Assembly (NCBI GenBank): GCA_022560615.1
Contig: JADFSR010000001.1
Span: forward strand, 310,001-374,000
Reading direction: 5' to 3'
Source: Gemmatimonadota bacterium
GTDB lineage: Bacteria; Gemmatimonadota; Gemmatimonadetes; Longimicrobiales; Gaopeijiaceae
DNA length: 64,000 nucleotides
In this document: positions 1 to 64,000 of the stretch, piece after piece
Layout: every line of letters starts with the position of its first letter
How positions within the stretch are numbered: the stretch's first letter is position 1
Notes under the pieces: generated by a model
What the model was told of the DNA's origin: nothing
What the model saw: only the letters and a program-made list of their open reading frames with translations
Database searches by the model: none
Position numbers and translations under genes: made by a program

Positions 1-1
1 C

Positions 2-109
2 ACAGCAGGCGCATCGACGCCCAACAACAAGATCGGTGAGGCGCTCCTGCGAATCTTGACCAGTCGCGGCATCGAGGTCGATCTCCGCGCCGACACGCAA
101 ACCGCGTAG
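2..109 (+). CDS. ispH: 4-hydroxy-3-methylbut-2-enyl diphosphate reductase, C-terminal fragment
   Basis: The window opens inside a reading frame that ends with TAG at 107-109. The 35 visible residues begin TAGASTPNNKIGEALLRIL, which matches the C-terminal GAS(T/A)P region of IspH, the 4Fe-4S enzyme making IPP and DMAPP in the last step of the MEP pathway. In the family this segment carries Ser/Thr residues that contact the substrate diphosphate. The rest of the gene lies upstream of the window. It converges on lpdA, with 48 bases between the two stop codons. The call rests on a short fragment, but the motif is distinctive. Confidence 0.75.
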   Translation, partial: TAGASTPNNKIGEALLRILTSRGIEVDLRADTQTA

Positions 110-157
110 CCTCAGCTGGCGGGTCGCGTTACGGTGCCACCACGGCCCCACCACCGA

Positions 158-1570
158 TTAGATGTGAATGGGCCTTCCGAGTGCGGCGAGTGCTCCTTCG
201 GCTACGGCTTCCGACAACGTGGGGTGCGGGTGCATCGCCTTCTCGAGCTCCTCGACTGTCGACTCCAGGTGACGGCCCACGACGAACTCAGCGATGAGCT
301 CTGTGGCGTGCGGTCCCACGATGTGGGCCCCCAGAATCTCCGAGTACTTCTTGTCGCGGACGACCTTCACGAAACCCTCGGCGTGGCCCCCCGCTACCGC
401 GCGCCCGTTGGCGACAAATGGGAATTTTCCCACCGCGACATCGTATCCCTGTTCCTTGGCCTGCTCCTCCGTCAGCCCCACGGAAGCAACCTCCGGATGG
501 CAGTACGTACAGTTCGGCACGTTGCCGTAGTCGACGGTGCCATGACCCTGTCCCGCGATGTGCTCGACGCAGACGATGCCTTCGTGGCTCGCCTTGTGGG
601 CGAGAAGCTGGCGCCCGGCCACGTCGCCGAGCGCGTAGACGCCCGGCGTGGTGGTCATGAGTTGCTCATCGACCACGATGAAGCCCCCATCGTCGAGCTT
701 GACTCCGGCGGCGTCGAGGCCGACGTCTTCTGAATTCGGCACGCGCCCAACCGCGGAAAGCACGTATTCAACCTTGAGCGTCTGCTCTTCACCCTTCTTA
801 TCCTTGAACGTGACCTTGACACCGTCCGCCTCGATCTCGGCCTTCTGGAAAAAGGAGCCGGTGTAAATGTCGATGCCGCGCTTCTTGTACAGACGCTCCA
901 TGAAGTTGGAGATCTCGGCGTCTTCGAGCGGCAGAATCCGATCGAGCGCCTCGACGACGGTGACCTTGGTGCCGTAGGAATCGTAGATGTCGGCGAATTC
1001 CACGCCGATCGCTCCAGCGCCTACGATGAACAGCGACTCGGGTGCCCTTTTCTGCATGAGCGCCCCGGTCGACGACCAGATGCGGTCCTCGTCGATCTTG
1101 AGCACAGGCAGGTCCCGCGGGCGCGAACCGGTAGCGATGATCACGTTGGCGGCCTCGTAGACGGTCTTGGAGCCGTCATGCGCCTCGACCTCGACCTTTC
1201 CGGCGCCCTTCAGGCGGCCGTGGCCGGGCAGATGCGTGACCTTGTTCTTCTTGAAGAGATGGACGATGCCCTTCGCCATCTGCTCCGCGACGCGACGGCT
1301 ACGCTCCTGCGCGGGAGCGAGATCGAAGGTCACATCCTTGGCTATGATGCCGTGCTTCTCCGCGTCCTTCATCTCATTGACCAAGAATGCACTCGAGAGC
1401 AACGCCTTCGTTGGAGTACAACCGACGTTCAGGCAGACGCCGCCTAACTCCTCCGCCTCGACGCAGGCCGCGTTCATACCGAGTTGAGCGGCCCGAATCG
1501 CAGCTACATAGCCGCCCGGGCCACTCCCGATGACGATTAGGTCGAAGCGTCCGCTGTTGTCGCCAGCCAC
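158..1570 (-). CDS. lpdA: Dihydrolipoyl dehydrogenase (E3)
   Basis: FAD enzyme (EC 1.8.1.4) that reoxidises dihydrolipoyl groups of the pyruvate dehydrogenase complex with NAD+. Of 470 residues, the N-terminal FAD-binding motif GSGPGG is followed by the redox disulfide CLNVGC (about C46 and C51), an NAD-binding GAGAIGVEFA, the second FAD motif ALGDVAG, and the C-terminal interface HPHPTLSEA with the catalytic His-Glu pair. I chose the GTG at 1570 because GAGGAA precedes it closely. The frame stays open to 1759, but the extra 63 residues do not look like protein. It lies downstream of pdhA-pdhB-E2, separated by two secreted hydrolase genes. Confidence 0.95.
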   Translation of the reverse strand: MAGDNSGRFDLIVIGSGPGGYVAAIRAAQLGMNAACVEAEELGGVCLNVGCTPTKALLSSAFLVNEMKDAEKHGIIAKDVTFDLAPAQERSRRVAEQMAKGIVHLFKKNKVTHLPGHGRLKGAGKVEVEAHDGSKTVYEAANVIIATGSRPRDLPVLKIDEDRIWSSTGALMQKRAPESLFIVGAGAIGVEFADIYDSYGTKVTVVEALDRILPLEDAEISNFMERLYKKRGIDIYTGSFFQKAEIEADGVKVTFKDKKGEEQTLKVEYVLSAVGRVPNSEDVGLDAAGVKLDDGGFIVVDEQLMTTTPGVYALGDVAGRQLLAHKASHEGIVCVEHIAGQGHGTVDYGNVPNCTYCHPEVASVGLTEEQAKEQGYDVAVGKFPFVANGRAVAGGHAEGFVKVVRDKKYSEILGAHIVGPHATELIAEFVVGRHLESTVEELEKAMHPHPTLSEAVAEGALAALGRPIHI

Positions 1571-1936
1571 GTGGTTCCTCACTGTATGAAAGGGGCCTGG
1601 AGCAGGCCCTGACGGGCGGAAATCGTGGGGATCACGAAGGTAGAACAGCCGGGTCGAAGGGTAAAGGTGAGCAACCGGCCCGCTGAAGAGAGCCGCGACG
1701 AGGCCCGTAACCCAGTGGACGTCAGGGAATGCGCGCTTCACCCTCGGACGGGGCCGCACCTAAGATCGGACCTGAGTTCGGGGCGATAGGGCACCTGGGG
1801 ACAGCCTCGTGGACTGGGGGTTACGGCGCCGCCGAAGACGCGGCCAGGGTCACAGAAATAGAAGGCGGATTCTAGTTTGAGTCGATGACACCCCTGATGA
1901 GCAGCGGCCAGCGCTCGCTGCATACGACCGGCAAGC
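1571..1936. other. Intergenic stretch upstream of lpdA
   Basis: 366 bases between the phosphodiesterase stop and the lpdA start. Open frames here are short and lack family features or good ribosome binding sites. The stretch should hold the leader and probably a promoter for lpdA, but I see no convincing -35/-10 pair. Confidence 0.4.
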
Positions 1937-3220
1937 TCAGTTCCCCAGGATCGGCTGGAGGACTTCGAGTCGGCCGTCGATATCCGGGTTCGGCGTCAAT
2001 CCCAGTACGCTCGCGAGAAAGGGATAGACGTGAATCGACTCGAAGACGTCAATCGTCTGTCCTCCGGCGATCCCGGGGCCCTGTGCCAGGAAGATGCCGC
2101 CCATGCCCAGGAACGCATTATCCCAGCCGTGGTTGAAACCATCGCTGTCTGGCACGCGGTCGGGAGTGACGACCGACCTCCCTGCTGCGGCCACGATCAC
2201 GATGTCGCCCACCCGTGGATCGGCACTGTAGTGGAGCCGCTCCGGCACATCGGCCCGCAGATAGACCCCGTTCTCGGGCATCGTCGCCGCGATCGAGTCA
2301 CGGACTGCGGCAGCCCGCTCCGCGCCTCCTTCATCGACGTACAGACTAGCGTATGGGCCTGCCTGGCCTAGCCGGACACCCGGATAGAGCTCCATGTCGA
2401 GCACATCGGCGCGGTCCGCGCTTTGGCTCATCATGCCGTGATCCGAGACCAGCACTACGAAGACGTCGTTCGCATGGGGCAAAAGAGCGATGCCGTCGAG
2501 TAGCCGGCCGAGATTCGCGTCCACGGTCGCGACCGCGTCTCCAACCCCAGAACTACCCGGGCCGAAGTCGTGACCCGCGTTGTCGACATCTTCGAAGTAC
2601 AACGTGATCATGTGCGGCCGATTCTCGAGCGGCATGCCGAGCCACGTGAGCACCTGGTCGACACGGGTGTTGTTCGGGATCGAGGCATCGAACCGATTCC
2701 AATACGTGGGCTGAACGCCTTTCACGGGCGCTTCCGAGCCGACGAAAAAGAACGAAGCGGCGATCATGCCCTGCTGCTCCGCCGTGACCCAGATCGGTTC
2801 ACCTCGGTAGAAGCCGCCGTCCTCGACGGCCACTCGGTTCCCGATGCTATACCACGCCTGCTTGTCCTGAGCCCAGAACGTGTTGCCCACTAGTCCGTGG
2901 CTCTCCGCGTACATCCCGGTCGCGATGGAGTAGTGCGAGGGAAACGTTTTCGTGGGGAAAACGGGGGTCATCCGCTCGGCGCGAACCCCGGCGGCCGCGA
3001 CCCGGTCGAAATTGGGCGTCGCGTATAGGTCCTGGTAGTCCCATCGGAAAGCATCGAACGACACGAGCACGACGTAAGGTGCACTGTTGTGCGCCTCGGC
3101 ATTCTTCGGGGTCGTGTCGGACTCGACGGGTTGGTCGGTCGTGGTCGCCGGGCTACCGCCACACGCGGCGACCGTGAGCGCGAGGGAACCGAGAATCGCC
3201 AAGAGGCGGGAGCGGTGCAT
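1937..3220 (-). CDS. Secreted type I phosphodiesterase / nucleotide pyrophosphatase (ENPP-like) lipoprotein
   Basis: An alkaline-phosphatase-superfamily enzyme likely to cleave phosphodiester or pyrophosphate bonds outside the cytoplasm. From the ATG at 3220 the protein has 427 residues; a GTG three codons upstream is also possible. The N-terminus is a lipoprotein signal with lipobox LTVAAC. Metal and catalytic motifs of the ENPP family are present: VSFDAFRWDY, the nucleophile Thr in FPTKTFPSHYS, EDVDNAGHDFGP, SDHGM and NHGWDN. It sits between the amidohydrolase gene and lpdA on the same strand. The natural substrate cannot be told from sequence. Confidence 0.85.
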   Translation of the reverse strand: MHRSRLLAILGSLALTVAACGGSPATTTDQPVESDTTPKNAEAHNSAPYVVLVSFDAFRWDYQDLYATPNFDRVAAAGVRAERMTPVFPTKTFPSHYSIATGMYAESHGLVGNTFWAQDKQAWYSIGNRVAVEDGGFYRGEPIWVTAEQQGMIAASFFFVGSEAPVKGVQPTYWNRFDASIPNNTRVDQVLTWLGMPLENRPHMITLYFEDVDNAGHDFGPGSSGVGDAVATVDANLGRLLDGIALLPHANDVFVVLVSDHGMMSQSADRADVLDMELYPGVRLGQAGPYASLYVDEGGAERAAAVRDSIAATMPENGVYLRADVPERLHYSADPRVGDIVIVAAAGRSVVTPDRVPDSDGFNHGWDNAFLGMGGIFLAQGPGIAGGQTIDVFESIHVYPFLASVLGLTPNPDIDGRLEVLQPILGN

Positions 3221-3401
3221 TTTGGTCACGGTGGGAGTCGAACGACGACGGCGTAGAATAGCGACCCATCGCCTGGTCGCCTACCTGAATCCAAGTCGCG
3301 GCCCCGAGTTTGGTCACCTTTCGGATGGTGCCGCGTACCCGGATGTCGCTTTGGGCCGGTACCGGAGTTTGCGAGCCAGAACAGGAGTAGGAGCGAGTGC
3401 G

Positions 3402-5069
3402 CTAGCGCTCCCACACGATCCGGCCGCCCACGACGGTCAGGTCTACCCGCATCGTCTCGAGGCAGGGATCCGCACACGTCAGGTAGTCCTCGGCGGTAAC
3501 CGCGAGGTCGGCCAGCTTCCCGACCTCGAGCGTGCCCTGCTCGTCCTCCGCGAACGTGAGGTAGGCGTAGCCCTCCGTGGCCGCCCGAAGCGCCTCCAAG
3601 CGCGTCACTCGTTGGTCGGCGCCGACCACACCCCCACTGATCGTCTCTCGGGTGGTGAAGTGGTGGAGGACCCACCACGGGTCGTACGGCACGACCGGTG
3701 AGTCCGTACCGAGCGAGACCGGGATGTCGGCGTCGATATACGCCCGAAGAGGCGTCGTCCAAGCGGCTCGCTCTCCTCCCCAGTACTCGACGAGGCTCGG
3801 CGCGGCGACATACAGATGATTCTGCGCAGAAACGGCCAGACCGAGTGCGCGCATCCTCGGGAACTGGTCCGCGCGCGGGATGAAGCCGTGCTCGATCACC
3901 CAGCGGAGTCCCGCAAGCGGCGCATCGGCGTTCGCGGCCTCGTACGCGTCGAGCACGAGGTCGATCGCGGCGTCGCCCACCGCATGCGTCGCGACACGCC
4001 AGCCCTGGGAATGAAGCGCGAGCACGGTCTCGATGAACGGCTCGCGCCTCACAGTCTGGAGACCGTAGAAGGTGCCGCCCTCACCCCACGGCTCCTCGTA
4101 CGCTTCACGCATGAGCCCACCCTCGAAGCCACCGTCCACCCCGAGTTTCACGCCGCCGATCCTCAGCCAGGCGTCGCCCTCACCGGGAGTCGGCCATCCG
4201 TCCAGGGCCTGAGCAAGCGCCTCCGGCGAGCCGGGGGCACGCAATAGGAACTCCACCCGGATGTTCAGGCGACCGGCCTCCTTCAGTTGCTGCAGCGCGC
4301 CGTACTGGCCGAGGGAGCCACCCGGGTAGCGGATGCTCGTCATGCCTCGACTGTTGAGCGTGCGGTGGGACTCGGCGAGCACGTCGAGCATGGCGGCGGG
4401 AGTTGGGCGCGGCCTCGGCGGCAGCGCCACGAGGCCCTTGGCCCGATCGACCAGCTCCCCGTTCAGCCGACCGTCCGCGTACCGCCCGATGCGGCCCCCC
4501 GTCACAGGCGGCGTCGATTCGTCAATGGCCCATCGGGCGAGCGCAGAGCTGTTGAGGATGTACTCGTGGCCACCCCGCACGACGACGACAGCATGATCCG
4601 ACGTAGCCCGGTCCAGATCGTCGCGGTACGGGAGCCGGTGCTCGGCGAGCTGACCTTCATGCCAGTCGCTGTTCGTGACGATCACCCCGCCGGCGGGCGT
4701 CTCCGCCGCGCGGGCCGAGATCGCGCCGAGAACGTCCGCGAGCGAGCGCGTCTGCGACAGGTCGACGCCCGGTCCGCCTCCGATCCCGTGAAAGTGATTG
4801 TCGGCGAGCCCGGGAATGACCGAGCGGCCGTCGAGCTCGACGACACGCGTGTCGGCGCCCACGTAGACGCGGACGTCTGCCGACGATCCCACTGCTATGA
4901 TGCGCTCGCCCCGAACGGCGATGCCCTCGACGATCCCGGCGTCGGACAGCGTGACGACCGCGCCACCGAAGAGGACGAGGTCGGCGGGGTCGGGGCCACA
5001 GGCTGACGCGGACAGCATCACGACCGTCGCCACGCCGAGCGGCACTCGGCGCAAATGACTTTCTCTCAT
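3402..5069 (-). CDS. Amidohydrolase family 3 (YtcJ-like) lipoprotein
   Basis: A 555-residue metal-dependent hydrolase of the YtcJ/amidohydrolase-3 type. The N-terminus is a lipoprotein signal with lipobox SASAC. The beta-sandwich segment VVTLSDAGIVEGIAVRGERI is followed by the metal-binding HFH motif in LADNHFHGIGGG, then THAVGDAAID (metal-ligand His) and the final Asp in LGTDSPVVPYDPWW. Families of this type act on N-substituted amides or imides; the substrate here is unknown. The gene lies 33 bases downstream of the E2 gene on the same strand, so it may be transcribed with the pyruvate dehydrogenase genes. No functional link to them is evident. Confidence 0.85.
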   Translation of the reverse strand: MRESHLRRVPLGVATVVMLSASACGPDPADLVLFGGAVVTLSDAGIVEGIAVRGERIIAVGSSADVRVYVGADTRVVELDGRSVIPGLADNHFHGIGGGPGVDLSQTRSLADVLGAISARAAETPAGGVIVTNSDWHEGQLAEHRLPYRDDLDRATSDHAVVVVRGGHEYILNSSALARWAIDESTPPVTGGRIGRYADGRLNGELVDRAKGLVALPPRPRPTPAAMLDVLAESHRTLNSRGMTSIRYPGGSLGQYGALQQLKEAGRLNIRVEFLLRAPGSPEALAQALDGWPTPGEGDAWLRIGGVKLGVDGGFEGGLMREAYEEPWGEGGTFYGLQTVRREPFIETVLALHSQGWRVATHAVGDAAIDLVLDAYEAANADAPLAGLRWVIEHGFIPRADQFPRMRALGLAVSAQNHLYVAAPSLVEYWGGERAAWTTPLRAYIDADIPVSLGTDSPVVPYDPWWVLHHFTTRETISGGVVGADQRVTRLEALRAATEGYAYLTFAEDEQGTLEVGKLADLAVTAEDYLTCADPCLETMRVDLTVVGGRIVWER

Positions 5070-5102
5070 CGCGTCATACTACGTTGCGCCCCTGCACGAG
5101 GT

Positions 5103-6314
5103 CTACAGCAAGATCGCCGTCGGTTCCTCGAGCATGCCCTGTAGCGTTTGCAGGAAGCGCGCGCCCTGCGCTCCGTCGATGACGCGGTGGTCGCAGCTCA
5201 TCGTGATTCGCATCCGTGGCCGCACCGTGACCTGACCGTCGATGACAACCGGCGTCTCCACGATGCCACCCACCGCCAGGATACCCGACTCGGGCGGGTT
5301 GATGATCGCCGTGAATTCGTGGATGCCCAACATGCCGAGGTTGGAGACGGTGAACGTCGAGCCCGTGTACTCGTCGGGCATGAGCTTCTTCTCGCGAGCG
5401 CGGCCCGCGAGCTCCCGAACTTCGGCGCTGATCTGCGCGATGCCCTTGGCGTGGGCGTTCTTGATGACCGGCGTGATGAGGCCATCCTCGATCGCGACCG
5501 CAACGCCGAGATGCACGGCATTGAAACGGCGGACGAAGTCGTCGTGCCACTGTGCGTTGCAGTTCGGGTGTTGACGCAGCGCCGCCGCGATCGCCTTCAG
5601 CAGGATGTCGTTGATCGAGATCCTCATGCCGTCCTTCTCGAGAATCGCGTTGATGCTCTTCCTGGCCTCCATCACGCGGCCCATGTCCACGTCGACGGTG
5701 AGGTAGAACGTCGGCACAGGACCGATCGAGGTGACGAGTCGCTTCGCGATCGCCTTGCGCATCTGCGACGTCGGGATGTCCTCGTATTCGGCACCGTCCG
5801 GCGCCCACGCAGCGGGCACGGCGACAGGGGCCGCCACTCCAGAAGTCTTCGCGGCCTCCACGTCTCGCTTGACCACTCGGCCGCCTGGACCCGATCCGGG
5901 CACGCGCGCAATGTCGACGCCCGTCTCCTCTGCGAGGCGACGGGCCAACGGGGACGCCTTCACACGGCCGCCGTTCTCCGCGGATGCTGGAAGGGTGAGT
6001 GGCGTGTCAGGCGTAGCGGCGGGCTCTGCTGCCGCCCCACCACCACTCACACCCTCTATGCCCGATATGTCCTCGTCGGCTCCGGCAATCACCCCGATGA
6101 CCGCGCCGACCTCCGCCGTACCGCCCGCCGCGAGGAAGATCTTCCGAAGCACCCCCTCACCACGCGCGACGAGCTCCATGGTGGCCTTGTCCGTCTCGAT
6201 CTCGGCGAGGATGTCGCCGTTTGCGATGTCGTCACCCTCAGCCTTGAGCCACTGGACGAGCTCCCCTTCCTCCATGGTGGGCGACAACGCCTCCATGTGG
6301 ACCTTGGTCGCCAT
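5103..6314 (-). CDS. pdhC: Pyruvate dehydrogenase E2, dihydrolipoamide acetyltransferase
   Basis: The 403-residue core of the pyruvate dehydrogenase complex, which transfers acetyl groups from lipoyl-lysine to CoA. Domain order: one lipoyl domain (about 1-80) with the modified Lys in EIETDKATME; an Ala/Pro/Gly-rich linker; the peripheral-subunit-binding domain (ASPLARRLAEE, GSGPGGRVVKRDVE); and the catalytic domain ending in DHRVIDGAQGARF, which has the DHRxxDG active site. I chose the ATG at 6314 because the lipoyl domain starts there and GAGGA lies upstream. The frame is open further, into the end of pdhB. A 43-base gap separates it from pdhB. Confidence 0.95.
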   Translation of the reverse strand: MATKVHMEALSPTMEEGELVQWLKAEGDDIANGDILAEIETDKATMELVARGEGVLRKIFLAAGGTAEVGAVIGVIAGADEDISGIEGVSGGGAAAEPAATPDTPLTLPASAENGGRVKASPLARRLAEETGVDIARVPGSGPGGRVVKRDVEAAKTSGVAAPVAVPAAWAPDGAEYEDIPTSQMRKAIAKRLVTSIGPVPTFYLTVDVDMGRVMEARKSINAILEKDGMRISINDILLKAIAAALRQHPNCNAQWHDDFVRRFNAVHLGVAVAIEDGLITPVIKNAHAKGIAQISAEVRELAGRAREKKLMPDEYTGSTFTVSNLGMLGIHEFTAIINPPESGILAVGGIVETPVVIDGQVTVRPRMRITMSCDHRVIDGAQGARFLQTLQGMLEEPTAILL

Positions 6315-6357
6315 GTCTATCGCCGTCCTCGGCCCCAGGGGCCGCGTCGGATCTGAA

Positions 6358-7338
6358 TCATCGGTAGAGGACCTTGTGGCACGCCTCGACAACCCGGTCA
6401 GCCGAAGGTTTCGCCAGGATCTCGAGGTTCTTGGCGTACGGCATCGGGATGTCGGCTTGCGTCACACGCAGGATCGGTGCGTCGAGGTGGTCGAACGCCT
6501 CTTCCTGGATCATCGCAACAATCTGCGCGCCCGTGCCCGCGTACGGCCAACCTTCTTCGAGATACACGACCCGGTTGGTTTTCTTGACCGTCTCGAGGAT
6601 CGCATCCATGTCGAGAGGGCGAATGGTGCGCAGGTCTAGCACGTCGGCGCCGATGTTGTCCTTGTCGAGCTTCGCGGCAGCCTGAAGCGCGATGTGCACC
6701 ATTTTGCCGTGCGTGATGATGGAGACGTCCGAGCCCTCGTTCTTCAGGTCCGCCACTCCAAGCGGGATGACGTAATCGTCATCCTCGGGCACCTCACCCC
6801 TGACGTTGTACAGCAGCTCACCCTCCATGAACGCGACCGGATCGTTGTCGCGGATCGAGGCCTTGAGCAGCCCCTTCGCGTCTGCGGGCGTTGCCGGCGT
6901 GACGACCTTGCAGCCAGGTGCGTGCGAGTAGTAGGTCTCGCACGCCTGCGAGTGCTGGCCGGAGAGCTGTAGCGCGGCGCCGGTCGGTCCACGGAAGACG
7001 ATCGGTATCGGAAACTGGCCGTCGGACATGTAGTGCATCTTCGTCGCGTTGTTGATGACCTGATCCATCGCCAGGAACGCGAAGTTGAACGTCATGAACT
7101 CCACGACGGGACGCAGCCCGGCCATCGCCGCGCCCACACAGAGTCCGGTGAAGCCCAGCTCGCTGATTGGTGAGTCGACGACGCGCTTGTCGCCAAACTC
7201 TTCGAGCAAGCCCTTGGATACCTTGTACGCCCCGTCGTACTCGGCGACTTCCTCGCCCATGAGGAAGACGTCTGGATCGCGCCGCATCTCCTCGCGAAGC
7301 GCTTCGTTGAGCGCATCCCGGTAGGTCATGACGGCCAT
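6358..7338 (-). CDS. pdhB: Pyruvate dehydrogenase E1 beta subunit
   Basis: Beta subunit (326 residues) of the thiamine-diphosphate-dependent E1 heterotetramer. It begins MAVMTYRDALNEALREEM and carries the family hallmarks MGEEVAEYDGAYKVSKGL, DSPISELGFTGLCVGAAMAG and FRGPTGAA. The C-terminal transketolase-like half ends with YAKNLEILAKPSADRVVEA. The ATG at 7338 is preceded by TAGGAG; the open frame upstream overlaps pdhA and is not protein-like. A 37-base gap follows pdhA, so the two are surely cotranscribed. Confidence 0.95.
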   Translation of the reverse strand: MAVMTYRDALNEALREEMRRDPDVFLMGEEVAEYDGAYKVSKGLLEEFGDKRVVDSPISELGFTGLCVGAAMAGLRPVVEFMTFNFAFLAMDQVINNATKMHYMSDGQFPIPIVFRGPTGAALQLSGQHSQACETYYSHAPGCKVVTPATPADAKGLLKASIRDNDPVAFMEGELLYNVRGEVPEDDDYVIPLGVADLKNEGSDVSIITHGKMVHIALQAAAKLDKDNIGADVLDLRTIRPLDMDAILETVKKTNRVVYLEEGWPYAGTGAQIVAMIQEEAFDHLDAPILRVTQADIPMPYAKNLEILAKPSADRVVEACHKVLYR

Positions 7339-7375
7339 TACGGATGAACTCCTACCGTGAGGAACCGCAGGGATG

Positions 7376-8443
7376 TCATCTCGGCCTTCCGTCGAAGAAG
7401 AGACGCCCGTTCTCGTTGATCTCCGCCCAAACGTTCTCATACAGAGAGGAGGGATCGGGTACGGGGGAAGCCTCCGCGAAATCGGCAGCGTCCTGCGCGA
7501 TCTGGCGGGCCTCGTCGTCCATCTCCTCGAGGCCGGCCTGATCGAGGTGACCCCCGGCAAGGAGCTTGTCACGCAGCATCGCGATGGGGTCGTCTTCCTC
7601 TTTGCGGCGCTCGACCTCTTCGGTCGGGCGGTAGGTGCCCGAGACGGGATCGGACATCGAATGACCGCGGAAGCGGTACGTCTGCAGATCCACGAAGCGA
7701 GGACCGCCACCACCCCGCACCTCGGCGATCAGCCCACGAAAGTGCGCATACGTGGCGAGCACGTCTTGACCGTTCACTACGCTCGCCGGGACCCCGTGAG
7801 GGACTGGCTTGGCGGACATGTCCGTCTTGGAGACTCGGCTGAACGCGGTCCCCATTCCGTACTCGTTGTTCTCGACCACGTAGATTGCCGGAAGCTCCCA
7901 CACGGCGGCCATGTTCAACGACTCGTGGAATCCGCCCTGGTTCACGGCCGCGTCGCCCATGTAGACGATGACGACCGTGTCTTCGTCGCTGTACCGGATC
8001 TTCCAAGCGATGCCGGTCGCGAGCGGCACCTGGCCGCCGACGATGCCGTGGCCGCCCATGAATCGGCACGACTTGTCGTACATATGCATCGACCCGCCCC
8101 TGCCGCCGGACGCCCCATCGACCCGACCGAACAACTCGGCCATCACCGCGTTCGCGTGTACACCCTTGGCGATCGCCTGCGTGTGGTCGCGGTACGCGGT
8201 GATGACGTAGTCGTCTTCGCGCAGCGGCTTGATGCTGCCCGCGGCCGCACCTTCCTGCCCGATGTGCACGTGGCAAAAACCGCCGATCTTGCCGATCGCG
8301 TACGCCTCTTCGGCTTTTTCTTCGAAACGCCGATAGAGCAGCATGTCCCTCAGCAGGTCGAGGGCCAGCTCGGGGCTCACGCCATATTCGCCCAGCACGT
8401 CCCTCTTCTTCCCGCCCGTCTTCTTGGTCTTGGTCTCTGCCAT
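7376..8443 (-). CDS. pdhA: Pyruvate dehydrogenase E1 alpha subunit
   Basis: 355-residue E1 alpha subunit, which binds thiamine diphosphate and decarboxylates pyruvate. The cofactor motif starts at GDAAVNQGGFHE and ends at VVENNEYGMG, the GD...NN pattern of the family. Other markers are YRDHTQAIAKG, GGRGGSMHMY and the phosphorylation-loop-like YRFRGHSMSDP. A Lys-rich N-terminus (METs of family size) begins MAETKTKKTGGKKR. It starts one base after the lipA stop codon, which suggests translational coupling in a lipA-pdhA-pdhB-E2 operon. Confidence 0.95.
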   Translation of the reverse strand: MAETKTKKTGGKKRDVLGEYGVSPELALDLLRDMLLYRRFEEKAEEAYAIGKIGGFCHVHIGQEGAAAGSIKPLREDDYVITAYRDHTQAIAKGVHANAVMAELFGRVDGASGGRGGSMHMYDKSCRFMGGHGIVGGQVPLATGIAWKIRYSDEDTVVIVYMGDAAVNQGGFHESLNMAAVWELPAIYVVENNEYGMGTAFSRVSKTDMSAKPVPHGVPASVVNGQDVLATYAHFRGLIAEVRGGGGPRFVDLQTYRFRGHSMSDPVSGTYRPTEEVERRKEEDDPIAMLRDKLLAGGHLDQAGLEEMDDEARQIAQDAADFAEASPVPDPSSLYENVWAEINENGRLFFDGRPR

Positions 8444-8444
8444 T

Positions 8445-9545
8445 TCAGGAACCCGCGACCGGCCGGCTGGGACGGCCGAGCTCGAGCTGAACGAGGTCCA
8501 GCCGCATCTCCGCGGGCGCCTGGATGTCGGCTTCCATCACCGACCGGATCTTGCCCGGTCCCCCCGCCACCACCTCACGCGCTTGCTCTTTGGCGTGATA
8601 GCTGGAGCGCACGAGCGGCCCGGACTCGACGTGCTTGAATCCGAACTCCTCTTCACCGATGCGCTTGTAGATCGCGAACTCGTCAGGCGTGACCCACCGC
8701 GCTACGGGAATGTGCATCGCAGAGGGGCGCAGATACTGTCCGAGCGTGAGCACGTCGACCGCGGCCTCTCTCAGGTCGGCCATCGCCTGCCTCACCTCGT
8801 CGTGCTCTTCACCCATGCCCAGGATCATGCTGGTCTTGGTAATCATCCCCGGATCGAGCCGCTTCACCGCCCCGAGGTACGAGATCGAACGCCAATAGCG
8901 TCCGCCCGGCCTCACGTCGGGGTGGAGGCGCTCAACGGTCTCGAGGTTGTGTCCCAAGATCGCCGGCTGGGCATCGACCACGGTCTGGAGCGCGTCCTCA
9001 TCACCTTTGAAGTCCGGGATGAGCACCTCCACCGAGCATCCGGGAACCGCTCGTTGGATCGAGCGAATCGTTTCGGCAAAGATACCTGCACCGCCGTCCG
9101 GTAACTCGTCGCGATTGACGCTCGTGATCACCACGTGCTCCAGCGCCATGCTTGCGACGGTTTCTGCCACGCGGCGCGGTTCGTCGGTATCGAGCTTCGT
9201 CGGCAGTCCGTGCGCGACACCGCAGTACTTGCACGCTCGCGTACAGACGTCGCCGAGGATCATGAACGTGGCCGTGCCGGCCTCCCAGCACTCGCCGATG
9301 TTCGGACAGCTCGCCTCCTCACAGACGGTGTGAAGGCCCTGCGACCGCATCTTCTTCTGCAACCGCAAGTAGTTGGGGCCTCCCGGCGACCGAACCTTCA
9401 ACCAATGCGGCTTCCGCGACCTGATATCGATCGTCTCGAGGCCCTCATGGGCCCGGATCTTGGAGGTACCCTTCGGCTTTACGAGCCCGGTGTCCTTTCC
9501 GGTGGGCGCGTAGCCGTACGGCGTCTCCATCGCGGTCTTGCTCAC
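8445..9545 (-). CDS. lipA: Lipoyl synthase
   Basis: Radical SAM enzyme (366 residues, EC 2.8.1.8) that inserts two sulfurs into octanoyl groups on E2. Both iron-sulfur sites are present: the auxiliary cluster motif CEEASCPNIGEC (about C75, C80, C86) and the radical SAM motif CTRACKYC (about C101, C105, C108). The C-terminal RSSYHA supplies the conserved serine ligand. The start is the GTG at 9545, five bases after GGAGG; the longer ATG-started frame adds 14 residues without a better site. It heads the pyruvate dehydrogenase operon, whose E2 is its substrate. No lipB or lplA gene is in the window. Confidence 0.95.
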   Translation of the reverse strand: MSKTAMETPYGYAPTGKDTGLVKPKGTSKIRAHEGLETIDIRSRKPHWLKVRSPGGPNYLRLQKKMRSQGLHTVCEEASCPNIGECWEAGTATFMILGDVCTRACKYCGVAHGLPTKLDTDEPRRVAETVASMALEHVVITSVNRDELPDGGAGIFAETIRSIQRAVPGCSVEVLIPDFKGDEDALQTVVDAQPAILGHNLETVERLHPDVRPGGRYWRSISYLGAVKRLDPGMITKTSMILGMGEEHDEVRQAMADLREAAVDVLTLGQYLRPSAMHIPVARWVTPDEFAIYKRIGEEEFGFKHVESGPLVRSSYHAKEQAREVVAGGPGKIRSVMEADIQAPAEMRLDLVQLELGRPSRPVAGS

Positions 9546-9730
9546 TCCGTCCTCCAACCCGCGCTGTCGCTGCGCGGCGAACCACAACCGGTTGGCGACG
9601 TGGCGTCACCAGACGAAAAGGTCCCCGCAGGTCTGGCGGTTCCACGCATGCTGCAGCGGCGGGACCTCCGTCGGGGAGCCAAAAAAGGTAGCTGCGAGAG
9701 GGGTTTGCTTACAAGGGACGGGCCCGGAGA

Positions 9731-10501
9731 TCACCTAGGCTCACTCCAATCTGGTGGCAGCTTGCCTTCCCGAATCGACTTGCGGTACTCGAAGCGGTGC
9801 ACGATGTGGTCGCGCGCCTCCTCGGGACTATCCGTGACGAGCAAGATGTCGAGGTCGTTCTCGGCGATCTTGCCCTCGATGGCCATCGTCCCGCGCATCC
9901 ATTCCATCAGCCCGCCCCAATAGTCGGAGCCGAAGAGCACAACCGGGAAGTTGCGCACCTTGTGCGTCTGCATGAGCGTGAGCGCCTCGAAGAGCTCGTC
10001 CATGGTGCCGAAGCCACCGGGGAAGATCACGAACGCCTCCGCGTATTTCACGAACATCATCTTGCGCACGAAGAAGTACCGGAAGTCGATCGAGACATCG
10101 ATGTAGTCGTTGGTATACTGCTCGAACGGCAGCTCGATGTTGCATCCGACGGATCGGGCGCCGGCCTCTTTCGCACCCTTGTTCGCGGCTTCCATCATGC
10201 CAGGTCCACCACCGGTGATGATGCCGAAGCCTGCCTCGCCAAGTAGCCGTGCGGTCTCGGTGCACCGTTGATACATCGGATCGCCGCTTTTCGTCCTGGC
10301 CGAACCGAAGATCGACACCGCGGGTCCGATTTCGCTCATGCCCTCGAAGCCTTCCACGAACTCGCCCATGATGCGGAATATCCTCCACGCGTCCCGCCCG
10401 ATCGTCTGCAACTCCTCCACGCTCTCCAGAAGGCGCTCGTCTTCCGTTTGGCGGACGTGCGCATACGGCTGAGGGCTTCGGCTACCGCTGTTCTCGCTCA
10501 T
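9731..10501 (-). CDS. LOG family protein (Rossmann-fold nucleotide hydrolase)
   Basis: A 256-residue member of the LOG/TIGR00730 family, often misannotated as lysine decarboxylase. Relatives hydrolyse nucleoside 5'-monophosphates such as cytokinin riboside monophosphate to base and ribose phosphate. The markers are SIFGSARTKSGDP, TGGGPGMMEAANKGA and the active-site motif PGGFGTMDE. An N-terminal extension of about 50 residues precedes the fold. The start overlaps the stop of the upstream dehydratase gene by four bases (ATGA), so the two are translationally coupled. The real substrate is unknown. Confidence 0.9.
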   Translation of the reverse strand: MSENSGSRSPQPYAHVRQTEDERLLESVEELQTIGRDAWRIFRIMGEFVEGFEGMSEIGPAVSIFGSARTKSGDPMYQRCTETARLLGEAGFGIITGGGPGMMEAANKGAKEAGARSVGCNIELPFEQYTNDYIDVSIDFRYFFVRKMMFVKYAEAFVIFPGGFGTMDELFEALTLMQTHKVRNFPVVLFGSDYWGGLMEWMRGTMAIEGKIAENDLDILLVTDSPEEARDHIVHRFEYRKSIREGKLPPDWSEPR

Positions 10502-11523
10502 CGACTGCTCCCGGAGGTTTTGGCAGCCCGTGGGCTGTCAAGGTGGGCGGCGGCCCAGCGGCCGGTTCGCAGCAGCGCGTCACGGTGCTCGTACGCCGGA
10601 TCCCACCCGAGCTCCTCTCGCACGCGCCCCGAAGGATACGGATTGTCACCGAGCGCGAGCCGCGCCACCCGCGAAATCGGAACATGCCTCGCGCCCGGAG
10701 TCGATACACCCACGCGCTCGAGGAACCGGGCGCAGGCACTCACGAGTCGAGCCGGAATCGTTACGAATCTCACACGCCTACCAAGACCCCGCGCCAGGAA
10801 CTCCAGCAGGTCGCGTTGGGTGAGCGGGTGGTCGAGGCCGAGGTCGTACGTGGTCCCACCGCGGGCCGCCTCCAGGACGCGCCGGAGCACGCCGGCAAGG
10901 TTGCCTGCATAGACCGCCGGGACTGTGTTCATGCCTGATCCGAGCAGCGGCACGACCGGCATTCGCAGGATCTTCAGTAACGCAGGCACCATCAGCCGGT
11001 CTCGTTCGCCGTAGATCGCGCTCGGTCGCACGATCGAAACGGGGAGGCTCTGAACGCGTTCGATGCCTCGTGCCACTTCCTCGGCTTCTCGCTTCGAGCG
11101 GGCGTACAGGTCACTCGCCGGAATGATCGAGTCGATGGGGGTGTCCTCGTCCACTGGCCTTTCGGCCGGACCGTAGACGGCAACCGATGAGACGTAGAGC
11201 GCGTGCCCCACGCCCGCCTGGACCGCAGCAGTCAGCACGTTACGTGTCCCATCCACGTTCACCGCCCGTACTTCGGGCCACGTGCCAACGGAATACACGA
11301 GGGCCGCACTGTGCACGACATGCGTGCAGCCTTCCATGCCGGGAGCCAGCATGCCGGCGTCGTCGAGAACGTCGCCCTCGACCAACTCACACTCGGCCTC
11401 CTCCAGAGGGAGAGTGTCGGCGTCCGGGCGGTGAAGTGCGACCACCTCATGCCCCTGACTTCTCAGTTCCGACGCGAGGTGGGACCCGAGGAGCCCCGTC
11501 CCTCCTGTCAGATAGACGCGCAT
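10498..11523 (-). CDS. NAD-dependent epimerase/dehydratase (extended SDR)
   Basis: A 341-residue extended short-chain dehydrogenase. The NAD(P)-binding motif TGGTGLLG is at residues 6-13, and the catalytic Tyr and Lys lie in YARSK (SDLYARSKREAEEV), with VSSVAVYGP before it. The C-terminal half is the variable substrate domain. Members act on nucleotide sugars, sterols or other hydroxyl compounds, and nothing visible decides between them. It is coupled to the downstream LOG gene by a four-base overlap and follows the zinc-ribbon gene's operon with 26 bases between. Confidence 0.85.
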   Translation of the reverse strand: MRVYLTGGTGLLGSHLASELRSQGHEVVALHRPDADTLPLEEAECELVEGDVLDDAGMLAPGMEGCTHVVHSAALVYSVGTWPEVRAVNVDGTRNVLTAAVQAGVGHALYVSSVAVYGPAERPVDEDTPIDSIIPASDLYARSKREAEEVARGIERVQSLPVSIVRPSAIYGERDRLMVPALLKILRMPVVPLLGSGMNTVPAVYAGNLAGVLRRVLEAARGGTTYDLGLDHPLTQRDLLEFLARGLGRRVRFVTIPARLVSACARFLERVGVSTPGARHVPISRVARLALGDNPYPSGRVREELGWDPAYEHRDALLRTGRWAAAHLDSPRAAKTSGSSR

Positions 11524-11549
11524 GTGGTTGGGAGAGCCCCTTGGTGCCC

Positions 11550-12344
11550 TCAGCGGGCGGCCAGGAACGCCTCCGCGCCGCTGAGTAGGTTGTCTGTGAT
11601 GCCTGAGTGATCGACGTACTCGAGGAGCTGACGCGCCATCTGCGGCGCGTACACGTCGACGATGTGACGGTAGTGAAGCGCGGCCTCGACGGCCCGTCCC
11701 AGCTCGGCGGCGGCCTCCGCTGCAGCGTGGAGACCGAGCAGGTGGTCAGGATCCTGGTCGAGGATCTGCTGCGCGGTCGCGAGCGCTTCCTCGAGCAAGC
11801 CGGCGGTGCGCTCAAGCAGGGAGAGGTGGAATAGGCCGTCCAGGTCGAGGGGGCGCGCCCGCTCGTAGGCGCCGACCGCCATCGGCATGAACTGTTGGGC
11901 CTCAGCGGAGTCGCCCCGCGTTATGGCTCGCATCACGCGTTCGAACAACCGGTCCGCCGCTTCGATGGGCGTCATCGAAGTGAGGTCGGGCAGCGTACCT
12001 ACACTCGTCTGCGGAGCGGGCTGCACCGGAGTCGGCGCAGCCGGCCCGCCTGGGCTGACCATCTGCGTGCCGACCACGATGATCAGTCCGAACATCGCGA
12101 TCCCCGCGATCCACCACCGCAGGTTCTGACCCCCGACGGTCGCGGCCGCGGCGGCACGATGGCCGCCTCCGTCCCCCGCCTTGTCGCCGCATTGGTTACA
12201 GAACTTCGCGTTCGGCGCGACCTTGGCGCCGCACTGGTTGCAGAAGCGCCCCCCAAGCTTGGCGCCGCACTGCTGGCAGAAATTGCCTGTCGCGGCTTTT
12301 CCGCACTCCGGGCAGAACGGATTCCCGCCGCCGCGCTTGCTCAT
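11550..12344 (-). CDS. Zinc-ribbon membrane protein with a helical-repeat C-terminus
   Basis: A 264-residue protein of no assigned function. Residues 1-55 hold a double zinc ribbon with four CxxC knuckles (CPEC, CQQC, CNQC, CNQC). A single membrane segment follows near residue 80 (WWIAGIAMFGLIIVVGTQMV), then a Pro-rich linker and an Ala-rich helical part that looks like two or three TPR-like repeats (AEAAAELGRAVEAALHYRHI). The start at 12344 overlaps the stop of the M14 peptidase gene by four bases; a longer frame exists but the coupling favours this ATG. It may anchor a complex at the inner membrane, but that is a guess. Confidence 0.7.
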   Translation of the reverse strand: MSKRGGGNPFCPECGKAATGNFCQQCGAKLGGRFCNQCGAKVAPNAKFCNQCGDKAGDGGGHRAAAAATVGGQNLRWWIAGIAMFGLIIVVGTQMVSPGGPAAPTPVQPAPQTSVGTLPDLTSMTPIEAADRLFERVMRAITRGDSAEAQQFMPMAVGAYERARPLDLDGLFHLSLLERTAGLLEEALATAQQILDQDPDHLLGLHAAAEAAAELGRAVEAALHYRHIVDVYAPQMARQLLEYVDHSGITDNLLSGAEAFLAAR

Positions 12345-14632
12345 TTGCGCATCGCGTTGAAGAGAAGCGGCCACGTCGCGACGGTCTGCGCCCGGTAGTT
12401 GGGCTGGAACCCGAAGAGCACGAGCGAGCCGTCGCCGATGTCCGCCTCGAGGATCGCCGGCTTGCCCGCGATGTGCTCACCACCAAGCACCCAACCCGAG
12501 AGCAGCGGATCGCCCGAGCCGTAGCGGGCCGCGACGCGTACACGGGAATCGTCCACTTCGTATGCCATGCTGCTCCGCCAATACCAAATCGCCGTCTCAC
12601 TCCTCATGCCCTCAGTGATCTCCGACGACGGGTCGAGCTCCAGACGGAGGATCGAACCGGGAATGTAGAAGTCGGTGTTGGACAAGCCCGCGGTCACGCT
12701 CGAAACCTCCAGCTCGAAGAGATCCGCCACGAACTCTGCCGCGGCCTCGATCGCGATGACCCGTCCGCCGTTTTGGACGAAAGCCTTCACGGCAGCCACC
12801 CCCTGCCGGCCGAGCCCACCCGTGTACTGCGCGGGGAGCTGACCCTCGTCGTACCCCTCCCGGATCGACTCCGCGCTCTGCGCCTGGAAGATGAGCACGT
12901 CGTAGCCGCTGAGCACCCCTCCGCGGATGTCAGCGTCATGCAGCGTGTCGTACGCCATCTCGAATTGATCGAAAACCCAGCGCTGCCACCCCTCAGGCAT
13001 CGGCTCCTGCCACGACTTGTACATCGCGATGCGTGGTGCGTCGGACCCAGCTAGATGATCCGGCAGCCGGAAGTCGAACTCTGGAGCCTCAATCGCTTCA
13101 GAGAGGCCCACGCCTACATGCCCGTCGATCGCGACGGCCTCGAAGTCGAAGAGGTAGCCAAACGTGTGTGCAGTCACGTCGTACGGACGCTGGGGCGGGC
13201 CACCCGGATACTCCCGTAGATCAGGGTAGTATTGGATCTCGAGCATCGAGTTGGCGAAACCGGCGTACGGCTGATTCATCGGAATCACGTAGCTACCGGC
13301 CGGGAACTGCATTCCTCCGACCGAGAAGCTCGACTCGGCGCGATGTACTTCGACGTCGGCCATAACGAGCGAACGCAACGCGTACTTCACGCCCGTCTGG
13401 TTTTCCTGCCCGCCCGGGATGATCCAGGCGTTGGGCCACTCATCCCACTTGTCGACAGCGCGCTTGTTCACGCCGTAGAAGTTCTCGAGCCAATAGCGAC
13501 GGTTCTTGGCCGCGTTGGTGAGCAGCGCGAGCGCTCCCGAGGTCTGGTAGTCGACGATGTCGGGTAAGCCCCAATCGCCACCCTGCCAAGGGTTCGGGAA
13601 GTTCCAGGAGCGCCTGCTGGAATCGAAGTTGCGACCCGGTCCAAAGCGCTCCGGAGACACCGTGGTCGGGGAGGCGAGGCGCGCGGACGCGGTTTCGGAG
13701 AGGATGCGGGCACCGCCGTGATAGTGCATATAGGCCCGCGCCGGCGTGAAGGCGTCGTATTGGGCGTTTACCACGACGCCTTTCTTGCCCTGAGAGGTGA
13801 GCTCGGCCGCCATGTACGTGCCGAGCTGGTTGACCGCGGTCGTGATCGCAGGATCGATGTTCGGCTCCCACGGCTCGATGTAGGGTGGGAAAAAGATGCG
13901 CGCACCGTTGCTACCCATCTGGTGAATATCGTGCACGATTTGCGGGTGCCACTCGTTCTGTGCGGCGACAGTGTGGATCGTCTCGTTCTGTGTGAACGCG
14001 TACCAGTCGCGGTTGTTGTCGTGACCCGTGTAGAACTGGTAAAGCCAAGGCAGGGGAGCAGCTTCGAACTCGGTACCCACGTGCTCGTTGTACCAGTTCA
14101 CGACCCACTGCAAGCCGTCGGGGTTCAGCGAGGGGATCTGGAGGAAGATCACGTTGTCGAGGATCTCGAGGATCTTCTCGTCGTTCGAGGACGCCATGAT
14201 GTGCGCCAGCCGTGCCGCCCCCTGACTTCCGCCGACCTCGGTCGCGTGGATGCCGTGCGTGATCATCACGACGGTCTTACCCGTGTCGAAGAGGCGCTCG
14301 AGCTCGGCGGCTCCGGAGATGGTGCGTGGATCCGAGAGCTTCATCTGGATCTCGTGCAGCTCTTCGAGGCGAGCGTGGTTCTCGGGACTCGTGATCGTGA
14401 GCATGACGAATGGCTGGCCGATCGTGGTCGGGCCGAGCGACTCCATCACCACACGCGGGCTCCGCTCTGCCAGAATCTCGTAGTACGCCGTGAGCTGATC
14501 CCAGTTCGCCAGCTTCCGGTCCTCACCCATGTCGAACCCGAAGTGGTCCCGTGGAGTAGGAACGCTCTGGGCCGCGAGCGCGGGAGCCAAAATCGAGAGG
14601 GCCACGAGGGCCGAAATGAGCCGGCGAATCAT
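12341..14632 (-). CDS. Secreted M14 family zinc carboxypeptidase
   Basis: A 763-residue exported metallopeptidase. The ATG at 14632 starts a clean signal peptide (MIRRLISALVALSILAPALA, cleaved near AQS) and follows GGGAG. The peptidase domain has the zinc-binding HxxE in HGIHATEVGG (about residue 130), then LNPDGLQW and GHDNNRDWYAF, which fit M14 carboxypeptidases acting on peptides. The C-terminal part (about 480-763) resembles a glutamine-amidotransferase-like or beta-rich accessory domain with no visible catalytic residues. The frame is open for 256 more codons upstream, but that part is low-complexity and overlaps the decayed gene on the other strand. Confidence 0.85.
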   Translation of the reverse strand: MIRRLISALVALSILAPALAAQSVPTPRDHFGFDMGEDRKLANWDQLTAYYEILAERSPRVVMESLGPTTIGQPFVMLTITSPENHARLEELHEIQMKLSDPRTISGAAELERLFDTGKTVVMITHGIHATEVGGSQGAARLAHIMASSNDEKILEILDNVIFLQIPSLNPDGLQWVVNWYNEHVGTEFEAAPLPWLYQFYTGHDNNRDWYAFTQNETIHTVAAQNEWHPQIVHDIHQMGSNGARIFFPPYIEPWEPNIDPAITTAVNQLGTYMAAELTSQGKKGVVVNAQYDAFTPARAYMHYHGGARILSETASARLASPTTVSPERFGPGRNFDSSRRSWNFPNPWQGGDWGLPDIVDYQTSGALALLTNAAKNRRYWLENFYGVNKRAVDKWDEWPNAWIIPGGQENQTGVKYALRSLVMADVEVHRAESSFSVGGMQFPAGSYVIPMNQPYAGFANSMLEIQYYPDLREYPGGPPQRPYDVTAHTFGYLFDFEAVAIDGHVGVGLSEAIEAPEFDFRLPDHLAGSDAPRIAMYKSWQEPMPEGWQRWVFDQFEMAYDTLHDADIRGGVLSGYDVLIFQAQSAESIREGYDEGQLPAQYTGGLGRQGVAAVKAFVQNGGRVIAIEAAAEFVADLFELEVSSVTAGLSNTDFYIPGSILRLELDPSSEITEGMRSETAIWYWRSSMAYEVDDSRVRVAARYGSGDPLLSGWVLGGEHIAGKPAILEADIGDGSLVLFGFQPNYRAQTVATWPLLFNAMRK

Positions 14633-14714
14633 CGATACTCCCGTTGTGCGACACGCCGCGGCGGACGCCTCCCGCGGCGCGCTGCGTGAGGTGTCGGAAT
14701 ACGGTACCGCGGCT

Positions 14715-15318
14715 GTGCAAGGGCGGCAACGGACCCGGCGAGTTGGCTTGACCGGTGTGGTCCTACTCCTTGCTCTCGGCTCTCCGATCGGCCCGCCAGC
14801 CGCGACCCTGCGGGCGCAGGAGACCTTCCCGCAAGGATGCGTACCAGGGACCCGCATGTGGAGGCTCTCCTGGCCCGGGCGCGCGCCGCCAAGCTTCGCA
14901 CCGTCGAAGGCATCGACAGCTATGAAGGCAAGCTCCGAGCTCCGCCGACGCCCTTTTCCTCGGCGGAGGCACGGCTCAGTTCTACCGGGCGACCGGAGCG
15001 TCCCTTGGCTACCGGAAGCTCGGGGAGCGCACGCGCTACGAACTGACCGCATTCCGCGAGCGTCAGCGAAGCGTAGCCCTCGAGACAGACCTTCTTCCTC
15101 TTCGACTCGTTTACAGACGACACCGTGACGACCGTGCTCGCCGCGGATGACGTGGACGTCACCGGGGTGCGTAGCTCGATCGGCTGGTTCCGGGGGATTA
15201 ACGCTAGCGTCGGCGTGGGCACCTCGTTGCTCGACGGTCTCTTCCGCTTCGACGTCGCGCGCGTGGTGCGCGGGGCGAAGCGCTGGAAGGTGCACCTGTA
15301 TTGGACGGGCTGTTCTAA
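14715..15318 (+). pseudogene. Decayed gene for an exported, probably outer-membrane, protein
   Basis: No single frame spans this stretch, but protein-like pieces follow each other in order on the plus strand in shifting frames. First comes a signal-peptide-like segment (VVLLLALGSPIGPPAATLRA), then a helical piece (DPHVEALLARARAAKL), a beta-rich piece (RATGASLGYRKLGERTRYEL), then an acidic piece (FDSFTDDTVTTVLAADDVDV) and a barrel-like end (FDVARVVRGAKRWKVHLYW). Frame changes fall near 14840, 14950, 15095 and 15310. The last one spoils what looks like an original stop at 15316. The remains are much shorter than a typical large barrel protein, so a big internal deletion is likely. Family identity is not certain. 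Confidence 0.6.
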
Positions 15319-15402
15319 TGCTGATCGCTAACACTGTTGTCACGGCTACGCTCGCACGTATACCGTTTGCACGTTCCCGACACATCTCTGGAGGTAGCAA
15401 TC

Positions 15403-17064
15403 GTGCGCCGCGCTTTCGTTTTCTCGTCGCTCCTGGTCATCGCCGCCTGCGAGGCGGTTCCCGACGCCGGTCAGGGCTACAACATGGCCGAGCACATCCC
15501 GGCGCTGGACGGTACCGCGATCGCTCAGCATATGAGGACACTCTCGTCCGATGATTTCCTGGGCCGCGCGCCCGGCCAGCCAGGCGGGGATATCGCGGCG
15601 GACTACGTCGCTGAGCGGTACGAGGAATACGGTCTGGAGGCACCGGGCGGGTCGTACTTCCAGACCGTTCCGATGGTGGGAACGACGACGAACACGGCCA
15701 CTGTGTCGCTGTCCTTCTCCGGACCGAACGCTTCCGTGACCCCGCGCTACCTCACGGAGTTCGTGCTGAACGCCGGTGATCCGGTTGCCGACGGCGCAGG
15801 CGGCGACGCGGAGTTGGTCTTCGTCGGATACGGGATCGACGCGCCCGAGAGCGAGTGGAACGACTTCTCCGGGGTCGACGTTGCGGGCAAGTACATCATG
15901 ATCCTCGTCAACGATCCACCCGCGCCGGCCGCGGAACCGGATCTGTTCGGTGGCCGGGCGATGACCTACTACGGACGGTGGACCTACAAGTATGAGGAGG
16001 CGGCACGCCAGGGGGCTCTGGGGGCCCTCATCGTGCATGAGACAGAGCCTGCGGGATACCCCTGGAGCGTTGTGCGTGGCGGTTGGTCGGGCGAGCAGTT
16101 CTCCCTGCCGCCGGACCCGAGCGGCACGACGCCAGCAGGCCTGGTCGGATGGATATCGCTCGACGTCGCGCGTGCTACGCTCGCGTCCGCAGGGCTGGAC
16201 TTCGACGAGCTCAAGGCTCGCGCCGCCACACGAGCGTTCAACGCCGTGGAGACCGGGATCACCGTGTCGGCAAGCGTAGAGAGCTCGGTGCGCATGGTCG
16301 AGACGAAGAACGTCGTGGGTCTCATTCGCGGCACCGAACGTCCGGATGAGTGGATCACGGTGACGTCGCACTACGATCACTTCGGTGTCGGTGAAGCCGT
16401 CGAGGGCGACTCGATCTACAACGGTGCATACGACAACGCGTCGGGCACGGCGATGCTGCTCAACCTCGCGAGTACCGTTGCCGCGATGCCTCAGGGCCCT
16501 GAGCGTTCGATCCTCTTCATCGCGACAGCGGCAGAGGAGCAGGGCCTCCTTGGCGCACAGTGGTATGCGCAGTCACCGTTGCACCCTTTGAAGCAAACGG
16601 TGGCCGAGATCAACATCGACGGTGCCAACCTCTGGGGCGAGACGGACGACATCATCGTGCACGGTGAGGAAAGGAGCACCCTGGGTGTCTATGTGCGTCG
16701 GCGCGCGGCGATGCTCGGCCTGACCATCAGCCCGGACGCTGAACCGGAGAAGGGCTTCTTCTTCCGCAGCGATCACTTCCCGTTCGCCAAGGCCGGGGTT
16801 CCGTCTCTCTACGTCGAGCACGGGCGGCAGTACCGGGGTCGCCCCGAGGGATGGGGCTCCGAAATCCAGATTGAGTACACGGCGAACCGCTACCACGCGC
16901 CGTCCGACGAGTACAGCGAGGACTTCGTATTCGACGGTGCGGTGCAGCAGGGCGCGCTCGTGCTCTCGGTTCTGCTCGATGTCGCAGGCGACGACAGCTG
17001 GCCAGAATGGAACGACGGTCAGGAGTTCAAGGCTGCTCGGGACGCGATGATGACGGGGAGGTAG
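15403..17064 (+). CDS. M28 family zinc aminopeptidase, lipoprotein with PA domain
   Basis: A 553-residue exported peptidase. The GTG at 15403 lies seven bases after GGAGGT and begins a lipoprotein signal ending in the lipobox VIAAC. Residues about 100-310 contain a protease-associated insertion. The M28 co-catalytic zinc ligands are in order: HYDHFG (about 323), DNASG (about 344), EEQG (about 378), INIDG (about 404) and SDHFPF (about 456). This is the full set, so activity is expected, removing N-terminal residues from peptides. It ends three bases before the convergent nif3-like gene. The decayed gene lies directly upstream. Confidence 0.9.
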   Translation: MRRAFVFSSLLVIAACEAVPDAGQGYNMAEHIPALDGTAIAQHMRTLSSDDFLGRAPGQPGGDIAADYVAERYEEYGLEAPGGSYFQTVPMVGTTTNTATVSLSFSGPNASVTPRYLTEFVLNAGDPVADGAGGDAELVFVGYGIDAPESEWNDFSGVDVAGKYIMILVNDPPAPAAEPDLFGGRAMTYYGRWTYKYEEAARQGALGALIVHETEPAGYPWSVVRGGWSGEQFSLPPDPSGTTPAGLVGWISLDVARATLASAGLDFDELKARAATRAFNAVETGITVSASVESSVRMVETKNVVGLIRGTERPDEWITVTSHYDHFGVGEAVEGDSIYNGAYDNASGTAMLLNLASTVAAMPQGPERSILFIATAAEEQGLLGAQWYAQSPLHPLKQTVAEINIDGANLWGETDDIIVHGEERSTLGVYVRRRAAMLGLTISPDAEPEKGFFFRSDHFPFAKAGVPSLYVEHGRQYRGRPEGWGSEIQIEYTANRYHAPSDEYSEDFVFDGAVQQGALVLSVLLDVAGDDSWPEWNDGQEFKAARDAMMTGR

Positions 17065-17067
17065 GGC

Positions 17068-17826
17068 CTACAAGCCCGTCGGCTGATCCACAAATTCCCA
17101 AGGTAGACTGAATCGCTCCTCGAGATGGAGCCCGAGCGCCCGCACGCCGAAGGTCTCAGTCGCGTAGTGCCCGCCGAAGAGCAGCGTGATGCCGAGCTCC
17201 ATGGCGTCGAAGTGGCTGTGGTGACCGCCTTCTCCGGTAACCAACGCGTCCAGGCCCGCGGCGACTGCGTCTTCCACGAAGGACGCGCCGCCCCCCGTTA
17301 CCACGCCGACCGTTTCCACCCGCTCTGGGCCACCCCTGATGACGTGCACCTGCCTGTCGAGAACGTCCGCGAGTTGCGCCGACAGACCGGAGGGCGTCGT
17401 GGCCTCGGCCAGGGCGCCCCACCAACCGATCGGCGTTCCCTGATAGTCTCCGAACTGCCCCTGCAACTCCAGACCGAGAGCACGCGCGAGGAGCGCGCAG
17501 TTGCCCACTTCCGCATGGCTGTCGAGCGGTAGGTGGCAGCTGTAGAGGGCGACACCGCCCTGGATCAACATGCGCACCTTCCTGAAGTGCCGCCCGGTCA
17601 ACGGTTCGAGGCCACCCCAGAAGAGGCCGTGATGCACGATCATCAGGTCCGCGCCCCGCTCCACGGCTTCTGCGATCGACGCTTCGGACGCGTCCACCGC
17701 CACCACGACCTGCTCGATCTCTCCCGGCCCAGCGACCTGGAGCCCGTTCAGGGCCGTCGAGTAGTCGGGATGTTCACCAACCGCTAGGTATTCGTCCAGA
17801 TACTGGAGGATGGATTCTAGTTTCAT
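17068..17826 (-). CDS. Nif3-like dinuclear metal centre protein (DUF34)
   Basis: A 252-residue Nif3/YbgI family protein, about the size of the short bacterial form without the PII-like insert. The metal-site motifs are visible: ADLMIVHHGLFWGG near the N-terminus, YSCHLPLD in the middle, and TGEGGHHSHFDAMELG plus FGGHYATETFG at the C-terminus. Relatives form hexameric toroids with a di-metal site and have been linked to GTP cyclohydrolase-like or metal-insertion roles, but the reaction is not settled. It stands alone: convergent with the M28 gene and 130 bases upstream of the bactofilin stop in the same direction. Confidence 0.85.
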   Translation of the reverse strand: MKLESILQYLDEYLAVGEHPDYSTALNGLQVAGPGEIEQVVVAVDASEASIAEAVERGADLMIVHHGLFWGGLEPLTGRHFRKVRMLIQGGVALYSCHLPLDSHAEVGNCALLARALGLELQGQFGDYQGTPIGWWGALAEATTPSGLSAQLADVLDRQVHVIRGGPERVETVGVVTGGGASFVEDAVAAGLDALVTGEGGHHSHFDAMELGITLLFGGHYATETFGVRALGLHLEERFSLPWEFVDQPTGL

Positions 17827-17956
17827 GCGATCGACCTCCGAGCCTCACGGAGCGCGCGTGGAAAGCGTGTGGAAAAGTGAGGGCCGTGTGGTTGGGCAGT
17901 CGACTGCGTTGGCTACGGATCCTGTATAAAGCGTTGTGCAGCAGGCACTTGCGGCA

Positions 17957-18433
17957 CTACGGAGCCTTGCGCCAACTAACTCCGCGTCGAATCAACGGGT
18001 GGGGAAAAGTCTGCTTATTACCTGATCGGTCAGCCAGTCCCGCCCCGGCCTCGCTAGAAGCCTCAGTGCCGGGACCACGGATCTCCCCCATTTGCACGGT
18101 TCCGTTGAGGATCGCCCCCTCCTCGAGCTGCATGCGGCGTGCCCTGATGTCGCCCTCGATGCGGCACGTGGCCTGGAGCTCGAGCCGTGACTCGGCGATC
18201 AGCGTCCCGATCACGGTCCCCGACACTACCGCATCTTGCGTGGTGATATCGCCGGAAACCACGCCATCCTTGCCCACTACCACGGCCTTGCCGGCGCGCA
18301 CGTTGCCCTCCACAGTACCTTCGATTCGGATCGTACCGTCGGTCTCGCAATCGCCGACGACCTTCATGCCCGGTCCGATGATCGAAATCACCGACTCCGG
18401 AGATACACCGCTTCCGCCCCGGTCACGTGCCAT
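17957..18433 (-). CDS. Bactofilin (polymer-forming cytoskeletal protein)
   Basis: A 158-residue bactofilin. The core (about 20-125) is a right-handed beta-helix with short repeating strands such as GTIRIEGTVEGNVRAGKAVV and VSGDITTQDAVVSGTVIG, flanked by disordered ends. Bactofilins self-assemble without nucleotide into filaments that position cell-wall enzymes or chromosome-segregation factors. The ATG at 18433 is preceded by AGAGG; upstream codons add 22 unconvincing residues. It is the last gene of the parA-parB-M23-bactofilin run, 96 bases after the M23 peptidase gene, an association known in many bacteria. Confidence 0.88.
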   Translation of the reverse strand: MARDRGGSGVSPESVISIIGPGMKVVGDCETDGTIRIEGTVEGNVRAGKAVVVGKDGVVSGDITTQDAVVSGTVIGTLIAESRLELQATCRIEGDIRARRMQLEEGAILNGTVQMGEIRGPGTEASSEAGAGLADRSGNKQTFPHPLIRRGVSWRKAP

Positions 18434-18529
18434 ACCTACCTCTGGATCAACTGGGAAGGGGGAAACAAATGTAGCGCCATACGCCGGCGACGCTACCAAG
18501 AGGCGTGCGCCCCACTCTCACAGAGGCTT

Positions 18530-19318
18530 CTAGGAAGGCTGCTCCACCATGGTCAGCGGGTCCACAGCCTCCCCGTTGAGGAGGATCTCGAAGTGCAGGT
18601 GCGGAGCCGTGGACTGGCCCGTGGACCCGCTCAGGGCGATGACTTCCCGCTCGCGAACGCGCTGCCCCCTTTCCACGAGATGCAGCGAGGCATGGGCATA
18701 GATGGTTGAGTACCCCCCGCCGTGGTCGAGCACCACGAAGCGGCCGTACACTCTGTCCTCCCCCAAGTCGACCACGGTGCCACCCCCCGCCGCGCGGATG
18801 TAGGAGTCCGTGGCCACGGCGATGTCGAGTCCGGGGTGGTCGTCGTTGCCAGAGGCGCCTTCGATCAACGCCTGCGTGATAAATCCCCTTTCGCTGAGTG
18901 GCCAAACCGATGGCCGTGACGCCCCGACCGCCGGCAGTGTCTCGACGCCGCGGCCCCGGCGCGAACCGCTGACCGGCGGAAGCCAAACAGCCGACTCGGC
19001 ACCCGACCCGGAACTCCCGAACAGGTCACGAATGTTGCCGTATTGCACCTCGATCGAGTCGAGCTGCCGCGCCAGGGCCTGCACGCGGGCACGATCACCG
19101 TCCACCGCCTCGAGCCGGAACTCGAGGTCCGCCACACGCGACGCGCGAGCGGCCAGGTACCACCAACTCCCCGCCATGACCGTGAGCGCTAACGCCAAAA
19201 CGGAAGCTCCGGCCGCAAGGACCCTGAGCCACTTGTACGGGATGTGAATCGTGCGACTCTCAGCTGCCCCATCTGCCATCACAATGATCGTGAGCTTCCG
19301 GCCGCCGTCCTTATTCAT
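18530..19318 (-). CDS. M23 family (LytM-type) peptidase, membrane-anchored
   Basis: A 262-residue peptidoglycan endopeptidase candidate. The N-terminal cytoplasmic tail is followed by one membrane segment (about 32-55), a short coiled coil (ASRVADLEFRLEAV to ARQLDSIEVQ), and a C-terminal M23 domain with the zinc motifs HPGLD and HLHF plus YAHASLHLV. All catalytic ligands are present, so it may cut crosslinks rather than act only as an activator. The start overlaps the parB stop by four bases. With bactofilin downstream, it probably works as a localised cell-wall enzyme. Confidence 0.9.
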   Translation of the reverse strand: MNKDGGRKLTIIVMADGAAESRTIHIPYKWLRVLAAGASVLALALTVMAGSWWYLAARASRVADLEFRLEAVDGDRARVQALARQLDSIEVQYGNIRDLFGSSGSGAESAVWLPPVSGSRRGRGVETLPAVGASRPSVWPLSERGFITQALIEGASGNDDHPGLDIAVATDSYIRAAGGGTVVDLGEDRVYGRFVVLDHGGGYSTIYAHASLHLVERGQRVREREVIALSGSTGQSTAPHLHFEILLNGEAVDPLTMVEQPS

Positions 19319-20196
19319 TCGACGACATCCGAAACCTCGCGGCCGGTGATCAGCGCGAATACCCGCTCGAAGTCCTCGGCGCCGTGGTACTGAATATCGA
19401 TGCTGCCCCTTCCGCCACGCTTTCGTTTGATCGAGACGCGGGTGACGAGCGCATCGCGCAGCACGACTTCGAGCTCGCGAATCATGGGGTCTGCAGTGGT
19501 GGCGTCTTTGCTGCGCCTTTTGGCCCCCGCGCTGCGCGCACGTTCCTCCGCCTCGCGCACGGACCAGCCTTCCTTCACCGCTGCGCGAGCCAGATCCGCC
19601 GCCCGAACCGGATCCGCAACTGAGAGCAATGCTCGCGCGTGGCCCATCGAGAGTGATCCGTCCTCGACGAACTTGCGGATCGAGGGCGGTAGCTTGAGCA
19701 GACGAAGCAGGTTGGCGACCGTTGAGCGATCCTTCCCCACCGCGTTAGCAATGTCGCCCTGGCTCATCCCGTACTGCTCGCTGAGCGCGGCATAACCCTC
19801 CGCCTCTTCGAGGGGATTGAGCGCCTCACGCTGAAGGTTCTCGACCAGAGCCAGCACCAACAGTGTCTCGTCGCTCGCATCCCGAACGAGGACCGCAACG
19901 TCGGCCCATCCCAGGCTCGTCACCGCCCGCAGACGACGTTCGCCCACGATGAGCTCGTAGCGGCCGGCGGCTGCGGGAGCAGGCCTCACGACGAGGGGCT
20001 GAAGGAGTCCGTTCTCCCGAATGGAATCCGCGAGTTCCTCGAGCTCGCCCTCCTTGAAGACGCGCCGAGGCTGAACTGGGTTCGGGACGATCGCGCTCAC
20101 AGGGAGCTCGTGGATTTCTCCACTTTGTGCTTCCGGCTCCAGGTACTCCCCGAGCAGCGCCCCCAGGCCCTTGCCGAGTCGATCCCGCCCGCTCAT
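19315..20196 (-). CDS. parB: Chromosome-partitioning protein ParB
   Basis: A 293-residue ParB. The N-terminus DRLGKGLGALLGEY is the usual ParA-interacting start. The CTP-binding domain contains RENGLLQPLVVRP and the GERRLRA box. The helix-turn-helix (about 130-165, MSQGDIANAVGKDRSTVAN) recognises parS, and the C-terminal dimerisation region ends GREVSDVV. ParB loads at parS, slides as a CTP-dependent clamp and activates ParA. Two perfect parS palindromes lie at 21669 and 21715. The gene overlaps parA by four bases upstream and the M23 gene by four downstream. Confidence 0.95.
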   Translation of the reverse strand: MSGRDRLGKGLGALLGEYLEPEAQSGEIHELPVSAIVPNPVQPRRVFKEGELEELADSIRENGLLQPLVVRPAPAAAGRYELIVGERRLRAVTSLGWADVAVLVRDASDETLLVLALVENLQREALNPLEEAEGYAALSEQYGMSQGDIANAVGKDRSTVANLLRLLKLPPSIRKFVEDGSLSMGHARALLSVADPVRAADLARAAVKEGWSVREAEERARSAGAKRRSKDATTADPMIRELEVVLRDALVTRVSIKRKRGGRGSIDIQYHGAEDFERVFALITGREVSDVVE

Positions 20197-20996
20197 CCGA
20201 CCACCTGTGCGCGGTCAGTCTCAGCGCCGCGTGCCGTTCGAGCGACCAGTTCCTGTGCGAGCGCGAGGTAACACTGGGAGCCTGTCGACAGAACGTCGTA
20301 GAGCACGATCGGCCGCCCGAAGCTCGGTGCTTCCGCAAGACTCACGTTTCTCGGGATCGAGGTTTGGTAGACCTTCGCACCAAAGTATTCACGTGCCTCG
20401 GCCGCAACCTGTCGGGAGAGTTTGAGCCGCCCATCGTACATCGTGAGCAGGACACCTTCGATGTCGAGCCCAGGGTTCAGGCCTTTCTGGACCAACCGTA
20501 CGGTGTTGAGCAATTGGCTCAAACCCTCCAGCGCGAAAAACTCGCACTGGATAGGGATGAGTACCGAATCGGCCGCCGTGAGCGTGTTTAGGGTGAGGAG
20601 CCCAAGAGACGGTGGACAATCGACCAGGACGAAGTCGTACTGCTCGCGAATGGGTTGGAGCGCACGGCGCAGGATCGTCTCCCGTTGCCGTGCCTGCACG
20701 AGCTCGATCTCGGCCCCTACCAGGTCCCGAGTAGAAGGAATGAGGTCGAGACAAGGGAAATGCAACCCATGCAAGATGCTCTCGTCCACAGAGCGGTCGC
20801 CGATCAGCACGTCATAAATCGTGGACAGCGACTCTCTCCTCTCCACGCCGAGGCCGCTCGTCGCATTGCTTTGCGGGTCGATGTCGATGATGAGCGTTCG
20901 TTTCTCAGCGATCGCCAGGGAGGCCCCGAGGTTTATGGCGGTGGTGGTTTTCCCAACCCCACCTTTCTGATTCGCTATTGCGATGACGTGCGACAT
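20193..20996 (-). CDS. parA: Chromosome-partitioning ATPase ParA (Soj)
   Basis: A 267-residue Walker-type ATPase. The deviant Walker A KGGVGKTTTA is at the N-terminus, the switch I-type motif DIDPQSNAT follows, and VDCPPSLG is the Walker B-like segment. I chose the ATG at 20996 because family members begin at this point (MSHVIAIANQKGG); 34 upstream residues in frame look random. Length and lack of an N-terminal HTH mark it as a chromosomal ParA, which binds DNA non-specifically and pulls ParB-parS complexes. Its stop overlaps the parB start. Confidence 0.95.
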   Translation of the reverse strand: MSHVIAIANQKGGVGKTTTAINLGASLAIAEKRTLIIDIDPQSNATSGLGVERRESLSTIYDVLIGDRSVDESILHGLHFPCLDLIPSTRDLVGAEIELVQARQRETILRRALQPIREQYDFVLVDCPPSLGLLTLNTLTAADSVLIPIQCEFFALEGLSQLLNTVRLVQKGLNPGLDIEGVLLTMYDGRLKLSRQVAAEAREYFGAKVYQTSIPRNVSLAEAPSFGRPIVLYDVLSTGSQCYLALAQELVARTARGAETDRAQVVG

Positions 20997-21202
20997 GACC
21001 ACTCGGAAGGCGTGAACGCGCCTTCGAACAAGCGCGGACGAAGAATATATCCACTGCGGCCGTACCCCGGAAAGCCAGGGCGTCTTGACCACGGGCATGA
21101 GGGCGTTGAACTTGAGCTGCAGGACTCCGAAACAATTCCATGGATGATCGGGACGGCTCGAACGCGTCTACAGGCGTCCCTAACTCCGTGCAGGAGCTGG
21201 AC

Positions 21203-21655
21203 ATGAGGCGTCGTTGGGTGGGCGTGATCGTACTCGCGGTACTACTCCCCTCCTGCGGAGGCGACGAACCGCTCGGGCCAGACTCATCACTCGCCGCGTT
21301 CGTTGGCGACTGGCACGCCACCTCTTTGGTGATCTCCAGCCCTGTGGCCCCCGATGTCTCGGTAGATTTGATTGAGCTCGGCTCGTCGTTCGACCTGAAT
21401 ATCCAACCGAGCGGTCACTACACGGCGATCCTGGTCTTCGCTGGTCAGGGGCAAACGGAAATCGGCCGGATCTCGGTGTCGGGCCCCTCCACGGTGATCC
21501 TCAACCGCGAGTTCCCGACTCCCTCGCGGAGTATCTCGACCTACATCTTTGAAGGTCCCGATCGCCTCATTCTGGATGGTGACACCGAGTTCGACTTCAA
21601 TCTAGACGGCACGTCGGAACCGGCGCTCGCGCACTTCGATCTGCAGCGGCGGTAG
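21203..21655 (+). CDS. Small exported lipoprotein of unknown function
   Basis: A 150-residue protein starting with a lipoprotein signal (MRRRWVGVIVLAVLLPSC, lipobox LLPSC). The ATG at 21203 is six bases after CAGGAG. The mature part is rich in short beta strands (SFDLNIQPSGHYTAIL, STYIFEGPDRLILDGDTEFD), compatible with a lipocalin-like sandwich such as those of secreted bacterial proteins of about this length. I do not recognise a family. It is the only plus-strand gene between parA and mnmG and lies directly beside the two parS sites. Confidence 0.65.
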   Translation: MRRRWVGVIVLAVLLPSCGGDEPLGPDSSLAAFVGDWHATSLVISSPVAPDVSVDLIELGSSFDLNIQPSGHYTAILVFAGQGQTEIGRISVSGPSTVILNREFPTPSRSISTYIFEGPDRLILDGDTEFDFNLDGTSEPALAHFDLQRR

Positions 21656-21668
21656 GTCACCTTCCGGC

Positions 21669-21684
21669 TGTTCCACGTGGAACA
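21669..21684. other. parS: parS site 1
   Basis: TGTTCCACGTGGAACA, a perfect 16-bp palindrome identical to the classical parS consensus used by many bacterial ParB proteins. It lies about 0.7 kb from parA and 8 kb from oriC, just downstream of the lipoprotein gene. ParB nucleation here is expected. Confidence 0.9.
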
Positions 21685-21714
21685 ACCCGTGCTTGGCATT
21701 CATCCGGCGGCCTC

Positions 21715-21730
21715 TGTTCCACGTGGAACA
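21715..21730. other. parS: parS site 2
   Basis: A second exact copy of the palindrome TGTTCCACGTGGAACA, starting 46 bases after the first. Both sit in the non-coding gap between the lipoprotein stop and the mnmG stop, so neither is constrained by a reading frame. Confidence 0.9.
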
Positions 21731-21785
21731 GGCACCGCCAGAGATAAGGAAACGCGCTCTGCACCCCCCATATACTGAGTTAGCG

Positions 21786-23714
21786 TCAGCGCGTGGTACG
21801 ATCCATTGTACTAGCGCCCTTACTCGAGTCACGACGGCCGTCTGTCAGCCCGGCACCAACCCTTCGCACTTCGAGCAGCAGGTTTTGCAGATCCGCCGGT
21901 GATACGCCCGGAATCCTACCCGCCTGTGCGAGCGTTTCCGGCCGAATCTTTGCGAGCTTCTCCCTGGACTCATAGGAAAGCGTCCCGAAGTCCATGTACG
22001 GGAGGTCGTCACCCAACCGGAAATCCGCCTGTTCACGCAGTTTGTTCGCCCGTTCCCGCTCTCTCGCGACATATCCCTCATATTTGAGCTCCACTTCAAC
22101 CGCACTGAGCACCGAGTCAGACAGCTGCTCGAGAGACTCCCCCGCACCCTCGAGTAGACAGGCGGCCGATACGCGTGGTCGCTTCACCAGCTCGACCGCA
22201 CGGGTCGGTTCCGAGATCGGCATAGAGTCGGCCGACTCCAGAATCGGGCCCGCGACCTCAGGCGGGATCATCGTTCTTCTGAACCAGGTCAGCACCCGAT
22301 CCTCCTCCCGTAAGCGGCTCTCGAGCGACGCCACCTGGGCTGCGCTCAAGAGCCCGCGCTCACGCGCAATGGGGCCGAGTCGGCGCGGTGCGTTATCCTG
22401 CCGAAGCAGGAGTCGAAACTCGGCTCGCGAGGTGAAGAGCCGATACGGTTCGTCCACACCCCGCGTCACCAGGTCATCGATCAACACTCCGATGTACGCC
22501 TGATCTCGCTCCAAGACGAAGGGCTCTTCCCCCTTCACTCGGAGCGCAGCGTTGATGCCGGCGACGATTCCCTGCCCCGCGGCCTCCTCGTACCCGGTCG
22601 TACCATTGATCTGGCCGGCGAAGTACAGACCTGGAATCGCCTTTAGCGCGAGCGTGTGCCGAAGTTGGTGCGGGGGGAAGTAGTCGTATTCGATCGCGTA
22701 GCCCGCCTTTGTCATGACCACCTCTTCGAGCCCCGGAATCGTGCGCATGAACTCGAGCTGCACCTCCGCCGGCAACGAGGTCGACAAGCCGTTCACGTAG
22801 AACTCGGTCGTATGCAGCCCCTCAGGCTCCAGGAAAATCCGGTGCCGCGGGGCGTTGGGAAAACGGACGATCTTGTCTTCGATCGAAGGACAGTAACGCG
22901 GCCCACGCCCGGCAATCTCTCCCCCGTAGAGCGCGCTCTTGTGCAGATTATCCGCCACGATCTTCTTGAGGTCCTCCGACGCCCATGTGATCCAACACGG
23001 GCGTTGCTCAGGGATTTCCTCCCGAGTGTACGCTGAGAACCGATACGGCTCGGGATCCCCGTCTTGCCTCTCCGTGCGCTCGAAGTCGATCGTGCGTCCA
23101 TCGATTCGCGGCGGGGTCCCCGTCTTGAAGCGCGCGACCTCCAGCCCCAAGGCTTCGAGCGCCTCGGCCAACGCGATCGACGGCGCCTCACCCGCACGCC
23201 CCGCACCCACACCGGCCTCACCGCCCACGTGGATCTTCCCGCGCAGGAATGTGCCGGCCGTCACGACCACGCACGGCGCCTCGAAGGTGAGGCCTCCTCG
23301 CGTGCGCAATCCACGGACCTGGCGACCCTCCATCAGGAGACCGCTCACCAGATCCTGGTAAAGGTCCAACTTCTCCAACCCGTCGAGCACTCGACGTACG
23401 CCGAGCGGATACATCGCTCGGTCGCACTGCGCCCTCGGACCCCACACCGCTCTCCCCTTCGAACGGTTCAGCATGCGAAACTGGATCCGAGACGCGTCGG
23501 TCGCTCGACCCATCACGCCCCCGAGCGCGTCGACCTCAGTCGCCACGACCCCCTTGGCCACACCACCGATGGCAGGATTGCAGCTCATTTGCCCGATGCG
23601 CGTCAGATCCGGAGTGACCAGCAGCGTGTGCACGCCGGCTCGCGCGGCGGCCGCCGCCGCCTCGGCGCCGGCGTGTCCTCCACCCACGACGATTACATCG
23701 TACGACGTATGCAT
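21786..23714 (-). CDS. mnmG: tRNA uridine 5-carboxymethylaminomethyl modification enzyme MnmG (GidA)
   Basis: A 642-residue FAD protein that, with MnmE, builds cmnm5U at the wobble position of certain tRNAs. The N-terminus has the dinucleotide motif VVGGGHAGAEAA, followed by MSCNPAIGG, and PRYCPSIEDKIVRFP and GTTGYEEAAGQG are family signatures. The C-terminal helical region includes KYEGYVARERERANKLRE. Length fits the family; the last dozen residues are a tail. It belongs to the rpmH/rnpA-yidD-yidC-mnmE-acyP-mnmG run, 32 bases after the acylphosphatase gene. Confidence 0.95.
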   Translation of the reverse strand: MHTSYDVIVVGGGHAGAEAAAAAARAGVHTLLVTPDLTRIGQMSCNPAIGGVAKGVVATEVDALGGVMGRATDASRIQFRMLNRSKGRAVWGPRAQCDRAMYPLGVRRVLDGLEKLDLYQDLVSGLLMEGRQVRGLRTRGGLTFEAPCVVVTAGTFLRGKIHVGGEAGVGAGRAGEAPSIALAEALEALGLEVARFKTGTPPRIDGRTIDFERTERQDGDPEPYRFSAYTREEIPEQRPCWITWASEDLKKIVADNLHKSALYGGEIAGRGPRYCPSIEDKIVRFPNAPRHRIFLEPEGLHTTEFYVNGLSTSLPAEVQLEFMRTIPGLEEVVMTKAGYAIEYDYFPPHQLRHTLALKAIPGLYFAGQINGTTGYEEAAGQGIVAGINAALRVKGEEPFVLERDQAYIGVLIDDLVTRGVDEPYRLFTSRAEFRLLLRQDNAPRRLGPIARERGLLSAAQVASLESRLREEDRVLTWFRRTMIPPEVAGPILESADSMPISEPTRAVELVKRPRVSAACLLEGAGESLEQLSDSVLSAVEVELKYEGYVARERERANKLREQADFRLGDDLPYMDFGTLSYESREKLAKIRPETLAQAGRIPGVSPADLQNLLLEVRRVGAGLTDGRRDSSKGASTMDRTTR

Positions 23715-23746
23715 TCTCGCTCCCGTATGTTATCCGCCGGCATCAG

Positions 23747-24046
23747 TCACGGTAGTACGATATCGAAACTCACCCGTGACATCTCCCCGTCTGGTTCGAT
23801 GTGCTCGACTGAAGTCACCTGTGCCGACAGGGGGCCCTCGGCGATCAGTCGCTCGAACTCCACGAGGACGTCGGGACGACCCGCGGCCTGAACCTCGACG
23901 GAGCCGCTCGATAGATTCCGGACGTGACCGCTGAGGCCGAGCCGAGCCGCTAATGACCGCGTCCACCACCGGAAACCCACGCCCTGCACGCACCCGTGGA
24001 CCCGGTATCCGCGCAGCCGCAGCTTGCCATCAGGTGATTCGCTCAT
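23747..24046 (-). CDS. acyP: Acylphosphatase
   Basis: A 99-residue acylphosphatase (EC 3.6.1.7) that hydrolyses acyl phosphates such as acetyl phosphate. The two family signatures are present: [13 protein letters not shown], with the catalytic Arg, and [17 protein letters not shown], with the catalytic Asn. The first residues before LRLRGYRV are a short tail. The start overlaps the mnmE stop by four bases, so translation is coupled. Placement between mnmE and mnmG is unusual; a connection to tRNA modification is not known. Confidence 0.93.
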
Positions 24047-25413
24047 TTCCCTACGCAGAAGTCGCGGAAGACAACGTCGAGCACGTCCTCCACGGAGATC
24101 ACTCCAAGCACTTCTTCGAGCGCGGTCTCCGCAGGACGAAGATGGGTCGACGCAACCTCCGGGGGGAGTCCCTCCTCGAGCGCTTCCCGGAAGAGGTCGA
24201 CCTCGGCGCGCGCGGTCTCGAGCGCGAGCGCGTGTCTCCGCCTCGTGATGACGGGAACCTCAGCGCCCACGCCGAGCAACGCCGAGTACGCGAGCTCGGG
24301 AAGAGCACTCCGCAGTTTGTCGAGCCCGTCCCCCGACCGCACCGAGACTTCGATCACTCCGACCCCGGGTGCGCGCGATTTTTCTTCACGGGAGCCCTCC
24401 CGGAGGTCTGATTTCGTCCGCAGCACCAGGACCGGCGCCTCGAGCTCCTCGAGGAAGGCGCGGTCCCATTCAGAAATCTCTTCGTGGGCGGGCACGCACA
24501 GAAGCACGACATCGGCGTCCTTCAGGTACCGCTTGGCTACATCGATCCCGAGTTGCTCGACGCGACGGTTGGTCTCTCGCAAGCCGGCGGTGTCTACCAA
24601 ACGGAACGGAAACCCTCCGACTTGCACCATCGCTTCCAACGCATCCCGGGTCGTGCCAGGCTCCTCGGTCACGATCGCCCGCTCCTCTCCGAGCAGCGCA
24701 TTGTAGAGGGACGACTTGCCCGCATTCGGCCGGCCGGCGAGCACGGCCAACGCGCCTTCGCGGAGCAGTTCCCCTTCTGGCGCCGTCGCGAGTAGCCGGC
24801 CGATCCGTTCAACGACGTCTGCGGCTTCCGCGATGATCTCGTCCACCGGTACCGGCGCGTCGTCCTCCTCCGGAAAGTCGATGTGGTGGACTAGGAGCGC
24901 TTCGAGGCGGACAATCCGCTCCCGGAGGTCCGAGATGCGGCCCGACAGTCCCCGCTCCAACTGCCCGAGCGCAGCGAGGTGGAGCGCGCGACTGCGCGCC
25001 TCGATCAGATCCGAGACCGCCTCGGCCTGCACGAGGTCCAGCTTCCCTCTGAGATACGCACGTCTCGTGAACTCACCGCGCTCAGCCGCGCGTGCGCCCA
25101 CGCGCAGACATGCATCCAACACCAATCGCGGAATCAGCCACCCGCCGTGGCACGAGAACTCCACAACGTCCTCGCCGGTATAGCTCGCAGGAGCGGCGAA
25201 GTAGGTGACAACCGCCCGGTCGATCACCGAATGATCGTCCGGGTCCCGGATCTCCGCGAGCGTCGCGTACCGTGGATCCGGCATCACCTCGAGTCCAGGG
25301 AGGAGTCGCAAAGCGACTGAGGAAGCTTCCGGTCCCGACACTCGAACCACGGCGATCGCACCGAGGCCAGGCGCGGTCGACACGGCAGCGATTGTGTCGA
25401 CGTCCAAGGTCAT
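24043..25413 (-). CDS. mnmE: tRNA modification GTPase MnmE (TrmE)
   Basis: A 456-residue partner of MnmG. The N-terminal folate-binding domain (about 1-120) starts [21 protein letters not shown] helical domain surrounds the G domain (about 215-375) with Walker [10 protein letters not shown], the switch region [15 protein letters not shown] and the TKSD specificity motif. The C-terminal CVGK is the family's conserved CxGK catalytic motif. Everything is intact. It follows yidC by 41 bases and overlaps acyP by four. Confidence 0.95.
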
Positions 25414-25454
25414 TCAATTCAAGCCGCAAGAGAGTGCCGCGAGCGTTACTCAGC

Positions 25455-27200
25455 CTAGTCGCTCTTCATCTTCGGAGGGGGTTTCCCCTTCATTTTCAAC
25501 CGCTCGCGCGAGATCCAAATCTGCTGGGGGATCGTCGCGATGTTCGCGACCGAGTAGTAGAGGTTCAAGCCGCTGGCGAGCCTGAAGAAGATGAACACCA
25601 TCATGATCGGCATGAGGTACATCATCATCTTCATCTGTGGGTTCGGCGTGTCGAGCGACTTGTAGCTCACATACTGCATGAGGAACATAGACAGCCCCAG
25701 GAACACCGGCAGCAGGTAGAGCGGATCCGGCGCAGACAGGTCGGGCAACCAGAGGAACGCCTCCCCCCGAAGTTCGATCGTGTTCTGGAAGACGAAGAAG
25801 AGCGCGATGAGCACGGGCCACGGAATCAGCATCGGCAAGCACCCCGCCAACGGGTTGAAGCCGTGCTCCTTGTAGAGCCGCATCATCTCCTTCTGCAGCT
25901 TCTCCGGTTGGTCCTTGTACTTCTCCTGGATCTCCTTGAGCAACGGCTGCACGGCCATGTTGCGGAGCTGCGCCTTCATCGCCTTCTGGTTCAGCGGAAA
26001 GAGCACGACGCGCATCATGACACCGAAGATGATCAGCACCCAGCCGTAACCGACAGATAGCTTCGTGTGCAGGTATACGAAAATGGTCATGATCACGGAC
26101 ACGATCGGTCGCACGATCGGCTGGAAGAACTTCCAACCGTACGGGTTCACCTCCTCCATGCCCTGCCCAAGAGAGCTGAGCAGTGCGTGCTCCTGCGGAC
26201 CCAAAAAGAGCCGATAGGCGAAGCTGCCGTCGTTCATCAGCGGTTGGGCAGCGGCGACACGGACGACTTCCGCAGCCTCGGTCGGCTGCACGATCAATCC
26301 GCCGAGGTACCGCGACTCGGTCGCGGCCTCGTCGCTCTCACCCGCAAGCAACGCCAAGACGAAGAACTTGCTTCGGAATGCTGCCCACAGCAGCGGACCC
26401 TCCACGATGGTCGGCTCGGCTTTGTTCAGGAGTGTCGATTCGATGCCCTCCTCCACGTGGTTGGTCACGTACGCCATCGCGCGCGACTCGCCCACGGAGT
26501 CGGCCTCGGAGTATGCGAGCCCCTCACCCAGGTCGGTCAGTAACAGCGGGCGCTCGAGATCCCCCTCCACGCTCCCTCTCACTCCAACCGTGTATTCGTC
26601 CGGGTTGAATTCGTACTCGAGGACGAAAGTGAACGGATCGGTCGGATGTTCGTAGACAAAACGTAGCGTACGCGCTCCCGCACCGGCATCCATCGTCAGA
26701 CCGTCCGCTGGCTCCACCGTGAACGGCACACGACTCAGGTCCACGGTGTCCGAGCCCACGAGGAGTTTCTGGCCCATATACCCGCCCGACCCATCCTTCA
26801 CGAGGTCGACGACCCCCCCTCTGTTGAGCGCTTCGAACTCTGACATCTGAGCAGACATCATCCGTGCGCCGTAGTTCGAGAACTCGTAGCGATAGAGCGG
26901 CCCCTCGACCGCGATCCTGCGCTCCGACACCGCGGTCGGATCGGCCGTGGGCTCCACAGTCACTGCGTCGCGCGCTCTGGGAATCGCCGGGGCGCCAGAA
27001 ATCGGGATCTCGGGCACTCCGGCAGCCGCCGTGCCATCCATATTGGCTGCGGGATCGGCGGCCGATGCCCCTCCGCCCACTGCACCGGCCGCAGGCAACA
27101 GCGCTTCTTCCGGCACCACCGGCGGGAACAGAAGGTTGGTGCCGACGAGCACACCCAGCATCAACAATATAGCCAGCAAAAAGCGGACTTCGGTCTTCAT
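25455..27200 (-). CDS. yidC: Membrane protein insertase YidC
   Basis: A 581-residue insertase of the Gram-negative form. One N-terminal membrane segment (LLAILLMLGVLVGTNLLF) is followed by an Ala/Pro-rich linker and a large periplasmic domain (about 80-350), then the conserved five-segment core beginning near VSVIMTIFVYLHTKLS. The cytoplasmic loop with QPLLKEIQEKYKDQPEKLQK and the GCLPMLIPWPVLIALFFV segment are family hallmarks. The tail is Lys-rich (KGKPPPKMKSD). The start overlaps the yidD stop by four bases. The periplasmic domain supports a diderm envelope. Confidence 0.95.
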   Translation of the reverse strand: MKTEVRFLLAILLMLGVLVGTNLLFPPVVPEEALLPAAGAVGGGASAADPAANMDGTAAAGVPEIPISGAPAIPRARDAVTVEPTADPTAVSERRIAVEGPLYRYEFSNYGARMMSAQMSEFEALNRGGVVDLVKDGSGGYMGQKLLVGSDTVDLSRVPFTVEPADGLTMDAGAGARTLRFVYEHPTDPFTFVLEYEFNPDEYTVGVRGSVEGDLERPLLLTDLGEGLAYSEADSVGESRAMAYVTNHVEEGIESTLLNKAEPTIVEGPLLWAAFRSKFFVLALLAGESDEAATESRYLGGLIVQPTEAAEVVRVAAAQPLMNDGSFAYRLFLGPQEHALLSSLGQGMEEVNPYGWKFFQPIVRPIVSVIMTIFVYLHTKLSVGYGWVLIIFGVMMRVVLFPLNQKAMKAQLRNMAVQPLLKEIQEKYKDQPEKLQKEMMRLYKEHGFNPLAGCLPMLIPWPVLIALFFVFQNTIELRGEAFLWLPDLSAPDPLYLLPVFLGLSMFLMQYVSYKSLDTPNPQMKMMMYLMPIMMVFIFFRLASGLNLYYSVANIATIPQQIWISRERLKMKGKPPPKMKSD

Positions 27201-27433
27201 CTAGCTTGTCTATTTATGCGAGGCGGTACCGGATCCAATCCGAAGCCACCCCACGGATGACAGCGGCCCACACGCTTCATGGTCAGCCAGCTTCCGCGGG
27301 CCACACCGTGCGTGCCGATCGCGTCGATCGCGTACTCGGAGCACGTCGGCGTGAAGCGGCACGTAGCCGGCGTCCACGGTGAGATCCCTATTTGATAGAC
27401 GCGGATCACACTGATTACGATTCGTCTGAGCAC
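27197..27433 (-). CDS. yidD: Membrane protein insertion efficiency factor YidD
   Basis: A 78-residue YidD (HlyA-like, DUF37) protein with the family core YQIGISPWTPATCRFTPTCS and YAIDAIGTHG, then GRCHPWGGFGLDPVP. It assists YidC-dependent insertion. It overlaps rnpA upstream by 19 bases and yidC downstream by four, giving a very tight operon. Confidence 0.93.
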   Translation of the reverse strand: MLRRIVISVIRVYQIGISPWTPATCRFTPTCSEYAIDAIGTHGVARGSWLTMKRVGRCHPWGGFGLDPVPPRINRQAR

Positions 27434-27963
27434 AGCGCCTCCACCGCCTCATGGACGTCGAACCGCAGTTGACCGAACTCCGCGTCGTACGCTGCGCGGC
27501 GTGCTCGGATCAACAGGTCCCCACCATTTCCGCTCGCGTCCAGTTCGGGGAGGACTTCCCTTCTACCGATTTCACGCAGCCTTCTCTTCAATTTGTTTCG
27601 CTCCACGATCCCTCGCCCGTGCTTCGGCACAATGAGGCCGAGGCGCGAACGCGAAGCGGGGGAAGGCATGAGGAAGACATCCAGGTTTGTCGTCCTCTTC
27701 CGCTTCCCCCGCTCCAATAGCGCGCGGATTTCTGTGCTGTGCCGGATACGCGCGCTCCGCGGCAGGCGCTCTCCCCGCTCCGTCGAAACCGCGACTACTT
27801 CCGACCGATCGTGACCACCAGACGGGTCCGACCTCGCCTCCGACGACGGTTCAGTATCTTGCGACCACCCTTCGTCTTCATGCGCTCCCGGAACCCGTGC
27901 TTGTTCACCCGCTTGCGGTTCCGAGGTCGGTAAGTCGGCATCATGGTGATTAGTCCAGCCCAT
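27415..27963 (-). CDS. rnpA: Ribonuclease P protein component with an N-terminal extension overlapping rpmH
   Basis: The protein subunit of RNase P, which helps the catalytic RNA mature tRNA 5' ends. The conserved fold runs from [20 protein letters not shown] through [20 protein letters not shown], which includes the RNR-type signature, to the C-terminus. Between the rpmH start and this fold I find no in-frame ATG, GTG or TTG; the first in-frame TTG (27717) would cut away conserved residues. The nearest usable start is the ATG at 27963, giving 182 residues with about 65 extra, acidic and Ser/Gly/Glu-rich at the front ([16 protein letters not shown]). The whole of rpmH lies inside this extension in another frame. 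The start is inferred; a non-standard start such as CTG 27765 is the alternative. Confidence 0.75.
27795..27944 (-). CDS. rpmH: Ribosomal protein bL34
   Basis: A 49-residue protein, [20 protein letters not shown] followed by [19 protein letters not shown] and ending LVVTIGRK. This matches bL34 end to end, with the usual family N-terminus TYRPRNRKR and the KHGFR.RM.TKGGR core. ATG ATG at 27944 and 27941 gives two possible starts. No clear Shine-Dalgarno sequence precedes it. It is completely contained in the extended rnpA frame, read one base out of phase. Confidence 0.93.
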
Positions 27964-27993
27964 CGTTTTCGTGCGTTCAGAAAGAAGCCCGGA

Positions 27994-28023
27994 AAGATAG
28001 CCGAGGGTGTCAGAACGCGTCAA
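27994..28023 (-). promoter_or_regulatory. Candidate promoter for the rpmH/rnpA operon
   Basis: On the minus strand TTGACG (28023-28018) and TATCTT (27999-27994) are 18 bases apart, a good sigma70-type pair. Transcription would start near 27987, leaving about 24 bases before the rnpA ATG and about 43 before rpmH. The opposite strand leads to dnaA, so the gap is a divergent control region. Confidence 0.5.
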
Positions 28024-28079
28024 CGGCCTCCCCACGGTAGGGAGCGAACCCGTCCAAAACGCCCCTCCTGACTGCCGGT

Positions 28080-28108
28080 TTGACTTCCCGACACACGCTT
28101 GGTAGCTT
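28080..28108 (+). promoter_or_regulatory. Candidate dnaA promoter
   Basis: TTGACT (28080-28085) and TAGCTT (28103-28108) are separated by 17 bases. The -10 match is weak. It would give a leader of about 135 bases before dnaA. Confidence 0.3.
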
Positions 28109-28250
28109 CGGCGCTCCTGCCGGAGGGGAACCACTCAACAGCACTACATTTTCAGCGCCTGCACGCTCCACACATGTCCGTAGCTGCCACCTGCCTCTCA
28201 GCACATTCGGCCGCCCTGACCGAAGAGAGACACAGCACACAAGAGGTGGA

Positions 28251-29633
28251 ATGGAGCTGACCGCGGTCGAGCTTTGGGCCCGAATCCAAAAGAGTGCCCG
28301 CGGGTCCATTCCGGAGCACGCCTATCTCACCTGGGTCGCAGCCGCCAAGGCCGTCGCACTGACGTCCGACGAACTCCAGGTCGAGGTACCCTCCCGCTTT
28401 CACGTCGAATGGCTCGAGGACAAGTTCGGCCAAGTGCTCACCGGGGCCGCAGAGCGCATCCTTGGACATCCGGTGAAGATCACGGCCTCGTGTAGCGCCG
28501 ATCCGTCCCCCATTCCGCTGCCCTCCATCGAGCTGACCACACCTTCGCCCACCGCTGTGGGGAACACTCCCGTTGCTTCCGGTGCCCTCCGCGCGCGCCG
28601 CCCGGTACTGAACGAGCGCTACACCTTCGAGCGCTTCGTCGTCGGTGTGGACAACCAACTGGCTGCCGCAGCCGCACAGGCGGTCGCCAACAAACCCGCC
28701 AAGATGTATAACCCGCTCTTTCTCTACGGCGGGGTTGGCCTCGGCAAGACACACCTGATGCACGCGATCGGGCACCAGGTCTTGATGAACGATCCCACGC
28801 GCAAGATCTGCTACCTCTCCTCCGAGCAGTTCACTAACGAGCTGGTCACGTCGATCCAGCAAGGGGCGATGGCCGACTTCCGGAGACGGTACCGGGAGAT
28901 GGATCTGCTCCTGGTAGACGATGTGCACTTCCTGGCGGGGAAAGAGCGGACCCAGGAGGAGTTCTTCCACACGTTCAACGCGCTCTACGACGCTCAGCGA
29001 CAGATCGTTGTCACGAGTGACCGACCCCCGAAGGACCTTCCGGGTCTCGAGAATCGTCTGGTTTCCCGCTTCGAGTGGGGTCTCGTGGTCGATGTGAGGC
29101 CTCCCGACTACGAGACACGGATAGCCATCCTCCGAAAGAAAGCAGCCGACGACAACCTGTCGATCGACGACGAAGTGCTCGACATGATCGCGCGTTCCTG
29201 CACCTCCTCGGTCCGTGAGCTCGAAGGCGCTGTAATTAAGCTGCTTGCGTTCTCCTCGCTTACTCATCGAGAGATCACGCCCCAGTTGGCACGCACAGCG
29301 CTTCACGGCGTGCTAGGTCGCCACCGCGACGAGGGACCCTTTCTGTCTCCGGAGCGCATTCGCGAGACTGTAGCGCGACGCTGGCGGGTCCGCCCAGAGG
29401 CACTCGCCTCGAAACGCCGTACCAAAGACCTGACGGTACCGCGGCAGGTCGCCATGTATCTTATCAAGCAGACTCTCGACACGTCGCTCGTGCGGATCGG
29501 GGAGCTCTTCGGAGGCCGAGATCATTCCACCGTAATTCACTCGATCCGGAAGGTTGAAGCCCAGATGGAGCGTGACCCTATCTTTCGCGAGCAAGTCGAT
29601 GCTGCACGGGCGGAGTGCAAAAACACGGATTAG
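28251..29633 (+). CDS. dnaA: Chromosomal replication initiator DnaA
   Basis: A 460-residue initiator. Domain I begins MELTAVELWARIQKSARGSI; a Pro/Thr-rich linker follows. The AAA+ domain starts near LNERYTFERFVVG, with Walker A GGVGLGKTH (about 160-168), Walker B LLVDDVHFL and sensor segments such as NRLVSRFEWG. Domain IV ends with the DNA-binding signature GGRDHSTVIHSIRKVE. The ATG at 28251 is chosen because the domain I homology starts there and GAGG lies just upstream; a longer frame adds 57 residues of poor quality. oriC follows at once. Confidence 0.96.
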   Translation: MELTAVELWARIQKSARGSIPEHAYLTWVAAAKAVALTSDELQVEVPSRFHVEWLEDKFGQVLTGAAERILGHPVKITASCSADPSPIPLPSIELTTPSPTAVGNTPVASGALRARRPVLNERYTFERFVVGVDNQLAAAAAQAVANKPAKMYNPLFLYGGVGLGKTHLMHAIGHQVLMNDPTRKICYLSSEQFTNELVTSIQQGAMADFRRRYREMDLLLVDDVHFLAGKERTQEEFFHTFNALYDAQRQIVVTSDRPPKDLPGLENRLVSRFEWGLVVDVRPPDYETRIAILRKKAADDNLSIDDEVLDMIARSCTSSVRELEGAVIKLLAFSSLTHREITPQLARTALHGVLGRHRDEGPFLSPERIRETVARRWRVRPEALASKRRTKDLTVPRQVAMYLIKQTLDTSLVRIGELFGGRDHSTVIHSIRKVEAQMERDPIFREQVDAARAECKNTD

Positions 29634-29945
29634 CAGCTCCTGTTAACGCTCCAATCCGCCACGCACAGCTTCCGTGGATACACCGTGGGAAAGTCCACTC
29701 CTTTTCCACATCGCTCTCTGAGACATGTGCAGCACACAGCACGAGACCAAAAAACCCACAGAAATTCTACACTGCCTCAGTAGCCTCGAAATCGTTACAG
29801 ATAAACGATAAAACACACCTACATACAGTTGCGATCCACACATCCACAGCTACTACTACTACTATGTTTTTCTAATGAGAAGAGAGATAGTATTTAGCTG
29901 CGTTGAAAAAAGCATGATCCTGGGCATACGAGGAGCTACGGCTCG
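29634..29945. other. oriC: Replication origin oriC between dnaA and dnaN
   Basis: 312 bases without a gene, visibly richer in A and T than the flanks. Sites resembling the DnaA box TTATCCACA occur at 29673-29681 (reverse strand, CGTGGATAC), 29702-29710 (TTTTCCACA), 29832-29840 (CGATCCACA) and 29840-29848 (ACATCCACA). The last box is followed directly by CTACTACTACTACTATG (29850-29866), a perfect DnaA-trio tract, and then by an AT-rich stretch. Box plus trio is the layout of the basal unwinding element described in bacteria. Position beside dnaA and dnaN supports the call. Confidence 0.85.
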
Positions 29946-31052
29946 ATGAACTTCACGATCACCCGGCAAAACCTTCACAACGGTCTTGCAGCCGTCTCGG
30001 CAAGCATCCCGTCCAAGACGACACTTCCGGTTCTCTCCAACATTCTCTTCGAAGCAAAAGAAGATGGCGTGTGGATGAGCGGGACCGACTTGGACGTTGC
30101 CGTGCGCGTGAAGGCACCAGCCGACGTCAAAGAACCGGGTCGCCTGACGGCACCGGGGAAGAAACTGCAGGAGATCACGCGTGAGCTTCCCGAACAGCCG
30201 GTTGAGGTCGCGACCCGCGGTGAGCAGATCGAACTGAAATGCGGAAGGAGCCACTTCAAGTTGAACGGCTTACCCGCTGACGAGTTTCCAAGCCTTCCGG
30301 AGGTCGACTTCAGCGAAGCGTGGACCGTCAAGGGTAAGGACGTGAAAGGACTCATCCACCACACTGTCTTTGCAGTGTCCACGGAAGAGAGCCGTCCGAT
30401 CTTGAATGGTGTGCTGTGGGAGTTACGTGACGGATCGATGCGTATGGTGGCAACCAATGGACATCGCCTGGCTCGAATGGGTGTGCCGGCGGAATCGAGT
30501 GGTGCCCCCTCGGCAGACTTCATCGTACCACCGAGTGCACTTCAACATGTGCAACGCCTCTTTGAGGACAACGATACCCTCGAGGTTGCACGTAGCGGGA
30601 ATCATCTCGGATTTCGGGCTGACTTCACCGAAGTATATACGCGCCTTATTGAAGGAACGTATCCAAACTACGATCAAGTGATTCCGCGCGATAACGACAA
30701 AGTAGCCAGAATCGATAAAAAGGCGTTGGAGTCCGCGGTCCGTCGGATGGCGGTCGTAGCCTCCGACCAGACGCACCGGATCCGTCTGAAGTTCGAGCCT
30801 GGTCGTGTGCACCTGAATGTGCTTACCCCCGATCTCGGTGAGGGGCACGATGAATTGGAGATCGGCTATGACGGTGAGGAATTGGAAATAGGCTTCAATG
30901 CAAATTACCTCCTAGAAGTTCTCCGTTACATGCCGACAGATGAGGTCGATCTCGCGTTCAAAGCGCCTGAACGCGCAGCGACAATCGAGCCGGCAGGCGA
31001 CGACGACATCGATTATCTCTGCTTGGTGATGCCTCTGCGTCTGCTGGACTGA
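29946..31052 (+). CDS. dnaN: DNA polymerase III beta subunit (sliding clamp)
   Basis: A 368-residue beta clamp with the three repeated domains. It opens MNFTITRQNLHNGLAAVSAS with PSKTTLPVLSNI typical of domain 1, shows FAVSTEESRPILNGVLWEL at the start of domain 2, and ends with the conserved YLCLVMPLRL. GAGGAG lies 11 bases before the ATG. It tethers polymerase to DNA. The usual recF and gyrB do not follow; pyrE points back toward it, 25 bases away. Confidence 0.96.
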   Translation: MNFTITRQNLHNGLAAVSASIPSKTTLPVLSNILFEAKEDGVWMSGTDLDVAVRVKAPADVKEPGRLTAPGKKLQEITRELPEQPVEVATRGEQIELKCGRSHFKLNGLPADEFPSLPEVDFSEAWTVKGKDVKGLIHHTVFAVSTEESRPILNGVLWELRDGSMRMVATNGHRLARMGVPAESSGAPSADFIVPPSALQHVQRLFEDNDTLEVARSGNHLGFRADFTEVYTRLIEGTYPNYDQVIPRDNDKVARIDKKALESAVRRMAVVASDQTHRIRLKFEPGRVHLNVLTPDLGEGHDELEIGYDGEELEIGFNANYLLEVLRYMPTDEVDLAFKAPERAATIEPAGDDDIDYLCLVMPLRLLD

Positions 31053-31077
31053 GCAGAGCGTGTCGGATACGGACGAG

Positions 31078-31641
31078 TCAGCGAAGCGCTCGCGCTGCCT
31101 CCAAAATTTCTTCGCCCGTGAAGACGGATAAGAGCGGAAGTCCTTCTGCGGCGAACAGGCCAGTGGCGTCTTCAGAGCGATCTACCAGTGTCATGACGCC
31201 GACTACGAGGGCGCCGAACTCCTGGACCGCTCGTACCGCCTCAAGGGTGCTTCTTCCCGTCGTCATTGAGTCTTCGACCATCAGGCAGCGTGAAGTGGCC
31301 TGTAATCCGCCTTCGACGCGCTGCCCCGTGCCGTGCTCCTTAGCTTTCTTTCGGACGGAGAAGCCATCGATCGGACGACCGTCGAGGGCGCTTCTGTGGG
31401 CGATCGCATAAGCGATGGGATCGGCGCCCATGGTGAGTCCCCCGACGTGCGTCGGCTGCAGGCCGCTGTCCAAAACCAACTCGAGAGCCACGTGACCGAC
31501 GAGAAGCTGGCCTTCGGCACTCATCGTCGTGGGGCGTGCATCGATGTAGTAGTTCGAACGTGCCCCGCTTGCGAGGGTAAAATCCCCCAGTCTCACAGAC
31601 CGTTCTACGAGAAGCTGCTTCAAGCGATCACGATGATTCAT
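31078..31641 (-). CDS. pyrE: Orotate phosphoribosyltransferase
   Basis: A 187-residue enzyme (EC 2.4.2.10) that joins orotate and PRPP to give OMP in pyrimidine synthesis. The PRPP-binding motif is VEDSMTTGRS; GDFTLASGARSNYYIDARP near the N-terminus and SVRKKAKEHGTGQRVEG carry the usual substrate and catalytic Lys residues. The ATG at 31641 starts at the family N-terminus; the frame continues 323 codons upstream but without any homology. It converges on dnaN. Confidence 0.93.
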   Translation of the reverse strand: MNHRDRLKQLLVERSVRLGDFTLASGARSNYYIDARPTTMSAEGQLLVGHVALELVLDSGLQPTHVGGLTMGADPIAYAIAHRSALDGRPIDGFSVRKKAKEHGTGQRVEGGLQATSRCLMVEDSMTTGRSTLEAVRAVQEFGALVVGVMTLVDRSEDATGLFAAEGLPLLSVFTGEEILEAARALR

Positions 31642-32688
31642 CGGCGCCACTCTGCTCCAACGCTGTTGGGGGTCCGAACCGAAGCCAATCGCGTACTGCG
31701 ATTCGGCCTCGGTAGCGCCTGCGCACTCATGATAGCAGTGTTCGGAGTCGCGTGTGGAGACGACAACGGGATTGGACCCGAGTCGCTGAGGTTCGGCCTC
31801 TCGGGTAGCATTACGATCGAGCTTGAAACGCCAAGGGGCTTCGAAGCCGGGACGTTTATCCCGGTCGGTATGCTCCTCCAACGGATCGAGTGGCAGTCCT
31901 CCGGTGCCTGGAGCGTCTACGAGCGCATCTCCTACCGAGGGCTCGTCGGCGACGAATCGCTGGTTGAGAGCTCGGGCGAGCCCTTCGCCTTCGTCTCGGC
32001 GTACGTGCAACTCATCACCACCATAAGTAGCGTCGACGGTCTTCGGCTCGACATCGCCGCCGCCGACTTCTACATCGGGGTCACTGCGGACTGCCCGCCG
32101 GGCCATACTCGCATCACCTTCTCGGTCATGGACCTGCCCAGGGACTCGACGTCGACGTGGCAGCAATGTGCGGATCGCTCTCTGTCCGAATTGCGGCAGC
32201 TGAACGCTGGCCCTGCGCCGGCTGCAGCGCGATTGGTGCAGGCGGCGCTGGCGGCGCGCGACGCGACATGGGGACGGGCGCGCCTGTCGGCGTACGAGGG
32301 CAGCGTGCCGTTCGGGACGCTCGCCCGAGGCGAGGAAACGATGGCCACGCTTGCCGCCCCCTTCCCCGTCCTGGACGACGCGGCGTGGAGCGCCTTCTGG
32401 CTCGAACATTCCGGCGGTACGGAGCCGCCCGAAGTGGACTTCGAAAGCGAGATGGTCATCGTTGCTGCCGTGGGTCAACGTCACGAAGCGGGCGACAGCG
32501 TCGAAGTCCGTCGAATCCTCCCGGTCCTCAACGGCACGTTGACGCACCTGTTCGAGCGGGTGCCCGGTGATTTCTGCTCGCCGGTGGCGCGCACGCACTA
32601 CCCGTTCCACATCGTGGTATCGCCGCGTACTCCGTCTCCGATCCGATTCGCCGACGTCGGCGTCGAGTTCGTTCCTTGCGGCGGATGA
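31633..32688 (+). CDS. Lipoprotein of unknown function with a PrcB-like C-terminal domain
   Basis: A lipoprotein: a hydrophobic stretch ACALMIAVFGVAC ends in the lipobox GVAC. The first part (about 50-170) is beta-rich. The C-terminal part (about 235-350) has the look of the PrcB C-terminal domain: a conserved Trp-rich FWLEHSGGTEPPEVDFESEM followed by VIVAAVG and a closing HYPFHIVVSPRTPSP. PrcB domains occur in subunits of surface protease complexes. The start is unclear; the ATG at 31633 overlaps the divergent pyrE start, and a TTG near 31670 is possible. It ends eight bases before the histidine kinase gene, so it may lead that operon. Confidence 0.6.
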   Translation: MIHRRHSAPTLLGVRTEANRVLRFGLGSACALMIAVFGVACGDDNGIGPESLRFGLSGSITIELETPRGFEAGTFIPVGMLLQRIEWQSSGAWSVYERISYRGLVGDESLVESSGEPFAFVSAYVQLITTISSVDGLRLDIAAADFYIGVTADCPPGHTRITFSVMDLPRDSTSTWQQCADRSLSELRQLNAGPAPAAARLVQAALAARDATWGRARLSAYEGSVPFGTLARGEETMATLAAPFPVLDDAAWSAFWLEHSGGTEPPEVDFESEMVIVAAVGQRHEAGDSVEVRRILPVLNGTLTHLFERVPGDFCSPVARTHYPFHIVVSPRTPSPIRFADVGVEFVPCGG

Positions 32689-32696
32689 TTCGCTGA

Positions 32697-34124
32697 GTGT
32701 CCCTCCGTAGACGCTTCGTTCTCGTCATGGTTGCCTTCGCGGTGGGTGTCTCCGCGGTCGGTGGAGCAGCGGCGTGGTGGCAAGCGGGCAGAGCCCTGGA
32801 GGCGGAGCTCGACACGCGGGCTCGATGGGTCGCGCGTGCCGGGGCCGACATCGGACTCTCGGCATCGGGTGTCATACTCCTCCAGCCGGGCTTCGAGGAT
32901 CTCGACATTTGGACCTCGACACACGCACGACTACAGCGCCTGCGCTCAGTGGTGCCGGAGTCGTACATCATCCGATCGGACAACACGGCGCTGGTGACGA
33001 GCTTTCCCGCCGATTCGATTCCGATCGGGGCGCCGCTTCCGCAGTTTGCCTTGTTCGCGCCTGAGCTCGCAGAGGCCAGACTCGTTGGCGACGCGACGAC
33101 CCTCTCGTTCAGCTTAGAGGGTCGAAGATTCAAGTGGGGTTTCGCGGTGCTCGACGACCGCGAGACGGTATTCGCCATTCTGCTGCCCGCTGACTACCTG
33201 CAGCCGCTCGCACAACTTCGGCGGAACTTGTTCGTCGGCGCCGCGGCCGCTGCGGTGCTCGCCGTGCTGCTGGCGACGGTCCTGGCGGCAAGCGTTGTCC
33301 AGCCGCTGGAACGCCTAGCCCGAGTCGCGACCCGGATCCAGCGTGGACACATGCAGGAACCGGTCGCCGAAGAGGGCGGCCACGAGGTGGGACGACTCGC
33401 GCGTGCGATGGAGCGTATGCGACTGGGCATCCTGACGCGGGACGAGCAATTGCGGCTGATGCTTGCGCAGGTCGCGCATGAGATTCGGAATCCGCTCGAA
33501 GGTCTAGAGCTCTTCGCGTCCGCGGCGGAGGAGACCGAGGATCCTGAGGAGAGGGCGCGACTCATATCGCGCGTGCGCACCGAAGTCACGGCGCTCAACG
33601 TCATCATCAGCGACTTCCTGACCTTCGCGCGGCCCATGGGCAGGGCGGAGCACGCGAGCGACGTACGCGGTCCGATCCGTGAGGCGGTGGAGCTGGTCGA
33701 GGCCGAAATGGACGACCGCGGTGGGACGCTCGACCTGATTCTGCCGGAGACGCCGCTGATGGCTCTCGTGAGAGATGAGCACGTGAAGCGCGCGACGTTG
33801 AACCTGCTGCGCAACGCTGCGCAGGCCTCACAGCACGTGCGCCTCGATGCGCGCATCGAGAACGCGGAGGTAGTCATCGCTGTCTCCGACGACGGGCCCG
33901 GCGTGCCGGATGACCTCCGGAGCCGCGTCTTCGAACCGTTCGTGACCGACAAGGAGCAAGGTGCCGGCCTCGGTCTCGCGATCGTGAAGAAGGTCGCCGA
34001 AGCGAACGGCGGGCGCGTGGAGCTCACCGACAGCTCAGAAAGAAATGGTGGGAGAGGTGCCGAGTTCCGTCTATATTTTGGCAGCTTGGAAGATCCTCCC
34101 CGCGCGATCGCGGGCCCGGAATAG
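32697..34124 (+). CDS. Membrane sensor histidine kinase
   Basis: A 475-residue kinase started by GTG. The N-terminal membrane segment (about 5-28) and a second one (about 178-205, VGAAAAAVLAVLLATVLAAS) frame an extracytoplasmic sensor of about 150 residues. A HAMP domain follows, then the dimerisation domain with the phosphoacceptor His261 in VAHEIRNPLEG, and an ATPase domain with N box NLLRNAAQAS, DDGPGVPD and GAGLGLAIVKK. It ends 10 bases before the NtrC-type regulator gene, its evident partner. Confidence 0.93.
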   Translation: MSLRRRFVLVMVAFAVGVSAVGGAAAWWQAGRALEAELDTRARWVARAGADIGLSASGVILLQPGFEDLDIWTSTHARLQRLRSVVPESYIIRSDNTALVTSFPADSIPIGAPLPQFALFAPELAEARLVGDATTLSFSLEGRRFKWGFAVLDDRETVFAILLPADYLQPLAQLRRNLFVGAAAAAVLAVLLATVLAASVVQPLERLARVATRIQRGHMQEPVAEEGGHEVGRLARAMERMRLGILTRDEQLRLMLAQVAHEIRNPLEGLELFASAAEETEDPEERARLISRVRTEVTALNVIISDFLTFARPMGRAEHASDVRGPIREAVELVEAEMDDRGGTLDLILPETPLMALVRDEHVKRATLNLLRNAAQASQHVRLDARIENAEVVIAVSDDGPGVPDDLRSRVFEPFVTDKEQGAGLGLAIVKKVAEANGGRVELTDSSERNGGRGAEFRLYFGSLEDPPRAIAGPE

Positions 34125-34134
34125 CGCTGTACGT

Positions 34135-35547
34135 ATGGCTGAGATCCTCATCATCGACGACCACGACTCCATCAGGGAGGGGCTCGAGCTCCTCCTGAGG
34201 CGCCGCGGTCATCGTACGAGGTCCGCCGAGAGCGGACAGCGCGGGCTCGAGCTTCTCGAGGAAGAGGCGGCCGACCTGGTCATCACCGACCTCAGGATGT
34301 CCCGTATGAACGGCATGGAGGTGCTCGAGCGAGTCAAAGCTTCGACGCCTGAGACCGAGGTCATGGTCATCACGGCGCACGGCACGATCGAGAGGGTCGT
34401 CGAGGCGATGAAGCTCGGCGCTGCCGACTTCATTACCAAGCCGTTCTCGTCGGAGGAGTTCGGCGTCAAGGTGGACCGGCTTGTCGCCGATCGCGCCGAG
34501 CGACTGCGCCTCCGTCGCGAAAACGTCGCGCTCCGTGTCGAGAACACCTACCTGCGTGATGAGACGGTCGCCCGATACGGTGAGATGGTGGGAGAGTCGC
34601 AGCCCATGCAGGAGGTCTTCCGCTGGATCAGCAGGGTCGCCCCCAGCGAGTCCAGCGTGATGATCTACGGCGAGTCCGGCACAGGGAAGGAGTTGGTCGC
34701 GCGCGCCGTTCACGCCGGGTCCAGCCGCAAGGACGGACCATTCGTTCGGGTCAACTGCGGCGCGCTTTCCGAAAGTCTGCTCGACTCCGAACTCTTCGGT
34801 CACGAGAAGGGCGCTTTCACCGGGGCTGAGAAGCGACGCCGGGGACGCTTTGAGCTCGCGGATGGAGGCACGCTCTTTCTCGACGAGATCGCCACCGTGC
34901 CGCAGGCGACGCAGGTACGGTTGCTGCGTGTTCTGCAGGAGCGGGAACTCGAGCGCGTCGGGGGCGAAGAGACGATCTCGGTAGACGTGCGCATCATCAC
35001 GGCCACGAACTCGTCACCCGAGGCGCTGCTCTCCGATGGCGCCTTCCGGGAGGACCTCTTCTATCGGCTGCACGTGGTTCCGGTGGTTCTCCCACCGCTC
35101 CGTGAGCGAAGGGAGGACATCCCACTATTGGTCGACCACTTCATCGACAAGTTGCGCGACCGTACCGCTTCTCCTGTTCGCGCGGCTACCGCGGATGCCT
35201 TGAAGCGACTTGCGGCGTACACGTGGCCGGGAAACGTGCGTGAGCTCGAGAACGTGATCGAGCGGTCGCTCGTGCTGGCCGATTCAACCGAGTTGGACGT
35301 GCACGAGCTTCCCCCTCTTGGAGGGAACGGTGCCGCGGGAGGCCTCGCCGGCTTCGACACCGGCTCAGAGGCCGAGTTGCCCATGGGAGGCTTGGATTTG
35401 ACGCAGGCCGTGGAGGGGATCGAAGAACGGCTCCTTCGCCAGGCGCTCGAGCAGGCAGACGGAGTGAAAGCGGAAGCCGCGCGACTTCTGGGACTCAAGG
35501 CGAGCGCTCTCTACTACAAGCTCGAGAAGTACGGGATCGAGGCGTGA
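34135..35547 (+). CDS. Sigma54-dependent response regulator (NtrC family)
   Basis: A 470-residue regulator with three domains. The receiver (1-120) has the acidic pair DD and the phosphorylated Asp52 in VITDLRM, then the conserved Thr and Lys. The AAA+ domain has Walker A GESGTGKE (about 180) and the sigma54-contacting GAFTGA loop (about 225). The C-terminal Fis-type HTH ends KASALYYKLEKYGIEA. The intact GAFTGA means it should activate sigma54 promoters, acting on RpoN-holoenzyme. The start is the ATG at 34135; an upstream extension overlaps the kinase gene. Confidence 0.94.
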   Translation: MAEILIIDDHDSIREGLELLLRRRGHRTRSAESGQRGLELLEEEAADLVITDLRMSRMNGMEVLERVKASTPETEVMVITAHGTIERVVEAMKLGAADFITKPFSSEEFGVKVDRLVADRAERLRLRRENVALRVENTYLRDETVARYGEMVGESQPMQEVFRWISRVAPSESSVMIYGESGTGKELVARAVHAGSSRKDGPFVRVNCGALSESLLDSELFGHEKGAFTGAEKRRRGRFELADGGTLFLDEIATVPQATQVRLLRVLQERELERVGGEETISVDVRIITATNSSPEALLSDGAFREDLFYRLHVVPVVLPPLRERREDIPLLVDHFIDKLRDRTASPVRAATADALKRLAAYTWPGNVRELENVIERSLVLADSTELDVHELPPLGGNGAAGGLAGFDTGSEAELPMGGLDLTQAVEGIEERLLRQALEQADGVKAEAARLLGLKASALYYKLEKYGIEA

Positions 35548-36446
35548 AGTCCGGGCGCAGGGGCTTCGGCATGCTGCTCGCAGTTGCGACCGGGCTCGTG
35601 ATCACTGAGCCGGGGGACGCACAGTCGACCGAAGAGCTCGTCGGCGAACTCAGGCTCGAGTACCAGGGTGCCGTCTCGCTACATGATTCCGCACAAACCG
35701 CCCAAAGGGTGGTCGATCGTCGCTTCAACAGCGCGCTGCTTGAAATCGAAGGTGCAAGGCGCGCTCGCGACGACGCGGAATTGAGCCGCGCTCTCTCCTA
35801 CGCCCTGGCGAGCTCGGCTCCCCTTGCGGATGCCGCGAACCGAGTCGCTGCTGCCGCAGATAGGTTGCGGTCTTTGCGGCAGGCGTTGATCGACGTGCTC
35901 ATAGTGCAGCAGATCGAACTCATCGAATTGGCCGACACCGCACCGAGCGTCCAACAGAGGCGCGACTTCGACAACCTGCTGCGCGTGGTGTCGAACGAGT
36001 TGGCCGCCCTCGAAACCGACGTCGAAAACGACAGCCTCGATCCGGTGGCGATGCCCGACATCGCAATCGATCCCCGCGACGGGCCGGCTCAGATGCTCGG
36101 CAAGGCGCAGGTCCTCGAACGCTACGCCGCGCGCATAGATTCGCTGATCCCGAGCATCGACGACGAGATCAGCCAACTGAGAAGCCGGCGGGACATGCTG
36201 CGGCGCCATCTTGACTTCATCGCCGGGACAGCACGCTTCGGTGACCTCCGGCCGCCGACCGGGACGACAGCCGGGGCCGATCCGGCGGTGCAGGCCACGG
36301 ACAGCACCGCAGTCGGTGGGCGACCGGTGACGCTCGACGAGCGCATCGAGGCGAAACGCGCTTACCGGCAGATGCTGCTCGAGCAACGGGACCTTCTCCT
36401 CTTCAGAGCGAGGGATTTCCGCGCCCGAGTGAGGAGTCGATCATGA
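35544..36446 (+). CDS. Exported coiled-coil protein of unknown function
   Basis: A 300-residue protein started by GTG, whose start overlaps the upstream stop by four bases. A signal peptide (GFGMLLAVATGLVITEPGDA) is followed by an almost wholly helical protein with heptad-like stretches, for example RALSYALASSAPLADAANRV and IDDEISQLRSRRDMLRRHL, broken by a Pro/Asp segment near residue 165. No family is recognised. Its position between the regulator and an outer-membrane barrel gene suggests a periplasmic structural or adaptor role; this is inference. Confidence 0.6.
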   Translation: MKSGRRGFGMLLAVATGLVITEPGDAQSTEELVGELRLEYQGAVSLHDSAQTAQRVVDRRFNSALLEIEGARRARDDAELSRALSYALASSAPLADAANRVAAAADRLRSLRQALIDVLIVQQIELIELADTAPSVQQRRDFDNLLRVVSNELAALETDVENDSLDPVAMPDIAIDPRDGPAQMLGKAQVLERYAARIDSLIPSIDDEISQLRSRRDMLRRHLDFIAGTARFGDLRPPTGTTAGADPAVQATDSTAVGGRPVTLDERIEAKRAYRQMLLEQRDLLLFRARDFRARVRSRS

Positions 36447-37597
36447 GGCGCGGTGGAGCGTTCCGGACCTCGTTGCGCGCAGCGGCCTGCTACACCCGGT
36501 GGGCGGCAATGCTCGCCGCGCTCCTCTTGCCCCACCAGGCGGCTGGTCAAGTGCGCTGGTCCGACCTCGTCTTCACCATGGGCGGTTCCGCCCAGCGCTA
36601 CACTGGAAACTTCTCGGCGGTCACAGTCGCCGTTGTCGACAGCACCGATCAAGCGACAGCCGCCGGGGGCGAGATCGGCGTCAGGGGTACGCTGGTCTTG
36701 CTCGAGCGGGAACGTCAGCGGCTTACGCTCGAATTGGACGGAGGCGTACGGCAGGCTGCCGCGCTGGGCTTCAGACTCCGAGACTACGCGCCTCGTGAGT
36801 GGGTTGGGAGTAGCTCCCTGGAGTTCCAACAGACCCTGGGCTCCTGGGCGACCGGATCGGTTCGTGGCGGCGTCGACACACGCTCCGTTCGGGATCGTCC
36901 TCCCATGCCGCTCTTCATGCAGCCTGGGTACGCCACCGTGAACGGAGCGGTGGGGCTCCTGACCCGCTCGTTCCAGGGTGTGGCCTTCGACCTGGTCGCC
37001 GACATCGAGTCTGCCGACTACCGCGCGCTAAAGTTCGTGCCCCAGCTCGACCTACTCGATCGCCGCGCGGCCGGTTTCGAGCTAGGAGCCGCGTTGGGTG
37101 AATCCTCGATGATTCGGTTCTTCGGCGGCGTGCGCTGGAGCGAGTACGGGCACCAGGGGAGCTTCGATGCGGACGATCCCTTCCGGCGCGATCGCACGGT
37201 GCGCGCGGGACTCCGCTGGAGACATGTGGGCGAGCTGATCGTCCTTGTCGGGCTTGAAGGCACACTCAACCGCTCGAACTCGAACCGGCCGGAGTACGAT
37301 GCGCTCAGTGTGTCGGCTGAGCTGAGCGCGCCCCTGCCCGGGCAGCTGACGCTGAGCGTGCTGGCTCTGCTCACGACCAAGAGCTACGTGAACGAGCCCA
37401 ACTTCGCGCTCTTGGTTCCGGGCGAGGAGGCCGATAATGCGTCGATCGCGTACGCCGAGCTGGTGCGCTCGATTCGAAGCAATCTGGATGGCGGTGTCCG
37501 ACTCGGGTGGACCCGCGCTGAGACCGACATCGGAAACGCCTACTACCAGCGCTTCGGGCTCTCCGTCTTCCTCAACTACCGGCCGAACGATCGCTAA
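36443..37597 (+). CDS. Probable outer-membrane beta-barrel protein
   Basis: A 384-residue exported protein. The N-terminal signal segment (AAMLAALLLPHQAAG) is long with a basic lead. The rest alternates hydrophobic and polar residues in many strands ending in aromatic residues, for example RLTLELDGGVRQAA, SVRGGVDTRSVRD, FELGAALGESSMIRFFGGV and the final QRFGLSVFLNY. This is the pattern of a barrel of about 16 strands. I see no plug domain or substrate signature. It is coupled to the coiled-coil gene by a four-base overlap. Its end overlaps the convergent PPTase gene by 26 bases. Confidence 0.65.
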   Translation: MRRGGAFRTSLRAAACYTRWAAMLAALLLPHQAAGQVRWSDLVFTMGGSAQRYTGNFSAVTVAVVDSTDQATAAGGEIGVRGTLVLLERERQRLTLELDGGVRQAAALGFRLRDYAPREWVGSSSLEFQQTLGSWATGSVRGGVDTRSVRDRPPMPLFMQPGYATVNGAVGLLTRSFQGVAFDLVADIESADYRALKFVPQLDLLDRRAAGFELGAALGESSMIRFFGGVRWSEYGHQGSFDADDPFRRDRTVRAGLRWRHVGELIVLVGLEGTLNRSNSNRPEYDALSVSAELSAPLPGQLTLSVLALLTTKSYVNEPNFALLVPGEEADNASIAYAELVRSIRSNLDGGVRLGWTRAETDIGNAYYQRFGLSVFLNYRPNDR

Positions 37598-38333
37598 CGG
37601 GGGCAGGCATGTTGCGCCCCGGCTGCACCGCGAACGCCCAGGCGATCCAGTCGCCGTCGTGCGAGAGGGAGACGTCGACCGTGCCCCGCTCTCCGTCCAA
37701 TAATACGGCCGGCAGCCGGCGGCCGGGCTTGCCGGGAGCACAAACGATCTCGAGCCGCTGCTCATCGACGGCGAGGGCATCAGCGATCGCGGTGCGTGCG
37801 GCGATCCGGACAGCCAAGGAAGCCTGCGAATGTACGGCCTCCAACTCGCGAGGGCTCAGCCTGCGCTCCAACTCCGTGCGCGGACCGGACCAAGCAGCCC
37901 CGGCCTCATCGAGTCGTGCCAGTCGGCTGTTGAGCTGGTCGTCCTTCGGTGAACGCGTGGGATCGCCAAGCCAGCCGACCACGTGCACTGTTTGGCGGTC
38001 CCAGGCCGCCTCGATGTCGATGATCGTCGACTCGTAGCGGACAGAGCCCGACCGAAGCCCGGGCGAGCCGTCGCGCTCACTCGGGTGAGACCACGAGACG
38101 ACGAAGGTCCGATGTGCGAAGGCCGGGGGACTCCCCCGCAGCTTGGACACCGCCTTGTACGCCGCTTCTTTCGCGGCCCACCGTTGCCAAAGTTCGAGGT
38201 CCGGGTCAGGAGCGCCGGCGATTGCAGCGCGCTCCCCTTCGGTGAAGATCCGCTCCAGGAAACGCGCGTCTGATGCCTTCCCCGACACCCTTGGATCGGT
38301 GAGGTCGACGACGTCGTTCCCGACGATCAGCAC
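37572..38333 (-). CDS. 4'-phosphopantetheinyl transferase superfamily protein
   Basis: A 253-residue protein started by GTG. The N-terminal part carries both AcpS-superfamily motifs: VGNDVVDL (Asp7, Mg binding) and WAAKEAAYK (Glu56, Lys60). The C-terminal DVSLSHDGDWIAWAFA corresponds to the second half of the pseudo-dimer, so the protein is of the longer Sfp-like type rather than AcpS. It probably activates a carrier protein of fatty acid, polyketide or other synthesis. Its start overlaps the stop of a truncated thioesterase gene. Its 3' end overlaps the barrel gene by 26 bases. Confidence 0.85.
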   Translation of the reverse strand: MLIVGNDVVDLTDPRVSGKASDARFLERIFTEGERAAIAGAPDPDLELWQRWAAKEAAYKAVSKLRGSPPAFAHRTFVVSWSHPSERDGSPGLRSGSVRYESTIIDIEAAWDRQTVHVVGWLGDPTRSPKDDQLNSRLARLDEAGAAWSGPRTELERRLSPRELEAVHSQASLAVRIAARTAIADALAVDEQRLEIVCAPGKPGRRLPAVLLDGERGTVDVSLSHDGDWIAWAFAVQPGRNMPAPVSDRSAGS

Positions 38334-38491
38334 GGACCTAGAAGGCTGATCGGCTTCATCGCTTCAAAGCGCGCGTGCTCCAGATAGGTGAGGAAGACCG
38401 CGTGGTTCACGTGCCCGAACGAGTCGAGCTCGGGGCGGCGCACATCGATCAAGATTTCGGCGACAGAGGCGCCTTCGCTTGCCGGCGTCAT
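38327..38491 (-). pseudogene. Truncated acyl-CoA thioesterase (4HBT, hot-dog fold)
   Basis: 54 codons from ATG 38491 to TGA 38327. Residues 11-44 match the start of 4-hydroxybenzoyl-CoA thioesterase-type enzymes: VRRPELDSFGHVNHAVFLTY with the conserved Asp and Gly-His-Val-Asn, then LEHARFEAM. Members run about 130-150 residues, so the whole second half is missing. The frame stops within the first codons of the PPTase. A deletion fusing the thioesterase start to the PPTase start is the simplest reading. It is probably not active. Confidence 0.65.
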
Positions 38492-38643
38492 GGCGGAAAG
38501 GACGCAAGAAGGAGGGGGCCCAGCAAGTGCGGACCTTGCCGCGGTGTCGTGCTGTTGGGTACCGTGGGCGGCCTGTGTCCGCCGTTGCCCGAATCTCCCG
38601 TCCGCGCCGTTGTGCCCGCGCGCTTCACGCCCCTCACGTTCGT

Positions 38644-40170
38644 GTGACGGGGTGGGTCGTGGCGTTCTGTCTTCTTCCATTCCTTCGGGCGGAGGCCGTC
38701 GCTGGCGAGACAGCGCGCGCTGGCCTCGAGCCGATGGTATGGTCGGCGAGGGCTGCACCCGATTCTTCCCTCTTGGTTCTGGCGGCCTCTTCGCTCGCGG
38801 ACGTGCTTCCCCGGCTCGCCGACGCGTGGCGGCGGGCGGGTGGTGCCGAAGTGCGCTTCTCCTTCGATGCCACCTCGCGGCTCGCCGTGCAGGCGTTGCA
38901 GAGCTCCTCCGCGGATGCGTTCTTCGCGGCCGACCTCGAGTGGATGGACTGGCTCGAGGAGCGCGCGACCGTTCGCGAAGGCACACCAGTGCCCTTCGCG
39001 GCCAACGAGCTCGTCGTCGTCGTGCCGGCTGCCGCGAGTCCACCCGCCACGCCCGCGGACCTCGTGCGCTTCCCCCGCATCGCGCTCGCGGGGGAGAACG
39101 TGCCCGCAGGCCGCTACGCGCGCGCAGCGCTTGAAGCGACGGGTGTGTGGGCCGAAGTGGCGGACAAGGTGGTGCGTGGCGGCTCGGTGCGCGGTGCCTT
39201 GGAGTGGGTAGCCCGGGGGGAGGTGCCCGTCGGCATTGTATACCGGACGGACGCGGCCGCCGAACCGGGTGTGCGGGTCGCGTTCGCGTTCGAGGTGAGT
39301 AGCCACCCACCGGTCCTGTATTGGGCTGCCCCGTTGAGCTCTTCGGACGCCCCGGAATCGACCGCCGCCTTCCTGCGCTTCGTGGTCAGCGAGGAGGGTC
39401 GAGCCATTGTCGAGGCTGCGGGATTCGCAGAAGTGGTGCCGTCGGCGGCGCAGGCTCCGCCAGCTGGCGCCGTGATCCAGGCGCCGGCAGTGGCGTCCGC
39501 GATACGGCTCTCGCTCATGGTCGCGTTGCTGGCAACGGTCGCCGGGTTGGTGCCAGCCGTCGGCCTCGGGTGGCTGCTGGCCCGCCGGGAGTTCCCGGGC
39601 AAGGCGCTGCTCTCGACGCTGGTCATGGCACCGCTGGTCATGCCACCGGTTGTGACCGGCTTTCTTCTCCTCAGTTTGCTCGGCGGGGGAACGCCCCTGG
39701 GAAGCCGGCTTGCGTCTCTGGGGCTGCCGGTTCCCTTCACGATCTTGGGCGCCGCGATTGCGGCGTTCGTCGTGGGGTTCCCGCTCTACGTGATTTCGAT
39801 TCGCGGCGCCTTCGAGGCCGTGGATCCGATGTACGAGGAGCTGTCGTGGACGCTGGGCGTTCCCCCACGTCGGACCTTCTTCCGGATCTCCTTGCCGCTC
39901 GCGCTCCCGGGCATCGCGGCCGGTGCCGTGCTGGCGTTCGCCCGTGCCTTGGGCGAGTTCGGCGCAACGGTGGTCTTGGCGGGGAACGTCGAGGGGTCCA
40001 CACGGACGATCGCGCTCGCGGTCTACACGCTGCTCGAATCGCCGTCTGGCCGGAGCACGATCTGGGTGCTGGTCGGCGCCAGCGTCGCGATCTCCATGCT
40101 GGCTCTGTTCGGATTCGAGGCGCTCTCTCGCCGACAGAAGCTTCGATTGGAAGACCGACATGGCTACTGA
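38644..40170 (+). CDS. Molybdate ABC transporter, fused substrate-binding and permease protein (ModA-ModB)
   Basis: One 508-residue chain holds two subunits that are usually separate. Residues about 40-270 are ModA-like: LVLAASSLADVLPRLADAW, FSFDATSRLAVQ and ADAFFAADLEWMDWLEE match molybdate-binding proteins. A short linker leads to a ModB-like permease (about 285-500) with five to six membrane segments and the EAA loop that docks ModC, EELSWTLGVPPRRTFFRISL. Signal peptide or first membrane segment: VVAFCLLPFLRAEAVAG. The start is uncertain: GTG 38644 begins the signal; GTG 38575 is an alternative. It overlaps modC by 11 bases. Tungstate or another oxyanion is possible. Confidence 0.85.
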   Translation: MTGWVVAFCLLPFLRAEAVAGETARAGLEPMVWSARAAPDSSLLVLAASSLADVLPRLADAWRRAGGAEVRFSFDATSRLAVQALQSSSADAFFAADLEWMDWLEERATVREGTPVPFAANELVVVVPAAASPPATPADLVRFPRIALAGENVPAGRYARAALEATGVWAEVADKVVRGGSVRGALEWVARGEVPVGIVYRTDAAAEPGVRVAFAFEVSSHPPVLYWAAPLSSSDAPESTAAFLRFVVSEEGRAIVEAAGFAEVVPSAAQAPPAGAVIQAPAVASAIRLSLMVALLATVAGLVPAVGLGWLLARREFPGKALLSTLVMAPLVMPPVVTGFLLLSLLGGGTPLGSRLASLGLPVPFTILGAAIAAFVVGFPLYVISIRGAFEAVDPMYEELSWTLGVPPRRTFFRISLPLALPGIAAGAVLAFARALGEFGATVVLAGNVEGSTRTIALAVYTLLESPSGRSTIWVLVGASVAISMLALFGFEALSRRQKLRLEDRHGY

Positions 40171-40804
40171 CGCTCAGTACAGGCTCGGCCTGGATTTCGA
40201 GATTCCGGTGGCGTCGAAGACGATGCGAGTGAAACTGGACACCGAGAGCGGTGCGATCGCGATCGTGGGTCCCTCCGGGGCGGGCAAGAGCACGATTCTG
40301 CGCGTGCTCGCCGGCGTGGAGCGACGCGCGCGAGGGGTCGTGACCTTCGGCGACCAGCGATGGCAGGACGACGCCACCGGGACCCTCGTGCCGCCGTGGC
40401 GGCGGCGGGTCGGGTGGGTTCCCCAGGAGGTCTTACTCTTCCCTCACCTGACAGTGCGGGACAATCTCGGCTACGGGGGCTCTTCCGTCGCCGCCGTCGA
40501 GGAGACCGCCCACCTCTTGCAGATCACGGGGCTGCTCGAGCGGCGACCCCGGCGACTCTCGGGTGGGGAGCGGCAACGCGTGGCGCTTGGACGGGCGCTG
40601 CTCGCCGAACCGAAGCTCTTGTTGCTGGACGAGCCGTTCTCGGCTCTCGACCGACCCCTGCGCGCTGAGCTCGCTCGCGTTGTGGGGCAATGGTCTGCGC
40701 AGCGCGGTGTCCCGCTCGTGCTCGTCAGTCACGACGAGACGGACGCCGAAGTGCTTGCCGAGGAGCGGTGGCACCTTTCGGACGGTGAGCTCGTGCGCGA
40801 GTAG
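40160..40804 (+). CDS. modC: Molybdate ABC transporter ATP-binding protein
   Basis: A 214-residue ATPase with Walker A GPSGAGKST, the Q-loop VPQEVLLFP, the signature LSGGERQRVALGRALL, Walker B LLLLDEPFSALD and the switch His in LVSHDETDAE. It is shorter than standard ModC (about 350 residues), lacking the C-terminal molybdate-binding regulatory (Mop/TOBE) domain, so no trans-inhibition by molybdate through that route is expected. It overlaps the ModA-ModB gene by 11 bases and ends eight bases before a convergent regulator gene. Confidence 0.9.
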   Translation: MATDAQYRLGLDFEIPVASKTMRVKLDTESGAIAIVGPSGAGKSTILRVLAGVERRARGVVTFGDQRWQDDATGTLVPPWRRRVGWVPQEVLLFPHLTVRDNLGYGGSSVAAVEETAHLLQITGLLERRPRRLSGGERQRVALGRALLAEPKLLLLDEPFSALDRPLRAELARVVGQWSAQRGVPLVLVSHDETDAEVLAEERWHLSDGELVRE

Positions 40805-40812
40805 CTCGAGCG

Positions 40813-43800
40813 TTACTCCTCGAGCAGCCCCTTCTCGCGGATCAGGTCGGCCAGTTCGCCGCGCGACCCCACCTCGAGCTTGTGGAAGATGTTCGAGAGG
40901 TGGGTGGAGGCCGTGCGGGTCGCCATACCGAGCTTTCTTCCGATGGCCTTGTTCGACAGGCGCTGAGCGACGAGTCGAGCGACTTCCAGCTCACGAGCGG
41001 TGAGTCCGGCGACTCCCCCACCGACCCGCCTGGGGGGGGGGCGATGCCCGATCTCGCGGAGCTGGACCCTCGTCTTCTCCAACTCCAGTTCGGCTCCGAG
41101 CTTCCGGAAGATGTCGTAGACGCGCTTGAGTTCGTCGGCCGCCTCGTCTGGGCGGTCGATCTCGGCCAGACGGCCCGCGAGCTGGCGCCGGATTCGCGCG
41201 GCGTCCGGAATGATCGGGATCTCCTCGAGAGCTTCCGCTGCCTGACGCATGAGGTCAATCGCCGACTTTGGATCTCCCCGCTTCCAGCACACCAGCGCGT
41301 CGATCGCGTCGGCCCAACAGAAGCCGAGCTTGTGGTCGAGCTGTCGCGCGTGCTCACGCATGCGAACGCTGACTGCCTCGGCCCGGTCGATCTCTCCTGC
41401 CCACAAGCACGCCTCGCCCAGGATCGGCAGCATTCGGTGGATCGCCCACAGGACGTATTCTGTTCCCTCGGCGATCCGCAGACCGTTCTCTGCCGCTTCG
41501 ATCGCTTGCTTGTACTCGCCGAGTCCGAGCAGGTAGTGTGCCAGTCCGATGTACGCGGGCACGACCTGGTGAACGTCGATCGGCCCCTCTTCGTTCCCGA
41601 GCCCGGAAATCTCCGCGGCCTCGTCGACGAGCGCCCGCGCCTGCTCGAGTTGTCCCCTGCCGACGTAGAAGAAGGAAGTGCACACGAGCAGTCTGGGGAG
41701 CAATGTCCGCTGGTTGAGGTTGCGCGCGAGCGTGATCGCCTGTTCGCCCAAGGCAGTGCCCGCGTCCCAATCCCCGCGTGCCCACGCCGACTCGATCGCC
41801 AATTCGGCGCTCCACAGCCGAAGGACCGGTGAGCGCCAGCGGCCCGCGAGGTCGTTCAGTTCGTCGATCGCCGCCGCCGTCTCCTCGACGGCGCCCGACA
41901 TGCCGCTCAAGACGGCCAGAGCCCAGCGCGCCCAGAACTCGATCGATAGGTCTCCGACTTCCCGAGCCAACTCGATCGCCCTCGTGGCGTGTTCGCGGGT
42001 CCTGTGCGGCGGCCCGATCCATACGTGGAGCAGCGCCAACGCGCGGTGCACACGCGCGAGCAGGTGAGGGCTGCCAAGCCCCTCAGCGATCGGCAGCGCG
42101 AGCAACACCGTTTCGATCGCCTCCGTCCCCATCCCGAGTTCATTCAGAAGGTGCCCTTTCGCGATCGTCAGGCGCACCAGCTCAGCCTGGTCGCCCAGCG
42201 CGCGCGCTCTCTCCAGCCCGATATCGAGATGCTCCTGGGCGTCGGTGTGCCGACCGCACCAGAAGTGCGCCATGCCGAGCGCCCGCCGGACCGCGGGGTG
42301 CTTGGGATGCTCGGGCGGTACTTCGGCGAGAGCACTCGTCCAGAGCTCGACAGCGGGCTCGAACTCGCCCAGGTGCTGATGCGCCCGCGCGAGATGAGGC
42401 ACCAGGTCGGCGCGTGCCGGACCATCGGTGTCCTCTGAGTCGGTCCGTTCGAGTGCCGACCGCAGGTAGTTCACCGCCTCCCGGTCCGCGCGTCGCTCCA
42501 ACGCTTGCTGGCCGGCCGCCGCGAGATACCGCGCTGCCTTTCCGCGGAGGTGCCCCGCGTCCGTCCGGGCGAAGTGGAAGGCCAACTCGTCCGCGTGATC
42601 CATCGATGAGGAGCCGTAGAAGGCTTCCATCGCTTCGGCCACGGCCCCGTGCAGGACCCGAGCGCGCTGGAGCCCGAACTCACCGTACAGCGTCTGCTGG
42701 ACCAGGGGGTGCGCGAAGTCGTATACGACCGCGCCGCCGGCCTCCGCCCGTTCGTTGAGCACCAGATGCGCACACAGCTCCTCCAGGGCGGACAGCAGCG
42801 CTGCCTCGGGTAGACCGCTGATCGCTGCCAGGAGCGGGTAGCTCGCCCGGGTGCCGATCACGGCCGCGAGCTCAGCGACCGTTCGAGCGTCGTCGGAGAA
42901 CGTCTCGATGCGCCCGAGCACGGCGTCCCGAATCGTTCTGGGAAGGCGGAAGTCCTCGGCATCCCAGCCGATCCACACGCCCTGTTTGCTGCTGATGCGG
43001 CCGTTGGCCACCAACGCTTTGATGATCTCCTCGAGGAAGAACGCGTTCCCCTGGGTCCATCCGAAAAGCATGGCGGAAAACTCACCGACCTGTTCCGCAT
43101 CGACAGCGAACGCGCGGCAGAGGAGCTCAGTGACGTGCTCGCGGCTGAGCGGAGTGAGGCGGAGTGCCTCGGCGGCGCCGAGCGAGAGCAGAGAGCGCTC
43201 GGTCTTCACGAGCTGTGGGCTGCGATCCCTGTCCGAATCGTTGTACGTACCGATTAGGACGAGGGGCTGTTCGCCTGACTGCCGGGCGAGGAAGTGCAGC
43301 AAGTGGAGCGAAGACTCATCGGCCCATTGCAAATCCTCGAGCACGACGAGCAACGGGGAGCGCGCCGAGTAGTTCTTCAAGAACTCCGCGAAGTTCCACA
43401 TCAGACGCGTGCGGAACTCCTCCGGGTTACCCCCGGCTGCGTCGCTGCCCTCGTCCCGGCCGGCGGCGAGCGCCGGGAAGAGGTAGCTCAACTCGGCCTC
43501 ACCGCCCCTGCTGAGTACCGTGAGCGTATCGGGGTCCATGGCGCCCAAAAGCGGCAGAAATGCGTCGGCGAAGAGTGCGTACGGAACGCCCCTCTCCACC
43601 GGGTATGCCCTACCGCGCGCCACGTGCCAACCGCGAGTCTCGGCGCGTCCCGCGAGCTCGGCGACGAGCCGGGACTTGCCGACCCCTCCCTCGCCCGAAA
43701 CCAGCACGAGGGACGCCGCGCGATCGGGGCCTTCGATGAGCGCCTCGAGCATCGCAAGTTCTCGCGTTCGTCCAACGAGCGGCAGCGGTCCCACGAATCG

Positions 43801-43848
43801 CTCGCCATCGGACCGCTGAGCTCCCGATCCAAGCGAAGCGTGGCTCAT
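40813..43848 (-). CDS. Large LuxR-family ATPase regulator (LAL/MalT-like)
   Basis: A 1011-residue signal-transduction ATPase. The N-terminal STAND-type NTPase has Walker A GEGGVGKSR (about 60-70) and Walker B-like LLVVLEDLQWADESS. The middle is a long helical array of TPR-like repeats. The C-terminal LuxR HTH (about 945-1011) reads LTARELEVARLVAQRLSNKA then MATRTASTHLSNIFHKLEVG. The effector and target genes are unknown. The start is unsure: ATG 43848 starts near the conserved region, and ATG 43950 is another choice. A run of ten Gs on the plus strand (41032-41041) lies just before the HTH. Confidence 0.88.
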   Translation of the reverse strand: MSHASLGSGAQRSDGERFVGPLPLVGRTRELAMLEALIEGPDRAASLVLVSGEGGVGKSRLVAELAGRAETRGWHVARGRAYPVERGVPYALFADAFLPLLGAMDPDTLTVLSRGGEAELSYLFPALAAGRDEGSDAAGGNPEEFRTRLMWNFAEFLKNYSARSPLLVVLEDLQWADESSLHLLHFLARQSGEQPLVLIGTYNDSDRDRSPQLVKTERSLLSLGAAEALRLTPLSREHVTELLCRAFAVDAEQVGEFSAMLFGWTQGNAFFLEEIIKALVANGRISSKQGVWIGWDAEDFRLPRTIRDAVLGRIETFSDDARTVAELAAVIGTRASYPLLAAISGLPEAALLSALEELCAHLVLNERAEAGGAVVYDFAHPLVQQTLYGEFGLQRARVLHGAVAEAMEAFYGSSSMDHADELAFHFARTDAGHLRGKAARYLAAAGQQALERRADREAVNYLRSALERTDSEDTDGPARADLVPHLARAHQHLGEFEPAVELWTSALAEVPPEHPKHPAVRRALGMAHFWCGRHTDAQEHLDIGLERARALGDQAELVRLTIAKGHLLNELGMGTEAIETVLLALPIAEGLGSPHLLARVHRALALLHVWIGPPHRTREHATRAIELAREVGDLSIEFWARWALAVLSGMSGAVEETAAAIDELNDLAGRWRSPVLRLWSAELAIESAWARGDWDAGTALGEQAITLARNLNQRTLLPRLLVCTSFFYVGRGQLEQARALVDEAAEISGLGNEEGPIDVHQVVPAYIGLAHYLLGLGEYKQAIEAAENGLRIAEGTEYVLWAIHRMLPILGEACLWAGEIDRAEAVSVRMREHARQLDHKLGFCWADAIDALVCWKRGDPKSAIDLMRQAAEALEEIPIIPDAARIRRQLAGRLAEIDRPDEAADELKRVYDIFRKLGAELELEKTRVQLREIGHRPPPRRVGGGVAGLTARELEVARLVAQRLSNKAIGRKLGMATRTASTHLSNIFHKLEVGSRGELADLIREKGLLEE

Positions 43849-44244
43849 TCGATTGCCCCGGGGCGTCGAGTATTGATGCGGGCCCGAAGCTAGGCTTCGT
43901 GTCACAGACGCAACAGGCTGATGCAATTCGGTCCCGTCTTCGTGAGACATGACGGTTCGCTCGCTTCCGGGGCGGCTGTTGCGAAGGTGCCGGAGCAGAC
44001 GGTGCGCTGGGTGGACTTGGAAGGTCATCTAGCGGGAAGCTCCTCGGGTTTCCTGGTCTTGGACCCTATTCTGCGGGAACCCTGCCCCTCGAGCCGTACG
44101 CAAGGTGACGTAGCACCACCACGGAGATGACGTAGATCTGACGACGACCTCTTCGCGGCCTGGCTGTGGCGGGCGTTCTGACATCGTAGAATTCGACGTT
44201 CAGACTCCGGTAGAGTCCCGAGCGTCGGTCCCTATGTTTCAGCC
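43849..44244. other. Divergent gap between the LAL regulator and ada
   Basis: 396 bases with only weak short frames. It should contain the promoters of the regulator (leftward) and of the former ada gene (rightward). I see no convincing promoter pair or repeat. Confidence 0.3.
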
Positions 44245-45313
44245 ATGATTACATACGAACTACCGACCGACCAGGTCATGCTCGAGGCGTTCCTCGCGCG
44301 TGATATCTCCTACGACGGAATCTTCGTCACCGGAGTCCAGACGACCGGGATCTTCTGCCGACCGACGTGCGCGGCCAAGAAGCCCCGCCCGGAACATCTT
44401 CGCTTCTTCGGCACCGCCCATGAGGCGCTGCTTTCGGGTTTTCGGCCGTGCAAGCGGTAGCAGACCCATGGAGCCGAGCGGCACAGCTCCGGAGTGGCTA
44501 CGTCCCCTGCTCGCTCAAATCGAGGCCGACCCGGGCCGCCGCTGGACCGACCAGGACGTGCGTGAAGCCGGTCTGAGTCCGCCGCGCGTGCGGCGTTGGT
44601 TCAACGCAGCATCACGGCATGACGTTCCACGCATATGGGCGCGCCCGGCGCCTCGGTGCAGCCCTGGGGCATGTGAAGGGGCGGCTCACGCGTGAGTCGG
44701 GCCGCCTTCGATGCGGACTACGACTCCCTCTCGGGCTTTCAGGCGGCGTTTTGGCAGTACTTCGGCTCGAGTCCGACCGAGCTGGAGGGCGCGACGGTCG
44801 TTCGCATACGGCGGATCACTACTCCGCTCGGACCCATGTTGGTGGGAGCGACGGACGATGCGCTCTGCCTGCTAGAGTTCGTCGACCGCCGGGCGCTGCC
44901 CACGCAGGTCGCAAGAATCCGCAAAGGTCTCGGTGCCGTGTTCGTGCCTGACCGGAACCCCATCGTCGACCGGACAGCGCTTGAGGTCGAGTCGTATTTC
45001 GCCGGAATGCTCGAGGCCTTCTCTGTTCCCACGACCGCCCCGGGTACCGACTTTCAGAAAACTGTGTGGCGGGCGTTGGCGGAGATTCCATACGGGGAGA
45101 CTCGCAGCTATGCGGAGTTGGCCCATGGAATCGGCCATGCCTCCGCAGTGCGTGCGGTCGGCAGCGCGAACGGCATGAATGCGCTGGCGATCAATCGTCC
45201 CGTGTCACCGCGTGGTGGGCGCCGACGGCAAGCTCGTGGGATACGGCGGCGGCTTGTAGCGAAAACAGCGCCTACTGGAGCTAGAGACATCCGTAACTGA
45301 TGGTCGGACTTAG
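44245..45313 (+). pseudogene. ada: Frameshifted Ada (DNA methylphosphotriester and O6-methylguanine repair, AraC-type activator)
   Basis: All domains of Ada appear in order but in different frames. The N-terminal methylphosphotriester-binding domain (ITYELPTDQVMLEAFLARDI then FCRPTCAAKKPRPEHLRF) has its conserved CRPTC; it breaks at CKR with TAG 44458-44460. The AraC-type HTH pieces (HHGMTFHAYGRARRLGAAL and RAAFDADYDSLSGFQAAF) lie in two other frames. The methyltransferase domain (TTPLGPMLVGATDDALCLLE) shifts again near 45192, before IVPCHRVVGADGKLVGYG, and then TGG has become TAG at 45257-45259, followed by RKQRLLELE. At least four single-base frameshifts and one nonsense change make a working protein impossible. 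Confidence 0.9.
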
Positions 45314-45325
45314 TGTTAGATCTCA

Positions 45326-46054
45326 TCAACTGGCTTCGGCGACCTGTCCCAACCGCCGGTTGCGACTGGAGAACTCGGACACCGCCCGCGCGAGGGCGTC
45401 GCCCTGGAAATCCGGCCACATGAGGTCGGTGAATACGAGCTCTGCGTAGGCACACTCCCATAGGAGGAAGTCGCTCAACCGCTTCTCGCCGCCCGTTCGT
45501 ATCAGGAGGTCGACATCCGGTGCGGGCTCCTCGGTGTGCATCGCTTGGCCGAGCAACAGAGAGAGCGAAGCCCGATCGAGGTCGGTGCCGGCGGCTGCCG
45601 CACGGATGGCGGACACGAGTAGGTCGCGGCTCGAGTAGTCCACGGCTAGTCGCAGCGAAAGTCGGCGACCCATGGCGGTGGCTTCCTCCGACTCCTCAAT
45701 CAGCCGCACGAGGTCCGGCGCGAGGCGATCGCGTCGACCGATGACCTGGAGGCGCACACCCTCGGCCTTCAGCTCGGCGATCTCACTCTTCAAGTATCGG
45801 CGGAACAGCTTCATGAGCAGCCGGACTTCCCGCTCGGGCCGCTGCCAGTTGTCGGATGAAAACGCGTACAAGGTCAGGACGTTGATGCCGAGGTCGGGTG
45901 ATGCCTCGACCACTCGACGGACCGCCTTTGCACCTTCGCGGTGACCCCACTCGCGGCGGCGTCCACGCCGTCGGGCCCACCGCCCGTTCCCATCCATGAT
46001 GATCGCCACGTGCAGCCCGTGTCGATCGGCCGCACGAAGAGCACTCTGTGTCAT
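45326..46054 (-). CDS. uppS: Undecaprenyl diphosphate synthase (isoprenyl transferase)
   Basis: A 242-residue cis-prenyltransferase (EC 2.5.1.31) that makes the C55 lipid carrier for cell-wall synthesis. Key motifs: AIIMDGNGRWARRRG with catalytic Asp21, FSSDNWQRPEREV, and the C-terminal LIRTGGEKRLSDFLLWECAY followed by DLMWPDF. All substrate-contact residues of the family are present. It lies 13 bases after the ada remnant, pointing toward it, with a winged-helix gene 45 bases upstream on the same strand. Confidence 0.95.
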   Translation of the reverse strand: MTQSALRAADRHGLHVAIIMDGNGRWARRRGRRREWGHREGAKAVRRVVEASPDLGINVLTLYAFSSDNWQRPEREVRLLMKLFRRYLKSEIAELKAEGVRLQVIGRRDRLAPDLVRLIEESEEATAMGRRLSLRLAVDYSSRDLLVSAIRAAAAGTDLDRASLSLLLGQAMHTEEPAPDVDLLIRTGGEKRLSDFLLWECAYAELVFTDLMWPDFQGDALARAVSEFSSRNRRLGQVAEAS

Positions 46055-46099
46055 AGAGCCTGACTCCGAAAAAAAACGGGGGACGTCGTGGTGAGATGG

Positions 46100-46486
46100 T
46101 CAGACATCGCGCGTTGCACGGATGATGGCCTCCATGTGGTCCAGATAGAGCCGCAGCTCGCGCCGACCCACCTCCGTCAACGCATACTCGGTCCTCGGCA
46201 TTCTGCCCTCGAACGATTTTTCACACGTCACGTACCCGGCGTCCTCGAGCCGTCGAGCGTGCGCGCTCAAGTTGCCATCCGTGGTGCCGAGCAACTCCTT
46301 GAGGTCGGTGAACGTGAGCGAGCCGTTTACGGCGAGAGCGCTCACGATACCGAGCCGTACCCGCTCGTGAATCAGCCTGTCGAGCTCCAACACCTCGGCC
46401 TGCGCGTGCTGTACGCGGACTTCCGGCAACGAGGCGGACCGAGCACGTGTTTCTTCCTTGGGCAGTGCCCCCTGTCTAGCCGCCAT
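46100..46486 (-). CDS. Winged-helix transcriptional regulator
   Basis: A 128-residue single-domain regulator. A disordered basic start is followed by a winged helix of the HTH_34 kind: [39 protein letters not shown] (recognition helix region) and YVTCEKSFEGRMPRTEYALT (wing). No metal-binding cysteine cluster is visible, so it is not a classic metal-sensing ArsR. Such regulators are often encoded with a membrane protein of unknown function, as here: its start overlaps the end of the 46476 gene by 11 bases. It probably controls that pair. Confidence 0.85.
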   Translation of the reverse strand: MAARQGALPKEETRARSASLPEVRVQHAQAEVLELDRLIHERVRLGIVSALAVNGSLTFTDLKELLGTTDGNLSAHARRLEDAGYVTCEKSFEGRMPRTEYALTEVGRRELRLYLDHMEAIIRATRDV

Positions 46487-47093
46487 GTTTCCTCCAGATC
46501 ACTATACCGAACAAGATGTGTAGGCCACCGAAACCGGCGGCCATGAAAGCGTTTCCCCACGCGGCCGGCGCGAAGAAGGCGATGGTTCCCAGACCCATGA
46601 ATGCGGCACCCATGAGCGGAACAGGCCTAACGGAATACGAACCGCCGGTGACGATGCCCGTGCCGTAAAGCAGTAGCCAGGCGCCCGGCAGTTGGTCGAT
46701 CAGTGCGGCTCGGATGAACACCACGGTGAGCACCGCACCGACCGCTAACGGCGGGATCACGTTCCAGGCGAATTTGCGGCCCGGGCCGGTGAGCAACCCC
46801 TCCCCGGCGGCAGCGGACTTTCGCGCCATCGAGACCGTGGCGACTGCAAGGGAAGCGACCGCAGATGCGAGCCACGTCACTACCCACACCGTGGGAGCGG
46901 CGGACCTGGACGCGATCAGCGCGGTGGCGATCGCGATCAGGCCCATGAGGACGCCACCGATCCCCGAGACGTGGGTGAAAGACGCTGAGCGCTGCATCGT
47001 CTCGCGGATGTAACGCAGATTGTCCATCGCCCGATCGTGTAGAGCCGCGGGCCCCCGATCGGGATCGCTGAGTCTTCGGGCTGGCAGGTTCAT
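46476..47093 (-). CDS. Integral membrane protein of unknown function
   Basis: A 205-residue protein with about five to six membrane segments, e.g. GVLMGLIAIATALIAS, VVTWLASAVASLAVATV, VIPPLAVGAVLTVVFIRAA and GNAFMAAGFGGLHILFGIVI. The N-terminal cytoplasmic part ends MDNLRYIRETMQRSASFTHV, typical of the membrane partner of HTH_34-type regulators. The start is ATG 47093; ATG 47027 is possible. A 17-bp near-palindrome lies 38 bases upstream. Confidence 0.7.
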   Translation of the reverse strand: MNLPARRLSDPDRGPAALHDRAMDNLRYIRETMQRSASFTHVSGIGGVLMGLIAIATALIASRSAAPTVWVVTWLASAVASLAVATVSMARKSAAAGEGLLTGPGRKFAWNVIPPLAVGAVLTVVFIRAALIDQLPGAWLLLYGTGIVTGGSYSVRPVPLMGAAFMGLGTIAFFAPAAWGNAFMAAGFGGLHILFGIVIWRKHGG

Positions 47094-47130
47094 GAACGCA
47101 CCATGGGGGTCAGTCCGCGCACGAGCAAGT

Positions 47131-47147
47131 ACTTTGTATTACGAAGT
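47131..47147. promoter_or_regulatory. Near-palindromic operator candidate
   Basis: ACTTTGTATTACGAAGT, a 17-bp inverted repeat with one mismatch in the arms, sits upstream of the membrane protein/regulator pair. It may be the site where the winged-helix regulator controls its own operon. Confidence 0.35.
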
Positions 47148-47172
47148 TCAACTCGCTTCCAGGCGGCAACCT

Positions 47173-48114
47173 TCACGTCGACTTCGGCGCGATCACCTTC
47201 AGAGCAGCAGGCAGGATGCGCGCCTCAACCGTGTGCCCGGCGGATCGGCGCACGTCGCCGTCTACCTCGAAGCGCGGCGGGGTGGGGAACTCCATGCGGA
47301 AACCGCTGTCGGCGAGCACCTCTACACGATCCGAGGTCACATGTCGACCGCGCTCGGCCAGGTTGAAGAGCCTGAGGCGCGCAAGCGGAGGTGCGTCGAG
47401 GATCTGACACGCATGCAGCTTTCCGTCTTGCACGGTCGCCTCCGGTGCGATGGGGAAGCCGCCTCCGAAGAACGGTCCGTTCGATACGGTGAGCATGAGG
47501 TACCGCCCGTCGCGCTCTTCACCGCCCTCGCTCTTCAGCCGCAGATCGAGGCCCGGGAAGCGAAAGAGTTGCTGCAGCGCGGTGATCTTGTAGAGCAGCT
47601 CACCCTTGAGAAAACGAGCGCCGGCGGCCGCGTCGATCACCGCGATGTCGAAGCCGAATCCGATCAGGTTCAGGAAGTAGCGCCTCCCCCACTGTTCGGG
47701 CGCGTGTTCCGAGGCGCTGTCGGTCTCGACGCGCCCGACGTCGACGAGCTTGGTGTTCGCGGCTGCGAGGACTTTGACCGCCTCCGCCGCGTCGGACGGG
47801 TCCATGCCGAGACTCCGGCCGAAGTCGTTCCCCGTACCGTTCGGCAAGATCCCGAGCGTGAGATCGTCGCGTCCGCTCGCGAGGATCCGGTCCGCCACAT
47901 TGCTCCACGTGCCGTCGCCACCAACCGCCACGACGACATCGTATCCGTCCGCTGCGGCCTCTTCGGCGAGCGCGAGCTCTCCACCCGGCTCTGCGGACTC
48001 GGCGAAGGTGACGTCGTCGAGTTGTTCGGCGAGCAACTGCCGGTAGACTTCGATGCGCCGCTTGCCGCGCCCTCGGCCCGAGGCCGGATTGAAGATGACG
48101 AAGTGACGCGGCAC
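47173..48114 (-). CDS. Diacylglycerol kinase-like lipid kinase (YegS/DgkB family)
   Basis: A 313-residue lipid kinase. It begins VPRHFVIFNPASGRGRGKRR, then has the nucleotide-binding GGDGTWSNV and the conserved LPNGTGNDFGRSLG; the C-terminal beta sandwich ends RILPAALKVIAPKS. The likely reaction is phosphorylation of diacylglycerol or a related lipid with ATP. The GTG at 48114 was chosen because the family fold begins here, five bases after the upstream stop; a GTG-started longer frame would overlap that gene. It shares a strand with the ADC-like gene and lies beside plsC and a CDP-alcohol phosphatidyltransferase. Confidence 0.88.
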   Translation of the reverse strand: MPRHFVIFNPASGRGRGKRRIEVYRQLLAEQLDDVTFAESAEPGGELALAEEAAADGYDVVVAVGGDGTWSNVADRILASGRDDLTLGILPNGTGNDFGRSLGMDPSDAAEAVKVLAAANTKLVDVGRVETDSASEHAPEQWGRRYFLNLIGFGFDIAVIDAAAGARFLKGELLYKITALQQLFRFPGLDLRLKSEGGEERDGRYLMLTVSNGPFFGGGFPIAPEATVQDGKLHACQILDAPPLARLRLFNLAERGRHVTSDRVEVLADSGFRMEFPTPPRFEVDGDVRRSAGHTVEARILPAALKVIAPKST

Positions 48115-48119
48115 GGCGC

Positions 48120-48797
48120 TCAGAGTTCGATCAGGGGCTCGAAGGTCTGCATGCCTGCTTGATACCACTGCTCACGGAACGGGTACGTGTTCACGTCGTC
48201 GATCGTGAGCCCCTCGGTCATCGTGTGCTCGTGGAGCGTGAGCGAACCATTCTCTTCCTCGTGCTCTGAGTGCGGCGCCTCCATGTAGATGTTCGCCTTG
48301 AACTTCCCGCCGGCGCCGTCCTCCACCGTGAACGCGTTGTAGAGGTTCTTGGTCGGCGCGTACTCGTGCCTGGTGACGGTGAAATCGAGTACGGGGGTGT
48401 CGCCGTCCCGGACCGTGACCTCCATCTCATCGGCGGACTCGGTCATCGTGATGTCGAGGTCCGACATGTAGTGCGGCAGATGCCAGCGCTCGATCGCGTG
48501 CAAACGGGATGCCTCCGACGAGGTCCCTACGCAGAACGGGAAGAACGCAGCCTTCGGCAGCGGCTTGCCGGGCTCCACCATCGGCGGCACGATAACCGCG
48601 AGAACGATCTCGAAGTAATGCCCCACCTCGCTCTCCGTGAACTCGAAGCAGGTGAGCGCGAGGATACTCCGTTCGTGCTGCATCTCCAGCGGCTCGAGGT
48701 GGGATGGCAGCAGCTTGCGAGCGTCCGATGTGGACATCTCGAAGAAGGCTCCGACGCAGTTTCGGAAGCCGTAGTAGGTGTAGTCCATGTCGCTCAC
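48120..48797 (-). CDS. Acetoacetate decarboxylase-like fold protein, unknown function
   Basis: A 225-residue protein with a beta-rich pattern like the acetoacetate decarboxylase (ADC) superfamily: FEFTESEVGHYFEIVLAVIV, FFPFCVGTSSEASRLHAIER and VRDGDTPVLDFTV. In true ADC the catalytic Lys lies in a EFPKK-like motif. I cannot find it here with confidence, so a decarboxylase function is doubtful. It may be a lipid- or acid-binding member. It precedes the lipid kinase gene by five bases. Confidence 0.5.
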   Translation of the reverse strand: MSDMDYTYYGFRNCVGAFFEMSTSDARKLLPSHLEPLEMQHERSILALTCFEFTESEVGHYFEIVLAVIVPPMVEPGKPLPKAAFFPFCVGTSSEASRLHAIERWHLPHYMSDLDITMTESADEMEVTVRDGDTPVLDFTVTRHEYAPTKNLYNAFTVEDGAGGKFKANIYMEAPHSEHEEENGSLTLHEHTMTEGLTIDDVNTYPFREQWYQAGMQTFEPLIEL

Positions 48798-48902
48798 GTG
48801 GATGCTCGTCTTGATGCTGGTTGGCGCGACCGGTTAGCCTTCGCCGTCCACCGCACGTCCGTGCGCATCGTCCTTTGTCCTGCGCTCCCAGAGGCGTCTC
48901 GT

Positions 48903-49670
48903 TTGAAGCTCCGCGGCTACCTCGCCATCACCGTCGTTTGCGGGGGCATCCTGCTCTGCGATCCGGTCCAGCGTTTCTTGATCGTTCCTTGGGTTTGGCT
49001 TTTCCCCTCGAGTCGCGACCGCGTTCTCATTGCCTGGGCCAATTGGCTCACTTGGATGGTAATGGCGCCGTTGTCCTGGATCGGTGGGGCTTCGATCCCC
49101 GAGCCGGCCAAAGTGCCCTCCGGGCCGGGGGTTCTGATCCTGATGAACCACCAGTCGCTCATCGACATCCCGCTGGTGGTGAGGTGCGTCGAAAACGGAT
49201 ATCCTCGCATTGTGACCCGCCGCCGCTATGCGCGGTGGATCCCTCTAGTCTCGCATGTGCTCAAGCTATATCAATTCCCGCTGGTGGACCCCGGGGCAAC
49301 GGCGGGTCAGACCCGCCGCATGTTGAGAGAACTCCAGGAAGCGGCACGTACGTCGGAGGTGCCGGTGATGATCTTCCCGGAGGGGACTCGGACCAAGGAC
49401 GGCGAGATCGGTCCGTTCATGACCACCGGTCTACGGTTGATCCTGAGGTCTCGTCCCTGGCGGGTGTACGTCTTCGTCGTGGACGGGTATTCGGGACATC
49501 CCAAGCTCTCCGATTTCTTAGGTGGCATGGCCCAACTCGAGGGGCGGATCGATCTAGTGGGCGAGCTCGAATGGTCCGATCCGAAGGGCGATCACGAGGC
49601 GTTCACCGACGAGATCCGACAGTTGATGGTCGATCATCTCGCCGAGATGCGGGGGGCTCAGGTGGCGTGA
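48903..49670 (+). CDS. 1-acyl-sn-glycerol-3-phosphate acyltransferase (PlsC family)
   Basis: A 255-residue membrane acyltransferase that makes phosphatidate from lysophosphatidate. Two membrane segments (LAITVVCGGILLC and LTWMVMAPLSWIGG) lead into the catalytic NHQSLIDIP, which is an HxxxxD motif, and later FPEGTRTKDGEIGPF. It starts with TTG, eight bases after GAGG; a longer frame exists but begins inside the neighbouring gene. It is the first gene of a three-gene plus-strand lipid operon, diverging from the ADC-like and kinase genes. Confidence 0.85.
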   Translation: MKLRGYLAITVVCGGILLCDPVQRFLIVPWVWLFPSSRDRVLIAWANWLTWMVMAPLSWIGGASIPEPAKVPSGPGVLILMNHQSLIDIPLVVRCVENGYPRIVTRRRYARWIPLVSHVLKLYQFPLVDPGATAGQTRRMLRELQEAARTSEVPVMIFPEGTRTKDGEIGPFMTTGLRLILRSRPWRVYVFVVDGYSGHPKLSDFLGGMAQLEGRIDLVGELEWSDPKGDHEAFTDEIRQLMVDHLAEMRGAQVA

Positions 49671-50641
49671 AGGACGCGTCAGCCTCGGCGGCCAGCGAGC
49701 TGGCCGAAGCCCTCGTCGGGATTAGCGCCGGCTCCATCAGGTCGATCCTGCTGTATGGGTCGCACATGTTGGGCGCGAATCCAGACCGGCACAGCGCTGT
49801 CGATTTCGTGGTGATCGTCGACGAATACCGGCCGTTTTACGCCGCCCTCAATGCCGCCGGTGAACTGCACCGGCCCACGTGGCTGCTTTCGATGATGGCC
49901 GGGTTCCTGCCGCCGAACGCCATCGCCTTCGCCCCCGAGGACGCCCGCGACGGCATCGCGAAGTGCATCATCGTGAGCCGCGCCCATCTGGAGCGGGGGT
50001 TGGGGCCGAACCCCCCGGACCACTTCCTGCTCGGCCGACTGGTTCAAAAAGTCGGTCCGCTCTACAGCGCGACCCCAAACGCCGCCGAATGGGTCGAGCA
50101 GCTGTTGGCTTCAGCCCGTGACAGGGTTCTGGAATGGATGGAGCCGTACCTCGACGGTCCCGTCGATGCGGAAGGACTGGGCCGACGCATGCTGGAAGTG
50201 TGCTATCGGGGCGAACTACGGCCCGAGTCCAGACAGCGCGCGGCGCGGATCTTCGAAGGCCAGGCCGGTTACTTTCGAGAGCACTTCGGCCCTGTGCTGG
50301 CACGCGGCGTGGAGCAGGGCGTGCTCGTCGAGCGCATCGACGCCGAGGGGGGCCACGGCGGGGCGCTCACTACGTACGAGTTGGCGCGGCCAGCGTCCGC
50401 GGCGTTGCGGCGGAAGTGGCGTCGGCACTTTCGGAAGTCGAAAGTCCGAGCAACTGCCAGGTGGTTCAAGCACATGGCGACCTTCGCAAACTGGCTCCCG
50501 TACGTCGTCCGCAAGGTGGAACGGCATCGCGGTGAGCGCATCGAGCTCACCCGGCTGGAGAGACGACTTCCACTCATCTTCCTGTGGCCGCGGGCCATCA
50601 AGGTGTTGTTGACTCGACCGCCCAAAGAGCTCTCCCGGTGA
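49667..50641 (+). CDS. Nucleotidyltransferase-fold protein, unknown function
   Basis: A 324-residue protein started by GTG, overlapping the plsC stop by four bases and, at its end, the CDP-alcohol phosphatidyltransferase start by four. The segment SIRSILLYGSHMLG followed by DRHSAVDFVVIVDE resembles the nucleotidyltransferase G-S...D motif. The position two residues after the first Asp is Val instead of Asp or Glu, so a metal pair may be incomplete. The C-terminal half is basic and helical (RKWRRHFRKSKVRATARWF). Its coupling to two phospholipid enzymes suggests a role in lipid synthesis, perhaps regulatory. Confidence 0.55.
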   Translation: MKDASASAASELAEALVGISAGSIRSILLYGSHMLGANPDRHSAVDFVVIVDEYRPFYAALNAAGELHRPTWLLSMMAGFLPPNAIAFAPEDARDGIAKCIIVSRAHLERGLGPNPPDHFLLGRLVQKVGPLYSATPNAAEWVEQLLASARDRVLEWMEPYLDGPVDAEGLGRRMLEVCYRGELRPESRQRAARIFEGQAGYFREHFGPVLARGVEQGVLVERIDAEGGHGGALTTYELARPASAALRRKWRRHFRKSKVRATARWFKHMATFANWLPYVVRKVERHRGERIELTRLERRLPLIFLWPRAIKVLLTRPPKELSR

Positions 50642-51372
50642 CCCCGGACCTCACCGTCCTGCTCGGTGTGCTCGGGCTCGCTCTCGCCACGATGCCCGTG
50701 TACGCGATGAGCACCGCCCGCGCCACCGCGGATCCGCACGAGGTGGTTGATCGCGGCGGCTTCGTGCTCGGGGGCTTCGTGCGCAGCTGGTTCTATTGGT
50801 TCATCGGGCCCCTGGTGCGGTTTTCCCTCGCGCTGAAGATCTCCCCCGCGTTCTTCAACCTGCTCGGCGTCGCGTTCGGGATCGGGGCCGGCGTCGCGTT
50901 CGCGACGGGTCACGTGACCCTCGGCGGTTGGGGCGTGCTGCTCGGGGGGGCGGCAGATGTGTTCGACGGACGCATCGCGCGGGCGCGTGACATGGCGAAC
51001 GAACGCGGAGCCTTCCTCGATTCCACTCTCGATCGCTTTGCCGAAGTCGGCGCCTTCGTCGGACTGGCCGTGCTCTTCCGGGAGTCGGCCCTGGCGCTGA
51101 CGCTGGTCGTGTCGGCTCTAGGAGGCTCCCTGCTGGTCAGTTATGCGCGGGCGCGCGGGGAGAGCGCGGGCGTCCTGTGCAAAGTGGGCATCATGCAGAG
51201 AGCGGAACGGCTGCTCCTCGTCGGATTCGCCGCGCTGTTCGACCCCACGGTGACGCTGTTGATGGGGTGGGACTCCGGCACGCTGCTGATCGGGGTCCTG
51301 GGCCTCGTCGCGATCGGCACTCTGGGCACGGCCATCTACAGGACTGCGTGGATCGCACAGAGACTGTCGTAA
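50638..51372 (+). CDS. CDP-alcohol phosphatidyltransferase family protein
   Basis: A 244-residue integral membrane enzyme that transfers a phosphatidyl or similar group from a CDP-linked donor to an alcohol. The signature starts DVFDGRIARARD and ends GAFLDSTLD, the full DG..AR........G...D...D motif with all four Asp residues. About six membrane segments surround it. It is coupled by GTGA overlap to the nucleotidyltransferase-fold gene. The alcohol is not predictable; glycerol phosphate, inositol phosphate and others are possible. Confidence 0.88.
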   Translation: MTPDLTVLLGVLGLALATMPVYAMSTARATADPHEVVDRGGFVLGGFVRSWFYWFIGPLVRFSLALKISPAFFNLLGVAFGIGAGVAFATGHVTLGGWGVLLGGAADVFDGRIARARDMANERGAFLDSTLDRFAEVGAFVGLAVLFRESALALTLVVSALGGSLLVSYARARGESAGVLCKVGIMQRAERLLLVGFAALFDPTVTLLMGWDSGTLLIGVLGLVAIGTLGTAIYRTAWIAQRLS

Positions 51373-51534
51373 CACGCGGTCGGACTAACACTTAGGCGGC
51401 AAGCCGCGGCGCCCTGGTCATTTGAGGCCCTTGAGCAGATCCGCTGTGGTGTTCTCCGGGGTAATATGGGGTTTGACTGGAATGAGCACGCCTCTGTAGT
51501 CTTCGTGATCGTCGTCTGGAAGGAGGTTGTACGA

Positions 51535-52950
51535 ATGCGCTCTATAAAGGCCCCATGGCTGTCGGCGATCGGGTTGGCTCTTCCGGTCGTCGCGATCCTT
51601 ACGTTCACGTCACCCGCGCGCGCCGAAGCGCAGCAAGGCGCTGCCGAGATGAGTCAGGTGACGTTCACGCGGGACATCGCGCCGATCCTGCAGCGGAGCT
51701 GCGTACGCTGTCACCGACCCGGTGGGGTGGCGCCTATGTCGCTCGTCGAGTACGAGGACGTGCAGCCGCACGCGATGCGGATCATGCGGCGGACAGGCAT
51801 CCGCGACCGGATGGGCGCGATGCCGCCGTGGTATGTCGAGAAGGACATCGGCATCCAACACTTCAAGGACGATCCGTCGTTGAGCACCGAAGAGATCGCG
51901 GCGATCGCGTCCTGGGCTCGCAGCGGCACGCCAATGGGGGATCCGGCCGACATGCCGGCTCCGTTGGTGTTCGACGACGCCGTCGGTTGGACCCTGGGTG
52001 AGCCAGACCTGATCGTCTCGACGGAAGAGTTCCTCGTCAAAAGCGACGCGCCCGACTGGTGGGGCGACATCCAAAGCGTTCCGACCGGGCTCACCGAAGA
52101 CCGGTATGTGGCCTCGGTCGAGGTCAGGGAAATCAATGACGTCGGTGAGAATAGCCCGAGCGACCGCGAGACGGTCGGCGGCCTATACGTCTTCCACCAC
52201 ATGGTTTACAGCACACGGGTTCTCGACGATCCCACCGCGCGCGGGGTCACCTGGCCGGTGCACGAGGTCGGTCGCAACGCCGACATCTTCGACCCCGAAG
52301 GGGCACGGCTCCTCAAGGCGGGCTCGAGCCTCGTTTCGAACTCGACCCACGTGCATTCGAACGGGACCGATACACGAGCTCATCTCGAGGTTGGCTTCAG
52401 GTTCCATCCGAAGGACTACGAGCCGAAGTACCGGTCGGCCAACTTCTTCCTCGGCAGCGGCTCGGACATCGACATCAAGGCCGGCGAGAAGGACCAGGAG
52501 CTGCACGCGTACACCGTGCTCCAGCGGCACACGAAGATCGTCACGTTCGAGCCACACCTGCACGCGCCGGGGGACCGGATGTGCCTGGAGGCGATCTGGG
52601 GCTTCAACGTCGAGACGCTGTCCTGCGTTGGTTACGACCACAACTGGGTCCGGGGCTACACCTTCGAAGACGACTACCAACCCTTGCTGCCGAAGGGGAC
52701 GATCCTGCACATCATCGGGTACATGGACAACACCGATCAGAACCGGAATATCCCCGACGCCAGGAACTGGCAGGGCGCGGGCAACCGCTCGGTAGCGAAC
52801 ATGTTCATCGACTTGGGAATGCGTTTGTCGATGAATGACGAGCAGTTCCAACAGGAAATGGCGGACCGGAGGGAGAGGCTCAAGCTGACCATCAACGATC
52901 ACGTCATCGGTTGCCCGCTGTGTCTCGTGATTCCCCAGCCTTCTCGATGA
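51535..52950 (+). CDS. Exported cytochrome c domain fused to a copper monooxygenase-like domain
   Basis: A 471-residue exported protein. The ATG at 51535 lies eight bases after AGGAGG; a signal peptide (WLSAIGLALPVVAILTFTSP) follows. Residues 30-120 form a small cytochrome c-like domain with the heme motif CVRCH and a distal Met candidate. The rest has the His-rich motifs of type II copper, ascorbate-dependent monooxygenases: HHMVYS, STHVHSNGTD and FEPHLHAPGDRM. Families of this kind oxidise C-H bonds or peptides; the actual substrate is unknown. It overlaps the next gene by four bases. Confidence 0.75.
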   Translation: MRSIKAPWLSAIGLALPVVAILTFTSPARAEAQQGAAEMSQVTFTRDIAPILQRSCVRCHRPGGVAPMSLVEYEDVQPHAMRIMRRTGIRDRMGAMPPWYVEKDIGIQHFKDDPSLSTEEIAAIASWARSGTPMGDPADMPAPLVFDDAVGWTLGEPDLIVSTEEFLVKSDAPDWWGDIQSVPTGLTEDRYVASVEVREINDVGENSPSDRETVGGLYVFHHMVYSTRVLDDPTARGVTWPVHEVGRNADIFDPEGARLLKAGSSLVSNSTHVHSNGTDTRAHLEVGFRFHPKDYEPKYRSANFFLGSGSDIDIKAGEKDQELHAYTVLQRHTKIVTFEPHLHAPGDRMCLEAIWGFNVETLSCVGYDHNWVRGYTFEDDYQPLLPKGTILHIIGYMDNTDQNRNIPDARNWQGAGNRSVANMFIDLGMRLSMNDEQFQQEMADRRERLKLTINDHVIGCPLCLVIPQPSR

Positions 52951-53939
52951 GTGAAGGTCGTCCTCGGTCCCCTGTGAGGGCCCCAGTCAGCCTGATCGCG
53001 TCTGTTGCGTTGGCGCTGCTGCTCACGAGCCAACCGACACAGGCCCAGCTCGGGTACCAGAGGGGCCAAAACGTCTCTCCGGCGTACGAGGGTTGGATTG
53101 CGAACGACGACGGTTCGTTCAGCCTCGTATTCGGGTACATCAACCGGAACTGGCAGGAAGAGCTCGACGTACCCGTGGGACCCGAGAACAACATCTCGCC
53201 CGGACCCGCGGATCAAGGACAGGTGACGCACTTTCTGCCGCGCCGGAACCGGTTCACCTTCATGGTCCGCGTGCCTGCGGACTTCGGTGACCAGGAGCTG
53301 GACTGGGCGTTGACGACGCAGGGAAAAACCGAGCACGCGTACGCATCGCTCCGCTTGGACTACAAGCTCGACAACATCGTGATCGCTTCCGAAACCGGGG
53401 CTCTCGGTATCGGCGCCAGCAACGCCGAGATCAGAGCCAACACGCCGCCGGTCCTCACCGTCGAGGGAGAGAGCGTGCGCAGGGTGGGCGTCGGCGAAAT
53501 GGTGACGCTGGTGGCAACGATCGTCGATGACAGCATGGAGGATGCGATTCGGCGCCAAAAGGCTAGGGCGACGGCGGCAGCGGCGTCACCCCGAGAGGGC
53601 CCGCCGGAGTTGAGTGCCCGGCAATTGAACCCTCCCGTCCGCATCACCGTGAACAAGAGGGTGGGGCTGCACCTGTCGTGGTTCGTCTTTCGGGGTGAAG
53701 GCGAGGTGTCGTTCGAACCTCTTCAGGTGAAAACGTGGGAGGACACCCGCTTCGGCGCGAACTCTCCATGGGCACCGCTGTGGAGCGCGCCAGCGATCCC
53801 CGAGGATGGTCGGTGGGAGGTCAAGGTCTCCTTCGACCGACCCGGGACGTACGTGCTTCGGGGGCGGGCGGACGACGGAGCGCTCTATGACGACAAGGAC
53901 GTGACCATCATCGTCGCACCTGTGAGCCAGCCTCAGTAG
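52947..53939 (+). CDS. Exported protein of unknown function paired with the cytochrome/monooxygenase gene
   Basis: A 330-residue protein. A signal peptide (LIASVALALLLTSQPTQA) is followed by an all-beta-looking protein with repeated short strands: SPAYEGWIANDDGSFSLVFG, FTFMVRVPADFGDQELDW, and an Ig-like C-terminal part ending GTYVLRGRADDGALYDDKDV. The start overlaps the stop of the preceding cytochrome gene by four bases, so they are made together. It is likely a periplasmic partner or receptor of the redox protein. No family name can be given. Confidence 0.6.
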   Translation: MSEGRPRSPVRAPVSLIASVALALLLTSQPTQAQLGYQRGQNVSPAYEGWIANDDGSFSLVFGYINRNWQEELDVPVGPENNISPGPADQGQVTHFLPRRNRFTFMVRVPADFGDQELDWALTTQGKTEHAYASLRLDYKLDNIVIASETGALGIGASNAEIRANTPPVLTVEGESVRRVGVGEMVTLVATIVDDSMEDAIRRQKARATAAAASPREGPPELSARQLNPPVRITVNKRVGLHLSWFVFRGEGEVSFEPLQVKTWEDTRFGANSPWAPLWSAPAIPEDGRWEVKVSFDRPGTYVLRGRADDGALYDDKDVTIIVAPVSQPQ

Positions 53940-53992
53940 CGACTCAGGCCGAAGGACCGGCCCCTCAACGCCCACCTCTGGCGAACGAAGCA

Positions 53993-54032
53993 CGGCCCCG
54001 GAACCCTGGCTACATCGGGGCTCCCGGGGCCG
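53993..54032. terminator. GC-rich hairpin downstream of the exported gene pair
   Basis: CGGCCCCGG (53993-54001) and CCGGGGCCG (54024-54032) are perfect inverted repeats around a 22-base loop. No clear T run follows on either strand, so it is a possible rather than certain terminator, serving the 53939 gene or the tRNA. Confidence 0.4.
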
Positions 54033-54038
54033 CTTCAA

Positions 54039-54111
54039 CTCCGGCGACAGGACTCGAACCTGTGACCCGCTGGTTAACAGCCAGCTGCTCTACCAACTGA
54101 GCTACGCCGGA
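54039..54111 (-). tRNA. tRNA-Asn (anticodon GUU)
   Basis: The minus strand reads a complete 73-base cloverleaf. The acceptor stem TCCGGCG pairs with CGCCGGA, discriminator G. The D arm is GCTCAGTTGGTAGAGC, the anticodon stem is GCTGG/CCAGC with loop CTGTTAA (anticodon GTT), and the T arm is ACAGGTTCGAGTCCTGT. The 3' CCA is not encoded. It sits alone between protein genes and is not in an rRNA operon. Confidence 0.97.
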
Positions 54112-54171
54112 TCGGCACCGTAGACTGTCGTACGGAGCGGAAGGAAAATAGAGATCGACTGCGCGGGGGTG

Positions 54172-54765
54172 TCAACCGGGCTCGGCAGCGACGGAGGTCC
54201 GACGCGGGTGGGACTTTGAGAGGATGCTCCAGACCACCGGCCCAATGTCGTGCGCCGTCTCCCAGAGCTCCGCGTGTCTGCGGCCCGCGACCCGTGCGGC
54301 TTCGGCGAAATGGAGGGAGGAGAGCGCCGGACCGCGATGCGGGTACGGGCGCTCGAACCAGTGGAATCCCGTGAGCACCGCGGACGGTCCGGCCGCGTTG
54401 GAGAAGACCGTGAAGTCGGGCGACCAGCCCGCCAGTGGCGCCGCGCGCACCTCCAGCCGGCCGGACTCGAGCATGCGCTGAAGAAACGCGAGCCGGGGCG
54501 CGCGCGCCGGGTCGTTGGTGAGGCCGCGGGCTTCGGCGGTGAGCTGGATCGCGTTCATTTCGGCGACGAGCACGCGGAACCGCTCGACGCCTTCCAACTC
54601 TGATTCCGTGAGGTCCATGGTGCTGAGGCGGACGCGGGTGACCGCGGTTGCGATGCCGGTCGATTGGCTTGCCAGCGCTCCGAAGGCGTCCCGGAAATCC
54701 GGCCGTGTACGTTCGTCTAACAGCGCAGCCGGCTGGGGCGTGATACCGAGCAGAGGTGAAGCCAT
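54172..54765 (-). CDS. Hypothetical cytoplasmic protein
   Basis: A 197-residue reading frame without signal peptide or membrane segment. Helical start (TIAT-like Ala-rich DAFGALASQSTGIATAVTRV) and an aromatic, His-rich second half (LTGFHWFERPYPHRGPALSS and HFAEAARVAGRRHAELWETA). No family is recognised. It is 34 bases downstream of tdk on the same strand. Confidence 0.55.
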   Translation of the reverse strand: MASPLLGITPQPAALLDERTRPDFRDAFGALASQSTGIATAVTRVRLSTMDLTESELEGVERFRVLVAEMNAIQLTAEARGLTNDPARAPRLAFLQRMLESGRLEVRAAPLAGWSPDFTVFSNAAGPSAVLTGFHWFERPYPHRGPALSSLHFAEAARVAGRRHAELWETAHDIGPVVWSILSKSHPRRTSVAAEPG

Positions 54766-54799
54766 GAACCGTCCTGGTCGAGAAGGTACGACCGGACGA

Positions 54800-55462
54800 T
54801 CACCCGGAGATCGGGGCGCCGGGATGGGGACTTGGGACGGGAGTCCCTACGCCGCCCATCTCCAGCTCAGTTTGATGCCGCGTCCGCAGCGGCACGTCGT
54901 GGCACTTCCGGCATCGGGCCTCGTAGCTCTCGGAGCCACCCACATGGATCGTCGGCCCTTCGGCGGGCGCGGGCTCACCATCGATGAGGCGTTGGTTCCG
55001 AGTCGCCAAGTCACCGCACACGACGCAGATCGCGTGCAGCTTGTCGATCCGCTCGGCGATCGCCAGTAGCCGCGGGATCGGGCCGAAGGGCTCGCCGCGA
55101 AAGTCCATGTCCGTGCCCGCCACGATGACACGAACACCTCGATCGGCGATATCGTTGACCACGCCCACGATGCCGTCGTCGAGAAACTGGGCCTCGTCGA
55201 TCGCGACGACCTCGACGTCGTCTCGAACCTTCTCGGCGATCTGGACCGAAGAGGTCACTGGGTGCGCATCCAGCTCGGAGCCGTCGTGAGAGGTGATCCG
55301 GAACACACCCCCGTAGCGGTCGTCCAGGTGGGACTTGAAGAGCTGGACCTGCCGCTTCGCGATCAGGGCCCGGCGCACACGTCTGAGCAGCTCTTCGGAC
55401 TTCCCGCTGAACATCACGCCTGAGACGACTTCGACCCAACCATCCTGTGCGCCGTGGTGCAC
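54800..55462 (-). CDS. tdk: Thymidine kinase (type II)
   Basis: A 220-residue thymidine kinase (EC 2.7.1.21). It begins with the P-loop [12 protein letters not shown], then Walker B-like [13 protein letters not shown], and the lasso loop [17 protein letters not shown]. The zinc-binding cysteines appear as CVVCGD and CRKCHD. The start is GTG 55462; the stop codon of a 42-codon frame lies six bases upstream, so coupling is possible. The tail [14 protein letters not shown] is disordered. Confidence 0.93.
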
Positions 55463-55468
55463 GGCGCG

Positions 55469-55597
55469 CTAATTGCCGACGAGGATGACGATCGCGACGA
55501 TGCTGGCCACCGCGACTCCGATGCCGGCCGAGGTGTACAGGTCGAGAGACAGCGCCCCGAGCGCGCGGGGTAACAGGGGAAGGCGGGGACGTTTCAT
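55469..55597 (-). CDS. Putative small membrane protein (42 residues)
   Basis: ATG 55597 to TAG 55469 encodes a basic start (MKRPRLPLLPRALG) and one hydrophobic helix (SAGIGVAVASIVAIVILVG). It is too short for family assignment and has no good ribosome binding site. Its position six bases before tdk and its one-segment design make it a plausible small membrane protein. Confidence 0.4.
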   Translation of the reverse strand: MKRPRLPLLPRALGALSLDLYTSAGIGVAVASIVAIVILVGN

Positions 55598-55736
55598 GGA
55601 TCGATGCGCACCGTGGCAGGGTGAATCGATATGGCTAGTTTAGTCGGACGCCTTCCGGGTTGTCTACCCGCCGGATGCTGGGCGGCCCCTCCGACCTCAA
55701 AGCAGAATCACACTCCGCTCCCAAGAAGGTCCAGGT

Positions 55737-57347
55737 ATGAAGATCCGCCTCCATCGCCACGGCAGCGTCGCGCTCATGGCCGGCGCGCTGCTCGGGGTGT
55801 CGGGTGCCTCGGGCCAAGACACCGCCGCGCCGTCGCTCGTCGTCATGATCGTCGTTGATCAGCTCCGTGGGGATATGATCGGTCACTACGAGGAGGCGTT
55901 CTCGGGCGGCTTTCGGAGGTTTCTCGACGAGGGATACAGCTTCACCAACGCATCGCATGCGCATGCGCGCACGCATACAGCGCCGGGACACGCGACGCTC
56001 TCGACGGGAGTCTTTCCTTCACGCTCGGGCATCGTCGCGAACGACTGGTTCCTGCGGGCCGGCGAGAGCTGGCAGAGTGTCTACGCCGTCGAGGATCTCG
56101 ACAGCCCGATCCTCGGATTCGAGAGCGAGGAAGCACTCCCCGGTCGCTCGCCGAAAAACCTGCTGCGCACCGGTTTGGCTGATTGGGTGCGCGCTGCGGA
56201 CGGCGATGCCCGGACGATGTCGATCTCGTCGAAAGACCGCGCCGCGATTCCGCTGGCTGGCAAGACCGACTCGAACGTGTACTGGCTCCTGCCCCGGTTG
56301 GCCCGCTTCATTACGTCGACGCACTACGCCAACCGCTACCCCCGTTGGTTGACCCGCTTCAACGAACGGGTCATGCCCAGGATCGTGGGCGACCTCGTGT
56401 GGGAGAACGGAGTACCGGAGCGGTTCCGGTCCCTGGCTCGCTCCGACAGCGCGTCCTACGAGGGGGCGAACGCGGGCCGAGGAGGCTCGACGTTCCCGCA
56501 CCGGAGCTCGGACGAGGCCGTGACGACGGGCCTCCAGGCGCACAACCAGTGGGCCGTCAGGCACGCCCCAGCCGACGCTGCGGTGATCGCGCTGGCGGAG
56601 GCCGCGATCGAGGAGTTCGATCTCGGGCAGCGTGATCAGGTCGACTACCTCGCGATCTCCCTTTCGGCGACGGACTACGTCGGCCATGACCACGGGCCGT
56701 TCAGCCAGGAGCAACTCGTGAACCTCGTGCACGTGGACCGTATCCTCGGGGAATTCCTCGAATACCTGGACGAGGAGGTAGGCGACGGGGAGTGGGTCGT
56801 GGGCCTTTCGTCCGATCACGGCGTCGTGACCATGCCCGAGTATGAGCGGGAGAGCGGCGATAGGAGGGTAGTACGGATCCGGAGGCAGGATGAGACGCAG
56901 AGGCTCTCAGCGTCGCTCAGGACCGCGTCCGGCAGGGGGGGCCTGCCCGAGGAGATCGCTGAGCGACTGGCCAGAAGCCTCGAGGCCGAGGGGACTGTTG
57001 AAAAGGCGTACACGCACTTCGAGCTGACGCGGGGCGAGCCCGCCGACTCGTTCGCCGTGCTCTTCCGGAACTCGCACTACCCGGGTCGTGCGCACAATAC
57101 GCTCTCGCCGTACGGCGTAGAGATCCGTTACCGGGAGGGCGATCTAGTGCACTTCCGGACGGGCACCACACACGGAACGCCGTATTGGTACGACCGGCAC
57201 GTGCCGTTCATCCTGCTCGGCGCGGGCGTCGAAGCAGGATCATCGGATGCGCCCGCCTACACCGTCGACATGGCCCCAACGCTCGCTGCGTTGGCAGGCA
57301 TCGACGCTCCGTACGACCTGGACGGACGCGCGATCTACAGAAGATAA
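55737..57347 (+). CDS. Secreted alkaline phosphatase family protein (PafA-like)
   Basis: A 536-residue exported phosphatase. AGGTCCAGGT lies just before the ATG and a signal peptide (VALMAGALLGVSGASG) begins the chain. PafA-type motifs: VVMIVVDQLRGDMI, the nucleophile Thr in ARTHTAPGHATLSTG (about residue 79), YLAISLSATDYVGHDHGP, SSDHGVVTMPEY and GTTHGTPYWYDRHVPFILLG. It releases phosphate from organic esters outside the cell. It is monocistronic; a 14-bp stem hairpin follows. Confidence 0.9.
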   Translation: MKIRLHRHGSVALMAGALLGVSGASGQDTAAPSLVVMIVVDQLRGDMIGHYEEAFSGGFRRFLDEGYSFTNASHAHARTHTAPGHATLSTGVFPSRSGIVANDWFLRAGESWQSVYAVEDLDSPILGFESEEALPGRSPKNLLRTGLADWVRAADGDARTMSISSKDRAAIPLAGKTDSNVYWLLPRLARFITSTHYANRYPRWLTRFNERVMPRIVGDLVWENGVPERFRSLARSDSASYEGANAGRGGSTFPHRSSDEAVTTGLQAHNQWAVRHAPADAAVIALAEAAIEEFDLGQRDQVDYLAISLSATDYVGHDHGPFSQEQLVNLVHVDRILGEFLEYLDEEVGDGEWVVGLSSDHGVVTMPEYERESGDRRVVRIRRQDETQRLSASLRTASGRGGLPEEIAERLARSLEAEGTVEKAYTHFELTRGEPADSFAVLFRNSHYPGRAHNTLSPYGVEIRYREGDLVHFRTGTTHGTPYWYDRHVPFILLGAGVEAGSSDAPAYTVDMAPTLAALAGIDAPYDLDGRAIYRR

Positions 57348-57383
57348 CCCAGCACACATTTTTCCTAAAAGTCCTTTCAATTT

Positions 57384-57419
57384 GGTACGCTCTCCCGTCA
57401 TATGGCGGGAGGGCGTACC
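57384..57419. repeat. 14-bp stem inverted repeat
   Basis: GGTACGCTCTCCCG (57384-57397) and CGGGAGGGCGTACC (57406-57419) pair with one G-T mismatch over an eight-base loop. No T run follows, so it could be a factor-dependent terminator of the phosphatase gene or an operator; it lies 20 bases upstream of a strong -35 box. Confidence 0.6.
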
Positions 57420-57438
57420 TGTTGCTGTCACTTGAATC

Positions 57439-57467
57439 TTGACAGATTCAGACGCGACCCGTATACG
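57439..57467 (+). promoter_or_regulatory. Strong candidate sigma70 promoter
   Basis: TTGACA (57439-57444), an exact -35 consensus, is followed after exactly 17 bases by TATACG (57462-57467). Transcription from near 57474 would give a leader of about 240 bases before the next start codon (57715). The leader includes a run of nine Cs (57655-57663). The rest of the 57348-57714 gap contains only the 57384 dyad. Confidence 0.65.
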
Positions 57468-57714
57468 TATGTGTCACGCTGTAAACATATGAACCTGTGC
57501 GTTCCGGGAGTGGACCCCGGAGTCCGGAGCCTTGATGGCGCCGGTCTCCAGGTTCTTCGACGGGAACGACGACGCGCCGCCTCCCGCGCGTCCGCAGTTA
57601 ACAAGCGGATGGTGGGAAGGTCGACCGGCGACGAGACAGGTCTCCGCAGGCTCTCCCCCCCCCACGACAGAGGAAGCTGGACTTGTAGTCAGGCGTCGAA
57701 CCGAGGGAGACACG

Positions 57715-58434
57715 ATGGACGCGCGGGAAGAAGGACGGGTTGGCTGGACGATAGAGGAGGCCGAGGGGTTGCTCTTGTCGCTCAAGAGCATCGTGTCGGC
57801 TCGAGTCGTTGCGCGTCCGGGTGGCGAGGTGGAGGAGATCCACGTCCTGACCACTGACGAGCTGAAGCCAAAACAGACCGTGCGCAACGTGGAGTCCGCC
57901 CTACTCGCCCACCTGGATATCGAGGTCGATCACCGGAAGATCTCGGTCGCGCAGACGAAGGGGCGGCCACCCGAGCGCGCGGAGCCTGAACCCACGGTCA
58001 TGCTCCTTCCCGATCCGTCCGTTCGTGAGGGGCGCCTGCTCTTTTTCAGCCATCACATGGAGACGGAGCGCTCACACCGAGTGCGGCATCGGGTGGAGAT
58101 CGAATGGCAGGGTGATCGCTACGCCGGTGAAGCCACTGCCGCCGATCTACCCCGCGCGAGACTCGAGGCTATAGCGGCAGCGACGCTCGCAGCGGTGTCT
58201 GCCGCCCACGAGAAAGGGATGGGGGAGGACAGACAGGCCGTCGCCCTCGCGGTGGACGGAGTGACGGTGGTCAACGCTTTCGACCAAAAGTTCGTACTGG
58301 TCGCCGTACACGCGATCTCGGGACGCGACGTGGCGTCGCTCGCGGGCGCAACCGTCGTGAGCGAAACCACGGACCGCGCAACAATCCTGTCAGCGCTGCA
58401 AGCCACGGACCGTTGGGTCCGAGGAAAACTCTAG
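57715..58434 (+). CDS. Protein of unknown function
   Basis: A 239-residue cytoplasmic protein. The ATG at 57715 is preceded by GAGGGAGA; an earlier in-frame start adds an unconvincing 61 residues. The N-terminal 75 residues have the character of a small alpha/beta domain (LLLSLKSIVSARVVARPGGE, HVLTTDELKPKQTVRNVESA, LLAHLDIEVDHRKISVAQ). After a Pro-rich linker comes a second domain, with VEIEWQGDRYAGEATAADLP and VTVVNAFDQKFVLVAVHAIS, compatible with an ACT-like or swapped fold. I recognise no named family and no catalytic motif. The next gene encodes a tiny peptide and then an HD-GYP phosphodiesterase. Confidence 0.7.
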   Translation: MDAREEGRVGWTIEEAEGLLLSLKSIVSARVVARPGGEVEEIHVLTTDELKPKQTVRNVESALLAHLDIEVDHRKISVAQTKGRPPERAEPEPTVMLLPDPSVREGRLLFFSHHMETERSHRVRHRVEIEWQGDRYAGEATAADLPRARLEAIAAATLAAVSAAHEKGMGEDRQAVALAVDGVTVVNAFDQKFVLVAVHAISGRDVASLAGATVVSETTDRATILSALQATDRWVRGKL

Positions 58435-58592
58435 AAGCGAGGCCCGCGGGCCCTGTAAATAACCCCCCAGGACAAGGAGAAGGAGAGCCCCCTCGAGTGT
58501 GCCCCTGAGCGAAGAAGAGCGGTGAGCGAAGCGCATGCGGCTCCCACAGCGGAATTCGGGATGCCGACACCGATTCATAAGGAGGTTGCGCT

Positions 58593-58664
58593 ATGTTTAG
58601 CTCTCTGTTCGACTTTTTCGGAAGTGTGCTGTCCCTACTCGGGAACGGCGTTGTAAGCTGGTAA
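58593..58664 (+). CDS. 23-residue hydrophobic peptide with a perfect Shine-Dalgarno sequence
   Basis: ATG 58593 to TAA 58664 encodes MFSSLFDFFGSVLSLLGNGV followed by VSW. The site AAGGAGG lies seven bases before the ATG, the best ribosome binding sequence in this part of the window. The peptide has one acidic residue, a run of hydrophobic residues that could form an amphipathic helix, two glycines and a C-terminal Trp. It is too short for homology. It may be a signal peptide, a membrane-active peptide or a small regulator of the next gene, whose start is 38 bases after its stop. Confidence 0.55.
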   Translation: MFSSLFDFFGSVLSLLGNGVVSW

Positions 58665-58702
58665 CAGGGACGGGGTAGATTTGAGGGGGCCATCCCCCCT
58701 TT

Positions 58703-60127
58703 ATGAAGGACCGAGGAATCCGCATCTATGTGGGGATGATGTGCGCGGCCGCGGTCGGAAGCCTCGTGCTGACCCGCTGGTCCTCGCTAGGCACGCTTCC
58801 CGCATCGAGTCAGGCCGCGCTCGCCGGTCTGATGTTGATCGCCCTCCTGTCTGAGTCGGTGGCGATTCGCCTGAGTGTCGGCGCTAAGGCTGGCGGTGCC
58901 TCGTCCATCATGTTTATCCCACTCCTGGCAAGTGTTCAGCTGTTCGGTCCCGCCGCGGGGGTCCTGCTCGCACCGACCACGATGCTCTTCGGCGAGTTCG
59001 TCGTACGACGGAAGGGCCTGCAACGCGGCGCGTTCAACGTGGCCCAGACCGTTTTTGCGGCGACGTTGGCCGGGTGGGCGTTCACGTTGCTCGATGGGGT
59101 CCCGCTCGAGGGCCAGCCGAGCGCCTCAGTAACCATCACCAGCCAACTCTGGCCTTTTATCACCTTTGGCCTGGTCTTTCTTGCCCTCAACCACGCGGCC
59201 GTCTCTCTCGCAATCACGCTCAGCCAGGGGCTCCCGTTCAGGAAGGTCTGGGCGAAGATGCTGAGTCACTCTGGCGGGAGCCTGAACGACCTGCTGATCA
59301 GCCCGATAGCCCTCGCGGTGGCGTTCCTGTACGTGCAGTTCGGGATAGCCGGCATCCTCGTCCTGCTGCTCCCGATGCTGTTCATTCGTTATTCGTACCT
59401 CGCTACGTTTAGGCTCAGGGAGGCGAACGCGGACCTGCTGAAGGCGCTAGTAAAGGCGATCGAGACCCGGGATCCGTACACCTCGGGCCACTCACTGCGC
59501 GTCTCGCATCTGGCGCGCCGCGTCGCCGAAGAACTCGGGTTGCAAGCACACGTGGTGGAGCAGATAGAAAACGCGGGCCTGCTTCACGACATCGGCAAGA
59601 TCGAGGCGGTTTTCACGGACATTCTGAGGAAGCCGGGTTCGCTGTCCGATGAAGAACGGGCGATCATCGAGTCGCACGTCACGAAGGGCGTGAGCCTGCT
59701 TCGGGATCTGTCATCTGTCCCCGAATCGGTAATCAAGACGGTCCGTCACCATCACGAGCGCGAAGATGGCAACGGATACCCCGATCGTCTAATGGGTGAT
59801 GAAATCCCTATCGGCGCCAAGATCATCGCAGCGTGTGATGCTGTCGATGCGATGCTCTCTGACCGCCCGTACCGGAAGGCCCTGGCTGTCTCCGCCGTTC
59901 GCGAAGAGCTACATGAGCATGCCGGCAAGCAGTTCGATCACCGCGTTGTGAGGGCCATGATGACCGCGAATGTCTTGAGCGACTACGCGGATATCATGCG
60001 GCGCGGTCGCGAAGCCACTGAGGTCGTCGAGCAGCACGGTCTTCTCGCCACAATGCCGCTGCGTCCGGCGGCTCGGAAGCCCAAACCCGGACGTTGGACT
60101 CGATCCGCACGGCTGCCGGTGCGATAG
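58703..60127 (+). CDS. Membrane HD-GYP domain cyclic di-GMP phosphodiesterase
   Basis: A 474-residue protein. The first about 230 residues hold some eight membrane segments (SQAALAGLMLIALLSESVAI, AGVLLAPTTMLFGEFVV, FITFGLVFLALNHAAVSLAI and others), a sensor-like membrane region. The C-terminal HD-GYP domain starts VKAIETRDPYTSGHSLRVS and has the HD motif LLHDIGKIEA, VRHHHEREDGNGYPDRL (with GYP) and IIAACDAVDAML. All metal-binding residues of active HD-GYP enzymes are present, so it should hydrolyse c-di-GMP to GMP. A short GGGGG/CCCCC hairpin (58684-58699) lies directly before the ATG and could mask it. Confidence 0.9.
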   Translation: MKDRGIRIYVGMMCAAAVGSLVLTRWSSLGTLPASSQAALAGLMLIALLSESVAIRLSVGAKAGGASSIMFIPLLASVQLFGPAAGVLLAPTTMLFGEFVVRRKGLQRGAFNVAQTVFAATLAGWAFTLLDGVPLEGQPSASVTITSQLWPFITFGLVFLALNHAAVSLAITLSQGLPFRKVWAKMLSHSGGSLNDLLISPIALAVAFLYVQFGIAGILVLLLPMLFIRYSYLATFRLREANADLLKALVKAIETRDPYTSGHSLRVSHLARRVAEELGLQAHVVEQIENAGLLHDIGKIEAVFTDILRKPGSLSDEERAIIESHVTKGVSLLRDLSSVPESVIKTVRHHHEREDGNGYPDRLMGDEIPIGAKIIAACDAVDAMLSDRPYRKALAVSAVREELHEHAGKQFDHRVVRAMMTANVLSDYADIMRRGREATEVVEQHGLLATMPLRPAARKPKPGRWTRSARLPVR

Positions 60128-60156
60128 TAGTTCCGGAGCCAACGGCGACTCGGTCT

Positions 60157-63100
60157 CTAGCTGGTCCGCTCGCGCAGCCGGTCGAGCCAGGTCGCCCTCG
60201 TGTGGAGTCGGAGGTCGTGGGCGACTTCACGGGCCTCCTCGATCCTCTCCAACTGAATGCTTTCCCCAATTCGGGCGGCGAGCTCCAGTTCGATCACTCT
60301 GACCTTCAACCACGCGTTGAGCATCCTTGGGAATAGTTGCGGTTGGTCCTCCCGCAGGATCTCGAGCGCCGCCTGATGCCTGCCCCTTCTGGTTAGCAGG
60401 GCCGCCTGGAATCTTAGGATCAGGCTGGGCTGGAAGTACCAGTACGGTGGTATCACCAATAACTCCTCGAATCGTCGCGCCTCCGACAGACGCCCCTGCT
60501 CCAATGCGCAAATGCCGAGGCCGGCGTACACCATACTGGCGTAGTGGGGGGCGGGGTCCGAAGAGAAAGCATCACGAAGGTCGCGATACTGTGACTCCGC
60601 GTCGGTGAAGTCGCGTCTTAGCAACGCCAGTTCTGCGAGATTGAGATGATGGTTCGTCGATGGGCGCTGAAGGTCGGCGCCGGAGAGAAGGGGGCCTGCG
60701 CGCGCCAGGGACTCTCCTGCTTCATCGAGGTCTCCGACGTCCAGTTGAAATGCTGCCACGTTTCCTTCAATCGCGAACCGCCGGAATCGATCTCCGCTTC
60801 TCTCGGCGAGCGTACGTGCCTCAGCGATGAGCCTCCGGGAGGCCGGAAGGTAGAGTCGAGCCGAGTAGTGGAGAATCGCAATTAATCGGCACTGTACCGA
60901 CAGTAGATGGTTCTCGAGTCCGTGCTTCCGAGCGATCTCCACCGCCTTCTCTCCCCGGGCTACGCCGTCGTCCGAGTCCCGGAACAGGATGCTCATGCCG
61001 AGACTCGCGTTGATGAGGCAAGCGGCTTCGTGAGACCCGACGCCATCTACCGTAGCCATTTCATCGAGAAGGGATCTCACCTTCGGCACGTCCCCCTGTG
61101 CGTGCCGCAGGTGCAGCTCCACGTCCAGTGCCAGGGCCAGAGCCTCCCAATCCTCGCCCACCCTAGCCTCGTCCTTCACGTGAGTCAGGCGATCGATAAG
61201 ATCCAAGACAGGCGTCGCGCCGTTCTCGGCCAGCCCTTCAACGCGTAAGATCTCCATGCGGCGCGCGGTTGGGCTGTCCCCTACCTGTCGGAGACGCGTT
61301 GCCGCGAGCTCGAGCATTGGATTCGCGCGAGCCATCTGGCGATCCATGTGCAGTGCCTTGGCCAAGTCGGCGGTAGCGGATGCGCGACGGACAGGGTCGG
61401 TCTCGTTCTGAACGACGATCTCGAAAAAGTGGGCCGCCGAGACAACCGCCCCACTCGCGAGAGCTTCCGTGGCGGCAATCCCAGCATAGTGGATCGCTCG
61501 CTCCGGCTCCCCCGCTTCGGCGAAGTGGATCGCGAGCTCGCCGGGGAGTTCCGAGGCGTCGAGGGCCTCCATGTGCGTGCCGACCCTGCCGTGCAGCAAG
61601 GGCCGACGGACATCACCGATGTGTTTGTAGAGGGCACTCCTGAACAGCTCGTGCGAGATGCTGATTCGGTCGCGATCGACTACCACGAAGTGCGATCTCT
61701 GCAACTCCTCAACCCGATCGACACATTCATCGAGCCCGAGCTCGGTGAGTTCCCCGAGGTCGGTGAGCCTCATGGGGCGCGCCCGTACCGCGAGCACCTC
61801 CGCCACCCGGGTAGCCCCCTCTGAGAGATTCCCAATCCGTGTGTCGAAGATCTGGCGCAACGAGATGGGAATGGGGATGGTCTCGAGGGTCCGCTCCGGC
61901 AGGGAAAGTCGTCCGGCGACGAAGTCCTTGGTCACCTCAGTCAAGTAGAACGGATGGTTCGCTGCCAGGTCGCACAGATGTTCTCTGGTGACCTTGTCCA
62001 GCGGACGATCCGCGATGTGGTCGACGAGTCGGCGGGCGTCTGAGTCGTCCAGTTCGGAGAGGTGGACGGTGCGCACGCTGATCCCGTCCGACTCCTGGAT
62101 GAGTACGGATAGAGGATCGCCCTTCCGAACCAGCTCGGGACGGATCGCCGCGACGACTCCCAACGGCCCCGACTCCCAGCGTCTCTGCATGAACTGTAGA
62201 AGCGCGATGGTTGTAGGGTCGGCCCAATGGATGTCGTCCAGGAAGAGCAGAGTGGGGCTCTCCTGAGCGAGCCGATCGAACAGCATCCAAAACGCATCGA
62301 GTAGGCGACGGGAGAGGCTACTGTCTTGCACGTACGGGATCTCCCCCGGCGGACCGTCGATCCAGCTAGCTGGGAGGAAGGAGCTGATCACCGCGCTCCA
62401 GGGATCGCCAAGGGCTCGGAGATGTGGCCGCAGGTCGACACTCGAGAGCGCATCGATGATCGGATTGAGAGCGATCTTGCGTTCCAACTCGACAGGCCGG
62501 GCGTGAAGACACCTGAACCCTTCTAGGATCGCCTTCGTCCGAAGCTCCTCCATGAGGCGTGTCTTGCCGATGCCTGCCTCCCCGCTCATTAGGAGAAGAT
62601 CGAGGTTACCGCTCCTCACCCTTTGGAACACCCTGCACGCCTCCGCCAACTGTGTGCTCCTGCCGATGAGCGGCACGATCGGTGCGGTGGGTCCGACCGA
62701 GAAGCGGGCACCAGTAAGTGTGCGAACGCGAACCATGAGTCTGCTGAGTCGATCGGACCCTGTTGTGTTCGGGGCTAGCGACTCCACGTGACTCGCGTAC
62801 GCGGCCTCAGCGGACGCTGTCCTTCCGATGCGCGCCCGTGCCTCGATCACCTTCTCCAGGGCGGGCACGTCGTTTGGCGCAAGCAGATAGAGCGCCTCAG
62901 CGGCATCGTGCGCCGACTCCCAGTCGTCGATCTTCACTCCCTCATCCCACGCGCTGGCGGCCGCTCGGCGAAGCCTGTTCGCGAGTGACAAGCGACGCGC
63001 CTCGAGCCAGTCGGCGAGGGGCGCGCTCGTGGGTGAGAGCCTTGCCGCGAAGCCCAGTTGTAACGTCTCGGCGGCATCGAGAAGTCGGCCGTCGGAAAGT

Positions 63101-63432
63101 GACTGAAGGAAGTCAGGCAGGTCGCTGCTCGTAACCGATGCGTCGGGTTGCAGTGGGTCCGCGTTGTTCTCGACTACGCGCGTCCGCATTCGGTGGTGCA
63201 CATCGCTGAGTAGCTGTCGGAGCTTTTGCCGCGGAACTGGCCCGTCGTCCACGGCCCAGATCAGCCAAATGACTTCAGCGCGGCTGATCCGGCCGTCACG
63301 ATGCCCGAAGAGAAGCGCCACCAGAGCCATCTGGTGCGGCGAGAACGTGATCTCCTCGTCCCGGATGCGTGCAACGGGTCCGCCGAAGAGCTCGACCCTC
63401 GTGAGCACCTTGTCAGATCGCGCTCGGCTCAT
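60157..63432 (-). CDS. Large SARP/AAA-type transcriptional regulator
   Basis: A 1091-residue regulator. The N-terminal part (about 1-250) looks like a SARP-style winged helix (VELFGGPVARIRDEEITFS, ALLFGHRDGRISRAEVIWLI) followed by a bacterial transcriptional activation domain of helical repeats. The NTPase has Walker A GEAGIGKTR and Walker B LLFLDDIHWADPTT. The C-terminal half is helical TPR-like. Unlike the 40813 regulator it has no C-terminal LuxR HTH, so DNA binding should be N-terminal. The start is ATG 63432; upstream in-frame codons are low-complexity. It converges on the HD-GYP gene, 29 bases apart. Confidence 0.8.
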   Translation of the reverse strand: MSRARSDKVLTRVELFGGPVARIRDEEITFSPHQMALVALLFGHRDGRISRAEVIWLIWAVDDGPVPRQKLRQLLSDVHHRMRTRVVENNADPLQPDASVTSSDLPDFLQSLSDGRLLDAAETLQLGFAARLSPTSAPLADWLEARRLSLANRLRRAAASAWDEGVKIDDWESAHDAAEALYLLAPNDVPALEKVIEARARIGRTASAEAAYASHVESLAPNTTGSDRLSRLMVRVRTLTGARFSVGPTAPIVPLIGRSTQLAEACRVFQRVRSGNLDLLLMSGEAGIGKTRLMEELRTKAILEGFRCLHARPVELERKIALNPIIDALSSVDLRPHLRALGDPWSAVISSFLPASWIDGPPGEIPYVQDSSLSRRLLDAFWMLFDRLAQESPTLLFLDDIHWADPTTIALLQFMQRRWESGPLGVVAAIRPELVRKGDPLSVLIQESDGISVRTVHLSELDDSDARRLVDHIADRPLDKVTREHLCDLAANHPFYLTEVTKDFVAGRLSLPERTLETIPIPISLRQIFDTRIGNLSEGATRVAEVLAVRARPMRLTDLGELTELGLDECVDRVEELQRSHFVVVDRDRISISHELFRSALYKHIGDVRRPLLHGRVGTHMEALDASELPGELAIHFAEAGEPERAIHYAGIAATEALASGAVVSAAHFFEIVVQNETDPVRRASATADLAKALHMDRQMARANPMLELAATRLRQVGDSPTARRMEILRVEGLAENGATPVLDLIDRLTHVKDEARVGEDWEALALALDVELHLRHAQGDVPKVRSLLDEMATVDGVGSHEAACLINASLGMSILFRDSDDGVARGEKAVEIARKHGLENHLLSVQCRLIAILHYSARLYLPASRRLIAEARTLAERSGDRFRRFAIEGNVAAFQLDVGDLDEAGESLARAGPLLSGADLQRPSTNHHLNLAELALLRRDFTDAESQYRDLRDAFSSDPAPHYASMVYAGLGICALEQGRLSEARRFEELLVIPPYWYFQPSLILRFQAALLTRRGRHQAALEILREDQPQLFPRMLNAWLKVRVIELELAARIGESIQLERIEEAREVAHDLRLHTRATWLDRLRERTS

Positions 63433-63517
63433 GGTGCGGGCATCTGCGTCTCGACTAGCAGCTCGGTCTCGAATGCTGAGGGGGAGGCAATCTTCTCCCC
63501 CGAGCGTGCGGGAGCAA

Positions 63518-64000
63518 CTACTTGGCGGCGGTGCGTCTGCCTCTGGCGCCGCCAGCCCGCCTGGCCCTCCGCTCCGGCCTCCCTGCATCAGCGGGCGGGC
63601 TCTCGATGCCCGAAACGCGTGAGTGATCGGGCGCTAGGCCGCCCGATTCGGCCTCGCGCCTCAACCAGCACTCCATGAGCCACTCCCACCCGAGCTGCTT
63701 GCGCGCCTCGTGAGGGCGAACACCCATGATCCGTTCCATTTGATTGCTCACGGAGAAACCGTCTGGATAGCCGAACTCGTACGCCACCGAGAAGATGCTG
63801 TCCCTGCTATTCTGAAGTTTGATCGCCACACGCAAGAGCCGACCAAGGTGCAACCAGTGCGAGGGCACAGGGAGCCCCCTACTCAAGAACCGGCGTCCGA
63901 GGGCGCGACGGGACAGGTACATGCTTCTGGCGAGAGCAGTGATCGAGCGAAGATCCGCGGACTTGTCGATCGTCCGCCGAATGAGGTGCACCGTGTCTCG
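63518..64000 (-). CDS. AraC-family HTH regulator, cut by the window edge
   Basis: The frame runs off the right end of the window, so the N-terminal part is unseen. About 100 visible residues form an AraC HTH: ITALARSMYLSRRALGRRFL (first helix-turn-helix) and VAYEFGYPDGFSVSNQMERI, MGVRPHEARK (second one). The tail from about 63680 to the stop is Arg/Ala/Gly-rich and probably disordered. It sits 85 bases upstream of the SARP-type regulator on the same strand and may be its partner. Confidence 0.75.
   Translation of the reverse strand, partial: RDTVHLIRRTIDKSADLRSITALARSMYLSRRALGRRFLSRGLPVPSHWLHLGRLLRVAIKLQNSRDSIFSVAYEFGYPDGFSVSNQMERIMGVRPHEARKQLGWEWLMECWLRREAESGGLAPDHSRVSGIESPPADAGRPERRARRAGGARGRRTAAK

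Follow-up and report, generated by a model that had tools for sequence, protein, structure and literature searches.

The window analysed here, a stretch of 64,000 nucleotides from a 4.5-Mb assembly, carries a frame of only 23 codons immediately upstream of a gene for a membrane HD-GYP protein. Two questions are raised by this locus: whether so short a frame is a real gene and, if it is, how the peptide and the sequence around it relate to the predicted phosphodiesterase encoded behind it. The initial annotation had treated these elements as a possible peptide-linked c-di-GMP signalling locus.

Organization of the locus

The genes of the locus and the signals that accompany them are the following.

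57384-57419 (strand not assigned): perfect dyad, terminator-like, after an upstream phosphodiesterase/sulfatase-like gene
57439-57467 (+): candidate promoter TTGACA-17-TATACG, about 240 nt 5' of the first gene, P0002
57715-58434 (+): P0002, 239 aa, with an alpha-beta-beta-alpha-beta domain and a LeuA-regulatory-like (beta-beta-beta-alpha)x2 domain
58579-58585 (+): AAGGAGG, Shine-Dalgarno sequence of the peptide gene
58593-58664 (+): 23-codon peptide gene, MFSSLFDFFGSVLSLLGNGVVSW, inside the RNA described below
58703-60127 (+): predicted MASE9-HD-GYP membrane phosphodiesterase, with HD_5, MASE9 and intact catalytic motifs
60157-63432 (-): AAA_16/TPR regulator, SARP-like winged-helix/BTAD plus AAA_16 plus TPR, convergent with the HD-GYP gene
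63518-64000 (-): AraC-type regulator (HTH_18), 292 aa, extending past the end of the window

The dyad, the protein of unknown type, the 23-residue peptide gene behind its Shine-Dalgarno sequence, the membrane HD-GYP phosphodiesterase and the AraC regulator had all been claimed in the initial annotation and were found at these positions. A promoter had also been claimed, and the site is indeed present, but the description "near-consensus" was generous, as the -10 hexamer lacks its final T and was rejected in a stricter scan of the region, which returned no sites. TTGACA boxes are present too at L110, L119, L129 and L130. In the convergent gene, described earlier as a SARP/AAA regulator, the AAA_16 and TPR parts were found, and the BTAD domain was detected in homologs only. 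The grouping of the dyad with the signalling locus appears not to stand: as close relatives (L102-L105) have a hairpin at the equivalent position, the dyad looks like the hairpin that closes the upstream gene, outside the signalling unit.

A search for the same gene order in related genomes had been suggested, and in the 18 neighbourhoods that were compared for the genes of the window the order was kept across the family. The SARP-like and AraC genes were conserved neighbours in the family, and the SARP-like gene was detected also in several distant loci.

P0002, which opens the cassette, had no Pfam or NCBIfam match and, by sequence, no significant relative among solved structures. In its structure model (pLDDT 88), the C terminus resembles the regulatory domains of LeuA and citramalate synthase (Foldseek, E 1e-4 to 3e-3, 12% identity), a resemblance of fold rather than family membership. 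As the LeuA regulatory domain senses leucine, a role in small-molecule sensing is possible for P0002.

The downstream protein matched HD_5 (E 2e-31) and MASE9 (PF20972; E 1.9e-9, above the cut-off, and 4e-7 in a distant ortholog). The HD, HHE..DG.GYP and downstream motifs were invariant in 23 orthologs, and the structure model matched the HD-GYP structures of PA4781 and DvhD. The protein has the features of the HD-GYP family and of its MASE9 subgroup, and it is predicted to be a c-di-GMP phosphodiesterase. The model of the MASE9 region was most similar to vitamin-binding S-components of ECF transporters (E 0.16-1.5, TM about 0.6 on the target), a weak hint that what MASE9 recognises could be a small molecule and not the peptide.

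Evidence for a peptide gene under selection

Peptide frames were located with HD-GYP orthologs from relatives, mostly of 36-54% identity. A frame of 19-25 codons with a Shine-Dalgarno sequence was present 5' of the HD-GYP gene in nearly every family ortholog with sufficient contig, and most of these frames were clearly similar to the window peptide. The initial annotation would have been undermined by frames broken in relatives that keep the flanking genes; these were not seen, the frame being intact in family orthologs whose contigs reach it and in most distant orthologs too. Wherever relatives of the peptide could be identified, the frame was kept in register.

The codon-substitution analysis suggested earlier for this frame was carried out on the alignable versions of the same length (96 pairs) and gave a pN/pS of 0.245. 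As synonymous sites are near saturation, the true dN/dS of the peptide is expected to be lower than this value. The entropy at codon positions 1, 2 and 3 of the frame was 0.76, 0.39 and 1.27, respectively. Judged by its sequence variation, the frame behaves on both measures like coding sequence that is kept under strong purifying selection.

Across Gemmatimonadota, 63 distinct peptides of 16-30 residues were collected. Their mean hydropathy is about 1.1, they are often amphipathic, and Lys, Arg and Pro are almost absent. The last residue is Trp in 40 peptides and the second-last in 15, together 55 of the 63, and in seven peptides Trp is missing from the last five positions. The N-terminal hydrophobic half is conserved as much as the C terminus, and the rest of the sequence varies with the hydrophobic pattern retained. 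When the family genomes were searched with the peptide, no convincing homolog was found elsewhere in them.

A structured RNA around the peptide gene

The covariation described in this section indicates that the peptide frame is embedded in an RNA whose structure is conserved, a feature missed by the initial annotation. The elements of this RNA in the window are listed here.

58488-58505 (+): 5' arm of P1, a covarying long-range helix, CCCCCTCGAGTGTGCCCC
58507-58534 (+): three AGCGRA-type repeats (GAGCGAAG, GAGCGG, GAGCGAAGCGC)
58538-58571 (+): hairpin P3 with AGCGGA in the loop, then GACACC at the position of the anti-Shine-Dalgarno element (P4)
58672-58690 (+): 3' arm of P1, beginning 8 nt past the peptide stop and holding the Shine-Dalgarno sequence of the HD-GYP gene
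58683-58689 (+): GAGGGGG, Shine-Dalgarno sequence of the HD-GYP gene, within the P1 3' arm

In the alignment, P1 is a helix of about 17 bp formed by CCCCCTCGGTCTGCC, some 90 nt 5' of the peptide start, and a complementary stretch of the spacer that follows the peptide stop. It was recovered unaided by RNAalifold, and two-sided changes were counted in 10 of its 14 aligned pairs. For P1 together with five pairs of hairpin P3, which are included in both the double-change and the pairing totals, 53 double-change cells were found; shuffles gave 17.5 ± 3.5 (0/500) and slid controls 6-16. When the partner was slid by 1-3 columns, pairing fell from 89% to 36-54%. Cognate P1 arms from 38 loci paired at -33.8 kcal/mol, compared to -26.7 kcal/mol for arms of different loci (0/20000 permutations).

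The helix recurs in distant lineages, where the arm permutation test again gave 0/20000, but with arms that are longer and less specific. At L146, L148, L172 and L176 its polarity is inverted, with the G-rich strand 5' and the C-rich strand 3', which argues that the helix itself is what is kept; in these lineages the 3' arm is not the Shine-Dalgarno sequence itself. The 3' arm starts a median of 2 nt, and the HD-GYP gene a median of 28 nt, past the peptide stop. The window segment is predicted to fold more stably than shuffles, by 3.8 standard deviations.

The accessibility of the HD-GYP Shine-Dalgarno sequence was modelled in 36 leaders. On average it was unpaired at 3% in the free leader, at 35% when the P1 5' arm was masked and at 30% when a ribosome occupied the peptide stop, values that come from a simple folding model in which the G-run scored for the window was the inner one and not the Shine-Dalgarno sequence. 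As shown by this modelling, P1 would mask the ribosome-binding site of the HD-GYP gene, and part of the arrangement is therefore predicted to be translational control. Full opening of P1 by a static ribosome at the peptide stop was not predicted: opening was partial across loci, and in the window the Shine-Dalgarno sequence stayed closed with and without the ribosome, the outer GC-rich part of P1 remaining shut.

Between the 5' arm and the peptide gene, the AGCGRA-type repeats are near-invariant across the phylum. Covariation in P3 was seen both in the family alignment and in the distant group, and in the latter the two helices P3 and P4 were paired at 94% and 84%, respectively, and show compensatory change to some extent. 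P4 is formed there by an element, CACTTCCC/CACTCC, that pairs with the Shine-Dalgarno sequence of the peptide, and at L174/L178 both partners have changed together; by these sequence comparisons P4 appears well supported in the distant group only. A further pairing, P2, in which the third AGCG repeat would contact the region of the peptide start, reached 845/20000 in the family and was non-significant in the distant set, and is only suggestive.

Linkage of the RNA and the peptide to the HD-GYP gene

A covariance model (R1) was made from the region between the repeats and the peptide start, without P1 and without coding sequence, and matched the window at 58507-58595. With it, the RNA was found in 37 of 121 family genomes, and the MASE9-HD-GYP gene was present in 36 of 117. 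The two were discordant in three genomes only (G039, G003 and G138), each with the locus at a contig end. Where the contig ran on past a new R1 match, the peptide and the HD-GYP gene came next in every case, bar one chance match (L072, E 6e-4). One genome missed by R1 (G011) has the RNA and the beginning of the peptide at a contig end.

A second model (R2), built from distant lineages, matched 59 of the 395 genomes of the phylum. The 30 matches that were examined had the peptide and the HD-GYP gene next on long enough contigs, although the automatic search did not place the peptide start in three of them. By both covariance models the RNA occurs about once per genome, at the peptide/HD-GYP locus. 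P0002 is present in 238 of the 395 genomes, and in one lineage a gene with HTH and receiver domains lies between P0002 and the RNA; there the RNA and the peptide remain with the HD-GYP gene.

The genome comparisons show the RNA and the peptide to be linked exclusively to this MASE9-HD-GYP gene. At the level of sequence, the frame is confirmed as a genuine gene that is subject to selection and occurs in strict association with the HD-GYP gene.

Proposed mechanism and alternatives

On balance, we lean towards reading the locus as a cis-acting translational-control RNA that has a genuine microprotein gene within it and controls a predicted c-di-GMP phosphodiesterase, with synthesis of the HD-GYP protein coupled to that of a functional peptide. 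In the resting mRNA, the site 5' of the peptide gene would be paired through P1 with the spacer that separates the peptide stop from the HD-GYP start, hiding the HD-GYP ribosome-binding site, and access to the start of the peptide itself would be governed by the domain of repeats, P3 and anti-Shine-Dalgarno element. When this domain admits ribosomes, they would translate the peptide as far as its stop codon, which lies up against the base of P1, and invade the helix, and the HD-GYP protein would be made in step with the peptide. As the residues of the peptide are under selection, the peptide itself, or the nascent chain, probably also acts. It would then be a functional product too, most likely a small inner-membrane peptide whose partner would be the MASE9 region of the HD-GYP protein made alongside it. 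Coupling in vivo, a signal sensed by the RNA and a target for the peptide are what we infer, and a membrane partner of the HD-GYP protein is our leading guess for the role of the peptide.

The main rival is leader-peptide stalling. By analogy with the TnaC, SpeFL and Erm leaders, the nascent chain, its C-terminal Trp lying near the peptidyl-transferase centre, would respond to a metabolite by stalling or slowing the ribosome at the stop codon, so that P1 is held open and the HD-GYP protein is made, the peptide having no role after its synthesis. Purifying selection on the residues, a stop codon that abuts P1 and the Trp at or beside the C terminus in 55 of 63 peptides agree with this, as does the length of 16-30 residues, which fits within the ribosomal exit tunnel. 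However, no residue is found at a fixed distance from the stop, the Trp being last in 40 peptides, second-last in 15 and absent from the last five positions in seven; the N-terminal hydrophobic half is as conserved as the C terminus, and the remaining sequence varies with its hydrophobic pattern kept. For these reasons we regard a stalling peptide as rather unlikely.

A signal passed between cells has less in its favour and seems improbable. The peptide would be a hydrophobic pheromone without a leader, sensed by MASE9 or by the neighbouring SARP/AAA/TPR protein, and the RNA would only tune its dosage. Such a role would suit a short, hydrophobic, often amphipathic peptide nearly without positive charge and Pro, encoded near a SARP-type regulator whose gene is kept in the vicinity across the family and in several distant loci, but the peptide has no signal sequence and no convincing homolog elsewhere in the family genomes, and no conserved peptide exporter or peptidase was seen among the window genes compared (18 neighbourhoods, in which not every gene was annotated). 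Least probable is transcription attenuation, in which translation of the peptide would control an intrinsic terminator formed by P1 or by a local hairpin, since the U-run that follows the P1 3' arm in 6 of 28 distant loci is found in 0 of 40 family loci, which makes P1 an unlikely terminator in the family, and a scan of the window found no terminator-like site at P1, even though GGGGG-CCAT-CCCCC can form a local hairpin there.

Beyond the translational-control RNA with its functional peptide, which we prefer for this locus, a wider proposal is put forward more tentatively: the RNA may represent a new cis-regulatory class, in one phylum so far, wrapped around and evolving together with a new microprotein family that serves as membrane regulator or signal for the co-encoded phosphodiesterase. 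More generally, Gemmatimonadota, a common but poorly understood phylum, would gain from this locus a specific and testable circuit for the control of c-di-GMP; a structured RNA class missing from Rfam is added, and a microprotein family too short for ordinary annotation is revealed. The locus also allows a direct test of a microprotein gene as both the switch for, and the partner of, an enzyme from one mRNA.

Comparison with known systems

The initial annotation knew of no family that joins these parts in this order, and no described family was found. A literature search for Gemmatimonadota HD-GYP proteins with a peptide, for MASE9 and for a matching RNA, with most subscription journals outside its coverage, gave nothing relevant. 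With Rfam covariance models, the window gave only chance-level matches at E up to 5, none of them relevant, and nothing relevant was obtained in 16 relatives or in seven distant loci.

ErmC, TnaC and SpeFL are translational attenuators with leader peptides. The present locus resembles them in its upstream short frame with its own Shine-Dalgarno sequence, in the downstream ribosome-binding site sequestered in a helix and in the short hydrophobic peptide. It differs in that a single helix surrounds both the entire peptide frame and about 90 nt of structured domain, in that no stall residues at a fixed distance from the stall codon were found among the 63 peptides, and in its target, a predicted c-di-GMP phosphodiesterase, across the phylum.

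A folded conserved domain and an anti-Shine-Dalgarno pairing before a signalling gene are shared with translational riboswitches such as the c-di-GMP-binding GEMM-I and GEMM-II. Identity with a c-di-GMP riboswitch was rejected, as the Rfam scans gave no GEMM-I or GEMM-II match; unlike these, the RNA here has a selected peptide gene inside it and occurs only at this locus.

RNAIII, which encodes delta-haemolysin, is a dual-function RNA with long-range pairing and a short hydrophobic helical peptide. Structure, long-range pairing and a peptide of this type are all present here, but in a cis-acting part of a longer mRNA and not in a separate RNA. The enzyme itself follows other HD-GYP phosphodiesterases with a MASE9 sensor in domain order and catalytic motifs, and differs from them by its link to a peptide and leader RNA of its own.

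As a gene for a hydrophobic helix co-inherited with that of its putative partner, the peptide gene compares with the small membrane subunit CydX (PMC4325964, PMC6005532), also a very small hydrophobic helix whose gene adjoins that of its likely membrane partner, with a plastic sequence and a conserved pattern. Unlike the gene for CydX, it lies within a structured RNA, and its product has a C-terminal Trp signature. Each of the three kinds, leader peptide, translational riboswitch and small membrane subunit, is already known; their combination, the RNA class and the peptide family are new.

Neighbouring genes

Three genes upstream of P0002, the 239-aa protein encoded first in the cassette, were also kept as neighbours across the family (window 54172-57347):

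54172-54765, gene
within 54172-57347, thymidine-kinase-like gene
within 54172-57347, phosphodiesterase/sulfatase-like gene

Downstream of P0002, a further gene was found in one lineage between P0002 and the structured leader RNA that encloses the 23-codon peptide gene (L140, 5880-6460); judged by eye, its product combines an HTH with a receiver domain of the response-regulator type. A gap of ~1.0-1.1 kb at the same place suggests the same insertion in loci L136, L141, L145, L149, L150 and L171.

Variation within the cassette

P0002 was in two pieces in one relative (L079, 8807-9583; genome G149), with the RNA, the peptide and the HD-GYP gene all intact. A P0002 with 67% identity to that of the window, and with the same neighbours, was encoded on a contig labelled Bacillota (L107), which is probably a mis-binned Gemmatimonadota contig. 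The LeuA-regulatory-like domain of P0002 had a relative in a stand-alone protein of 150 aa (L184, about 1818-2225; G000:C43:2317-2724), and similar stand-alone copies were common in the family genomes.

Two RNA-peptide-HD-GYP cassettes were present in genome G004, on contigs G004:C52 and G004:C113 (L011, L080). The HD-GYP gene was divided over two frames in G014 (L026 / L098) and carried a TAA inside the matched stretch in G039 (L022), defects that reflect either pseudogenes or assembly errors.

The model of the MASE9 domain (window 58703-59410), the N-terminal half of the HD-GYP protein, resembled the ECF transporter S-components ThiT, RibU and FolT, a likeness that may be a clue to what MASE9 senses.
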